DNA of 64,000 nucleotides. Origin: Dysidea avara. Lineage: Eukaryota; Porifera; Demospongiae; Dictyoceratida; Dysideidae. The stretch spans positions 31,512,368-31,576,367 of the forward strand of contig NC_089276.1 in NCBI RefSeq assembly GCF_963678975.1, written 5' to 3'. The notes under the pieces were generated by a model. The model worked only from the letters and a program-made list of their open reading frames with translations, did no database searches and had not been told where the DNA came from. The position numbers were made by a program, and so were the translations under genes. This document shows positions 1-64,000 of the stretch, one piece after another (positions within the stretch are counted from its first letter, which is position 1; the number at the start of each line of letters is the position of its first letter).

Positions 1-4
1 CACT

Positions 5-335
5 CATCGGAACCCCAAAAGGCACATCCCACCGGTGAGCTTGTTGTTGTAGCGTAAAATGGCGACCGTGCTTTGGGCTCTAGGCTTGCGACTGTGGTCA
101 ATGAGTGAGGCAGTAAGGCAGTTGTACTAATTTTGGAGATTTTGGCGATTTTTTTAAATTTTATATCCGGGCCACCTGTAAGTGTTTTGTTGTATTTAAT
201 GCTGTTTTATGTATTATATGGACTAGTACTATTCCGTAAAGGTGGTTTTCGCTGCATACAATGTTTGTAGGATGATTTTTAAAGGCGGAATTTTGGGCGG
301 CGTACAAAACATTCACCACAATCCCTACTTAAACA
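5..335. repeat. Dispersed repeat, copy 1
   Basis: This stretch aligns in direct orientation with 1488-1790. Both begin with the shared phrase ACCCCAAAA and continue through matching blocks such as GGCACATCCCAC and the GCCTGTAAGTGTT-like stretch, ending near a shared CTACTTAA. Divergence is substantial, so the two are old copies. No coding capacity or terminal repeat is visible, and the family is not recognised. Confidence 0.6.
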
Positions 336-363
336 GTACGACCGTACTGTTTGATACTAGCTA

Positions 364-876
364 CTGTGTTGGGAATATTACTTTTTAAAAGTAACTATAG
401 TTACATAATACATACAGTATTACTTGCAACTGAACTATTTAGTTACAGTTACATATTACCCATAAAATAAAGTAACTATAATAATATTACGTATTATATT
501 ACTTTGTATCCACAGCCTTAAGTTGTCACATGTGAAACTACCACCTTATCACGTGACATGATTGCGTTGTTGGACAGTGTGCAAATCTTGGTTATAAGTA
601 AGAAGCTGGTGAATAAGCTTCATTCAGTAGGCTTCATTACTTCGTTGTGGCTAGGCGTTACTCAGTGGATCACTAACAAGATTAGTAACTTCGTTACTTG
701 TAGCAATAATGCAGTAATTACGTAATATCAGATTCGCTACAGTAACCATATTACTAAGGTAAAGTGTTACATATGTAAGTAAAGTAACTTGAGTTATATT
801 ACCTGTTTTTATAGCGTATTTCGTTACATTACTACAAAAGTAATAATTATTACATAACGCGTTACCCCCAACACTG
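364..876. mobile_element. hAT-type MITE (8-bp TSD), copy A
   Basis: A 513-bp non-autonomous element. Its ends are CTGTGTTGGG and the complement of CCCCCAACACTG, and it is flanked by an exact 8-bp duplication ACTAGCTA (356-363 and 877-884). The interior is filled with GTAAC/GTTAC words near both ends, as in subterminal transposase-binding arrays of hAT elements. An 8-bp duplication is the hAT norm. It belongs to the same family as 8567-9065 and has related ends to 10163-11896. No ORF. Confidence 0.85.
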
Positions 877-1487
877 ACTAGCTAGTAGATATCTTCAACT
901 TCATGGTTCACAATAGGTTGCGACCACACCCATCAAATAAAGATCTAGGTGTACTAATAGCGATAGAGTATGGATACCACACCTCTTAACAATCTAGCTT
1001 GTTACTTAACAGTAAACAAGATGACCTCACTCCTTATTGGTCTAGCTAGCTGTGCACCCCTTGGCTGACTTGTCTAATACAATAGCCACTCTAATACAAC
1101 AGTCACTCTAATACAACAGTCATGTGTGATATTCTAATAGAACAGTCACAAGTTACAACACTGTAGCTAGCTGTGCGACAACAAAAAAAACTAGTAGTTT
1201 AATTCATTGTGCTAGCACTATGAATACAGCTAGGCCAATAATAAGGATGTGTGGTCATCATAATTGAGTAAATAGATTGGGGTGTGGACTTAGTGCTTGT
1301 TAATAGGCGTGGTATTGTCAAGTTATAGGTATCTACTGAGCGAAAGTTCATAAATAAGTTTGCGGCTACTAAACACACTGCTCAAGGAAAGTGCTAATAG
1401 GAAAAATTAATGCCTCGGTATGGCTTCGTTGCATGAAGTACAGCATTGTAGAACAAAAACCAGCTTGATTGAAGATCAAAAGGGTCA
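877..1487. other. Non-coding stretch with degenerate CTCTAATA repeats
   Basis: No gene is visible. Around 1075-1150 the words ACTCTAATACAACAGTCA and TTCTAATAGAACAGTCAC recur three times. They are degenerate relatives of the GATACTCTAATAGAGCAGTC motif found inside several MITEs of this window. Confidence 0.5.
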
Positions 1488-1790
1488 AAACCCCAAAATG
1501 GCACATCCCACTGGTGAGTTTGTTATTGTGGCATAAAATGGTGGCTGTGTGCTGCTTCATTTGGCCTCCAGCCTGTGACTGTGGTCAGGCTGGCAGATGA
1601 AAATTAGATTTTTAAAACTTTATATCAGGCCGCCTGTAAGTGTTAATGCTGTATTTGATGTTAGTGGGATTGATATTATTATTACTCTATAACAGTGATT
1701 TTTGTCATGTAAGATGTCTCTAGGATGCTTTTTAAAGGCAGCATGCTTCACTTCTGAGGGGTATTGATACCTACTTAAGCAGTACTACCA
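1488..1790. repeat. Dispersed repeat, copy 2
   Basis: Direct, diverged copy of 5-335. It carries the same GGCACATCCCAC start and the same TTTTTAAAGGC block near the end. A short ORF across it on the minus strand is not shared in frame with copy 1 and is not regarded as a gene. Confidence 0.6.
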
Positions 1791-2440
1791 TACCAAAAGG
1801 CTGTACTAACAATTTTTCATTACAGAATCACTCAACACAACTAAAATACAGTATACCAAATGAGAGTAGTAACTATTGCATTTGTGAATGCAACTATTAA
1901 TCACATAGTGATCTAGTTTGTCATACATTTATAGGAATCACGTCTTCATCCAGGAAATGACTCAAGGAGAAGCAAACACAGTATAACTGGTTAATTTCGA
2001 AGGGGAAATTTTCAAAGAGCAGCTGCTAAAATAAATTTCAAAAGTATAATGTTTGAATACTCTTATCATCATGCTTAGCACCACCAAAATTATTTTTGTA
2101 AGTGCACGGTTAATCTATGTGAAGACAGTGACCATGCGTAGCGGTACAATCGAAATTAAGACATTTACTAGGTGTTATTGTATTGGGACTGCTCCAGCTC
2201 CATTATAGGAAAAGGTGGTTTTGTCAATGGGATACAGATAATCTTTGCTGTGGGCGTGGCCATTGTAGCACCAGGACAGAATTCAGCTGACCTGGCACAA
2301 GGCAGCTTTATATTTGAAGAGTTAAATTTTCATAGATGTGTTCTTCGAATAATTCGAAAATTAAATCCCTTTGAAAACAGCCCATTATACAGTGCAGTTT
2401 TATAAGGGAAGGGGGGTGCTTTTGAGGCACTTTCAATTAA
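1791..2440. other. Intergenic, nothing recognised
   Basis: AT-rich sequence without a supported gene, terminal repeat or tandem array. A 77-codon ORF at 2172-2405 has no recognisable motif and no partner elsewhere in the window. Confidence 0.4.
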
Positions 2441-3174
2441 GGTGGTAGTTACCTCAAAATTTCTGGTTTGAAGGATATTTTTAAAATTTAGTTGTGAACA
2501 TGTTTGGAGAGCTATGCTAAAATCAGCATTGTAGGCCAGTATCTACATACTGATTTGTATGACCATTAGATGTTGAACAATGCCATAAAGCCAATTGTAG
2601 GAGCACGCAAAAATACTTTCGGCATCACTTTATGCAAAGTTTGCAGCACATTATGGCAAAGTAAAACGTGGAATCCATTCTTTAGCAGCAAAAGCAGGGC
2701 GCAGTCAACACAATTTAAACCTATGCCAGGCTGAAACACAGCTATGGGATTTTGAAGCGCTTTTGACCACCACGAATGGACTAAAACGTGCTGTAATGAC
2801 GACAGGCAGTACAAAAATTTTTTTTCTTGACATGCAGCCCTGCTACAAATACCAATTGCTTATTTTACATTACTACAGAGGTCTCGCTAATTAGTATAGA
2901 AGAAAAAAAGTGATGCAGAAAGTTGTACTAACAATTTACCATACCATACTAATACTACAAATGATCTATACCACCAAAGTTTCTTGCGAACCTAAATCCC
3001 CGTGAACAAAGGTTCTAAACACTCTACTTACTTTAGTGAACATCTTTTTTAATAATACTCACACAACATAAACAAAATTTTCCTTGTTACGAGGCAATGG
3101 GCCTTAGTACGCGCAACTGCCATTTTAATTATTACGTAAACACTAATCACATGATGCAATAAATGAATTTTTCT
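2441..3174. mobile_element. TTAA-flanked element, 3'-truncated copy
   Basis: Starts directly after TTAA (2437-2440) with GGTGGTAGTTACCTC and aligns along its whole length with the intact nested copy at 10781-11597. Similarity stops after ATGAATTTTT at about 3174, so the right terminal repeat is missing. The reading frame that is open in the intact copy is still recognisable here (about 2612-2790, residues such as SLAAKAG and LCQAETQLWDFE). Confidence 0.65.
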
Positions 3175-3232
3175 TAAAAATTTAAGAGGGAAGGGGAAAG
3201 GGAGAGGCAAGAATTTGCCAAAGGGGGAGGGG

Positions 3233-3735
3233 TAGTCTGGCACCACCAACTCTATTTAGGCACTTATAAGCGTCCCGAAAAATAGGATCTGGTCTGTCTA
3301 ACATTCAGGACTTGCGCTTAGGAATGCATAATTACACTTCAGCTCACGTTAACAAACATATCAAGAGATCATGAATAGCAAAGAATCCAATCACAACAAT
3401 GATACTTTAGGGGTTATTTTCTATGGTTAGGCTGTGGAGGTGATATTTCTACTTTCCAAGGGAAGACGTCTATCTACACATGAATGTTAAATGGAAAACC
3501 ATCCCTGGTTTATTCACCCCGACACAAAAAGAACTCATGCAACTTTTGTTTCGTGACTTTTGTCCCAGTATTTACTCACAACGTGTGGCCACAATACATT
3601 TAATTGGCAATACTGCGATTTGATTGGACGCACCAGTTTTCGGTAATGGTGACACAAGTCCTTGATTCTAGACAGACCAGACCTTATTTTTGGGGTGCTT
3701 ATAAGCGCCTAAATAGGACCGGCGGTGCCAGACTA
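3233..3735. mobile_element. Mutator-type MITE (9-bp TSD)
   Basis: A 503-bp element with inverted ends starting TAGTCTGGCACC; the two arms match for about 65 bp and include the words CTTATAAGC and CTGGTCTGTCTA. It is flanked by an exact 9-bp duplication GGGGAGGGG (3224-3232 and 3736-3744). Nine-base duplications are typical of Mutator-like elements. No ORF. The ends match those of 14197-14637 (TAGTCTGGC) and, more loosely, 52593-52860. Confidence 0.8.
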
Positions 3736-3744
3736 GGGGAGGGG

Positions 3745-6700
3745 GGGAATCACCCCCCTAAATGAAACTGTGGGAGTGCAATTAACTGCACTGGTTGTCT
3801 TAGTAAAAAGCACTGTTAATCTCACAATACCATATACGTATAATTTTTCAAGGAATGTAATTTTTGCAGACTTCGCAGTTGCTCGGCTTTCTGCAAAATT
3901 TTCATCCTCAAAAATTAACGATTCTCTATGCTTTCTGCTTCAGTGAAAAATAACTGATCCTCACAAGTACGTATACGGTATGGTGTGATTCAAAATTGAC
4001 AACTGGTGTTACAAATTCCCATAGTATAACAAACACTATGGTTGCTTAGCAACAGTTTGCTAAGTAACTGTTGCTAAGGCAAATGTCATTTGCATCATAG
4101 CAACAGTTGCTATATGTGATTAGTCTTTTTTCATTGTTAATTTATTTCTGCTGCTTAGTTAACAGTTGCTAGTGCGGAAGGTGGTCACTATGTGAAGTAG
4201 GCCAATCACAATTTTTCATGCAATTAAGAAATAATTGTAGTCGTACATGTAACAGCCAAAATTACAATCGGCTTGCCACGTGCAATTTTGACCGTTATTC
4301 ATACAATTATTTCTCAAATGTGTGTGATTACCTATAGATACTAATTGTTGCACACCAAATGTTTACAACTTTTATTTTACCTTGCTCATTCTCTCTCCAC
4401 TGCAACCAAAGTCTGAACGACTTTTGACTTCACAGCACGGCTGTCTTGGACAACACCCTACCTCATCTACAGGTTCTACAGGTTCCACAACATTCATTGC
4501 TCCCTACAACAATAGTTAGATTATTTATGTATGTACTATGTGTATATTGCACACATGTGCCACATGTAACTTCACATCATAACTTTTAAAAATATTATTC
4601 ATATAAGGTAGGCGTACCAATCTCATGAGAGGTGCTGTACCTCACAGAGATATTAACAAACAGAACTAAAACAAGAATTTATTATAGTATATTTGTTTGT
4701 TTGGAGCAGCCAGGATGCTTTCAAGATTTGTGCAAGCATACATAACACCTACAGAGCAGCTATGAAGTTATTGAAAAACGACTAGATACCTATATGTTCG
4801 TTCTATATGTTGATGAACCACAACAAAAATCAGAACAACTCAGTGTCTATAATATATGCATGTTCCAACAATACAGTACATGAGCATATGTACCCTTCTC
4901 TAGAGCTGAAACAAACATTTGATTCACTTTGATATTCAACTATTTTCTAAGCATGTTTCGTTTTTCAACTAAATGGTAAATGGACTTTAACACAGATAAA
5001 CTGATTTTAATGAACTTTTACTGTAATAAGGAGGTTAGAGGTAAATCAAATTAGTAAAGGTCTATAGACTTCAGAAACTGTCCTTTTGAAAGGAGGTTGA
5101 ACGTACAGTGTCAATGTCCTTTAAGAGAGGTTCTACTGTATTAACCTTTAAACCTGCAAAAAATGGTTTTGCGGAATCTGAGTTTACACAATATGAGGAC
5201 ACATGGTGAATTAGGTGAGGTAACTTAATTTTTATAGCCTAAAACTACACATTGATCGAAAATCCATTCACTGGGCTGCCACTTGGAGAAGGTGCTAGTA
5301 GCTTATGGTGCTTTTTGTTGCTTAAAGAGTAATCAAATAATCACTCATTATGTTCACAATTATTCAAATAGTAAAAATTGTGATCTTTTTAACACACTTA
5401 GGTGTCAATATCCACTGCATACAAACAAACAATTCCATACTAAATATTACATGCATGTACAGTAGTAACTGCATGGTCATTCTGCAAACGCTAATGCATG
5501 GACATAGTTATATCACCAGAACCCAGCTAATAGCTGCACTAACTACATTACTTGTTCTTGTATTAGAATTGGTATAGCCACTGTGAATTTGAGAACCATA
5601 CTTTTCAAGGTCTTCATATACTTGACAGGTTACTCCAACATCGCAAAGAAGCATTACCTTTTTAGTTAACTGCAAGTCAATCTACGTGCATCACACAATC
5701 AGCCCCTGTGATTTGCAAAGGAGTAATCAACCCTCCCCCTTTTATAGTCGCCAAGGTACCAACTAGCTCACCCTCCATGTACAAACTACACCTTAATATA
5801 ATGTTATAATACTAGGCCAGATTCCAGTGCATTGCTTTAGAAAACAATTTGTTTATGGCATTTTAAGTCAGCTTTAATTTAGCAACAACACACATTTTAA
5901 AACTGCGTGTTTAACATGCTGGCTTGATTGACTCTTGTTTACACTAGTTTGCTTACTTTTTATAAATCCATTTATGGATTAGCTAACATGATAATTAGAG
6001 ATGCTGATGATGCTTGATACTACTCAGTATCAAGTCAGTCATCATGTACACTAATTGTTAAGAAGTATGCGCCTAACAGATAGTATGATTTTTTTTAAAG
6101 TTTTCTCAAAATTATAAACGTACGTGCTTAACAACCCGACTTTACAGTACTTAATAAATAATTATGGTGAGTGTAACACAGAATCACTACGTTGTAAAAG
6201 AGTAGTTAATAGTTTGTGCCGGCAACCACGCCAGTGTGTAAGGATATTTGACTCCATTTCTGGGCAAAACCCTTCATGACAAACAAGATTATCACTATCC
6301 AGATGGCTGATTTGCTGTATACATAGTGAAGGGAGACCTCAAGGGAGACGTAAGCTCTTGAGGAGACATTAATTTTCTTGCTGTTTGTTTGCTGTGTGTA
6401 ACTTTAATCGTCACGGTTGGCCATGTGTGCTTATCATTCATGGTTAATGTGTATGCGCTTAACAAATAATATGCACTTAATAGACACACATGCACTTAAA
6501 CAACCTGACTCTACAGTATACTATCAGTGTTATCAAATACCAATGTATTGTTTCCTTACTACTGAGTGTATACTTAGAAGATGAACAAAATGGCTCAAAT
6601 GGCAGATTTCATTTCTTTAAAGACCTCAGCTTATTCCAATTATCTTCTAAGACTTTTTTTTGAGGTTGGAAAAGATTTCTAAGTGGGTGAGTATTCTATT

Positions 6701-8204
6701 AGGATTTTGGAAAAAAACGTAGGTAATCTCTATTACGAACCACTATTGTAGTTCATGATAAGAAGGATCCCATACAACATACATAGCTAACTGCTACATC
6801 ATTTTATTGCAGTTACCATTGGGAAAGTGTTATACTGGCAGGGTTATCTAAATCAGTTACACAGTACCAACGTAAGTAAAGCTGACTTTAGATATAGCTA
6901 CTGAAACACTTTCTTCGGTAAAGCCCCTTTACACTCTGAAATCCTTACAGTGAGCTATGCTTGTCAATGTCATATCATGCTTCAATACAAGTGATGATTT
7001 AGCTAGACAATTAGGGACCATTTCCTATGACCACACCACTCCCAAAGCAAATAAATATGAGGTACATGGTGTCAGGAATTAGTATTAATATTAGTAATTA
7101 CCGGTAAAGGCAATTCCTATGTACCAGGGCAACACTAAAATACTGCTTTGTCCTGTTTCTATAGCAGGGCCACAATTATGCACCTATCAATGTCAAGATT
7201 CGCCCCCGCCCATATATACACCTACTGGGAATTTCACACTTACACTTGCCCCACCATGGGGCTTTTGACTGTGGCAGCTTGCCGAACCAAAATTACTTTA
7301 AATAGGTAAATCAAATCCCCTATAGAAACCGTTCTATTAAGGTTGGGGCATAGTAGGGTTTTGATAGGCTTTTTTTGTCCCAGTACTGGGGAATTTGACA
7401 CTAGACTGTATCAAATCCCCCACCCTGGGGCGTGACTGTATTATCATCTCGATTAGCACACAAACTAGATATAAAAATGCAATTTGTATCTAATGAACAA
7501 CTTACAGTAGCTTTGGCTCCAATTTGCACAAAACAAGCAGCAGCGTAACTTATTAAGTCTTTGTGTGACAACACGTGGATCTTAGTCTCGTTAGGCACTA
7601 GTCTTTTTTATAGAGTTACCAACCATGTGATACATGAAGGCTCATAAATTTAAAGAGCCAAGTAGCTTTTAGTCTAAATCCAAGGGATCTGCAAGAAGCC
7701 TGGCCTGAAATGTTGCTGATAGTATAGTGCAAGACATCATAAGTTTCCAAAACTTGTATTCTGAGTTTGCAATGTCATAACTTTATGTGGGTTTGGTCTA
7801 TGTCATTGAAATTTGGACAGGTGGAGCATGTAACCATTGTGGTTACACAACCGGAAGTTGAAGCCATACCAATGTGAATTATTCGCACAATGATGTAATA
7901 ACCAAGCAGATTCAACATTTTACATATTTCAACTTTTCTCCCTGTAGCTGTACACCACAAAGCTAAATCTTGGTGGGATAGGAGAACAGTTATAGCTCCA
8001 ACTTTTTGTAAGACAGATTTTTGATATCTTCATTTATTTTGATGCTATTGTGAATTGAAGCATAACACACAGGACAACTTTTCTCAGTCAGACAGCCAGC
8101 AATACTCATGAAATTTGGTACACACATACAATGTTGCATATGCAAAAAATTTGTAAGACAGATTTTTTTTAAATTATAGCTTTTAAAACACAGAGGAATC
8201 AGCC
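3745..8204. other. Long gene-free stretch
   Basis: No supported gene in about 4.4 kb; ORFs are short and unsupported. Around 4040-4165 the palindromic word GCAACAGTTGCTA recurs several times, and 4200-4330 has weak inverted similarity around CAATTATTTCT; both suggest a decayed MITE without clear ends. At about 5140 a TTAACCTTTAAACCTGC stretch followed by TTTTGCGGAATCTG resembles the left end of the TTAA element at 9766. Near 7225 and 7383 a short motif (TACTGGG-AATTT then CCC-ACC-TGGGGC) is repeated directly. Confidence 0.4.
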
Positions 8205-8208
8205 TTAA

Positions 8209-9230
8209 CCTTTAAGCCACACAAAAATATTTGATGAATGTGTGTTTATTCAAACGGGCTTAAGTATATGGCCAGGTAACTTGGCCTGTCTAACTCCAAT
8301 AGCCTAATCCCAGACATCAAAAGAAAGCTTATTCATTGGGCTACTAAGGGAAGGCTAAATACACACTGTAACAACAGAGGCTTACTTGTTATAGAGCGAT
8401 AAAGAACGGCGACTGGTTTTATTGCAATGCTACATTCCACGTTTCGTCCGCCATGTTAATTAACATTTCAGTCACGTGAGCTGTATATGGCCTTACTCGC
8501 CATTGAATGGCGAATCAGCCAACGGTGATTTGGGATGAATAGGATCAACTGGAGATGAGTTATGGACAGTGTTGGGAGTAACGCGTTACATAAGTAACGC
8601 GTTACATAATATTATTACTTTTGTGGTAACAAAGTAATATAACGAAATACGCTATGAAAACAGGTAATATAATGCAAGATACTTTACTTACAAACGTAAC
8701 GCGTTACCTAAGTAATATAATTACTGTAACGAGTCTGATATGACGTAATATTATTACTAAAAGTAATCCTCTGAGTAACGCCTAACCACAACGAAGTAAC
8801 GAGGCCTATTGAATGAAGCTTATTCACTAGCTTCTTACTTATAGCCAAGATTTGCACATTGTCCAACAACGCAATAATGTCACATGATAAGGTGGTAGTT
8901 TCACAAGTGACAGCTTAAGGCTGTGGACACAAAGTAATATAATATGTAATATTATTACAGTTACTTTATTTTATGGGTAATATGTAACTGTAACTAAATA
9001 GTTCTGTTGCAAGTAATATGTAATATGTAACTAGTTACTTTTACAAAGTAACTTGCCCAACACTGGTTATGGATGATTTTCTAAGGGGATTTGCATGCTT
9101 ATAAACTGAAATGTATTTTCACAGCGTGTTGTGGTCTTCATACTTTCATTGTAGGGTAAATCCCTAGGTATCATTTTAATCCTTATTACATCACGAGTAA
9201 AGTGATGCTAATTGCATAGTCATAGGACCA
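8209..9230. mobile_element. TTAACCCTTAAACC element, right end missing
   Basis: Begins after TTAA (8205-8208) with CCTTTAAGCCACAC and matches the left part and the right interior of 9766-12036, including the shared GGCTTACTTGTTATA stretch and the interior around 9150-9200. It is interrupted by hAT copy B. The right terminal repeat was not found. Confidence 0.5.
8567..9065. mobile_element. hAT-type MITE (8-bp TSD), copy B
   Basis: A 499-bp element running from CAGTGTTGGGAGTAACGCG to CTTGCCCAACACTG, flanked by an exact 8-bp duplication GTTATGGA (8559-8566 and 9066-9073). GTAAC/GTTAC words are dense throughout both arms. Parts of the interior match copy A in the opposite orientation (the TTGCACA...GTCCAACAACGCAA region). 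It is inserted in an older TTAA-type repeat. Confidence 0.88.
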
Positions 9231-9761
9231 ACACTATGAAAATTACAGCGCTTTGTTTATATTCATACGTAGCAGTCAACCAAATTATATAACGCGTTAC
9301 ATTTTTGGAAAGTTATGATGTCTTGCACTATAGATCACTGGACAAATTAAGATCTTATGGAAATCTTGAAATCTCACTTGGAATATCAAAATCTTGTCCC
9401 TGGTTTTGTCAAGTTTATCGATTTCTTGTCTGCATCAGTGGAGTATCGCTAGATGTAATGCACCACTATGGTTGAAAATAATTTGTTGCTATTACTTTTG
9501 TACATCGAGACTTCATCAAGAGCAAGGAAGGCCAAGACGAATAGTCATAACTTGTGAACAAAACAATTGCAGAACAATCCACACATTTCATTTGTTAAAC
9601 TCATTAAGAGAAGCCTAATGGCACATTGTTTTTGACCTATGAATGAAGTGAATATGCAGCAGTTAATTGTGGTAACAAAAATTTGCAGAGAACTGCACGA
9701 GACTCCCACAGTAAACCTCAGCATCCCAAGGGTTATAATTAGAGAGTAAGTCTAGAATCAA
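9231..9761. other. Intergenic, nothing recognised
   Basis: No terminal repeats, tandem arrays or convincing coding sequence. The 74-codon ORF at 9394-9618 lacks motifs. Confidence 0.4.
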
Positions 9762-10162
9762 TTAACCCTTAAACCCACAAAGAACTTTTGCGGAATGCGT
9801 GTTTACACATTACTGGCATACTTGGCGACTTAAAAGTGGAGAAATTTAACCTTTTCTGCTTAAAAACTTTAAAACCAGTTAAAACTCTGAGAAGTTTAAA
9901 TGAACACTGTATCAAAGGCTTACTTATTATAAAACGTTGAAGGATTCCAATGTGCTAGCCTGTCTTCGCGTGTCCTTGCCATGTGTATGGTTTTGATTGT
10001 GGGTTTAATCACGTGACCAATAGATGTCCTGATAAAGACTTTAACGGAAAATTCAACAACACATATTACAAGTTGATAAGAGCAACCATCGTTACATTAT
10101 AAATGATTTTTAAAGGTATGTAAATGTTTTGTGTATTTTTTTACCAAAAAGCTGCTTACACG

Positions 10163-11896
10163 CAGAGTTGGGGGTAACTAGTTACTTTTGTAACTAAGTT
10201 ACAGAAGTAGTTACTTTTTAAGTAACTAATAATATAACTAGCTACATGCTTTGTAACAATAGTATGTTCACGTTGAGCTGAATCCTGAAAAACAGCTAAA
10301 AATTAAAAGTGGATTTTTTCTCAACTGAGTTAACATTTCAGCTAAACAGATGATTATTGGTAACAGCAAAGGTGTCAACAACAGACACGTATGGTTTGGC
10401 TCCATTACAAGTTCGGGAAAGGGCTGTAATGGACACTGTACTTATATGGCTTCACATAGGAAATGTATTGTGAAAATTTTGATTGGCCATAAATATTATG
10501 TCAAACATTTGAACAAAAAGATTTTGAAATAATTTTAGCGGATCAAGCAGTACTACAAATGAGCCAAATTTCAAGATCGTGTGTAATTGCATCCATGAGT
10601 TATTAAATGTTTTTGAGGATTCAGCTCAACGTGAACGTACTAAAGTAACTTGTAACTGGGAGTAATTGTCTGAAAAGTAACTAAGTTACAATAGTAACTA
10701 GTTACTATAGTTACATTGTAAATATAGGTAATTATGCTTTAAAAGCAAGAACCCTTCAATTTGCGCTACAGCCACATTAAGGTGGCGGTTACCTGACAAT
10801 TTCCAGTTTGAAGGATATTTTAAAATTCAGCTGTGAATACATTTGTAGAGCTACGCGAAAGCAAACATCGTTACATCGTAAACCAGCTCTTCTTCTACCT
10901 ACATAATGATTTGTACGGCCATTAGATGCTGAACTATAACACTATAGAGCCGATTGTAAGAGCATACAAAAATATTTTCGGTGTCAGTTTACGCAAAGCT
11001 TGTTGCACATTATGGCGAAGTAAAACGCGTAATCTATTCTTTAGCAGCAAAAGCAGGGCACAATCAACACAACTTCAGCCTATGCCAGGCTGAAACACAG
11101 CTATGGGATTTTGAAACCCTTTTGGCCACCGCGAAGGGACCTAAAATCTGCTGTAACATCGACAGGCAGTACAAAAATCTTTTTTTCTCAACATGCGGTC
11201 CTGCTACAATAACCAATCGCTTATTTTACGCTAATACAGAGGTCTCCCTCACTAGTATACAAGAAAAAACTGATGCAAAAAAGTTGTACTAACACTTTAG
11301 CATACCATACAAAACCACAAATGACGTATGCTGCCTAAGTTTCACGCGAACCACCCGAATACCCGTGAACAAAGCTTCTAAACTACTCTACTTACTTTAG
11401 CAAATGTCTTTAACAATACTCGCACAATAGTAACAAATTTCTTCTTGTTACAAGGCAATGGGTCTTCGTACGCGCAGCTGCCATTTTAATCATTACGTAA
11501 ACACTAATCACATGACGCAATAAATGAATTTTTGTGGCAGGACATATGGCTTCGTTTGCAATGGCTTCAAAACCACGACTTCCAGGTAGCCGCCACCTTA
11601 AGTGAACTAGATTCTGTGTACTGTTCTCTATGATTCAGCTTTAGTAACAGATGTAGCAATAATTAAAACTGACCTGAAATAGCCACAGAATTGTTATTTT
11701 ACGTGCACATATGTATTGCATCCCTTAATGATGCATATCTGAGCAAAATCCATGTTACAAAAGCTAAAAACAAGTCATTATTTAAACTATGAAAGTAACT
11801 AGTAACTAAAGTACTTAGTTACCTTTTACGAAGTAACTAAGTTACATGGCATGAAAAGTAAAGAGTAACTAGTCTGAAGTAACTACCCCAACTCTG
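10163..11896. mobile_element. hAT-type element copy C, carrying a nested insertion
   Basis: Ends CAGAGTTGGGGGTAAC and GTTACCCCAACTCTG-like sequence, with GTAACTAGTTAC words near both termini. The flanks CTTACACG and CTTACGCA are an imperfect 8-bp duplication. It sits inside the TTAA element 9766-12036 and itself contains the TTAA element 10781-11597. No transposase ORF is present. Confidence 0.7.
10781..11597. mobile_element. TTAA-flanked MITE with 15-bp ends GGTGGCGGYTACCTG
   Basis: Inverted ends GGTGGCGGTTACCTG and CAGGTAGCCGCCACC are each bordered by TTAA (10777-10780 and 11598-11601). The interior has a 103-codon + strand ORF (10981-11292). Its residues SLAAKAG and LCQAETQLWDFE recur in the same frame in the truncated copy at 2441-3174. 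No known domain is recognised. The ORF may be a relic of a parent element or a captured fragment, or simply an open frame. Confidence 0.7.
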
Positions 11897-12233
11897 CTTA
11901 CGCAGCAGGTTTTGGCCTTACAGTTTCACATTGGGGTAAAATCCTGGGTGCCATTTTACTGCTTATTACATAACAAATAGAATAGTGTAAATTACATAGC
12001 GATACGAGGTACACCTGGCCTATGCAGGTTTAAGGGTTAAGTGAGAGTTCAACAACAAAGATTTTAAAACTAGTCATGGAATCTGAATTCACAATGTAGT
12101 CTGGTAAATCCTGTAAAAATAAGCGGCCCTATACTTCAATCTTGAAAAATATTTAAAATTTAAACTCATGTCCCCTCATAGAGGTGTTAGCGTAGGTAAA
12201 GCAAGCACCTGAAATAATTGTTTACAATATTAG

Positions 12234-13037
12234 CAGGGGCGGATCCAGGGAGGCCTTTGAGGTCTCAAGAACCTCCCCTCAGGTTAAACCTCCAACAGAA
12301 AATTTAAGAGGGAAAGTGCACAGAGGAAAGTAACTCAGTATACTCCAATAGAGCAGTCCCGAACTATCCTAATTAACTATTGTGTAGCATCACGTAATGA
12401 TAACTCACATGATATGGCTAGTTTAAAGTTCAGCAAATGGCAGAAGACATGCACTTTACTGTGTGTGGAAGAGCTGGCAGCTACAAGGGAACAATAGCAT
12501 TTGTAGTCACGGATATTGTTTTAAAGGTACATCTGAATCTTTTATAAGAAGTAGTGTTTTACTGTTGGTACTTTTCTTTGTGGTAATACACCTGACTCCA
12601 CCTTTGGTCAATATGGGCATGTGATATCACTCGGTTATTCTTGAGATCGAATGCTGGTCCCCGCACTCAACATTATGAATTAGAAAGCGACACAGAAGTT
12701 AGCTACTTCAGTAGTCTTTCAACTTGGTTGGGAAGAAATGTGATGAACAAGTGCTCCATCATTCATCATAACTAGCTACTGTGTGCCAGGAAGTTGTGTA
12801 TGTATTAAGCTATAAGTCTACAACAGTATAGTATAGCAATAAGCTGCACAAACAGCAGTGTAGGTTTCCAGCTAGTTATAGCTAGATACACACATTATGA
12901 TTATTAAAGTTTGCCTAAGGGCACATTTTATGTATGAGTGTTACAGCTATAGGCTAGATGTGCCGAGTTGTATGTGAACTTTAGGGGGATTACCCTCCAC
13001 CGAACCCCGCTCTTGAAAAATCCTGAATCTGCCCCTG
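12234..13037. mobile_element. hAT-like MITE with 5-bp TSD
   Basis: An 804-bp element with ends CAGGGGCGGATCCAGG and CCTGAATCTGCCCCTG, flanked by ATTAG on both sides (12229-12233 and 13038-13042). The ends resemble the autonomous-type element at 15046-18751 (CAGGGGCGTAGCCAGG), which also has a 5-bp duplication, so that family could have mobilised it. Contains one copy of the CTCCAATAGAGCAGTC motif near 12343. No ORF. Confidence 0.8.
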
Positions 13038-13142
13038 ATTAGGCAGGGCAAAGTTGATAAATTGCTTCTCAGCTTCTTACCCCACCACCTCTAATTTCAC
13101 TATTACTGCTATTAATCAGGTACACAGGTATTTTAATGCTAA

Positions 13143-13532
13143 GGCCACTCCAAATAAATTCTCTGTTTCCCATCCACCGCCCGCATCTAGTTACTGTCAG
13201 CTCTAAATATTTCATTATTCCGTATTCTTCCGTTATTTTCTGGTTATTCTTGCATACTGAGAGGCTCAGTAAATGCCATCTTGAAACAGTGTAAACTCAC
13301 ATGTCAGCAGTGCTATCGAGTTGGCACAAACTTCACGTTTGTACTATTTTTGCAACTTGAAAAGGAAGGAACAAGCTTAAGCATGCTTTATGCAGCTTTT
13401 TTATGGCAAATAATGGCTTGAAAAGCTGCCAATCTTATAATGAAATAATGGAAATGGACCGCCCGCCCGCCCGCCCGCATGTAAATATGCTTGAGTCCAG
13501 GACAGGAAACAGAGAATTTATTTGGAGTGGCC
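13143..13532. mobile_element. PIF/Harbinger-type MITE (TAA TSD)
   Basis: A 390-bp element with about 28-bp inverted ends (GGCCACTCCAAATAAATTCT and its complement), flanked by TAA (13140-13142 and 13533-13535). TWA duplication and GGCCAC ends match the two 1,123-bp elements at 33364 and 44768. The related repeat at about 20742 reads straight through the insertion point. A GCCC-repeat tract lies near 13461-13479. The 73-codon ORF across it is not considered real. Confidence 0.8.
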
Positions 13533-13740
13533 TAAGAAGAAGGCCTGTCATCATTATACAGCACAGCAAATGTCACATGCATCTCAGAAATGGCATAAGT
13601 ACTAGTTCTAAAAGGCTTTCCTAATTTCACTAACCTTTGTAGTAACAAATTCGGGAGTATTTTCTTGAACGGACTGTCTAGTCCACTGGTATACCGGTGG
13701 ATGTAAGAGCCACCTATCAGCTATTGACACCGATGTGGTA

Positions 13741-13855
13741 TGCCCCAAGCATTCGACTTTAGGGCACGCGTCTAGTAGTGCCCCAAGCATTCAACTTTAG
13801 GGGACGCATCTAGTAGTTTCCCTGAGCATTCAACTTTAGGGGATGCGAAAAGTAG
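13741..13855. repeat. 38-bp tandem repeat, three copies
   Basis: Three adjacent units of 38 bp with the core CAAGCATTCAACTTTAGGG followed by a GACGC-TCTAGTAG-like end, starting near 13741, 13779 and 13817. The third copy is the most diverged. Confidence 0.75.
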
Positions 13856-14196
13856 TTTTAACGTTAGGGTTAGAGTCGGGTTCAGCTTTGGTTCCTTCTT
13901 CTTTAATAATATAGTACACCCTTGTGGTTTGCTACTATAGTTGCATTTATAAAGTAGAAAACAAAGGGAAGCAGTAGCTGGCAGTGGTGGTTCAGTAGTA
14001 GGCTCTGTGACTCAAGTGTGGAGGGTCTGGGATTGGGGATCCGCTTTACCCCATTTTTTTTTTGTTTTACAGTACCTTTTGTTTTTTGTTTTGGTTCACC
14101 GGTGGCAATAGCAATGGCCTCATTGAATAAATGACCTCCCACCTGCATGAAAATCCAAATTTTTGTGGATGAGAAACAAGCAATCAAGACCTGGCC

Positions 14197-14637
14197 TAGT
14201 CTGGCGTGGCTGCCCCTTTGCAAACAGGAAGGGCCTGGAGACTCTAGCACAGTGTACTTGTGCGAATGGAATGTAATTAGTGGGAGAGACATCGTATTCC
14301 GTAATTAGACTGCACCATTATTGTTAATCATTACGATATTTAAATCCAGTGGAACGCTCAAAAAACTCACCGCTTCTAACTTACAAGACTACTAATGTAC
14401 TCTTTGTACTTTTTAATATGCCATCTACAATAAGTTGTACTAATTGGACAACACTCAAGGCATTAAGCAAAACAGAAGCCATAGTTTGCCATCTATCAAG
14501 TAAGCCAAAACGGATATCCACGTGAGCAGGCAATCGATTTGATTGGACGCACAAGTTTTCGGTAAGATCGCACTAGTACACAATGCTAGAGGTCCCCAGA
14601 CCATTCCTGTTTGCGAAGGGGCGGCCGCGCCAGACTA
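14197..14637. mobile_element. Mutator-type MITE (9-bp TSD)
   Basis: A 441-bp element with inverted ends starting TAGTCTGGCG; the arms match for about 45 bp and include CCCCTT-GCAAACAGGAA. Flanked by an exact 9-bp duplication GACCTGGCC (14188-14196 and 14638-14646). The related repeat near 20950-20965 reads GGCCTAATG without the insert. Same end type as 3233-3735. Confidence 0.85.
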
Positions 14638-15045
14638 GACCTGGCCTTCCATTGTCCGGAATAGAGGATATGCGCTATTAATAATTTGAACGTAAAATGA
14701 TCAATATAACAAGATTTGCGGCGTGCCCAAGAATTTTTGATGGTGAACTACTTGAATCCCATACAAAAGTACAGGTAGCAAATGCAGCTCGGACTCTAAC
14801 TTGCCACATAAACTATGGATGGGGCTTCTCCTGCCAGTTACTGTTATACACATAAAGGAATCTATCGCTCTGGAGAAACTCGCGTAACTGGTCTGGTTTT
14901 GGTGATTCGCACTTTCTATGCATACCTACAATACATTCGTTCACCGTCGTGACGTAAGAAAACATCACGTTTTCATTAGAATGTTTTCGGTCATACAGTT
15001 AGCGCATATCCTCTATTTGAAAAGAAAAATACTCTACTACATACA

Positions 15046-18000
15046 CAGGGGCGTAGCCAGGGGGGTTCAAAGGGTTCGGACGAACCCCCTTTTCAGAGTT
15101 AAGTTTTTTAAATCGTGATACTGGTTAACTAGAACTGAATTAACTTACACAAATCTACTGAAATGGGTAGCTACAGGTCTTCAGGCAGAGGAATTCAAGT
15201 ACCTCTACTCGCTATTGCGAATGAATTTATAAGAATACACATGTTTACACGTGTACACGTGTTTACATGTGCACACCTACGAAATAAATGAAGCATAAAA
15301 GTGTTACCTCAGGTGGCATTCTAAAGTTTTTTTTCGAAAAGAATCCATGCAGAATCTAGAAGGCCAGATTCTAGTAAGTTGTAGCACATAGGCATATTTC
15401 TGTGCAAGAATTTTGTGGCTAATTGCAGATACAGCTGCACGTGGTTAGGCCAGCTAGTTGTGTTTGCATTATCACCTTCAGAATTATTATTGATCCATGT
15501 TTTAGGCTTGTCTTCCGAATCACGTGTGTCCTCATCTGATGTTCCACCAAATGCAAATGCTGAACAGCTTCCACCAGAGATTCAAGTTGGATCAACTTTA
15601 ATACCAAACAATAACAAGGTAGATCACGTTTCTGACGGAAAATCTGATAAAGAAGAGCCACAATGCCAGCTGAATTTGCAGACAAGTCCTGATGGTGAGG
15701 TACCAGTAGTACATGGTACAGCTACTGAGATTGCTGCAAGTCATGTGAGCGGTGAATCTCAATGTTATTCTTTTGTGCGCAGTTCAGCAATAGAATCAGT
15801 AGATCATGAAATACCTCAAACTAATGCTGAGGTGCTTACTAGTAGTGTGTCACTATACTTATTTTCTAACCCTGCTGTTAAGGGTTCAGTAGATTTCACA
15901 ACGTCTGTCACTACTGAGAATGCTGCAAGCACTTTGTGTAGTAAGTCATATTACTTGTTCAGTGATCCCATTGAACTGTGTTCAGTGCCTGGTGATACTG
16001 AGGTGCTTACTAGTAGTGTGACTGACGAGTCACAACAGTTAACATCTGAATTTGTTGCTTGTGATTCACAATTGCATATGGTTGAAGATATAGCCCTATC
16101 CTCTTCTGAGGAAGCTATATGTAGTATGGCTGGTGAGTCACACAACTTGTCTAGTGAACCTGTTGTACAAAGTTCAGCAGGTAGTATAACCCCCATCACT
16201 ACTGAAGTAGCTGCAAGTAGTGTGACTAACACCACTAAATCTGGCTGTAATGATATTGGTACTTTGCTGCTTCCATCCAAGTCAATTGATAAAATAACCT
16301 CTATGATGCGCAACCTGTCCAATTCGGAAAAATATTCTCTCTTATTCAATCACATTGAACCTCCACATGTTCTCCCATGTACCTATGCATTTGGTTGTAG
16401 CCGCAAATTTAATGTTGAATGGCTTAAAAAGTATGCATGGTTAAGGTACAGCCCGAAACTAGATGGAGTCTTTTGTGGTCCATGTTCTGTTCTTTTAACT
16501 GACAATAGAGCAAGCAAAGGTTTGTTTGTTAATAGACCTTTTTCACAATGGGTTAAAATTAGTGATTCTCTTAAGAAGCATGCAAAGCTTATTTACCACC
16601 GCCAAGCAGTTCAGTCTGCAGATATATTAAAGGAAACTATTGACAACCCCAACTCTCGTCTTGATGTAATGTCTAGTAGCATTTTGCAGTCAAATATTAC
16701 AGAAAACAAGCATATTTTTAAGCAGATTGTTCGTGCCATAGAATATTTGGCAAAACAAGGATTGGCATTTCGAGGCCACAGAGAACGTACTGAGAGCACA
16801 AGTAATCCTGGTAATTTCTTGTCATTGCTAAGGGTATTTTCTGAGGATGATGATGTTTTACGAACTCACTTACAAAAGCCTAAAGTTAAGAATGCAACTT
16901 ACTTGTCACCGTCATCTCAAAATGATATAATAGAAGTAATTGGATTTGATTACATCCGGGCCAATATCATTGCAGACATTAAGCAAGCACCATACTTTTC
17001 AGTTATTGCTGATGAAGTGTCATCACATAACAGTGAATATTTGTCATTGTGTGTTTGCGATACATTGATGCTGATTGTGAAATCCAGGAGAAATTTGTAG
17101 CTTTTGTAAAGCTTCCTAGGATAAGAGCCTCTGACATTTCAAAGGCCATTTTGGACATGTTGGGGAAACTGGAACTGTCAGTTTCAGATTTAAGGGGGCA
17201 GTGTTATGATGGGGCCTCAAATATGCGTGGACAAAAATCTGGAGTGCAGAAGCAAATACGAGATTTGCAGCCGAAAGCTCTGTACACACATTGCGCAGGA
17301 CATTCCTTCAACTTGGTAATAGTGAGTTCTTGTACCATTCCATCAGTGCGAAATTGCATCAGCCAGATTAAAAGTCTTACTATATGGATCAAATCCTCAC
17401 CAAAACGGGAAGGATTTTTAAAATCCATAGTACAAAAGGGTATCCAACAGGGAGTAATTTCAAATCGCAGTCCAATTTTGAATGTTTGCATAACCCGCTG
17501 GGTTGAAAACATAAATGGATGGGAAAGATTTTGTCAGACCTTTTCATTTCTTGTTGAAATGCTTGAATGCATTATTTATGGAACAGCAGACAGCGATTTT
17601 GAGACATACAATGATGGTTGGACAGGTGAAGATAAGACAGCCGCATTGGCCCAGTTAAAGGCATTGGAAAGTTTTGAGTTTATTTATGTACTTGTAGCAT
17701 TGCAACGCTCATTGATGTACATAAAGGAAGCTGTCATTAAGCTACAAGGCGAGCAACAAGACTTAGCTTCAGGAATAGCTCAAATTGAAAAGTGTGGCAA
17801 GGATTTGAAAAGTTTGCGGACTAATGCTAATGATTTTTCAAGTCGAATTTTTTACCATGCTTCTGCAATAGCTAAAAAATGTAACATAGCTATATCCAGT
17901 CCACGAATTAGCAGACACCAGCAGCATCGTGCTAACCAGCCAACAGAGTCAGTAGAAGAGTACTTCAAAGTTTCTGTAGTAATCCCTTTTCTGGATCATT

Positions 18001-18751
18001 TGTCAAGTGAATTGTCATGTAGATTTGATGCTCACATTAAGCAAGTAGCACTGGTACAACATTTAATTCCACGCAAAATCACACAAAACTCTTCATATGC
18101 TGATATAGATCAAGTAGTGCAATATTACAAGGATGACCTCCCTAATAGATGCATTGTTGATGAAGAATTTGATAGGTGGAAACACAAGTGGGTATCAATA
18201 CCTGTTAGTAAGAGACCGGAGACTTTAAATGAATGTCTAAAAGAAAGCTGTCTTAAAAGTCTTCCTAATCTCTTTGTTCTTTTACAAATCTTTGCTACCA
18301 TACCAATGACCTCCTGTTCTTGTGAACGTTCTGCATCTGGCATAAGAAGATTAAACAACTACCTGAGAGCTACACAAGGTGAAGAAAGACTCGGCGCTTT
18401 GGCTGTAATACATAGTAACTACGGTACCCCTTTAGATAGGGACCATATTTTAAGACTGTTCATGACAAAACATTCAAGAAGAATGGAATGTGGGACACTT
18501 CTTTAGTAACTAAGTGTGTATTGTGTAGCTAACTATGACTATATTTATGATCATAATTGTAATTTTTAATTGACTAACAGCATTGCTTTTGATGTATATA
18601 TTTTTATTGAAATCACCAAAAAAGTTAAAAACCGGATGATTATAATATGTATGCGTTGTCAGCGGCTGGGGGCTGCGGCCCCAGACCCCCGCTGTGGAGA
18701 TTCTATACTTAGGGCAGAACCCCCATTTTGGAAATCCTGCCTACGCCCCTG
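15046..18751 (+). mobile_element. hAT-like transposon, near full length, 5-bp TSD
   Basis: A 3,706-bp element with ends CAGGGGCGTAGCCAGG and CCTGCCTACGCCCCTG, flanked by an exact 5-bp duplication ATACA (15041-15045 and 18752-18756). It carries one long transposase reading frame on the + strand, broken by a single frameshift. A hAT-type transposase with 5-bp rather than 8-bp duplications fits the subgroup that repeat databases call hAT5. The 12234-13037 and probably 25714-26497 MITEs share its ends. Confidence 0.85.
15415..18506 (+). pseudogene. hAT-family transposase with one frameshift
   Basis: The first part (to about 17060) has a Ser/Thr-rich N-terminus of about 290 residues with repeated TEVLTSSV-like blocks. 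A TTF-type zinc-finger region follows (residues about 316-350, PCTYAFGCSRKF through WLKKYAWL to GVFCGPC), then the start of the transposase core with the first acidic residue in VIADEVSS. The second part (17049-18506) continues in another frame with RYIDADCEIQEKF, CYDGASNM (second Asp), the insertion region and the C-terminal hAT dimerisation domain with TSCSCERSASGIRRLNNYL. The two frames overlap at SLCV/CLRYID near 17050-17062, so a single base insertion or two-base loss explains the break. No internal intron is needed. The true start is uncertain: the open frame begins at a GTG, no ATG occurs near its start, and TTTTAG at about 15500 could be an intron acceptor. Typical of ZMYM/TTF-type hAT transposases. 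Confidence 0.85.
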
Positions 18752-19200
18752 ATACATCAATAACAAACATACTGATCAAGAAGCAAATACACGACACAGC
18801 ACGGAAAAACACACAGACACATTATTCATAGCAAATACATTGAGTTGCATGCTTACCGATGTCTATTCGAAAAGAACAGCTTCTTTTACACCATAGATCC
18901 TTTACACCTCTACGTTTATACTAATGCACTTATCCCTGCCTTACTGACAACCACTTCGAGTACCAGCTGCCCCCACCCCGGCGGCACTACCACTTTATTC
19001 CGCGGTCTGACGCTACCCAATTATCCGAAACCAAATGTTACATGTTACATGTTTTCTGCGACGATTGTCTGCGACGATTGTCTGCGACGATTGTCTGCGA
19101 CGATTGCTAAGCTGATAGTTTTTTTGTGTTTTTTGCTATGGAATTGGAAGGTACGTTACTTGTGCTTAATGCTCACGAAGGAGTGTGTCCACTGCAGTTA
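18752..19200. other. Non-coding spacer with minisatellite
   Basis: No gene seen. Apart from the 13-bp tandem array at 19055-19106 nothing stands out. Confidence 0.4.
19055..19106. repeat. 13-bp tandem repeat, four perfect copies
   Basis: TCTGCGACGATTG is repeated four times without mismatch. Perfect identity suggests recent slippage. Confidence 0.9.
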
Positions 19201-19426
19201 AGGTAAATGCGGGTATTTCCGGACAGCGCACAATTCCGGACACTTCGTGTATAGCACCCAAGAATGAATCAACTAGAACACACTTTTCGATTTTTATAAT
19301 CCCTATAAGAATAGCTATTCACAGCAGAAATTTCAAGGCAATCCGTTGTTTCATTACTCGGCTAGCTTGATAAAGGTACCAAAGTATCCGGAATTGTACG
19401 CTGTCCGGAAATATCCGCATTTACCT
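19201..19426. mobile_element. Short MITE with TA TSD
   Basis: A 226-bp element with inverted ends AGGTAAATGCGGGTATTTCC; the arms match for about 45 bp with small differences and include the CCGGACAGCG block. TA borders both sides (19199-19200 and 19427-19428). TA duplication suggests a Tc1/mariner-type source. No ORF of note. Confidence 0.8.
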
Positions 19427-19961
19427 TACTCTGTCGGAAATAATTAAGTGGGCGTGCACTAAGCGTTGCTATGCCGCCATGTTTTTATTACCTGTAGTGG
19501 TTCTGTAACGAAAATTTTGGTCCGGGGCAAAAATCGGTCCGGCCGGACCATTTTCAGTCGACCAAATTTAGTCCGCCCGGACCATCTTTAGCATCCGAAA
19601 TTGGTCCGACCTGACCAAAATTGGTCCGGCCCAAACCTAGTTGGCCACATGCACTCCTGACCACTCGGACCAATATTGGTCGACCAAAATGGGTCCGGGT
19701 GGACCACTAACGCATGCAGCCAATGATGCATGCATAGCTATAAGTTGTTTGTGACGGAACACTGTAGCCGACTTAGCTATAGCTATTCTCATTTATCAAT
19801 CTCGAATAATGAGCATTGCAGGCATTATCACTGCATGGATTTGTGCTTAAAAGGTTATCCAACAAGGGCACGGATCATTGCATGCACGGGATCAGCTAGC
19901 CGCATTGGAGGTGCTTAAGATCGAGATACTCTAATAGAGCAGTCACCTATAACATTCATCA

Positions 19962-21160
19962 CCAGGCACTGATTCAGAAATAAATGAAGGTAGGTGGCTA
20001 CCCAGCCTAGCCCAGATTTTAAGTTGAGAGTCCTAAATGTCTTAATATTTATATATACATCAGGAAAAGCTGACGCTGTTATTGTTTGGCTTGTACAGTG
20101 AAGTGCATGCACAGTAGCATGTGTACTGTGCTCTTATGCACATATAATGTCTGACCATGAGTTAACACTAATGGTTAGAACAATACATCTGTAACACCTG
20201 CATGTGTACATACTGCACATTCCTCTCTTGTATGTGATATGTAGGAGATGATAGCTTAGGTTTGCTCCATTAATAACTAAATGTGAACTATCATCTCCTA
20301 CTGATCACATGTTCCTATATATACTGGTATATATATATATACTGGTATAAACATTTCCTTAAAAGTTATAGCTATATAATATTCCCTGTATGCTTTTCAC
20401 TACTTAACCAACTTTTAAAATTTTACTAATTTTCACCTGTGCACATATACCAGTATAGGAGATGCAAGCACTGATCCAGAAATAAACCAAGGTGGGTGGT
20501 TGGCCCAGATTTTAAGATGAGAGTCTTGAATGTCTTGGTAGTTACATCAGGGAAGAAGGGCTGAAATATTATCATCTAGCTTGTAGCACATAGCTATAGT
20601 AGCATGCCCTTGTGAACATAATAAGGCCGAACAAAGTTGATTAATTGATTCACATCCCCGCCCGCATCCCTTTATACCCCACCGCCTCTAATTTCATTAT
20701 TGCTGTTATCAATCACGTGCACACGTATTTTGATGTTAGGAAGGCTGGTTATCATTTTACAGCACAGCAAATGTCACTTGCACCTCAGAAACGGTGGTAG
20801 CTAATAAGTAAGTAATAGTTCTTAAAAGGTTTTATAGTTAACCTTTATAACAGACTTGCCTGATTTGGAGTATTTTCTTTACTAATGAATAATGAAAAAT
20901 TACCTCCCGCCTGCATGGAAATCTGAATTTTTGTGGATGAGAAACTAGTAATCAAGTTTCCTGGCCTAATGTATTTTGTAATCCCAGTATACAAGCTGAT
21001 CATGAGTTAACACCAGGGGTTAAAACAAACTGTAATACACCTGTAACACCTGTGCACATACTGCACATTCCTCTCTGTCATATGTGATTATATGTAGGAG
21101 ATGATAGTTTAGGTTTACTCCATTGAATAACTAAATGTGAACTATCATCTCCTACTAATG
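19962..21160. repeat. Internal duplication with two matching hairpins
   Basis: The block starting CACTGATTCAGAAATAAA at about 19965 is repeated at about 20468, followed by shared AGATTTTAAG-TGAGAGTC and further blocks. Each unit includes a 61-62-bp hairpin with 14-bp arms GTAGGAGATGATAG/CTATCATCTCCTAC (20241-20301 and 21094-21155). The loops are similar but not identical. This looks like two insertions of one small hairpin MITE, or a segmental duplication. Confidence 0.65.
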
Positions 21161-22438
21161 ACATGCCCCACAGGAAGAAACATCACCTTATAAAGGTTAT
21201 AGCTATAATATTCTCAGTATGTTTTTTACTACTTAGCCAACTTAAAATTTTGAGGCATGCAGTCGCATTATTCCACACCCTTAGGGTGAGTTGTTGCAGA
21301 CATAAAAGTAAAATCGACTCAATCCTAAAGCAGACCCCATATCTTCCTTCAAGAAGTTCTCTGCCTGGTAATAGTTAATATACTGCCCATGATCATAGAT
21401 AAATTCATGTATACTGCTACCATCTACTGTAAGGTTATAGCCAGCTAGCATTGGAATCTGATGCAATGTAGGGATTTAGTTCATATTGATATAACAAAAG
21501 AGTGTTCATGATCAGTAATATTCATTATTAAATAATGCATGTCTGAGTGGCTGCAAGGCCATGCATGGTGGGTGGCTAGCCACCTCATCCACCCCTCTGG
21601 ATCAGTCCCTGAAATAATATGTGTATCTGTTTATGACAATGCGTGCATGCATGGGTATTCCCAGATTAATAAAAAACTGACCAAGGGTCAGAATTAACAA
21701 ATTAAATTCTGAGCTATATAATTATGCAGAAGTTGAAGATAAGACATGCTTTAATGGTAGATTTTATATATTGTCTACCATCCTCAAGTATAAGTGATCC
21801 AGCATAGGTTGGTGATTTCCATCATGTTGCTATAGTTGTTTGTCATAATCAACACAAACAGGCTGGATGAAAGATTCAACCAAACACTGCAGAGCTGATG
21901 ATGCTTGTGAAGTTTATTGAACATTTTTTTTTTTTTAAATTTAATTGGTAATTTATATCAATAATACAAGAAAAGATTTTCACATTCAAACATGGTTGAA
22001 CATATAAAAACGTACTTGGGAAGAATATTGTGTTACCTGTGTTTTTGTATGCAACATTGACCACCATGCATGAATCCAGGATTGACCATGCATTTGAGTT
22101 GATGTATGCCGGAAGAAAACCTCTACTTCCCAGCTAGCTATTGACATGGAGAAGAAGAATACAGGACTTTTATCATACCACACTGCTTTAAATTAAAACA
22201 GCATTAATTTTGCGACTGTGCATGTTCATCGCTGCATATATAGATCATGGAATTTAGTTTCTATATAGCTACTATATGCATTTTCCGTAAATCACAGAAC
22301 TCGGGAAATTGAACTACGCTACTCATTTATATAGTTTCCAGGCTAAATCGGCTGCAGTGATCCATCACAATATACTTAGCACGGACCGACCTGTCCACAC
22401 AATGCCGGGTACACCTGCGGACCAACCAAAATTGGTCC

Positions 22439-22491
22439 AAGTGGTCAGGGGGTAAAAAAAAAAAAAAAAAAAAAAAAAGTGGTCAGGGGGT
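22439..22491. repeat. Poly(A)25 tract flanked by a 15-bp direct repeat
   Basis: AAGTGGTCAGGGGGT occurs immediately before and after a run of 25 A (22454-22478; the second copy overlaps its last two bases). The opposite arm of the surrounding inverted-repeat element (about 19650-19675, complement strand) contains the site only once. The right arm therefore received an insertion made only of poly(A) with a target duplication. Confidence 0.8.
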
Positions 22492-22849
22492 GCATGTGGC
22501 CAACAAAGTTTGGGCCGGACCGGGCCAATTTTAGTCAGGCCGGACCAATTTTGGATGCCAAAAATGGTCCGGCCGGACTAAACTTGGTCAACCAAATTTT
22601 GTCCGGCCGGACCAGTTTTGGTATCCAAATCGGTCCGGCCGGACCGATTTTACCCGGACCGATATTTCCGTGACAGTTCGCATGGCCAGATCAAGGGGAA
22701 TTCCAATGATAATCGCATCATCATGATGATGAAAACTAAAGTACCAGCTACTTGCATTCGGTGCATTGTAGATGCCAAAGTCGATTGTATATGCTACTAT
22801 CAACTATAATCAAGTAAGAATACAGTGAACAATATGGCTATCGGTATAG

Positions 22850-22991
22850 TAGACCCTCAGAATCATACAGTACGATAGTAACTGTATAGTAGGGACCACA
22901 AAGGAGTAGGCATGGCCCACAAAATAATATCACCCAAAAAAACAGCCTCAATTTCCCCTGACAATGATGAGGCAGTATTGGTTAGGTAAAA
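22850..22991. repeat. Modular repeat family X, 5' module
   Basis: A sequence with the words CATACAGTA-GATAGTA, TATAGTAGGGACCACAAAGG, GGCATGGCCCA, CAGCCTCA and CAGTATTGGTTA recurs at 28467-28590 and, more diverged, at 63495-63605. Here it continues after a MITE (22992-23597) into the 3' module at 23603. Confidence 0.7.
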
Positions 22992-23597
22992 CCATAGATA
23001 ATAGACACCCCTACCTGGATTGGAAGCACACGTATAGTGCCCATACAAAACTACGGTTCTATCTGCGTTTCGTGCCTGAAGTTTTCAAACACTCTTTTTC
23101 ATTCGAAGATTCTGTTTTACTGTCTGGATACAGCTCGGTTGCTTTAACTAGTAAGTTTAGTAGTTTGTTTCTTGGGTGGCAAATGGCCTACTACTGGTAT
23201 AGGCACTTTCCGTATAAAAAGGATATGAACATGTTTGTGAAAATGGCGGGATGAACAAGTTTAGTTCAAGGCTTATGCTTATTACTAACTAATGCTACAT
23301 GTACTGGTATGTGTTTCATGGTATATTCGCTCCAGTTTAGTCAAGTTCACAAATCCCGCCTCTCGTATCAACCTTTCGCACTTGTCAAACTTCTAGCTAA
23401 TACACATCAGTACACCCACTATGAATAGGCCAAACCTTATATTCCATAGCGGTAGGTTTACTACTCACCAGTAAGCAAAACATGTTCTTATAAAATCTAC
23501 TCCTGGTACTGCGTACAGTATAAGGGACGCGAAACGCGGATAGATTAGGTGGCGCTTAGAAGTTTCCAATCCAGTATGAGGTGTCTATTATCTGTGG
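22992..23597. mobile_element. MITE inserted in repeat X (TAAAA TSD)
   Basis: A 606-bp element with inverted ends CCATAGATAATAGACACC and GGTGTCTATTATCTGTGG plus a further matching GATTGGAA block. TAAAA borders both sides (22987-22991 and 23598-23602). The repeat X copy at 63590-63620 lacks the insert. The 96-codon ORF across its left part (22964-23254) begins outside the element and has no recognised motif. Confidence 0.75.
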
Positions 23598-23602
23598 TAA
23601 AA

Positions 23603-24250
23603 CTAAGCCGAAACAAGTTTTCAGATTGACCCGAGATGCTTTCAACAAGTTACTACGGAATTTTAAAAATAATTTATTTAACAGAATTTTCTACTGACTG
23701 AGTAAGTAACTGACTGATGCCTTCAGACAAACGTAACTTGATAACGGCTGAGGCTACGGGTTTGATTTTTTCACTGTTCAACGTCGCTTTGGCCTGACAG
23801 GTGCCTATTGGTATTCCGCAATACGTATAATGCATTCTTCATGGACTTACCAGTGTCCTCCTTTGTGTCCCATTCATCTTTGCTGACAACGAAAAGTGTT
23901 GATTTGGCGATAGCACGTGATGGCTTCCCTTCCTCGTAACGGAAATTGTCTGTATTTGTCATAGTGGCTATTTTGATAGCAGAGGTGCTTTTCAAACAAT
24001 TCTTGATTCGTACTGCTGTGTAACGGGTTGAACGTAGCCGACAACAAAGCATAATGGATACTTCACTTTTCAGACGATAATTGATATAACCAGGGGGGGC
24101 GTGGCACCATTTCTTTTGGTATGCATGGATTGCAGAGGTGCTTTTCGAACAATTCTTGATTCAAAATGCTGTGTAACGGGTTACGACAATGAAGCGTAAT
24201 GGATACTTCACTTTTCAGACGATAATTGGGGCGCGCGGTGCCATTTCAGA
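23603..24250. repeat. Modular repeat family X, 3' module, copy 1
   Basis: Shared with 30600-31030 (same strand), 57118-57560 (opposite strand) and 63640-64000 (same strand). Landmarks are ACTGACTGA repeats, ATGCCTTCAGAC, GGCTACGGG, TTTTTTCACTGTTCAACGTC and GGACTTACC. On the minus strand an exon-like open frame (residues such as KEDTGKSMKNAL and STSAIKIAT) runs up to a consensus splice donor GTAAGT. The end of this copy is duplicated: about 23960-24105 and about 24130-24245 share TTTCAGACGATAATTG and TGCAGAGGTGCTTTTC. Protein family not recognised. Confidence 0.65.
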
Positions 24251-25713
24251 TGCGGTATATGTGGGTTCACCAGTCATAATAATTATTTACAAAAAAAAGT
24301 TACGGGGGCAAGCAACTATGTCCTATGGCTTCCGTGAATGAAAGTATGTGTTTTATATGAAGCTGTAAAACCAACACAAATACTGTTCTCCACCTGATGA
24401 ATAACACATGTTGTAGTTGAGACCTTGAACTTCTGTTTAGTGCAAATCTGAGTGAAGTCCTCTGAAGCATGTACAAATTATGGTGTGGTTACAAAACACT
24501 GTAATTTTAATGCTAAAATCGATTCTCCTCCTACAGCTAATTGTGAAACTCCCCAAAAATTCTTGCAGTGGCTTGTATTAACATTATCTTTAAAAGTATG
24601 GAACGGATCTTAGGAATGACTACTATGGCTTTAAAAGAGGGGATAACTGTTTTTCATAGAAAATAGTTCAATAGCTCAATAGATAAAATACTTCAAAAAA
24701 TTACTTCCATATTTTTGTTACAAACATACTTAGGTAGCAGATGACAAAGTTTAAGAAGCGTAGAATTAAAACTGAGACTAGATCCAAAAATTTTAGTATT
24801 TTCATTCTTTAGGTCTAAAATACTAAACTGAGTCATAAAGTCAGTACTTTTAACTGGAGATGATGATTTTAATTACCACAAACACAACTGATACAAAAGG
24901 GGATGGAAAGCAAGCACAGATCAACAAAAACCAAGATTTTGCATGTGAAGCCATAGGAATTAGTTACGTGTCCCCTTAACAAATAAGTACACAGAAAAAT
25001 TTGGAGTTTTCAACTAGAGTAGGGACCATAGCACATTGATAAAAAGTACTGAAACAAGTTGGAGTAGTGCACAATATTAAATCACAGTAAAACAATAAGA
25101 AGTGTTATATCTCTACTGGGCAGAATTACTAATAGAGATTAACACACATACCTCAATGGGGTCTCACTCAGGAACTTACTGTAGGTCGATCTGCGACCGT
25201 GGTAATAAGTCAACCGTCAAGGCCACGAAATAGCTCTTACAGTGGTCAAGTGTCAAGACGAGATGGAAAGTTCAAAACCCACAACTGAAAACTATCTAGC
25301 TATTATTCAAGTTTATGGAATTATATGCAACTCACAAGAAGTAAGGATCTCCAAGAAGATGTTTCAAAGCTACAACAGGCATTTCGTTGTGATATATATA
25401 TAATGATTTTTCTCTCCCAGCTGTTTGTAGCATCACATGCACCAAGAAAATATTATACTAGGTTACAAGCGCAGAATCCGGAAATAAGTGGAGATCAAAA
25501 ATTCGATAAGAAACACTCACGTCACAGGTCAAAGATGATAAACGCTGCAAGTCAAGAGTCAAGGTGAAATTTTTCCCAGTAGAGACTGTTACCATAGTCA
25601 CAGATCTACCTACAGTGCATGCCGACATGGCACCCCTTCGTACCTGAAATTATGGATAAGCTTTTATTCTAAATAATGCATTTGAAATAAATTGGTGGGG
25701 CTTGGTAGATGAC
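24251..25713. other. Gene-free stretch
   Basis: No gene, inverted ends or tandem array that can be supported. The 80-codon ORF at 25325-25567 shows no motif. Confidence 0.4.
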
Positions 25714-26497
25714 TAGGGGAGTAGCCAGGAATTTTTTTTGAAGGGGGTTTGTATTTGAAGTGGAATGTCTTTAGGGTAAGGCCTAGGTGCTTCCATGTTT
25801 AAACGAAAATAATATTATGCATACACAAAATGTGCCCTTTGGCAGTAACATATGTTGGTGCATCTAACTAACTAAAACCTACACACTGCTGATTATGCAT
25901 AGAAAGTATAAAACTATTGTACTAACTTATCTTCAGCATTTCCTGACCTTGACGAGCATGCAAAGGAGAAACTATCTTTGGATCTCTTCCTCAGCTTGCT
26001 AGATCGGTCAGATCTGACAGCGGACTTCAATTTCCTAGCACACAGGAGCCCTCCACACTCTATTCCCTTAGTTATCAATACCTTCTTCCAGGTATACATT
26101 ATCCTTGGCCAGTCCTCCTGTTGATGGTCAATAACTTCAGACTTGGCTCGTACTCCAATATTTAGAGACATCATATGCCCACAACATGTGACAAATAAAC
26201 AAAACTTTCATCATACACGACCACTCAAGTTTATCACAATTACTGCCTTGTAGTTTGTCTCAACCAACCAACAGTCCTCTATTTCCACCATGCATCATGT
26301 ACACAATTGATCATGTGATGCAATAGATGATTTGCAATAGTTCAGCATAAATGCAATGTGACCTAAAGAGGAGCACCAGTGGGCAAGTAGCTACTGGAGA
26401 GTTCCAAGGCTGTAAGACTTGGCGTGATTTTTAATTTAAAAAAATTCTGCTTCTGAAAGGGGGGTTCATCCAAACCCCCCCCCTGGCTATGCCCTTG
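25714..26497. mobile_element. hAT-like MITE, 5-bp-TSD family (decayed)
   Basis: Ends TAGGGGAGTAGCCAGG and CCTGGCTATGCCCTTG resemble those of 15046-18751, with GAACCCCC-type blocks just inside the right end. A target duplication is no longer clear (ATGAC versus TGAAA), so the copy is old. The 86-codon ORF on the minus strand at 25914-26174 has no recognised motif. Confidence 0.6.
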
Positions 26498-28129
26498 TGA
26501 AACTATTTCTTTCCTTAGTGAATTACTATTTCCGAAAATAAATTCACAGTTACTCCTATGGCAATAGTGAGGTCAAGTGGTTTTTGAAAGTTGATTTTTA
26601 GCTATGGCATATTGTAAAGCTCAAAAATATATAGGTTTGCCACAGTTTTTTTGTAATAATTCACCATACGTATCTCTATTGTGCTCCATTAGTAACCATG
26701 GCACAAAACAAGTGACGTATGTGAAATTACATCACTTGGTATTGTCAATTGCATAGCTTCACCAATAAACTAATATAACTGGTTAAGTTGCATCTCACAA
26801 ATGACCATTCTGTTCATAATCTGGGATATTTCTCTACGTTGTGAACTACGAAAGTCATTTTCCATACATTTTCTATTACATTGGAGCTGAAGCATACACC
26901 TTTTCTGCTGTCATCTTGAAAAAAACTCACCAAAAGAGTGCCACATTTACCAGGTCAGCACTATAAAACCTGTGAATCTACCATCTAAGCCATCTATAGT
27001 ACACGCAGCCATCGTGCTACTTTTATACACATATTCTCCAAGAACATTTTTTGCTGTGTTTGAACCTCACCAATGGCTAAATGTACAGTATGGATTATGT
27101 CAATTATCGTGACATCGTGCCCTCTCCCGCTGAGCCAGGCCACTCTTTCTTGTCATAGCACTTATCGATTATAATTTTATGAGCACCTGCTCGAAAAAAG
27201 CGCTTATAACATCAAGCCCAGACATGATCACACTCAGATACTCTATTCTGTTAGTTTGTGCAGCATGATAAATTCAAATGCATACAGTATTATATTCGCA
27301 CAATAGTAGTAACAGTGGTCTTAGCAACAACCTCATTTTGCACGGGTACAACTAGTAATCAATAAATGCCATGCAGAGAGAAAAAAAAGTGGTCTGGCCA
27401 TAGTCTGGTACCCAGAACACTTTTCCCTTGAAAGGTTTAAGTTACGATTTCTCATTCCCTCAGTTCATGATGAAGATTTATTGCAGACCAAGATATTTTA
27501 AACAGTAGTACATAACTCACCAACCTTTGGCAGCTATGCAACAAGTTTCACTAAAGATGGAGCTATTTATGGCCTATCACAATATCTGAAGTACAAGAAG
27601 CAACCTCGTTTTATCGGGTGGTACTTATTAATTAGAAATTACAAGTACCTTCCTCAAAAAGAGTCTAGTGGATTGCTGTAAACTGTTGTGGAGGAGACTT
27701 GCAAGGTTTTGGCTATTCTTAATTAGTACTATTTGTATTGTGATTGGTAATGGTGTTACAAAACCATCAAATATCAACCATTTGGTATGGACAACTCAAA
27801 GGTGGCAACTAAGAAAACGTGGCTGATCACAGCGAAGAATTGACAGGACCACTGCAACTTATGATCCCATATCTGAAATGAATATACAGTATAAGTTGCT
27901 GTAAGTGCACATATCTTTCACTTTGTACTGAAGTAGTTGAAATTAAGCCATTGTTTCTGCTCTGGAAAAACTGTTTTGTCTTTCTCCCTGGGAAATAAGC
28001 TACACTCCCTGTAGTGTTTGACAATGCTAAAGACATACTCAATTTTATAGGGAAGTATGGAAGCATTGCATGTATCAGTCCTCATTCAGCCCATCATGGT
28101 AGACCAGAAGGAGTAGTTTTCAGCATTGG
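26498..28129. other. Gene-free stretch with a possible MITE at 27135-27415
   Basis: The words CCAGGCCACTCTTT (about 27136) and AAAAAAGTGGTCTGG (about 27383) are inverted. TTGTCATAGCACTTATCGAT near 27150 resembles the arms of 29383-30032, so a related MITE probably lies here. The remaining sequence shows nothing supported. Confidence 0.4.
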
Positions 28130-28440
28130 GACATGTGGACTGTGTTTGTGTTTACACAGCAAAATTCAATGATTTCATAGCTACTACCACCTTCAGAATG
28201 CATATGGGTATTGACTGCAATGATATTGACCAAGTAATCCACTGGGAAGCTCCTCCTGATCTTGAGTAGTACTTACAAGAAATCAGCAGGAATGGTTGTG
28301 GTAGTGAATGCTAAAGCACTCTAATAATACAGTAGGTGTGCAAAAAGAATCGCCATGTGCTGCAGCAGAGGATGAAGAATTATTACCAGAATGAAGAAAA
28401 GTTGCAGACATGACTAAATTTTCCAACCATTTATATCATA
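28130..28440 (+). pseudogene. RecQ-type DNA helicase fragment
   Basis: One reading frame gives TFRMHMGIDCNDIDQVIHW, APPDLE, a stop, then YLQEISRNGCGSE. This follows motif V (AT-x-AFGMGID) and motif VI (YxQExGRxGRDG) of RecQ helicases, with two arginine-finger-region residues and the DG degraded. Further on, MKNYYQNEEK resembles the helical segment after motif VI. At least three stops (after PPDLE, after GSEC and after TLIIQ) and missing upstream motifs show a dead fragment. RecQ-like genes are amplified in some invertebrate genomes, so this is probably a retro- or transposon-borne relic. Confidence 0.65.
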
Positions 28441-28466
28441 TGGGCATGTACAGTGCTTGAATTGTA

Positions 28467-28620
28467 ATGATCATACAGTATGATAGTACTTTATAGTAGG
28501 GACCACAAAGGTGTGGGCATGGCCCATGAAAAATGTCACCCTAAAACCAGCCTCACTTTTCCCTGACAATGATGAAACATGCAGTATTGGTTACCCGAGG
28601 ACGATGTGGGCAAGGCTACC
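28467..28620. repeat. Repeat family X, 5' module, copy 2
   Basis: Aligns with 22850-22986 through CATACAGTATGATAGTA, TAGTAGGGACCACAAAGG, GGCATGGCCCA and CAGTATTGGTTA. Similarity ends at about 28595; the 3' module does not follow here. Confidence 0.65.
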
Positions 28621-28699
28621 CACAAACTTAATTACTGAGGCCGCCAAGCCTACATTGTCTGAGGGGCTTTAAACCGATGTTGATCCATTCTAAGTGATT

Positions 28700-29045
28700 C
28701 AGAAATTTCCTAGGTTAAGAAAGAGTGAGAGAAAGTGGCAAGGGATTTTTCCTTAAGTTGAGTTAATTGTGTTGTGTCAGTGCCACTGCACTGGCATGAC
28801 ATTCATAACTGTAGCATGACTATAGTGCCAGTATCAAGTGGTTACTATGCTGGGCTAGAAAGATGCTTGTCTTGTCCATAAAGTAAGCTACTAAGAAGCA
28901 AATTGTGAGTGCTAGCATCGAGATTTATCCTTCAAGTTTGTTGTGTCAGTGCCCCACCGTGTTGGACATTGGTATTGAATGCCTAGCTGAATGCTAATGA
29001 TGCCTGTCTTGTCCAGAAAGTAAGCTAACAGTAAGGACTAAGGAC
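28700..29045. repeat. Imperfect direct repeat of about 160 bp
   Basis: Two neighbouring segments share TTGTGTTGTGTCAGTGCC, GGCATTG/GGCATGACATT-like spacing and TGCTTGTCTTGTCCATAAAG/TGCCTGTCTTGTCCAGAAAG, each followed by TAAGCTA. No coding sense is seen. Confidence 0.55.
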
Positions 29046-29064
29046 ATTTTGTTTTGATGAATGT

Positions 29065-29357
29065 AGTAAACAATCACTGACGAGACCACAGGTTTCCATT
29101 GGATTTAGTAACCTCAGACATCAAAGGAAATATTACATAATAACACAAAAAGCAAAGACTAATTACAAACTACCAAACTAATTACAAAAACCTAACTACA
29201 AGAAACAAAACTACATACAAGCTACACCTACTTAGCTACATTACAAAACCTAATCAAAATATTTCCTTTGATGTTTGAGGTTACTAAATCCAATAGAAAC
29301 CTGTGGCAGGATTACTAAATAGTTAGTAACCTGTGGTCTCACCAGTGGTTGTTTACT
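29065..29357. mobile_element. Small MITE with long inverted ends
   Basis: A 293-bp element. The arms match for about 70 bp apart from a 30-bp insert in the right arm, and include AGTAAACAATCACTG, GAGACCACAGGTTTC and ATTGGATTTAGTAACCTC. A target duplication could not be fixed. Confidence 0.7.
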
Positions 29358-29382
29358 TTAGGCATACAAACTTCCTAACGGG

Positions 29383-30032
29383 TAGTTAGAAAAGGCGAAT
29401 ACGGTTGGACGCGGACACGGATATTTTCAAAAAACATTTTTACATTTATATAACAGTTATTTTTCATACCTAATGCTGTTTTTACAGCAGTCTTCGCTTC
29501 CAGACCCAGGCGTCGGTCTTGTCATGGCGCTTATCCATTTATAAGCGCATGTGCGAAGGACTAGACCAGCACTCCACAGCATGCCAAAGACATATTATAG
29601 TGTTGTACACATGCTCTAAAGTCCAATACAGAGTTATATAGTTGTAGAGATTAGCTTGTATGCTCCATGTTACTTAGCTTAGCAGGCCAAATCCACGATC
29701 TTATGCCTTTTAGTATAAGGCGCAGGCACTTATACCAAGTGTAGAGGGTTTCAAGGACCTGGCCTACGAGATTAGGTTGGGACATGCTAGATTAATCTCT
29801 GTGACTCTGAATTAGATTACTAGAGCACGTATACAACACTATATGGTCTTTAGAGTGCTAGTCTATCCTTTGCACATGCGCTTATATATGGATAAGCGCT
29901 ATGACAAGATCAACTCCTGGGTCTGGAAGCGAATGCCGCTGTAAAAACAGCAAAATAACTGTTATATAAATGTAAAAATGCTTTTTGAAAATGTCCGTGT
30001 CCGTGTTTGACTGTATCCGCCCTTTCCAACTA
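29383..30032. mobile_element. MITE with about 190-bp inverted arms
   Basis: The arms (29383-29570 and 29850-30032) share TAGTTAGAAAAGGCG-type ends, GCGGACACGGATATTTTC, TTATATAACAGTTATTTT and the CTTGTCAT-GCGCTTAT block. No clean 9-bp duplication is visible. Related to the putative element at 27135-27415. Confidence 0.7.
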
Positions 30033-30599
30033 CTCCTTCATAACCAACATTGAGAAAGCAACAATGATTCTCCTTAGTCCTGTCTCTAGTAAGACGGGCA
30101 CCACAAAAGACTCCTCCTGTCATTATCTTGGCCTGAGGTACAAATTGGCTTTTGTTCGTCTTTCATCACTCTACCACTAGATGTCTAATAAAACAATTAT
30201 CCTGCAGACTTGTCAACTAGATGTACAGTATTTCACTTTCATCGTTAGAAGTTTCTACCATGTGGAAATATGGACCAGAATGAATCAAACATGAAGAACT
30301 GAGGAGGCCTATTGACATATTACATGTTCAAGTTACTATTGTGGAAGCTGAGGTGCTACCACCTGACTCAGTTGGTGAATCCAATATGATAACAGGCTTC
30401 CTGCTGTGGCAATTATCATCGATATAGAAAGGTATAGCACACTGTCTAGACTGTTGTATGTGACTGCAAATGTCACATGCAAATGTCACATGCAGTATTC
30501 AGTTTACTTAAAGGAGATCGATTCCTTGCAGAAATGCCAAACATCTAGCACATGCCTTCCACTGGTGAGGCAACTCAGATTACTTTAGATACTTCCAAC
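30033..30599. other. Intergenic, nothing recognised
   Basis: No supported gene or repeat. Confidence 0.4.
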
Positions 30600-31030
30600 C
30601 TCCTTTGGTAAACTATTCCCAAACAAGCCTTCAGATCAACCTGAAACGCCTTTAGTAAATTGCTACGAACTTTATTAAACGGAATTTTCTACTGACTGAC
30701 TGAATAACTGACTGACTCACTGATGCCTGTAACTCAATAACAGCTAAGGCTACAGGCTTTTTCGGCATCACTTCAGCCAGACAGGTACCCTTTCGCATGC
30801 AGCAGTACATGCAATGCATTCTTAATGGACTTACCGGTATCCTTTTTTTGCGTCACATTCATCTTCTTGAAAGGTGTCGATTTGGTGGTGGCACACGATG
30901 GCCCCCCTTTGTAATGGAAACTGTCCCTATTTTTATAGTGGCTATTTTGATTGCAGAGGTGCTTTTCGAACAGTTCTTGATTTGTAATGCTGTGTAGCGG
31001 GTTGAACATAGCTGAAAATGAAGTGACAAT
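30600..31030. repeat. Repeat family X, 3' module, copy 2
   Basis: Matches 23603-24060. The minus-strand exon-like frame is again present (residues TGKSIKNALHVL and LFEKHLCNQNSHY), ending at GTAAGT on that strand. ACTGACTG units are expanded near 30695-30722. Confidence 0.65.
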
Positions 31031-33360
31031 TTTTTGTGTATTGTAAACTCACAATTGTAGTACATTCAAGGCATGCCCACACAAAATTCGAATTAGGAAC
31101 AATTAAACACTGCTTCAACACGTCCTTGTGCTTTTATTACACTGAGCGCTTCTGTATGTCTACCCTGTGTTGTTTACAAAGGTCACGTGCAAACGTGTCA
31201 AGCCCTCACGTGCTAACTTGAACTTTAGCAGTTCTATAGCAACTTTGCTTTGATTAAACTGACAGAGTATGGTTTTGGCTAGACACTTCACATCACTGTA
31301 GCTCTTTTCAGACTTTGGCTTATTTGCAGCTGCCATGCACAACATGTGCATGTATGTAGCAAGCACTATAAGAAAATAATCTTCACATCCTTTCATTTTG
31401 GTTTCAGGGGCCGCAAAGTTTTTTAAAGTGACCTTCTATGTACCCTTTTCAATTTCTTGAGTGGATGTTCCCAAATAGTTTGCATGTTGGAAAAATAGGA
31501 GATATTAATACAATCGGAACAAAAAAGTTTTAACAGTTTCTAAATCTTCACTTTTAAAATTTCTTTGCTGGTGTGTTTCCATGTATACCTTCAGCAGACA
31601 TTGCTTTGCATGCCTATCTTCAATGACTGGAAGCAGACCCTCCAATGCTCTCTTCGATTTAGGTGATCCAGGTGTGTTGCAGTACTGTCTCTTACAATGG
31701 TGGGCTGATCTTCACCCAAGAGAATTTTATGAAGCAATTCATCAACTTCCACCTCATCGTCCCCATCAAATAATGGAAAGATCCCTGTTCATATTTTGCT
31801 GGAAAATATTTTATGTATCTTATCCATTATGTCATACATCTCTGGTACTGTAAAACCTTACCCAGTAAACCGAATACCTGGCCAGTTATCAGTTTTTTGT
31901 TGTTGTTTTTTTGTATAGCTTTATAACTGATCTCTAAGATGTTCACTCAGAATGTATGTTTCTTGTGCTACAACAACATTGATATCACACTTGTAGTAGG
32001 ACTCTGATATAGGTATGTGCCTTTTGGGAAACCAGCTGAGCTGACTGCCCAGTATCTAATCTTAAACACAAGCAACATGGTAAATATTTTAGAGGTGCTT
32101 AGTATGCACGAGGCAATTTCACAGCTAGTTTGACTTTGGTTTGCTTTGATTTCAGGTGAATTTGTAATAAATGCTAATAAAATGTACATATGAGTTAATT
32201 GATCTAGCCCTGACATAAAGTTTAGTATTGTAATCAGAAGTATGATTCCTCCAAAAGGTGGGGGGGGGAGGGGCATTTGCCCCAAATGCCCCATCCTGGA
32301 TCCACCATTGTCATGTTCATGGTTTAGTACTCTAGCATTTCCCTATTTCTCAATTATTATCCTTTTTGCTATAGTGAATACTATCATAGATATTAGAATA
32401 AAAGGGATAAAAAATGCAAGTGATTTCCGGTTTGATTTCCGTTACGTGTGACTTGAAAGGACAAGACAGTTTTGTGCTCAAACATGGGAATTAGTGTTCT
32501 AAGCAGCGTAAATAGTAATCCAACAGACTACAGCAAGTATTTAGGCTTTTGTGAGAGATTTTGGCGAGAGAATTCAGACCATAGATTTTGTAACAAAGTG
32601 TATCGCATTAACCATGATTGTTACACGCCGTCATACTTTCGCTCATAGTACCTTCATGCCTCGTCCATACCGCTTCTTGTATAGCCGGTTCCACTTTTGA
32701 ATCTTGTGGCAAGCTAGGCGTGTCACCAACACGGTCTTTTAGCGTTGCATTGTACTGCCAGGTGGTTTAAACTTTTGGTAAAAAATAGAAGATACTTAGT
32801 CGTTTCTTCAAGCAACAGTTCCTGTTTTGCTCCGATATTTCCTCTGGTTCTCTCTGTTAAATGGTAAGGAATAGGTTTATCACAGTTAAAAGGATAGAAT
32901 ATATTTACAAAGAAAGTTAAACGGTTTAAAGTAATTTTTGGGCCATTTTTTTCGCTTTTAATCTCCTTTAATTTTGCATATAACTTCCTTGAGGGTTGGT
33001 ACCATCCTAGTTCCCTCGATTACTTGCTTGAGTTCACTGTAGCAAAGTTTCACAGTCGTTGGTTACAAAATTCTGTCGTTACAACTATTTTTTCTCTTTG
33101 ATACAAGCGCAGCAAGCGTAACGAGTATGTTCATGATGTAATACACAGAATCCCAATAGAAATGTACGTATTTTGTGACATCACGTTATTGCGTTTCCTA
33201 TCCCTTTTATGTACTCTATTATCTATGATACTATTCATTCAGCAGATAGCAGTCAACAAAGTGACATACTCATTATGTATAACCACCTTATCCTGTTGAC
33301 TCTAGTGTCTGTGAAATTTAATGCCATGGTAGTTTTTCTGGGATTATCCCTCTATTAAAG
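31031..33360. other. Gene-free stretch
   Basis: Nothing convincing in 2.3 kb. The 90-codon + strand ORF at 31581-31853 (SNALFDLGDPGVLQYCL) has protein-like composition but no known motif. At 32255-32310 a G9 run and CCTGGATCCACC resemble a hAT-like right end without an identified left partner. Confidence 0.35.
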
Positions 33361-33363
33361 TTA

Positions 33364-34486
33364 GGCCACACCAAGTCAAACCTTAGTTTCTGGTCACCCG
33401 CCCGCATGGTAAACCTGAAACCCTAGTTTATGAGGACTATTATTAATATTACAGGTGCTTAAGTGCACGTGACCCAGCAAGACACTTATTTTTTTACTGC
33501 AAAAGATCGATATACTCTAATAGAGCATTCAGGGTTTCCAATAGAGCAGTCACACTACTCTTAACTCTAATATTAGGTATATATGCCACACTAATAAAAT
33601 GTTTCTAACTATAGCTAGTTTTGTCCTTGATTATATAGCTGTTCAGATTATAACTGTTACTAATGCTTCTGTAACCAAAGTAATTTCAGTAGCATTAACT
33701 ACTAGTCCATGCAGATGGGCCATAGCTTTAACTTTATAATTCAAATGTAGTCCTCTAATGACTAGTCTAGTAACTTCAAATTCCTTATCACTGAACACTA
33801 CAGGGGTATGGAAAGCCGGCAACATTTGGTGAGCTTAAACTTAAACTTTTCCATAACTAAAATTAGATGGGCAAGTAGAAACCCTTATAGTTTAAACATT
33901 CTCAGATGATCACTAAAAAACAGTAGTCTGGAGCACTCAATGACTCAAAACTTTGACAGTTACTTTTCTCAAGGTTACTGAATAGAAGGCTGGAAACATA
34001 TAGCTAGTGGGCTAAGACTTTACATTTGAATGAAGAATTTCTGATGTGAAAATAGAAGTTAAATTTCATTGTATATCATGATCATTTGAACAACTTAGCT
34101 ATAAGTCATAGTAATACTTTCCTGACATAGCTAATGAGACATTTATTTCACTTGGAAAGCATAAGTAGCTACATGAGCAAAACATTTCCTATAGTATATT
34201 CTAAATAAATAAATAAATATATACTTAAATGCTATACATCAGTGTATAGCTAGCTAGCCATGATCCATCAACAACTTTCCTAGTGCATTTTTTGCCGAAG
34301 CACAACTACTTATGTTGTTGGTTAAGTATAAAATCAACATGAATTTGCTAAATTGAGCAAATAATAATACCATACAGTATATTGTCACAGTAGAGTCTAT
34401 AGTCCTGAAGTCCTGATCATCCGCCCGCCCGCATCCATTTGTAGGCTTGGGAGTGACCAGAAACTAAGGTATGACTTGGAGTGGCC
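33364..34486 (+). mobile_element. PIF/Harbinger-type MITE, 1,123 bp, copy 1
   Basis: Inverted ends GGCCACACCAAGTCA and the complement of TGACTTGGAGTGGCC, flanked by TTA on both sides (33361-33363 and 34487-34489). Nearly identical, in opposite orientation, to 44768-45890, which has exactly the same length. A 60-codon ORF is identical in both but is antisense here and has no motif, so it is not called. Two CTCTAATAGAGCA-type motifs lie at 33513-33553 and a CCCGCCCGCCCG tract lies near the right end. Confidence 0.88.
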
Positions 34487-34489
34487 TTA

Positions 34490-35484
34490 AATGCCAATGC
34501 CAGTACTATATAGTTAATCTTATTTAGTAATACCACACACAGACTTGTTGTCTCCATTTCATTAATGGCTTCATACCTTTCAGTATTAATAAAGGAATAC
34601 CTTTGGTAGGCACAAACACAATGAGTCACTAGGATTGAAACCAGGTCAGCATCACTGATTTGTGACTCGGATACTGTAGTAACCAGATGTGAACCTGGGA
34701 TAATTATGTACAGGAAAACTGACATTAATGTTGGACATGAAAACTTATGATTAAGTGTAGTTGTAAAAGGAGTACTATACAATATGCTATATGTATGGTT
34801 ACTATAACTAAAACCGTAATACTTGCATACAGTACTTTTATGGTTTCTGCTTACTATATAATGGTTTGTATTTGTGGTGATTTGTTGTTATGTGTTACCA
34901 CATTTTCTGTAGTTGCAGCTTGATTATGGGATGAAGGAGAATATGTGTTGATAAAATGATGGGTAATTGTGTACTTCCTCAAGACCATGCACCACCCACT
35001 TTTATCTGAAAGTGTTTTATGATAATTGTATGTAGCTATTATAACTGCATGATTGCTGTTATTGTAAAAGTTACCATATATATTTGGTGTGTTTACACAG
35101 CATAAAACTAATGACAAGAGTTACAGTAGATAAAGTAATTCATGTGGAGCATTCTTATTCTTGAAAGTGGTTCAAATTACAGACTGTTTTTTAATTGAGG
35201 TGCTATCAACTTATCCTTCATGGTGTGATAAAGGGCTTGTTATCAAGTATCTTTGTAGATAATACTTGATTACCATATATAGTTACTCAGTTCAGCTTCA
35301 ACTAGCCAATCAAACATCGCATGGCTGGGTGTATTCTCTTTACCACCTTTCCATGGTGTCCCCCATTGTGTGATCACCAAAAGTGAAATCAATATCTCTA
35401 GAATCCTGTTGTGGGACCTGGGATAATTGTTCATACTGCCTCTAACACTCTTGCCCAGAACAGTCAATTTACCACTGTATAGCA
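34490..35484. other. Gene-free spacer left of the MULE
   Basis: No supported gene. ORFs of 121 and 87 codons on the minus strand lack motifs; the first overlaps the MITE end. Confidence 0.4.
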
Positions 35485-35493
35485 CAAATATTT

Positions 35494-35789
35494 GGCCTTC
35501 GTTAAAACCCGGAACGGACTGGACCGGACCGGGCGGATTTTTTTTTTGGACGAGGTTGCAATACTTTGAAAAAAACTTCGAAATAATTTTCTACGCGTTT
35601 TTAGAACTATACTACATTATGCGGTGCTATATACTGTTACAGGGTAAGTGTCCAACATTGCACGTTTATGCTATTGTAATAGTGAATTTTACACTTTATT
35701 AACGTACGTGTAAGTAGTAATATTTAATATTGATAGCATGTATACACGAATAATACGAGTGGGCATTAATTGAACTAGCTAGCTATTCT
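35494..35789. repeat. MULE left terminal inverted repeat
   Basis: About 296 bp. The inner part (from GGGCGGATTTTTTTTT at about 35529) is the inverted copy of 44125-44406, sharing GGACGAGGTTGCAATAC, TACGCGTTTTTAGA, GTGTCCAACATTGCACG and ACTAGCTAGCTATTC. The outermost 25 bp pair with 46254-46278 instead. Confidence 0.85.
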
Positions 35790-37744
35790 ACAGGGTATGT
35801 ATGTGCGATATTGTTTGTAAGCTTACATGGAGCCACACCCACTAATCAGGTATGAGTTTTAGGCTAGTCTTGCAGCTGTTAACTTCTTTCGTGAGCCTCA
35901 CCCACTTGCATACAGTGTATGTGGGTTCACACTAATTTAAAGGTGTGTTTAAGTTTGGACTGCAGTGCCACAAGGTATGAAGATAATAATTTATTAGCAA
36001 TATTAAAATTTGTGATAATTCACCAAATTTAGTTTACTGCCAAATTTAATTGTTATACAGTATACTATCACATGTGATCCCAGACCCAGATATTCAATAG
36101 AGCAGGTAAGACCCACTTGACCCAGACAAAATGCGACCCAAGTAACCCAGATAATCCGGATGACCTCCCTGCTGGTAACGAAGTGGCTGCTCTGGTTTTT
36201 ATGAAAGCTAAGGTTGAATGAAGTAGTGTAGCACTATTTTGCTTGTAAAATTTCAGTTCCATGCCAAAACTTTGCTGTAGGAAAGTCTCAAGCCATTTCT
36301 TTTTGAGTTCAATACTTGTACTGGCTTATTCCTCATAGTTAATATCTGCCAAGTGTATAAATCCCAAAACAGTGGATTAATGATATTGTGCATTGTAGTG
36401 TGTAGTTATCGAGGGTATCTGTTTGACATGAAACTGTGTATTTTCTGTATAATTCATCGACAGGTTACTGTTGTGCATGCACGAGACCAGAGTAAGTTAA
36501 AATTACAAAAAAAGGAAGCTGTGGTGTAGTTGTTGTTGACTGATATATGTGATTTGTTGCTTAGTAACCTAATATTTTTATTTTTTATACCTCCAGTGTC
36601 ATTCTGTCGTGTGTCAACGATGATGTCACCTACTCCAAGAGACCAGCATAACTATCGGTTGATAAGAAGATCTTTATATATATATTCATCAAGTGGCTAT
36701 GGTAGATGATCACTAATCATCCGCCTCCTACCCCAGTGTGTCTGTATTGCCTTTGTCCCAAACTGTGATATGGAGACAGGGTAGGGTCAAGCTAGCTATC
36801 CTTGCAGTGTAGCCTTGCAAATTAGCAACAAGTGTACTGTATACGTAGGTGGGGAAATTTTCTAAATTATTTTATAGTCGTATCATCCTTTAGTTCAGGG
36901 GGAGGGGGAGAGCCATTGTTCCATAGTCAGGCTTTCTAATAGTTGATGGTATTTCATTGTTTTCATCATATGTTTCTTATGAGGGAGCGATTGTCTTAAT
37001 GGTCCACCCACCAATAGTTAGTAATGTCAACATAAGAACATTGTAAGACATGTTAGCCACACCCCACTGCAGTTGAGAGTTTTTTGGCAAGGTGGTACAC
37101 AAAAAAAATTAGAGCTTAATCTTCTGTAAAGCAGAAAGCACTTTTCAAAATTTTTCTTGTGGTTACCATAATAGCTAGTTGTGCAGTTCAATGTGAAGCA
37201 CCCATATACATTTGATACTGCGAACCACACTCTATGTTCTTGTACCAGTACATGTGCTAGCCATTTGTTTGATAGGGTATTAATATTCATGGTTCTATTT
37301 TATTGGCAGCAATCACCTCTATTGGGACTGTCCAAACTCTTAAAAGTACTTTTATTGAATCAGCTGACCCATTTGAGTAAAAATGCTAATTAGCTGTGTA
37401 CAAAGTTTTCAACATTGAGTCCAGCAATTTGTTAAAAATCACTTCACACTAGTACTCAATTTACAAAGTTTTCAGTGATATTTAATTTGAATTACTTCCT
37501 AATATAATCATTTGATGACTATTTTCTATATAGGGGGACATGTCCCCAGATCCCCTAGCTACAGCATGCTGAGTCACAATAAGAACCCCTCAACTAGCCA
37601 GATTGCTACATTTATTCTTGCTACCTCTTTGCCCCCCATAGGCTCTCTACCTCTTATGTTTTAAGACACAATTATACCAGTTTGAAAATGTGAGATAACA
37701 TCCAATTACAACAGATTTCTTACAGACATAATATTATTGTACAA
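35790..37744. other. Non-coding 3' part of the MULE
   Basis: Between the left terminal repeat and the transposase stop codon. No ORF with a motif. Around 36075-36165 short ACCCAGAT/GACCCA words recur. Presumably 3' untranslated sequence and spacer of the minus-strand gene. Confidence 0.45.
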
Positions 37745-40700
37745 TTACCACTTGCCAGCATTCTGCTGGCCAACACGTATGGCATTAGATAAGTTGTGTT
37801 GTCGTTTGCCCTTGGGTTCTTTTCGTATTGTCATCATGTACCTGCCACACTGTTTTCGTGGTACCAGTCTTCTCTGATTCTTTGATGGCCGTCCCTTAGG
37901 AGCAGGTTGTTTCCCTCTTGTCCCATACTTTCGACGTCCAGCAGCACTTGCTTGGATTGGTATACGAATACCATGCCGTATACTTTCAGAATTTAAACAA
38001 GCAGATTTTCCAGTACTGATCTTTCCAAAGTTATGAAAAGAGGAAGCAAGGACAGCATCGGATTTGGTTCTATTATACTGATCAATGAACTTTTGGATAC
38101 CAGTATTAAATTGGGGATCATTCTCTTTCAACTTCTCAGAAATGTCGAAAAACACTTCTTTAAGAGCATTTTTCATTGACTCGTTCACATCACCATTTTC
38201 TTTTTCATGATAATCTACTGGACCATCTTGCTCATCAACAATTACATCCTCTTTAGCACTCTCTCTTATTACTGCCCAGCATGTCTCTTGTTCTGCCTTC
38301 CCTTTTACCTCTTCGCCTTCTAGATTATGAGACATATCAGTATAGAATTCTATGTTCTGTTCAGCTTGACCACCAATAGCAATGTATGCTAGTTGTTTTC
38401 TTGAAGGTGCATGCATGGTTGGAATAAAATTTAAAGATTTGTGATGGTAGTGAAGCACAACTGCTGCTTGATGACTACATGGTGAGCCATCTTTTCCACG
38501 CTTGCAGCTACAAATACCAAATGCCATATCTACATGGTAAGTATCATCAGGATTTCTACTGCTTTTGACAATAAAAATATCTTCACTAGATTGTGATATG
38601 TATCCCTTAGGTATTTTCGATGCATTTAAACCCCGATATTTGACAGAAATGAAACAATCCAGACGATTGTCGGCTACACTTAGTAGTCTGCGCTGGTGGT
38701 AAAGTTCAAAAGCTTCAGTAACAAATTCAAACATCTGTACCAAATTATAGGCCTTTACTCTTTTGAAAACCAATTCTTTCAATATACCTATTGAGGCTTC
38801 GGAATAGTTATTTGTGTGATTTCCCCTAACACAAAGATCTTCTCGATAAGATAATGCCCACTCTTTGCAGTCAGAGTACAATGATTCCATATGCTTCAAA
38901 AAATGGGGGTACTTTAAAGCTGTCTCATTTTTCTTAATATCCTTAACATTCTGTTCAAACTCTTGTTTTGTAGAAGCAAAAACAACTTTCTTTATCAAAC
39001 CAATTAAAATACTTCGATCATTGTGTTGTATTTTGTTTTTACCTTCCCACAACCAAGTCCATCTTCTTTGGAGAAAATGAAAAACACATAAAAGCTGTGT
39101 TGATTTGGGCCACATTTTACCAAGGGCTCCTTTTTCTGTTGCACTATCATCAGTCATTACCACTTTTGGGCCATTACTCACACCATTACCATAAAATGCT
39201 TGCGTAGGCAGGACATCTTTAAGCATACACAAACCTGAATAAATCGTTGACAACTTTTCATCGGATGTCATAAGTACTGCTAATGGTATCCCCCCTGCTG
39301 GATGACTGGTTGACAAGATAAATAATGCTGTATTAAATCTATCTAGAGAAGAGGTGGCATCACAATACACTATTTCAGCTGCTTGTGGAAGACTAGCATG
39401 TGCTCTAGCCATCAATGGAGTACAGAGGGCTAAAACAAAAGGTTGACTTCATTCTCGCTTCCGACGTTTAGGTTTGGGTTTAGGTGTGTCAGAGTCACAG
39501 TCATTTTCTTTATCACTATCATCAGTTGTATTGCCACCAGCTGCATCGTCATCATCTAAACTGCTTGATTTAAAGGGCTGTAGTTTTGCACAGCCACCAT
39601 GATCTTTCCACTTTTCGTTGTATAATTGAATTTCATGTTCTAACTGCTTAAAGAGGCTCTCTCCATTATCATCACCTAATTCATTTTGTCTCCAAGTGTT
39701 GAAAAGACGATACACATCTTGTTTAGTGGGATTAAGTGCTCGATCAGCAATTTTTCTCTGAGTATCTCCAGACTGATTGGTCAGTAAAAGTGTTTCATAG
39801 TAAAAGCGTGCTGATGATGCTGAATGTCCCATTTTAAACAAAGATATGTACTTTTCTTTTGTCTTATCTAGTACTGGCCTAAAGCCTAAGGCTTGTGCTG
39901 ACTCTGTGGAATGATTGTGATCAAAAGTCAACTTCACTAGAGTGTGATACTCCTGGAGATTGCTAGCTTGTGGACGCTTCATCAGTAATGATTTTGGAGG
40001 AATTTGAACTGTAATTAAAAGTTTGGATGCACACTTAGTTTTTTTATTCCGTATATCGGAAACTAAACTTACAGATTTTCTTTTTGAAGAACTGGATTGA
40101 GCTAACTGCTTGCTAGTAAGCTTTTTCTTAAAGTGTTGACAGTGCATGTCAACTTTATATTTAACTCGTTTCATTTGTAGTTTGTATGTTCTGGTAACAC
40201 GGTAAGTACACTTACTATGGCACTGAAAGTCTTTAAGCCATTGTGATACACTCCCTTCTTTTTGTAGATTCATTCGAAACTGAATATGAAACTTTGGTGT
40301 ATGGCATGTGCTATTGGGTAATTTAGTGTATTCTTCTATCAAATAAGAATATTCTTTTGGAAGAATACACTGCAGTTCAAAAGGTAATTCATTCCACTCC
40401 TTTGGGACATAACTGATTTGGAAGCTATCATCTGAATCATCTTCGTCACTTGATAAGCTGTCATTTACCAATTTTCTACTGACTTCTGAATAGTCAGATA
40501 GTTCTTTAGATTGGGATGTAGGCATTACAAGAGCATCTGAAAGATGACTGACAGTCAAAGTATCTTGATCACTTGACACTAGCTGAGATGTTGAGCTTTT
40601 TATAGGTGAATGTAACTGTATATAAGTGTCTACATCAACTAAATTCTGCTTAAGATTTTGTTTGCACTTGTGTGCATCATCTAAATGCACCAACCACCAT

Positions 40701-43700
40701 AATATAGGTTGAAAATGTTAAAATACATGGACGTACCAAGTTGTATCAATGATAATGTCAATTCCTGTTTAATACGGTGACGTATCGCTCCCATTGAGTC
40801 CTAAATTGAACAAAGTAAATCAACAGTGATGCAATAATTGATTTACACCTGTGTAAAAGACATCGGTAGACTTAAAAGCAGGCATCTTGCATACTACGTA
40901 AATGAAAAGCAAGTGCCACACATAAATACACAGCATTGCATACAAACTCCATACCTCAAGTAGAAATATACCGCAGTCAACAGAATTAGTTTGCTTAGGA
41001 ATTCCCTGAATATCATTATCATATGTGATACCCAATTAAATACCAGTACACTTACATCAGCAGTTTTGTAAATCCAATCATCTTTGGAAATATAATGCCT
41101 TTTGAAGAAAAACTCCCTATCATAGAAAGAATAAAATTAATGTGGACACTCACTGGAAGGGGCTATGCACTCAAGAATGTTGAAGCCGTTTAAGAATTTA
41201 ACTGGCAGTGAAATCACAAATATTATGTAAAAATTCATATGGATACACAAGTCCCGATAATAGCTATGTGGGAGAACAATAATACAGCAGCACTCTTATT
41301 GCAATAAAAGACAATTACCAATTCTCTCTACTACAATGTATCACCTTTATCATGATGTTAGGCAGTTCAGGATACATTCTAAGCTAGTTCACCTGGCTTG
41401 TAATCAGTTTACAAGGTCAGCAAAACAAATTTCACCATTTTAATGGCACATGCTCATTGCGATGAAACGTTTGTTACGATTATATTTAAACAACTTCACA
41501 ATGTAAACAATCTGAGCACATAATGCTTTTAAATCATACTGTACCTGAGAAGGCTAAAATAACAAGTATCTTGTCCACTACTATAGGAACCTATTGAATC
41601 ATAGTATATCATTCTTTTTAAACCAGGCGCACGCCCACAGCCGGCCGAAGGCCGGATGTGGGCGTGCGCCTGGTTTACTGTAATTGTTTCCGTAAAAGTG
41701 TGTGTGTGTACCTATCTATCTACCTATGTACCTATCTACCTATGTTTGTCCGTACGCACCCACGTGAGCAAAATCGTTTAATAACGGTGAAAGCAGCTTT
41801 TACGTAAGAAGTAAAAGTGAAATGAAGTCTGTATTAAACTTCTGCACAGGTGAACTTTGCTCTGAGGTGGTTTCTTTTCGGCGGACTGAAATACGGGTGT
41901 GGTGACTTTCCTCAGACTACCTTCCCCTTGAGGTTTTCAGGCATTTAGCAACTGAAAAACAACGGTGCAGGCCTCGTACACTGCCAGGAATAGCCTATCG
42001 CTTCGAGTTGAAAGGAGGCGTATCCCTTACTTACGCGAACGAAATGAAGAGCAGCTTTGAGGCTTTGTCGAGAGAATTTGTGGGAAAAAACACGTTAGTC
42101 ACACTATAAAACAGTTTAGAAGATAGTTTTGTGCGTAATATGTTGGTAAAAGCGGTTTATTTAACAAACGCTTCCTTAGCAGTGCATAGCAACGTAATTG
42201 AATGAATTACGAATGTTTCATGAATTACGAGAAATAGCTAATTATATTATTGCACAACCCAAACTACCATATTGTAAAGTAGTAATACATAGTTGGTTAA
42301 TTCATAGTAGTATATACTGTCTATAGTTATTCCAGATGAGTTAGCTAGCTGCATGGCGCCTGGTTTTTAGAAGTAGCACAACATCAACTTGTTTCACTTG
42401 GCCTAATTACCTGTGTAATTACAATGGAAACACTTAATAGAACAAATAAAGCCATACCATCATAGTCCAATGGTTTCCTTCATTAAATATAGCCAAAACA
42501 AATTCTGCATCACAAAAATTAACCTTTAGATTAATTGAAATGTGACATGCGTAATAGTAATTGACAAGCTATGTACCTTAGAATACCATGACTCTACACC
42601 AGAATATCCCGTCGCAAGCATCTTGGTTGTAAAAAAGTTACTTAGTACACAAACTGTCATTTTAACCTACAGAAAAATTAACAATAATTGTCACAGATGC
42701 ATGTGCTGTATAATGTAGCAACCACAGTTTGGTAAACGAATCACATATCAACATAGATTGGCAGTACATGAAACTTGGGCATCTTGTTATGTTACTAAAC
42801 ATGGTGGAAGCAAGCAAAGCAAAGAGAAAAACTACAAATTGATTGAGTAGATATATAACATTTGTCACAAACCCATTCCTTGGACACTGTAGATAATAAA
42901 AAACAATTCAGAAATCACAGGCGTAGCTAAGCAAACCATGCATGTATGTTTTGTTGTGTTCTTTCAATACTTTTGGATACAAAGACTACAAAACTGGTAT
43001 GATTGCTTGAATATCCTAACTAGTTTCTTAGTAACGTCACAATTTTAAACTAAATTCAATAGAGTTGCTAAGGCTGTGCTTTATTTAATAGAATCATTAC
43101 TGACACTAAATGTCCTGCGAAATGGTTATATAGTATAATATTTACTGCTGCTATGTATGCCCTTAACTTGGTACTGATTTTTGTGACCCTACATGGTTAT
43201 TGAATCTTATCATAACCTTATAATAATGTGAGAGTATCCAGCACTGTATTAAAACAAAACGCACTGGGTTGTTATAATATGCAATCTTCATCATCACCAA
43301 AAGGTGATAATTTGCTTCAAGGGCTACAAACACACAATAGCTTTATAATAATAATGTGTTTAAAGTAAGTAATCATGCACAGTACTCAGACACTTTATTT
43401 CTCAGTGCGCATACTATACATGTGGCCAATGGAAGATGCAGCAATTTCTCTCGATTATGAGGATGAAGAACACAGCAGAGACAGAAGTTTGATGTAGTAA
43501 GGAATCAGTATAACGAATGACCATGTGGGAAGAGAATCTGCATGTGGGCGTGAAATGGGATTTTCTTGGAGTGGCCTAATCAGTGACAGCTCTTCAAAGC
43601 TGTAGCAAGCGAAACACGCCTCATATCTAACCAGTGACATCAAATGTACAGGTAGTATATTGGGCGCGTGATGCCGTTTCCAATTTCTATTAAGAATTTA

Positions 43701-44111
43701 AGAGTCGTATATCCATGTTTTCACACAGTACAGAATCAGTATACGATAGTGTAACTGTGCTTTATAGATTGGTACAAACAATTATTTTTCAATGCATGCT
43801 TATAGTTAGCTACACACAAAATATTCCTCAGACAATACAGGAAAGAGATCAGTTTACCTAGAGTGCCTGTTAATTAAGTTATCGAACTTACTGCTTCTAG
43901 CACACAAGATCTGAGGAGTTCGAGGTATCTAGTTATAACCTAGGTGTAAAATAAAATAACAATACACTATTGGTATACTATATTGTACCTTATCTGAAAT
44001 GCAGTCATGTTCATTTAATCTTTGCCAGTCTTGAGGCGAAAGATAGTCAAACCTTACATCGGAAGATGCCTGATCAGTATCAGAATCAGATAGTAATATT
44101 ACTCGCTTCAT
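37745..44111 (-). CDS. Spliced Ulp1 (C48) protease-MULE transposase fusion
   Basis: Predicted exons with matching phases: 43989-44111 (ATG; LSPQDWQRLNEHDCISDK), 43892-43939 (VITRYLELLRSCVLEA), 42577-42666 (SNFFTTKML, GYSGVESW), 42458-42523 (EGNHWTMM, catalytic His), 41545 to about 41616 (MIYYDSIGSY, catalytic Asp), 41056-41116, 40955-41005 (NSVDCGIFLLE, catalytic Cys), 40849-40893 (YARCLLLSLPMSFTQ), 40737-40800 (MGAIRHRIKQEL), then 40680 onward. The last junction joins in phase to a long exon. That exon has an N-terminal Cys/His-rich region (CHSKCTYRV and VDMHCQH), acidic linkers, the MULE DDE core (QPFVLALCTPLM, VYCDATSS, VVMTDDSATEKG), a SWIM finger (CSCKRG and CSHQA) and a basic tail. An in-frame TGA at 39449-39451 interrupts it just before QPFVLAL. 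The acceptor of the Asp exon is unclear because a MITE abuts it. Ulp1 domains cleave SUMO-type conjugates; their role in transposition is unknown. Confidence 0.8.
41620..42366. mobile_element. MITE in a transposase-gene intron, with GC-rich hairpin end
   Basis: Outer ends AAACCAGGCGC and GCGCCTGGTTT; TTTA borders both sides if the ends are taken as AACCAGGCGC. The left end is a 57-bp hairpin (41620-41676) with 27-bp arms, one mismatch and a GAA loop, far more GC-rich than its surroundings. CTATCTAC-type tetranucleotide repeats lie at 41709-41745. The element lies immediately 5' (in gene sense) of the exon with the catalytic Asp and may have displaced its splice acceptor. Confidence 0.7.
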
Positions 44112-44124
44112 CTATAGAATAAAA

Positions 44125-44406
44125 ATTTCGTCACGACTAAGAATAGCTAGCTAGTTCAATTAATGCCCACTCGTATTATTCGTGTATACATGCTATCAAT
44201 ACTAAATATTACCACTTACACGTACGTTAAAGTGTAAAACTCACTATTACAGTACAATAGCATAAACGTGCAATGTTGGACACTTACCCTGTAACAACAT
44301 ATAATACCGCATAATTCAGTATAGCTCTAAAAACGCGTAGAAAACTATTTCGAAGTTTTTTTCAAAGTATTGCAACCTCGTCCAAAAAAAAAATCCGCCC
44401 GGAGCG
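44125..44406. repeat. MULE right terminal repeat, inner part
   Basis: Inverted partner of about 35525-35789. It lies just upstream of the fusion gene's ATG (44111) and so probably contains its promoter, as terminal repeats of Mutator elements do. No TATA box was singled out. Confidence 0.8.
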
Positions 44407-46250
44407 GACCAGAATTTTATTGTTGAGGAGCGCGTATCCAACTAAAATAATTTCGGTGCGCTTGCAAGGGATACAGGACGTGGACTCTGTTCTTAATTTG
44501 CACTCAGGGCACGATTGTCTACTGATATCCAGAGTGGCTGATGGTGATTTCGAAGCAAATATAGTCGTATACTGGTATATACACAAGTTTGCGAAGCGGA
44601 AACGTAGCGTATTACAAGGACTGGATACTCTCACCGTAGCAAACAATGGTGGCGAGATACAAGCTAGCTACTGTAAGACTGATCACAAATAATATACCTG
44701 GACTGATCTACATACCGTACGCAAGGAAATTTATACGCGAGAGAATTTGACGAATCGGGTTTGATTAGGCCACTCCAAGTCATACCTTAGTTTCTGGTCA
44801 CTCCCAAGCCTACAAATGGATGCGGGCGGGCGGATGATCAGGACTTCAGGACTATAGACTCTACTGTGACAATATACTGTATGGTATTATTATTTGCTCA
44901 ATTTAGCAAATTCATGTTGATTTTATACTTAACCAACAACATAAGTAGTTGTGCTTCGGCAAAAAATGCACTAGGAAAGTTGTTGATGGATCATGGCTAG
45001 CTAGCTATACACTGATGTATAGCATTTAAGTATATATTTATTTATTTATTTAGAATATACTATAGGAAATGTTTTGCTCATGTAGCTACTTATGCTTTCC
45101 AAGTGAAATAAATGTCTCATTAGCTATGTCAGGAAAGTATTACTATGACTTATAGCTAAGTTGTTCAAATGATCATGATATACAATGAAATTTAACTTCT
45201 ATTTTCACATCAGAAATTCTTCATTCAAATGTAAAGTCTTAGCCCACTAGCTATATGTTTCCAGCCTTCTATTCAGTAACCTTGAGAAAAGTAACTGTCA
45301 AAGTTTTGAGTCATTGAGTGCTCCAGACTACTGTTTTTTAGTGATCATCTGAGAATGTTTAAACTATAAGGATTTCTACTTGCCCATCTAATTTTAGTTA
45401 TGGAAAAGTTTAAGTTTAAGCTCACCAAATGTTGCCGGCTTTCCATACCCCTGTAGTGTTCAGTGATAAGGAATTTGAAGTTACTAGACTAGTCATTAGA
45501 GGACTACATTTGAATTATAAAGTTAAAGCTATGGCCCATCTGCATGGACTAGTAGTTAATGCTACTGAAATTACTTTGGTTACAGAAGCATTAGTAACAG
45601 TTATAATCTGAACAGCTATATAATCAAGGACAAAACTAGCTATAGTTAGAAACATTTTATTAGTGTGGCATATATACCTAATATTAGAGTTAAGAGTAGT
45701 GTGACTGCTCTATTGGAAACCCTGAATGCTCTATTAGAGTATATCGATCTTTTGCAGTAAAAAAATAAGTGTCTTGCTGGGTCACGTGCACTTAAGCACC
45801 TGTAATATTAATAATAGTCCTCATAAACTAGGGTTTCAGGTTTACCATGCGGGCGGGTGACCAGAAACTAAGGTTTGACTTGGTGTGGCCTTAGTCAAAA
45901 TTTTCTTAAGTCTAAATTTCCTTGCGTACGGTATGTATACAGATCATTCCAGTTAGTTATATTATCTATGACCAGTCTTGGCTAGCTTGTATGTCGCCAC
46001 CATTGTTAGCTACGGTGAGAGTATCCAGTCCTTGTAATACGCTACGTTTCCGCTTCGCAAACTTGTATAAATACCAGTATACGACTATATTTGCTTCGAA
46101 ATCACCAGCCACTCTGGATATCAGTAGACAATCGTGCCCTGAGTGCAAATGAAGAACAGAGTCCACGTCCTGTATCCCTTGCAAGCGCACCGAAATTTAT
46201 TTTAGTTGGATACGCGCTCCTCAACAATAAAATTCAGGTCCGGTCCGGTC
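44407..46250. repeat. Palindrome inside the MULE right end
   Basis: Arms of about 340 bp (44407-44750 and 45905-46250) are inverted copies. They begin AATTTTATTGTTGAGG next to GGACC/GGTCC words and converge on a centre now occupied by a PIF/Harbinger MITE. Each arm has an open frame of 74-90 codons reading outward to inward (shared words QGIQDVDSVL and DCLLISRVA). The arms differ by an in-frame one-codon indel (VADGDF versus VAGDF) plus a few substitutions. No domain recognised; possibly a nested foldback element or a captured host exon. Confidence 0.75.
44768..45890 (-). mobile_element. PIF/Harbinger-type MITE, 1,123 bp, copy 2
   Basis: Same length and nearly the same sequence as 33364-34486, inverted relative to it. 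Flanked by TTA on both sides (44765-44767 and 45891-45893). It sits at the centre of the palindrome in the MULE right end. It must postdate that palindrome and, given the identity, it is young. Confidence 0.88.
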
Positions 46251-46287
46251 CGGTCCGTTCCGGGTTTTAACGAAGGCCCAAATATTT

Positions 46288-47050
46288 GATGAGGTAAAAT
46301 TTTGACAAATCAGATGATCAAGCATTTTGATGAGTAAAATTTTGACAAAATGGTTCAACAGTGTATTGCTTTTGCACTATAACACAGTGTTTGTACATTC
46401 AATGTGGTATTAAGTGCACATTGTGTGGCTACACTGAACTCATGTTTAGTGTTTTTTACCCGGAATGTAGGCAAGCAGTTGTCCTGAGACAATAAATCAT
46501 CCAAACATCATTGCTCAGAACAAAATTAACTGAAAACTCAGTGGCATTATGGCACTACTATTACTTTAAAAAACTGAGTAAACTTAATAAACCAAGACGG
46601 AAACAAATCTGACTGCATGAGCAGCTGCATATCTTGACACGAAATTTCCCAAACTGGTTATAGAATTCTAGATCTTAACAACCACATGCGCATGTTTGTG
46701 TGGCGGGTAGCTATGTATGTCTTATTTATTTTCCCCTTTTACTCCTTGCATTGCCACACCCACTTTTGTTGTTAATGTTAATACCCCCATCTGTGTGTCC
46801 AAAGCCTATATTATTATTAGTTTTGTAACTACACACATGCATTAATGACATCTACTGCTAGCTAGTTTCTACGCGTACTTGTATTCATTATATGTTTCAC
46901 GCCCACTCTTTATGCCGCGCACGAGATGTGCCGATGTCATTATGCGTATTTGGGAAAACATTTAAGTATTTCTAAGAAATAGCTGGATAGATCATCATTA
47001 AGGCTTCGATTTAATTTGCTTGCGAGTTTTTAATTCAGCTGCAGTGTACC
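46288..47050. other. Upstream region of the coiled-coil gene
   Basis: No other gene. Presumably holds the promoter and 5' leader of the gene starting at 47051. No TATA box is obvious near the start, and a GC-richer patch lies at about 46905-46935. Confidence 0.4.
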
Positions 47051-50000
47051 ATGGCTTCAGGAGATGCTGCGACAGCCAGCACGGATGTTAGTAGTGAGCC
47101 ACACGAGTCGATAAGTAATAAACAAGGAGAGATGCGCTCCTCCACTCAGGATTCGGAGTACACTTCGTTACCATTGCCAGTTACATGTTCTGAAAAAGAA
47201 CAAGGGCCCTTTGCCGCTGATCAGTCTATGCTAATGACACGACAATTCTTTACATTTCCATTTACAGTGAGCGTGACACGTCAGGACGAACTGATGCTGC
47301 AAGTGAATGAGATTCGAGGATCGTTGAGAATTATGCATAAGACTATGTGCCAAGGGTTTGAAAAGGGTGATATTATGATGACAGAAACATTTCAACAATT
47401 TGTTAAGGAGAAACAACCATCAGGTGCTGAATTAAGAGAGCATTTAAAACAATTATTACAACAAGAGCTCATGACATCATGGGATGCAATGTGTGATAGC
47501 TTGTGCAAAAAAATCCAAGCAATGGTGCTAGAGCCACAAAGTACCCTATCAGAAAATGTTGCCTGTGAGAGGCAGCAACCAACGATGCATGCATCACACA
47601 AGAAGAAGGCTGCAAAGCAGTCCACAGAGGTCAGTAACTAGTTATAGTGCTATATACATTAAAGCCAGAGTGATTTTTCAATTTCAATAGACATCGCACA
47701 TTTAACCACTCTATAAGGGCAGTTTCTGAATTCCTTGTACACCCTAGGAACAACCTTCTTATGATGATAAAATTTGATCAAAATTAGCTGGTCCCAAAGT
47801 GTCCTTTATGTGGAGGTTCCACTATTTTACCTAATTCTAGCAGCATTCAACTTTTATATTTTATGTTAGGATACTTGATATAGTATTCAAGTATACAGCA
47901 TCTCAAATTCTGCACTTATGGGAGACTGGCTACAGTGTATGCTTTGAGCTGTCATTAGCCCGGCTACATATAAAACCTAGTAAACTGCATGCAGTAACTT
48001 AGTCAACTGCCTCTCACACAACTCTCAAATGCACTGTAGAAATTATTTAAAAAATTATTTGAATAATTTGTCATAAGGTTCTGAAGACAGACAACTTTAA
48101 ATTTCTTACTTGCCTGTCATCAAGTTCAAGTCATTTGTCCATCCGAGCAAGACTCAGTAAACACAGATTGTGTAAAAACTAAAATATGTCAGCTAGTCCA
48201 TGCAGTGTTCCAGTCCAGTAGTCCACTCGGGCTTGGGCATATATATCAGGCAAATCCCTCGTGGCCATGGTATAACTATTAAATACTTCATGGTCATGTG
48301 GTTGGGCCAGCAGTTGCATTCCCCATGTGATAGTGTCTGATAATCGACCAGTTTCTCTAAACCATGTTCAAGTGATGAAGAGAGACCGAAACAGCATAAT
48401 TATGATGCTATACCAGTAACTTGGGAACTCGGCAAGATGGCTTAACTACTGTGGTTTATGTGGTATATAAGGTTATCCTGTTTGACACATTCATCTCATG
48501 CTTCATAAAATTAAATCTCCTGAAATGACATGTAAGTCTTTCCCAAAATGCTGCCACCAAAAATAAGTGTATTACAGACCTGAAAAAACCAGGAATTGTT
48601 GAAATATTTATGATCTTCATAGCTGAGTGTATGTCCTGGTGAAATTTCAGCTTCTTAGTTGCAGCCCTACAAAGTAGCAACAACTAGGCTTGAGCTAACT
48701 GTGCTTTGAAAATAATCTATTATGCTTTTGAGCAATGTTCAATAATCAAGCAGACAGTAACTATGTTTGCTACCATGAACAGACAAGTCCATGGAAAATT
48801 TAAAGTATTTTCAAGAGTGTTAATTTTTAAATTAAAGCCTGCTGTATTTTCTGGGTACCATTTTGTTTTGAGGGTCCCTAAAACAGATCTTGTTAAAATG
48901 ACTGCAACCATGTGAACTGGCAATCACAATATCCATAGATAATATACAACCCATTGATATGAAACTAATAAGTGCCACTGGTTCTAGGCTATAGTTTTGT
49001 TCCCCATTAAAATGGCTGCTAAATTTGATGTTTTTGCATTCTCTCAATGATGAAATGGCCTTGAAATCTTTGTGAGGAATTATTCATTGCAAGCAGAATT
49101 GACAATGTTATTATGGCAGGTTGGTCCTTAATTATGAACGATAGAAGCTGGTGATGAAACTCACGCCGTAGCAAAATGATTTTAAAGTACAGTTTAGTAC
49201 ATACCTGCAAATATAAGCATCGTGGCTAGTGAGTGAAAACTGATAGTTCTTTAGACTGTTTCTCTGAAAACATGTAGACGAACATGGTTCACTAGGAATC
49301 AAACACAGAATCTGTATCTGTAGCTATTACCAACAAAAATATTAGTGTTTATGGAATGACCATCGTATAAGACCTATTAAAGGTTTTCTCTTGTATACAA
49401 TAACAAAAAAGATGTATCTTTTTCAAGCACAAAACTAGGATAGGATCACTGCCTTTCTGCAGGAACATAATGCACTCACATGGTTAGTTTCACATCCATG
49501 GAGGGTATATATATCATGCTGATTCACATGGTCTGAAAGAAGTGACCAACATTAAGCTATGATGAGGAAAGTTAACTGTATGTATAACCAATAGTATAAA
49601 GTGTAGCCACAGCACTGTGAAAGTGAGTTTGCACATTAATTACAGTAGTACAGTTAGTCAAATACTTTGTACATGTGTAATGCTTTTACATTACTTTGTT
49701 ATTCCATAGCAATCTTCTGAGTCAGAAAAATTAAAGCCTGCTCCTCCTTATCCTACTCCTGGAAAATGGTTACCTGGTAAACAACAAGAGAGTGTCATTA
49801 TCGTCGTCAGCAAAACAGATTACTCAGAAATTCAAGCATTTATTATGGAAAAGGATTTAAATCACCAGGTTTACAATGAGGTATGCATGGTGTACAATTT
49901 AGAGCAAACAACAATGTTTACTTACCATGGATAATTTAACCTGTAGTCCATAGTAAAAACTTGATATATAGACAGAGTCAGCATCACTAATCTGGATGAC

Positions 50001-53000
50001 TCATGTGACCTGGATAGTGCTGTCATGATATTATAAGAAAAGCATACCTTTTTGTACTATTGCTATGCATTTGAGACAAGAAGGTTTCTAGTTATAGTTT
50101 ACATACTGTTGGTTACCGCATTTGACTGGTTAATAGCCGTGGCTACTATAACTTTCAGCAAGCAATACCCTGCGGCTACTATGCGAAGGCAGCTACTATG
50201 CAAAGGCAGGTACTATCCGAGGGCAGCTACTATGCGAAAACGGCTACCAGAGGAGGTTGGACACACTGCTAAAACTAATTTTACGAAAGTCTGTTTTATG
50301 AAGTGAAGTAAAGGATTGTCTCGGTGAGATGTCGGGATTTCTGTCTACAAATACGTATAAGATTTTAGTCAGGTGAAGTTATGCGTACAAAAAAGTATTT
50401 CACCCAAATCCTAATCGTTTTCACAAGTCAAAGTTTATCTTCATAAAGCTTACGTGAAGAGTGATCTGATTATCAAGTCTACCCCACTCAACCCCACTGT
50501 TTGTAGTTTTTGTATTGAGACTATTGAGGGTCACATGAAATACGAATTAAAGAATGCAATTAATGTCAATAATATTAGGTGGCGCTTAAAGATCAGTCGC
50601 CCGTGAATCCATATAAATGCCATGGACTGCTGTCACACAAGCTCATAGTAACCAACCTCGGATAGTAACCGCCCAGAGGAGGTTGGACATGCTTGTTTAA
50701 TTATTTGTCAATACTGTCATTCATTTTAACTTCTCTCAAAAACGCTATTTCCTGGCTTAAAACAACTCCTTTGTCTGATTTCTTTGTCTAGTCAACACTT
50801 GCAACAGTATGTTCAGATACAAGCAATGGCTCTTATCCGAGGGCGGTTCTTATGACAATAATTCTAGGCTGTGGAGCAGCTACTATCCGGGGGCGGCTAG
50901 TATATGAGCTGCGGCTGTTAACCAGTCAAATACAGTATGTGTATACAGCAAGCCTAAAGTGGCACTATGTATATGCCTAGGTACAGTACATACATAGTTG
51001 TTTAGTTAATCTTTTACATTGCTTGCAAATTCTACATACATATGTATGTGCAGGTAGAACAACTACTAAAATTTACAGAAGTTAAAGCAGCATCACCTGT
51101 GAAGGTCTCATCTGCTAAAGATGATGAAATCAAGCCATCTGGTGACAATAAAAAGTCATCAAGTGATAGTGACCACACAAGTAGTGCTTCAGTAAGTGAA
51201 ACATATTATATGTTTAATGTGATTTTAATTAGTTTTATTTGATTGCACATAGGCCATGAAAGGAGATAAGTCACCAAAATTAGAAGCAGCAGCTCCCATG
51301 AAAGAGTCAGCAGCTTCACTCGCAGAAACTAATAATTTATTTTTATTTGATGAGAAAGGTATTATATATTCTAGGATAACTAAAGAAGCTACACAGATAG
51401 CATCAAGTCATGGCTGTGTGCTCAATAACACACTTGTGTCTATACATACTGTAAGCATTTTATGTGTGTTATTCAGCACACAATTGATGCTATCTGTGTA
51501 GCCTCTTAGTTATCCTAGCAAGTAAAACCCACAATATCTCAACTCTTAAAAGCAAATGACAATAATAAGAGGTATATTTAAACAGGAATTGCAGAGAATC
51601 ACAAGATGTCCATGTCAAAAAACTTGATTCAGTCAAATGTCCTACATGGTGACTTACTAGTAGCTGCATTCATCAAGAAAACGAAGCTCTAACCTATATA
51701 GTACCACCCAAATGCAACGCATGCTTGTGAGCACTGAGTGTTGCTAGTAAAGGCATGGTAGCTATTAATCCTTGTGAACCAGGGTTAATTGTATATTATA
51801 GTTTGCAAGAACTCGAGAGTGTGGCTGGGGTTGGAAGGACTGTCTTAAAATGTTTCACCTAGGAAGTTACTGCTATATCGACAAGCTTTGACCCTGTTGC
51901 AATTCGAAATACTCTATTGGAACAAGGTGCTGCACCAAGTATTGTGACATATATACTTTATACCATTAAATTTACTTCTAGATAGTCACATAAGTAATTT
52001 CTAAGCAAAGTTCGCATACTGATTCTGGCATATTAAGTTTACAACTATCTGTATTCATTGTTTTCATACAAGCGTCATAAGTTCGGACTGTTTTATATTC
52101 AATAATTGTGGTGGTCAAAAGAAATTAGACAGTGTCAAATAGTGCCAAATAGAGGTATAATGATTAAACCATGTACTAATGTATACATGCATGCGTAGCT
52201 ACATGTGTATATGAATTTGTAGTGTACTTTTGTTTATATCTACATATATACATACACAGAAACAGCCAAAAATGATGATATTACAAATAATTTGAATGGC
52301 GAAGTGCACAGTAAAATTAAAGAACCTGTCAAAGTGAGTAAATGGTAACTCTACATGTATGTTGCATCCATGCTTGCAAAGACACTTTGCCGAAGGTCTC
52401 TGGTACTTAATAGTAGGGATCTTCCTAATGTGAAATGACATACCATAAAGAACTAACTCCTGCCAGTTAGTGCTGTTATGTAATTATGTCCCTTCCTGAA
52501 ATTGTTTCCAGCATGTGTAAGTAATAGTGATGAACCAATAATCTGACACTGATGTGTTTTAAATGGAAATATATAAAGGTCAATTACCAATGTAGTCTCA
52601 TGCCCAGACCCCACCCATTGCGTTGAGTAGGGTCTGGTGACAAACGCAAGAGTTTTGGGCCCTATGCCATTTTTTCCTTTCTGACCAATCAGATGCTTTA
52701 ATTCAGCTGTAATGCGATTTGATAAGCTAGAACAACGAAGATGGCTGACTGGAATCATGGGTACAAATGCATAAACAATATGGCGGCAAGCCCAAAAACT
52801 TAGCGTAAATCACCAGACCATAATCAACAATGCAGTTGGTGGGATCTGGGCACGAGACTATTAGCAATACCAAATAAATACCAATTAGTTGGGCATCTAT
52901 CACTAGAAACAGCCAGTAATTCCAATAATAGGCCAGCTTACAAACACATTGACGACAATACTGAAATACATAGGCAGTGAAAATGGGGAGGTAGGGGGGC

Positions 53001-56000
53001 TGGCCCCCTCACTTGGACAATGCTTGCAAAAAATATAGAGATACTGTACTCTCATAGAGAAGTCAAGTACTCTAGTAAAACAGTTACCTTTACATTTCTT
53101 TTAAAAACTGTAAGTAGCTAGCTATTTCTAAAAACATAATAAAATAGTCTATACATTCTCTGGGTTTCAAAACTATGAAAATGTTCCTGGGGGCAAGCCC
53201 AGACCCCCAAGAACAACAACAAATCTGCTTCAAACTGTTTTGGGTAAATTTCATTGCCAAATTACTCTTTGGCCTGCTCCACTGCCCCTGCTGAAATTTA
53301 AACATATCATAGCATAATTACAAAATGAATAATTTGAAGTAAGACATGTTGAATTGAAGTACCCTAGTAATATTGTGAATTAGCTATTTTGGTACGAACG
53401 AATAAAGAAGCTTGATTAGCTACCAGCAGGAACCTATAGCACAACAACAACTAAATTTCCCTTACAGAATGTTTTAAGATCACTTGATGGGTAACATTTA
53501 AGACAAGAAATAATGCTGATAACACCACATATGTATTCAATATATATTATTTTGCATTTCTCCTATGTATAATAGGACTCTAAAGAAGCAACACTGTTTT
53601 CCTTTGAAAAATTGTAAGTGCTTTTATGCTCTATTATTCTGTGTATATGTATATACTGTAGTACTATAATGGCAGTGTACCTATTAATAATACATTCCAG
53701 GTTGGAGAATAAAGAGCATCGGATGCTGGTTGATCCAACACAACTAATTGCCCTCTTTAAAGAATGTGAAGAATATAAACAACAGTGCTCAGCACTGCAA
53801 CAAGTTTTAAATGCAAAAAGCGAAAGTCTTCAGCAACATGAAATGTAAACATTCATTCATTAGTAGTGTCTTAATTACCAACAATTTTGTCACTTTTAGT
53901 ATACGCCAAAAAAGTGATGAAAGGGAGCAGATTACTCAGCAAAATGTACATGTGCAAATGACGAAAAACCAAGACAACTTCTCAAAAATGATGGACATTT
54001 GGCGTGAGCAAGTAACTGTAAGTTTACATGCATGCATACTAATGTAAGTACCTATAAGAGAAATTAAATTTGAGTATAATTTTTATAGGGATAATATAAA
54101 TAAACACTATGAAACAAGAGAGGTTGTATATACCTGCAGCTATCATATAACGGGTTATTTTCAAAGGAGCTTAATTTTCGCATTGTTCAAAGACCAGTAG
54201 TTCTATGAAAATGAAAAGGTGCTATATGCACAATAGATTTAAAATTACACATAGCTAAGCCTGGAACTTGCTTGGTGCTTGCTACTACATATGAACTCGT
54301 GCTACAGAAATGTACATGTATAACTGTTGGACTACAATTGAAACGGTGTGTCATGGGTGGGCTATTTCAAGCCAATTACTAGTAAACAACTGGACCCCAA
54401 AGCTACTCAAGATTTTCCTTTGCACATGGACATTTGCAACGATTCACGCTTTTTTTGTTTTAGTTTTGAAATTTCCCCTACCGTAGTGGTCCATATTTCG
54501 TTGTATGCATGATATCTCCTTATCATTAGGGTACACGTGGTCACCATCTTGATAACAATCTGCTTGGTTAAATGCACACTACCCAAATTATTTTTATTGG
54601 TGCTATGCGCGACGTTTAAGCAAACAAAATTAAAACCTACAAAATTAATTTTACCAGCTGCTCTTCAAAAATTACCCCTTCAAAATTAACCTGCTATATG
54701 GTATACTAGTTGACATTCTACTTCATTTAATAGTATAGCCATGACTGAAGTAGTGATTAATGTCTATTGTAGTAGTATAGCTGTAACTATATAAAATACT
54801 AGAATCCTTTTATGGACTGCATCATGTGTAATTTTGACTACACATTTTATTTGTGCATTGCTCATTCTGTAGCAAGGCCAGTCACCTGGAAGCAGCCCTA
54901 TTAAGAATCCAGATGCTAAAGGTAAACTCAGTATAACACATGCAGTGCAATTATTATACAGCATACAACACTTGGGGAAGTTAAGTTGCTTGTTTGCTTT
55001 AAAAATGTAACTGTCTCTGAGAAAACTGGCTATTTGCAAATATCAAAAATGCCAATTTTAAATAGTTTAGAGTGTTATGGCTCACCAATGATTAGTGCTA
55101 TGTGTACTAAAGTTTCTAACATAATAGAACATTTCATTAATCCACTGAACGAGTAGCCAATAGTTCCATTTTAGTTAGTCAGGACCGAATTAGGGATTAA
55201 ATTTCTACTAGTATAGTATATCTTCTTATAAAGGTGACCTCCCTTGTTTCATTACCTTTTTTCCTAATATTCCTGATCAAATTTAAAATTCTTAATTTTT
55301 CCTTGTACTTGTTTGTTTATTTTTATTGGAACATAATTATGACTAGTGAACCAGTGCAAACTACATCAAAAGAAAGAACAATGCTGGACATACCATACAG
55401 TAAAAAACTTTGGCGGTAAAAAACTTTGCAGCAAATTCGGCGAATAGCATTACAATTGCCAAAGTTTTATCCACCAATTATTCTTAGCAATTACATAAGC
55501 AGATTAGCCATGTTGAAAGGATGAGTATCGAAGTATCGTGACAGGTATTTCCAAGCCTTCCCTTCGATTGTCGTGAGGTTCATTGTCCCACAAGAGTTCA
55601 CAAAAATCCAAACATTGCTCTCGACATTTATACAAGAACCAACAAACAATGCTTACACTTGTGCGATAGCTACCACTCGAATGCAATGTTGCTATGCAAA
55701 AATGCAAGTGATTAAAATGCTTGCTGATTAAGGGGTGTGGCAGCCGTTTTCATGTGAGTTGTCATCCCTCAATGCAAGGGATAAAGACTCACGGTTGAAA
55801 TGGCTGCCATGCTCCTTAATTGACGAGTTGTGTAATCGCTCGCACTTGCATGTAGCGATGTTGTATTCGGGCGGTACAGTACGTGGTAGCTCACGTGAAG
55901 CCTAGACATGGGGCCAAGTACATTTAAAAGTACTTGAGTAAAGTGCAACTACTTTTGAATTTTCGAAGTACAAGTGCTCCAGCAGTTGTCAAGAGAGTAC

Positions 56001-58779
56001 TTAAGTAAAGTACAAGTACATACTGGAAGTACTTAAGTAAAATACAAGTACATTTTGCTATAGCAAAATACACACTGTATTCAGTGTATTATTGAATGTA
56101 AGTGTGCTTTAGGGCATAGGCGGCGGAAAGGGGGGGGGGGGGGGGGGAGGGGGCTTAGCCCCCCTCAGAATGATATCACGCTAAATTATCCTTCTTGGAG
56201 TGGGGCGTGATCAAGATCGAGATACTCTAATAGAGCAGTCACTCTAATAAAGCAATCACAGTATTAGAGCAGTGTGTAGTGAGCTATGTAAGGATTTATG
56301 TAGTTTATCAGTATAAATTCGTAGGTGGGGAGTTATTGTCAGCTGGTTGCGACCTTTTTTTTTTTTTTTTTGGTCTCACCTTATCAATCCAGAGACAATG
56401 TAGTACTTCAGTTCATTTTTTTCCATAAGTCTGGATCCACCCCTGGTCAGCCCCCCCTCATATCAACTACTTCCTCCACCCCTGTTTTAGGGGGTTGGTA
56501 CTTTCAGGTTTTTGTCAACCATTCTCCCTCTTAAACTCTTAAAATGCACTGACTTAAACAGTAGCATTGTTTTTGTTTGCCAGAATGCTATGAGATCATT
56601 AATCGTGGCTACATAACACACAGTAAGGTTGGGGAAGGCACTAGAAGAATTGCAAGAAGTTGTAAACTGCACCTTCATACAATTTTGTTATTCTCATTGT
56701 ACACCCACTGCATACAATGTTTGCAGTACTTAAAAGTACTTTAAGTACTCAAGTACATACAAGTACTTAGCAAAGTACTTGAGTATAAGTACAAGTACAT
56801 TGGGGAAATTAAGAAAGTATTTAGATAAAGTACAAGTACTTTCTAGTCTGTACTTAAGTATAAGTACTCATGTACTTTGCCCCATGTCTGGTGAAGCCCC
56901 ATTCGCCAAAGTTTTTTTTGTCAATTTTGCAATAGTGGGTTTTCGCCAAACTTTTTTACCACCAAACTTTTTTACTATATGGTAATCATTATTAATAACG
57001 GGCATCCTAACCATAATTTTGCAATAGTGGGTTTTCGCCAAACTTTTTTACCATCAAACTTTTTTACTATATGGTAATCATTATTAATAACATGCATCCT
57101 AACCATCAATTACTTGAAAGTGAAGTGGCCATTACGCTTCATTTTCAGGTAAGTTCAATGCATTACACAGCATTATATATAAAATGCATGCAGTGCAAGA
57201 AGTGCCTCTGCAATCAATCCAGTCACTATGAAAAATACGGACAATTTCCATTATAAACTGATAGCATATGTAGAAGCCATTTTCATGCTACAGACTGCAC
57301 AACCAGCAAAAAGAAATGGGACACAAAGGAGGACAAAAGTAAGTCCATGATTTGTACATTGTACATACTGCGGTATGCCAAAAGGCATGTGTCGGTCCAA
57401 AGAGACATCTAATACGGAAAAATCAAGCCGGTAGCCTTAGGCTGTTACTGAGTTATGCTTGTCTGAAGGCATCAGTCAGTCAATCAGTCAGCAGAGAAAA
57501 CTTCCACTGAATAAAATACTTTTAAAATTGCATAGCAACCTGTTGGAAATGTTTCAAGCTGCACTGAGGCACCTGATTATACCTATCCAATACTGCCATG
57601 TACCATGAAGGTATTATGAGGCTGATTTACGGTTAGCATTTTTGTGAGAAAGTGTAACCTCAACAATCCCTATAATATACGGTATTATCATACTAAGGTT
57701 GAGTTTAGAGATTTATTTCATGTCACAGTAAAAAAAAAGCTTAAAAGCTGCTAAATACTGTAGATTGGGAAATATTCGACGGTGAGAATATTTTATGGTT
57801 GCCTCAACCAACGAAAATAAATTACGTGAACTATTTACTCTCATGAATATTTTCTACTCGTGAAATATTGCTTGGTGGATTGATGTTATAATAATTATGT
57901 GACTGGATTTGCAAAAAGGTATCTTTTCACAAACGAAATTTGACCCATTTTTATTTTGAAGTTTCATAACATTTTATCATGGCGTTTAATTGCCTAAAAA
58001 TTTCCACGAGTGTAACTACCGTATCTGTAGCTGCATTTTGGACTAAGAGCAAGTTAAGCAGCACAAGGAGTAAAGTGTTACATCATTTTGTTTGCTGGCA
58101 TGTAAAATGTGTGGAAGGTACCTTTTTGCAAGTCCGTTCATGTATATTACACAGGACAAAACTAGCATACTAGTATAAACACTGAGGAATGAGTATTCTG
58201 TTGGAGAAAAAAAGAATGGCTTACAGGCCCTCTCCATCAGAATTAATTTGCATGCCATTGTATGTGTAGACCTAGCTTAGCCACAGCAGCAGGGGTCCAT
58301 GTTCATTGTACAACAAATACCTGTTTAACATTGTCATACCTTAATCTTGTATCTTCTGTGTGCACTTATTTCTCTGGTGCATGAGACTAAGGCAACAGCA
58401 CCGGCACGTAGCAACAACAGTGCTAGCTTTTAATCCCATCGATGTGCTGACTGCAGATGCAGCATAGAAATTAAATATCTCTACGTGTTTAATTATTTGT
58501 TGTACAGAAAAATTCAGTGGTAAAATATTTTTGTGGCCTAGGCTGCCCGCGAACATATAACACTTTAAATTTCCTTGAGTGAAAATTTCCCTATTTATGG
58601 TATATAGTAGTATTCTCTATACATGCATGTAAGTACTTTTACCATTTTCTTTGTATGTGCTGTAAATATTAGAATCATCCGATCAAGCTAGATCTACAGA
58701 GGACCCTATTCTAGCATCGGCCACACATCACAGTGAATCTACTGTCACTCCAAGTTCTTACATGTGTCGTACCAGCTAA
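47051..58779 (+). CDS. Ten-exon gene of unknown function with coiled coil
   Basis: Exons 47051-47629, 49710-49880, 51054-51191, 51253-51358, 52260-52333, 53576-53613, 53701-53844, 53900-54017, 54873-54921 and 58673-58779 are bounded by AG and GT at every junction. They keep one reading frame across all nine introns and give about 507 residues ending PSSYMCRTS. The start ATG has a good context (GTACCATGG). Exon 1 encodes a polar N-terminus and an amphipathic stretch (DELMLQVNEIRGSLRIMHK). Exon 2 is Pro-rich then SVIIVVSKTDYSEIQAFIME. Exons 3-5 are Ser/Lys/Asp-rich and probably disordered. Exons 6-8 are a clear coiled coil (LENKEHRMLVDPTQLIALFK to MMDIWREQVT). The tail is Ser-rich. No family is recognised; a scaffold or adaptor role is a guess. 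It is convergent with the NLR gene. No AATAAA signal is seen close to the stop. Confidence 0.75.
47630..49709 (+). other. Intron 1 of the coiled-coil gene
   Basis: 2.1 kb bounded by GTCAGT and CCATAG. No repeat with recognisable ends and no inner gene; the ORFs here lack motifs. Confidence 0.5.
50116..50935. mobile_element. MITE with TA TSD in intron 2
   Basis: Ends CCGCATTTGACTGGTTAA and its partner (complement of TTAACCAGTCAAATACAG), with TA on both sides (50114-50115 and 50936-50937). The interior near the left end is a degenerate 18-bp tandem array (GCTACTATGCGAAGGCA), with similar GGCGG-TATCCGAGG units near the right end. Confidence 0.75.
51371..51518. mobile_element. Hairpin MITE in intron 4
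   Basis: A 148-bp near-palindrome with arms of about 35 bp (CTAGGATAACTAAAGAAGCT versus the complement of AGCCTCTTAGTTATCCTAG) and the shared ACACAGATAGCATCAA. It begins just 12 bp after the exon 4 donor. Confidence 0.75.
52593..52860. mobile_element. Mutator-type MITE in intron 5
   Basis: A 268-bp element with ends TAGTCTCATGCCCAGACCC and GGGATCTGGGCACGAGACTA. The flanking nonamers TTACCAATG and TTAGCAATA agree at 7 of 9 positions, a decayed 9-bp duplication. Confidence 0.7.
52969..53290. mobile_element. hAT-like MITE in intron 5
   Basis: Ends CATAGGCAGTG and CACTGCCCCTG. The flanks CTGAAATA (52961-52968) and CTGAAATT (53291-53298) agree at 7 of 8 positions. Contains degenerate CTCTCATAGAGAAGTCA motifs near 53050. 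Confidence 0.6.
54143..54701. mobile_element. MITE with TA borders in intron 8
   Basis: Inverted ends TCATATAACGGGTTATTTTC and its partner (complement of AATTAACCTGCTATATGG), with TA outside each. The interior has AATTTT-rich arms. Likely a Tc1/mariner-type MITE. Confidence 0.55.
55393..56982. mobile_element. TA-flanked MITE in intron 9, interrupted by a hAT MITE
   Basis: Ends CCATACAGTAAAAAACTTTG and its partner at 56963-56982 (complement of AACTTTTTTACTATATGG), with TA outside each (55391-55392 and 56983-56984). GGCG-AAAACTTT blocks repeat inside both arms. A 988-bp hAT element (55903-56890) is nested in it. The right end is duplicated in tandem, so the boundary could also be 57074. Confidence 0.7.
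55903..56890. mobile_element. hAT-type MITE (8-bp TSD) nested in intron 9
   Basis: Inverted ends TAGACATGGGGCCAAGTAC and the complement of GTACTTTGCCCCATGTCTG. Flanked by an exact 8-bp duplication GTGAAGCC (55895-55902 and 56891-56898). AAGTAC/GTACTT words fill both arms. The interior carries a G-run near 56128-56148, the GATACTCTAATAGAGCAGTC motif at 56221, and a CTGGATCCACCCCTG hAT-like end at about 56430, suggesting a further nested element. Confidence 0.88.
56923..57106. repeat. 92-bp tandem duplication at a MITE end
   Basis: Two nearly identical 92-bp units with GCAATAGTGGGTTTTCGCC and ACTATATGGTAATCATTATT in each, covering the right end of the MITE and adjoining intron sequence. Confidence 0.85.
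57118..57560. repeat. Repeat family X, 3' module, copy 3 (inverted)
   Basis: Opposite orientation to the copies at 23603, 30600 and 63640. Read on the + strand it shows an exon-like block: TTCAGGTAAG at about 57145, then TGGGACACAAAGGAGGACAA, then the GTAAGTCCATGA donor-like site near 57340, followed by AGTCAGTCAATCAGTCAG units. Confidence 0.65.
57561..58672. other. 3' part of intron 9
   Basis: AT-rich, with TATGGTATATAGTA-type and GTGAGAATATTTT/GAATATTTTCTACTCGTG words that hint at another decayed MITE. No ends could be fixed and no coding sequence is supported. Confidence 0.4.
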
Positions 58780-59899
58780 CAAGAAACCTACTAACATGCA
58801 CATGAAATAACATTTTGTACATCATTTCCTTTCTGTGCTAGAATTGTGTTACATATTACAGGTATGTACAAAGTACCATAAAGGACTTCACCCTTTACTG
58901 CTTTATAGAATTTTTATACTTTTTATAAATGATTGTATATATAAATTATATTTAATATGTATGTGTAGTACATTGTGTTCATGTGTATGTTGAGCTAATA
59001 ACTCAACCACATAGTAACGTGGGGGGAAATGAAACAATACACAAGATATTGAAATTTGATCTGCTACAAAAAAAATTTTTTAATATCTCTTTAGATTCAT
59101 ACGTCTGATATTAATTTTTACTTATGACTTTCATTATACACGAAGCCATAAAAGTACACAATGTAGTATGGGGTTTCTCAAGCCTTGAAACTTGTGGGAG
59201 TCAAAACCACACATGTCTGCTCTTCAAATATTCACTGTGACCACTAATCATCTACAGTTGGCAGATGTTATTTCTCTTGAGAAAAACTATCTACTTTTGT
59301 TTTTTAGCTGCTGTCTCAGGTATCATCTCATGAATGTACTATATAGCTGTGCATATAATGTGATGCTATTGATGTCTCAATATCAAGTTATATACATACA
59401 CGTAGCTAGAGTCATGTTCTTACAATCATCTTAATGCCATGTTCTTTTTGCTTTAATCCATTTTCTGTGCATTATATAGTTAGGAGGGATATGACTGAAA
59501 TATAGTTTATATGCACAATGCCCAAGAATGCGTAACACTTGAGAATACTAATATTTCACTAGATAATTGTGTTATAGCTCTATATACTACACCCAGTAGA
59601 TGAAACGAATCCTCACTTACCCAGACAACTTTTTCTTTTTGTGTGTGGGCAGAAAAAAGTGATCTGGCTATGTAAGACAAATCAGAGATAGTTGACAAAA
59701 CAGTCACTTTTAGTGGTGGAAATCAGTCAATTTATCCACTTGATGGATTTTCTTTGGTCTCTGTGCCAGGAAAAGAGAGAAATTGAGTAATACTTCCAGG
59801 TACAGAACATAATATTAATATTAGATACTCTTGGATTATCTTTAGATCCATGCAACAATAATTTGTTCAACCTGTGTTTTGCAGACTATCATAATTACC
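58780..59899. other. Intergenic between convergent genes
   Basis: Should contain the 3' untranslated region of the coiled-coil gene. No consensus polyadenylation hexamer is close to the stop. Nothing else recognised. Confidence 0.4.
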
Positions 59900-60055
59900 A
59901 TTTAAATATTCTGCCGCACTTAGGTGGAATGATCTACCTGATGACGTTGCTCTGTCCTCCACTTCCCATCCTTGGTGTATAATTTTATCATATTGTGTAA
60001 TGATGTGTAATTTTTGTGTGTATTGTATTTGTTATAATAATAATAAATAGCTCTT
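59900..60055 (+). pseudogene. 3' end of a non-LTR retrotransposon (LINE)
   Basis: One frame reads FKYSAALRWNDLPDDVALSS, the conserved end of many non-LTR retrotransposon polyproteins (YSAA-LWN-LPDD). About 100 bp further on comes an ATAATAATAATAAATAG tail. Only the last 25 or so codons and the tail remain, as expected of a strongly 5'-truncated insertion. Confidence 0.6.
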
Positions 60056-60812
60056 GTAACTGTGTTTGTGTTGTACTTTTTTTTGCTTCTGTACTTGTGT
60101 GGATATTGTTGTATGCATTGATATTTATGGTTTTAGATATTATTTGAGACCTGGATACTATCAAGGGATACGATGGTCTAATACTCTAATTAATAAAGTC
60201 AAAAAGTATGTTACTAGACTTGTTATTACAAGTGGTCTTTGTAAAAGGGATGTGGTTTTTCAGTTTGTACAGAGGCGGTCCTTGTAACAAGCTAGCTTAG
60301 TAAAGAACTAGAGGTGGCCACTAAACAACCAGCACACATGTACCTGTATGGGGAGATTTGGCCATTAATTTTCTGTTTCTGGTTTCCATCCACTGTTTCA
60401 AATTGCCCCAACAAACTGATATACCACAGTATGTGGTGTGCTTCCATTAACTTCATACAATCTGCTTAAGCCATGATCCAATAATAACTGTCTAATTGAC
60501 CTGTTATCACCTTAATTGATTGAATTTTATTTTAGCTAAAATATTCGGCATAACTGTTCTTACGTTTCTTCTGGACAGTTCAGGTTGCAGTGGTTGGCCA
60601 CAATGGCAAGATCTAGAACCATTAAGGTGCACATAAGACAGGCTCAGACTACTTTTGCAAGATGCCACTGTGCTTGGAAAAAGCGCTCCCCTCCCCCCAC
60701 CCACATTACATCATATACCACACGTACAGTTACAGTGCTTTTGATCTTCACCACATGTGTAGTGTATTTACATTATAATATCAAGCATAAAATGTAATGT
60801 TAAAATGTAGCT
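60056..60812. other. Intergenic, nothing recognised
   Basis: 3' of the NLR gene. The 73-codon ORF at 60066-60287 has no motif. Confidence 0.4.
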
Positions 60813-63468
60813 TTAAAATTGCGGAAACTTTATTTCTAACTTTTTATCACAACCATGTTCTTTTCTATTTTCATTGACAACTTCCTGAAGATCAGTGATC
60901 ACTTTGGTAATGTTTTCAGGGTATTTTGGCAGTCTTAACACTTGTAATGCATTGTTTTCCTTGAGTGCTTTAATGAGTTCTTGTGCAGCCTCTCCAGTAA
61001 TTCGGTTGTTTCCCATATACAATTCATTCAGAGTATTATTAACTAGCAACGCCTTAGTAATGAAAACACAAATTTCATCAGTTATGTTATTATTGTCAAC
61101 CCATAGCTTTTTAAGTGATTTATTTGTCATTAACGAAGTGAAAAGCTGCTCAGCCCATTTAGCAGATGAGTATTCGTTATCATACATATAAAGCACCTCC
61201 AATGCAGTGGAAGGTTTTGATAACAACATAAAATGCTTTGACTCTCCAACTGCTTTGCTAAAGCCAACGTTTAACACTTTTACCTTGCAGCTTATAACAA
61301 TGTCACTGAGAAAGCTGTCTGAGGATGAAGTTAAATCATTATTGTACAACCTAAGTTCATGAATAGAAACACCACTGTTCATTAAACTACGATGCAATAA
61401 CCGAACTCCATTATCTTGAATATGACAGTTACCAAATTCAAGCATCTTCCATTGCTTAATAGATGAACAGGTAAGCATCGTTGTAACATCAAGGAGGTCG
61501 CTGGGTGATAATGGAACTGGAAACTTAATCACTCCATCAGAAAATGTTTTCTCAATAGTATGACACATTTGCTTGTCATCAGCTTCATAGAAACAGTGAT
61601 AAAGACGAAGACGTTTCATCTTATTTTTGAGGAATTTATCAGCAATGGAGAAGGTTGCTTCACTTCCACTACAAAGATACTGCTTAAAAGAAGGACTTTG
61701 TCCTTTTGTAAGTGAAACATAAAAGTTAAACATATTGTGATGGATATCACTCCAGAAGTACTCATCAAGGATTTTGTACTCCTCTTGTGGAGGTAAGCAA
61801 AGTATACAGTGAGCAGCAAGGTACTCTTGCACTGAAAAGTGAATAAAGTGAAACGTTTTTATTGCTTGAAAGATATCAATATGTTCCACAGCTTGTAGAA
61901 GTCCAAAACCATTAATAGCACCTGGTATGGTTTCCAATTGTGGGCAGTAACCTTTTATCTCATCTAAAGTAAATACCAACTGGTTGCTGTTTAATTTATC
62001 CAAGGAAAGCCTTGAAAGTTGTTGTATAATCTCACCACAAGGATCTGGAAGATTTTGAAGATCTGCTGTAACTTGTTTGCAAGTAATACCAAGTTTAGCA
62101 AGGTTTCGACAGAGAGTGAGGCTAATGAATTGTTTGTAGAGGTCAGTAGGATTATCTGGTAAAGTTATTCCATGTTTGTAAAGAAAGAGGAGCACTAGCA
62201 TGTTAAATGGTGTAAAGCACAGACTTCTGATTGTTGTGTGATTCCCAAGATAGTTAGTGAGACCTGGTATTTTGTGTGGCTGTTTTTTTTAGTGACTGTT
62301 GAATGAAGTGTTCTTGTTCCTCACTGGTAAAGCCAAGGATGTCTGCTCGAAGGTCAGCCTTTGCATGTAAAAGCAGTGAAGCATGAGGGCGAGATGATAC
62401 TATCAGGCCACATTCTGGTAGCACTTGACGGTCAAGTATACCAGCTATTAAGCTGTTCTCCCTTAGACCTTCAGGAAATTCATCATAGCCATCAAGAAGT
62501 AAAACAAGAAACTTCCCATTATCTTGTAAAAGAGCTTCATCACAAGACTCAAGTTTAGCCACATCCATGTTACGATGGTAAAAGGACTGAAGGAGCTGCT
62601 TGATTGAAGACGCTTTCTGAACTCTAGGGTCCCTGAGACAGATCAATAGTAGGAGCTTAAAGTTATTCATTACTCTCCCTTCAGCCCAACAGTATGCAAT
62701 GTGCTTCATAAGAATTGACTTTCCAATGCCAGGTGCACCTTCTATAAGTATTGTCTGTGGACTGTCACACTGTTCAAAGTGTACCAATATGTCAACAACA
62801 TTTTTTGTTACTTTGCTAGTCTGAAGAGCTTCTCTTAACGACTCATCTATACTTGGAGATGACTGATCACTAGCAGCAGAGATGACACTATTGATGCTAC
62901 CTGTGTGAACAACTTTGGTGATTGTTATGGAGTCTTTAAGTGTGTGCTGTTCTTCATAATGTACTAATACTATTGGGGTAAAATCTTTAGGTGGTTCAAG
63001 AGGCCAAGTATCTTTTCCAACATCAAATCTTGTTTGCTTGTAAACTCCTTTCACATGATGTGATAACTGCAGGACTGCCAACACTACAAAGTACCAGTAA
63101 ACACATACGTTAATAAGAGTAAGTAATCTACATGTAGGTATCAAAATCTGTATTAGTAAACAACAGTACACTGTACTATACAAAATACCTTCTGTAGTCA
63201 CATGTGCCGATACATTACCAGATGACAAATAGACAGCAGCTGTAGCTTCTACCAGTTTACCCCATGTGGCACAGACATCTATTTTCAGCCACTTCCTTAG
63301 AACTGCTTTACATCTTTCTTCACAGCTATGAGGATGGTCATATTCTATTATGTCAAGTTTTGATGATGCTAATCCCAATAAAGCACCCAACTCTCTCCAT
63401 TTCGTGGCATAATTAGGAACAACATGAATGTTGAAGTCACGCTCAGTAGGTCTGTCATTTCCTGCCAT
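60813..63468 (-). CDS. NLR-type receptor: DEATH-NACHT-LRR, one frameshift
   Basis: Exon 1 (63189-63468) starts at an ATG in a good context. It encodes a Death domain (residues about 10-90; KWRELGALLGL, ERCKAVLRKWL, TWGKLVEAT). A 105-nt intron (63084-63188, GTATTT...TTTGTAG) follows. Exon 2 carries the NACHT ATPase with Walker A (EGAPGIGKS, about residue 210), Walker B (VLLLDGYDEF, about 287), a sensor-like VSSRPHA, a winged-helix-like region (NMLVLLFLYKHG, DLYKQFISLTL), a helical part and several C-terminal leucine-rich repeats (LEVLYMYDNE, LKKLWVDNNNITDE, LNELYMGNNRITGE). Total about 850 residues. The frame is broken at an A8 run (T8 at 62283-62290 on the + strand); with seven A the two parts join as SLKK then QPHKIPGLTNYLGNH. 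Family members are intracellular sensors of microbial or danger signals that signal through Death-domain contacts; the ligand is unknown. Could be an assembly error, a polymorphism or a pseudogene. Confidence 0.9.
63084..63188 (-). other. In-frame intron of the NLR gene
   Basis: 105 nt, divisible by three, with no stop in the gene's frame. If retained it would insert 35 strongly hydrophobic residues between the Death and NACHT domains. The GT donor and TTTGTAG acceptor are good, so it is most likely a normal intron. Confidence 0.75.
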
Positions 63469-63494
63469 GGTGTAAGAATAAGCACGGTAGGGTA

Positions 63495-64000
63495 GTACTG
63501 TATAGTAGAGATCATGGAGGTTTGGGTTTTCTTGCCCCCCCCCCCCCCCCCAAAAAAAAGCAGCCTCGCCTTTCCTTCTTGACAGTATTGGTTAGTTTGG
63601 TTAGGCATAACCAAGCCCAAAACAAAATGCCTTCAGAACAATCCCCCAAAATCCTTCCAACACGCTTCTATAAAATTTAAAATTTTTTTCTCTTTAACTG
63701 AATTTTCTACTAACTGACTAAGCACAACTCAACTTTGGTTAATGCTATGGGCTTAATTTCTTCACTGTTTGACGTCGTTTTGGCCCCCAAGATGCCTTTT
63801 CGGCAATCACAGCATGCAACTACAGCTCATGTATCATTGACTTACCTTTGTCTGCCTTTGTGTGTTATTTCTTTCTCCACTGTCTAGAAGGTGTTGATTT
63901 GTGGTAATGTGCAGTGGCTTCAATGCAAGCCGGCTGTTATGAGAATTGTCTAATTTCTATAATGAACAGATTGATTGCAGAGGCCCTTCTCATACTGTTA
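63495..64000. repeat. Repeat family X, both modules, copy 4 (runs off the window)
   Basis: The 5' module (TATAGTAGAGATCATGGAGG, CAGCCTCGC, GACAGTATTGGTTAG) is followed directly by the 3' module (CTACTAACTGACTAAGCAC, TTCACTGTTTGACGTCG, TGACTTACC), so this is the least interrupted copy here. A C16 run lies at 63535-63550. It begins about 25 bp upstream of the NLR start codon, so NLR transcription may start within or beside it. Confidence 0.65.

Follow-up and report, generated by a model that had tools for sequence, protein, structure and literature searches.

According to a statement in PMC2836005, Mutator elements that encode Ulp1 are present in hydra, lancelet, Arabidopsis, maize, rice, and melon, and it is suggested there that Ulp1 acts in transposition or repair. 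The hydra (Hydra magnipapillata) and lancelet (Branchiostoma floridae) elements are attributed there to Bao and Jurka (Repbase Reports 2008 and 2009), and a figure legend of the same source assigns Ulp1 as well as PHD domains to transposases of the Ginger1 and Mutator groups. Within a 64-kb stretch of the Dysidea avara genome (the window), we found a Mutator-like (MULE) DNA transposon, present there as a degraded copy. In the family to which it belongs, a SENP-type Ulp1 protease probably stands before the transposase in one spliced gene, and the chain made by relatives of this degraded copy would remove SUMO. Since PMC2836005 states that Ulp1 occurs in hydra and lancelet Mutator elements, this fusion has precedents in some other animals, and the first-pass annotation went too far in implying that the layout is new.

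The element spans 35494-46278 of the window (Table 1), limits that we set because copies of CAAATATTT, its 9-bp target site duplication (TSD), sit directly outside its inverted repeats. These terminal inverted repeats (TIRs) are about 300 bp long and 92-96% identical (92% for 35519-35789 against 44412-44140, and 96% for 35485-35532 against 46288-46240), and the 5' copy is interrupted by a nested insert. Their length agrees with the often-long TIRs of MULEs, and the 9-bp TSD falls within the range of 8-11 bp, mostly 9, given for MULEs in a table of PMC6446971. The nested insert has its own inverted repeats (about 400 bp at 88% identity) and holds a further 1.1-kb repeat, which recurs at 33363-34487 with 99.9% identity. 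A tRNA scan found nothing.

Table 1. Features of the element, in window positions. L012 and L039 are loci elsewhere in the same genome.
Feature	Positions	Strand	Basis or remark
TSD CAAATATTT, left	35485..35493	.	only 2 occurrences on + strand of 64 kb, both abutting TIR ends
3' TIR, starts GGCCTTCGTTAAAACCC	35494..35789	.	inverted match with 5' side
Frame past TGA: MULE DDE (39361-39068), SWIM (38536-38447), basic tail ending QNAGKW	37745..39448	-	Pfam, alignment
Exon 11 up to in-frame TGA: linker and Cys/His region	39449..40680	-	translation; no Pfam match above threshold
Exon 10, last Ulp1 helix, DSMGAIRHRIKQELTLSLIQL	40737..40800	-	splice check
Exon 9, YARCLLLSLPMSFTQ	40849..40893	-	45 nt, equal to L012
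Exon 8, catalytic Gln and Cys, GIPKQTNSVDCGIFLLE	40955..41005	-	51 nt, equal to L012
Exon 7, EFFFKRHYISKDDWIYKTAD	41056..41116	-	61 nt, equal to L012 lineage
Exon 6, second piece, catalytic Asp (MIYYDSIG)	41545..41619	-	comparison with 96% copy, splice check
Insert interrupting exon 6, 768 bp	41620..42387	.	missing from 96% identical copy L039
Exon 6, first piece, 5' of insert	42388..42410	-	comparison with 96% copy
Exon 5, catalytic His (GNHWTMM)	42458..42523	-	C48 match; 66 nt, equal to L012
Exon 4, VKMTVCVLSNFFTTKMLATGYSGVESWYSK	42577..42666	-	C48 match, splice check
Candidate exon 3, CPRNGFVTN	42860..42886	-	exon length and splice letters
Candidate exon 2, LEANYHLL, 26 nt	43298..43323	-	one base off phase with exon 1
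Exon 1, MKRVILLSDSDTD..., SIM-like stretch and start of Ulp1 domain (...CISDK)	43989..44111	-	translation, SIM pattern, splice check
5' TIR, inner piece	44140..44412	.	inverted match
Nested insert splitting 5' TIR	44413..46239	.	boundaries approximate
5' TIR, outer piece	46240..46278	.	inverted match
TSD CAAATATTT, right	46279..46287	.	second of 2 occurrences on + strand of 64 kb

We translated 46500-36500 on the minus strand and found that exons within 44111-39449 spell a Ulp1 domain, as the first-pass annotation had proposed. The joined exon peptides, with X at unsure places, matched Peptidase_C48 (PF02902; E 8.1e-18, 65.5 bits vs a cut-off of 20.7), and two separate parts of the joined peptide each matched this family on their own (1.2e-10 and 6.9e-5); the match is far above chance. 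The best solved relative of these exons was SENP1 (E 2.4e-19), followed by SENP5, SENP2, and SENP3, and the window carries a Ulp1/SENP C48 catalytic domain with its His, Asp, Gln, and Cys. The GT-AG junctions, nine by the count of the first-pass annotation but not itemized there, had been described as phase-compatible, and six junctions are sound (exons 4-5, 6-7, 7-8, 8-9, 9-10, and 10-11): five introns keep one frame across 41613-39449, including the 56-nt intron 40737/40680, and one further in-frame intron lies in 42666-42458. Three others (exons 2-3 and 3-4, and the join from exon 5 into the first piece of exon 6) are consistent in length and splice letters, but involve very short or broken exons. 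Between exons 1 and 2, the description did not hold: the splice sites found do not give an in-phase join, the misfit being one base, and the exon-2 letters and acceptor of the 96% identical copy are the same as those of the window.

The MULE DDE core and SWIM finger that had been annotated downstream were both recovered as profile matches in 39448-37745, each just over its cut-off (PF10551, E 3.4e-6, 27.8 bits vs 27.6; SWIM, E 4.8e-4, 20.1 bits vs 19.6). Four relatives scored 29 to 40 bits for PF10551, and three of the four fell below the SWIM cut-off although the CxC...CxH residues are invariant. Across the window and these relatives (five lineages), the candidate catalytic residues D30, D100/101, and E217 are invariant, as are the SWIM Cys/His residues and C121-x2-H124. 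The latter pair lies between the second Asp and the Glu and forms the C-x2-H pattern that marks MULEs. The preceding region (40717-39452) gave no Pfam match over cut-off; by eye it shows a conserved Cys/His pattern, which we take to be possibly a WRKY/GCM1-like finger. We also considered whether the element is a Ginger1 transposon and rejected this, since Pfam gives MULE and the sole integrase-type match, rve_3, scored 11.8 bits, far below its cut-off of 26.5. For KDZ/Zisupton transposons, Pfam includes a KDZ transposase model, and no KDZ family appeared among the matches up to E 1 for the window and the four relatives.

At the junction between 40737 and 40680, which had been predicted to lead in phase into the transposase exon, the phase is indeed kept, but the exon runs into an in-frame TGA (39451-39449) ahead of the DDE core. 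This stop parts the protease half from the DDE half, and DDE and SWIM resume in the same frame. The TGA position is a sense codon in the 96% identical copy on another contig, and the catalytic-Asp exon, cut by the 768-bp insert in the window, is whole there. That copy is also broken, by an inverted stretch of the Ulp1 region and by stops. We found 153 GT-AG pairs that could remove the TGA in frame, and at least two of the 40 pairs listed keep QPFVLALCTPLM; we nevertheless rejected an intron over the TGA as unlikely because it would delete exonic sequence that relatives conserve and keep in one open exon. The proposed bifunctional protein is unsupported for the window copy because of three lesions that the first-pass annotation had overlooked (its stop, its exon-splitting insert, and its split 5' TIR), and a fused product from this copy is very unlikely. 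The single gene that the proposal implied is a different matter, and here the relatives lend support.

Searching the D. avara genome (551 Mb in 108 contigs) in six frames with the window DDE protein, we obtained 68 matches, among them two close copies (96%) and an 88% identical fragment on contig C13. The remaining places are 28-61% identical; several relatives have a single open frame of about 1000 aa. From these we sampled 11 upstream stretches from nine lineages and one 0.7-kb end piece, picking the upstream stretches mainly for long open frames, so that the sample is non-random. We found by tblastn that all 11 stretches carry Ulp1 exons on the coding strand, in front of related transposases; their highest scores ran from 28.9 to 161 bits vs 16.5 to 20.8 bits on the opposite strand. 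The exception was L039, the 96% identical copy, whose opposite strand reached 67.4 bits due to the inverted exon. Eight 6-kb pieces of the window outside the element, used as a control, did not exceed 23.5 bits on either strand, and the matches in L041, L049, and L050 were weak (28.9 to 30.8 bits). His, Asp, Gln, and Cys were all located by motif in three of the nine lineages (the window, L012, and L020). Partial sets were found in L018 and L022 (H, Q, and C), L024 (D, Q, and C), and L026 and L035 (Q and C), and none of these residues was located by motif in L036.

Relatives at other places in this genome retain the fused arrangement. Nineteen loci were inspected by their longest frame, and in 10 of them, representing five lineages, the long exon starts with or near the last Ulp1 helix (for example, VEMPRIRQRIANELA, SDMNGIRMRIASEVE, and ENMHSIRNDMVKEL) and continues in frame into the DDE domain. 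The frame spans the whole DDE in L012, L013, L014, L016, L018, L020, and L021 and enters it in L024, L026, and L029. Three of the remaining nine loci are the window copy and its two close copies; L022 joins the helix to the long exon through an in-phase intron, the same as in the window; in L015 the helix is followed by a stop; and the helix is not in the longest frame of L017, L032, L033, and L036. For the L012 lineage, we obtained a gene model of nine exons and eight in-phase GT-AG introns that encodes about 1199 aa with no internal stop, with exon ends chosen to fit and splicing derived by comparison rather than from transcripts. The model was built on L012 because its sister copy L013 has lost the splice donor after KTMS. 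Its front part matches C48 at 1.1e-26; exon 1 has no ATG before the SIM-like stretch, and a start codon was not found. L012-family copies continue past a (GGACC)n stretch, and their TSDs could not be delimited. The exons of 66, 61, 51, and 45 nt are equal in length and phase in the window and L012, whose DDE domains are only 49% identical, and this agreement stands in for RNA evidence. Since the Ulp1 end and DDE share frame and exon in relatives, and the spliced L012 frame is open, it is well supported, as far as genomic sequence can speak, that protease and transposase are one gene in this family.

Among seven lineages, DDE identity is 42-62% in pairwise comparison, and identity in the 45-residue Ulp1 end follows DDE identity with a Mantel rho of 0.39 (236 of 5040 relabellings as high). 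The three nearest lineage pairs are the same for the protease end and for DDE. This pattern of co-inheritance gives modest support to what would be one old fusion. Relatives beyond the sponge's own genome were sought among viral contigs and genome contigs, and none was confirmed.

SUMO-interacting motifs (SIMs) consist of a hydrophobic core followed by acidic residues. We wrote a pattern for them, a hydrophobic core then at least three acidic residues in eight, after a motif had been noticed, and this strict pattern gave eight forward matches in the 12 stretches and one match on all reverse strands together. Six of the eight lie in the N-terminal exon of the window and its copy, L012 and its copy, and L046. 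The window stretch (MKRVILLSDSDTD) has two overlapping matches and is also present in its copy, L012 and its copy read AVIDLTDMD, and L046 reads MSIDEVIDLDSDLE; the seventh match overlaps MSIDEVIDLDSDLE, and the eighth is elsewhere in L046. A SIM-like stretch near the N terminus was therefore found in three of nine lineages. L041, L043, and L047-L050 gave no match, and exon 1 was located in none of them, save for an exon-1-like stretch in L049. L035 has an exon-1-like stretch (LNKEDLQRVTEHGLLNDK) with no SIM match, exon 1 was not located in five lineages, and L042 stops short of the exon-1 region. We regard these stretches as putative SIMs.

Association between Ulp1 and MULEs extends beyond this family. 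Of 149 C48 rows in the genome, 15 are no more than 10 kb away from a MULE place (150 profile rows and 42 places from the DDE search), whereas random placement, repeated 2000 times, gave a mean of 1.0 and a maximum of 6. Fourteen of the 15 share the strand of the MULE place (seven ahead of it, seven behind it), and the count is a lower bound because split exons, like those of the window, escape the profile search. In another MULE type, L052, Ulp1 lies in front, while L051, also of another MULE type, has a 328-aa Ulp1-PHD frame about 1.1 kb behind a 771-aa MULE frame, with the PHD below its cut-off.

Relatives with open frames are predicted to make a single polypeptide in which the N-terminal Ulp1 is followed by a linker and Cys/His region, the DDE core with its C-x2-H, the SWIM finger, and the basic tail. 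L051 serves as a reminder that protease and transposase could instead be two genes of one element, their order and phase coincidental and the splice 40737/40680 accidental, and the window copy likewise has a stop between its halves. We consider two genes quite unlikely, as they leave unexplained why the last Ulp1 helix shares frame and exon with DDE in five lineages. MULEs capture host gene fragments, and the Ulp1 exons might equally be such a fragment carried as passive cargo (transduplication), a reading for which ULP1 regions in either orientation in grapevine transposons (PMC2528002) offer a precedent. Against cargo, the layout recurs in nine lineages, seven of which span the DDE divergence given above, the located catalytic residues are kept, and protease and DDE divergence agree; a captured fragment is thus very unlikely.

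With protease and transposase read as one gene, the polypeptide would unite three activities: binding of SUMO-modified proteins by its N-terminal SIM-like motif, SUMO removal in the vicinity of the element by its protease part, and DNA cutting and joining by its DDE part. The loss of SUMO might relax SUMO-dependent silencing or, alternatively, modulate repair factors at the break. It is possible that the protease counters silencing, and the SIM-like N terminus fits such a role. Family C48 includes enzymes with other substrates, which favors the alternative that the protease acts on the fused protein itself or on another ubiquitin-like modifier (e.g., NEDD8) and not on SUMO. This appears unlikely given that the best solved relatives, SENP1, SENP5, SENP2, and SENP3, are SUMO proteases, and that three lineages have SIM-like motifs next to the domain; self-processing, the other role offered in the first-pass annotation, is in particular less likely because of these relatives. 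SUMO deconjugation at the chromatin of the element remains our preferred activity for the relatives' chain. A broader proposal, which we offer tentatively and regard as rather doubtful, is that of an old MULE group with an N-terminal SIM and SENP-type protease chained to its transposase against SUMO silencing, together with repeated Ulp1 uptake by MULEs in front (this group and L052) and behind (L051, with PHD).

Transposon silencing relies in part on SUMO, which according to PMC8131101 favors the formation of silent chromatin in yeast, plants, and animals alike, and a transposase joined to a SUMO-type protease across such divergent DDE lineages makes it testable whether selfish DNA attacks this silencing layer. 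Starting from the window, the analysis reached lineages in which introns are conserved and a candidate SIM is present, which provides a concrete targeting hypothesis. In the literature searched, animal Mutator elements with Ulp1 were named only in the statement of PMC2836005. We found no paper joining sponge, Mutator transposon, and Ulp1, and none for Zisupton with Ulp1; in PMC6446971, which has a table of MULE groups, the words Ulp1, C48, protease, sponge, and Amphimedon are absent from the main text. Within these searches, a SENP-like domain in front with a putative SIM, conserved introns, and many lineages in one genome may be new.

Compared to known systems, the MuDR-type elements of H. 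magnipapillata and B. floridae are likewise animal MULEs that encode Ulp1, as stated in PMC2836005. Plant MULEs (Arabidopsis, melon, rice, and the grapevine families described in PMC2528002) also combine MULE and Ulp1, but the grapevine elements carry ULP1 in either orientation, whereas in the window family it is SENP-like, in front, and in phase. SENP1 is the closest solved structure by sequence, and its His, Asp, Gln, and Cys positions agree; it is, however, a cellular enzyme outside any transposase, while the protease of the window family is fused to one. Ginger1 elements are similarly animal DNA transposons with Ulp1, and sometimes PHD, in the transposase, but as described in PMC2836005 they have a Gypsy-integrase-like DDE and a C-terminal Ulp1, unlike the window family with its MULE DDE, its Ulp1 in front, and its 9-bp TSD.

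Copies of the lineage that holds the open-frame MULE gene model (L012-L016) lie on five contigs of the same genome, and their 98.8-99.7% identity to L012 over the shared part compared suggests that this lineage moved recently. Another locus, L051, holds a MULE of a different type, with a 771-aa frame that carries the MULE domain, also contains repeats and includes, by eye, a SIM-like DFIDLT and an AT-hook-like KKRGRPKG. Behind this frame, in the same orientation, comes a Ulp1 frame of 328 aa whose end is PHD-like.

The genome also contains 18 strong Pfam Peptidase_C48 (C48) matches (E 9e-31 to 2e-29) that span almost the whole profile in open frames of mostly 165 aa. Since all 18 are more than 10 kb away from every listed MULE place, these sequences perhaps represent another mobile family.

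Positions of features (window positions unless a contig or locus is named)
Feature	Position
1125-bp repeat, copy 1	33363-34487
1125-bp repeat, copy 2 (inverted relative to copy 1)	44767-45891
Nested insert (approximate)	44413-46239
59-bp palindrome	41619-41677
Direct repeat (~760 bp)	2436-3172; 10776-11533
MULE of another type	L051 2032-6417
Strong C48 matches (examples)	C1:63779406; C9:29746669; C13:9341637

The two copies of the 1125-bp repeat, which has short inverted ends (TTAGGCCACACCAAGTCAAACC), are 99.9% identical and so have moved recently; copy 2 sits within the nested insert of the window MULE's 5' TIR. Elsewhere in the window, the near-perfect palindrome (91.5%) lies at one end of the 768-bp insert, and the direct repeat copies share 82% identity. 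Because the nested insert has a (GGACC)n stretch at its ends resembling that of the MULE TIRs, and similar sequence adjoins the 3' end of the MULE copy L014, it looks as if these elements insert into one another's ends.
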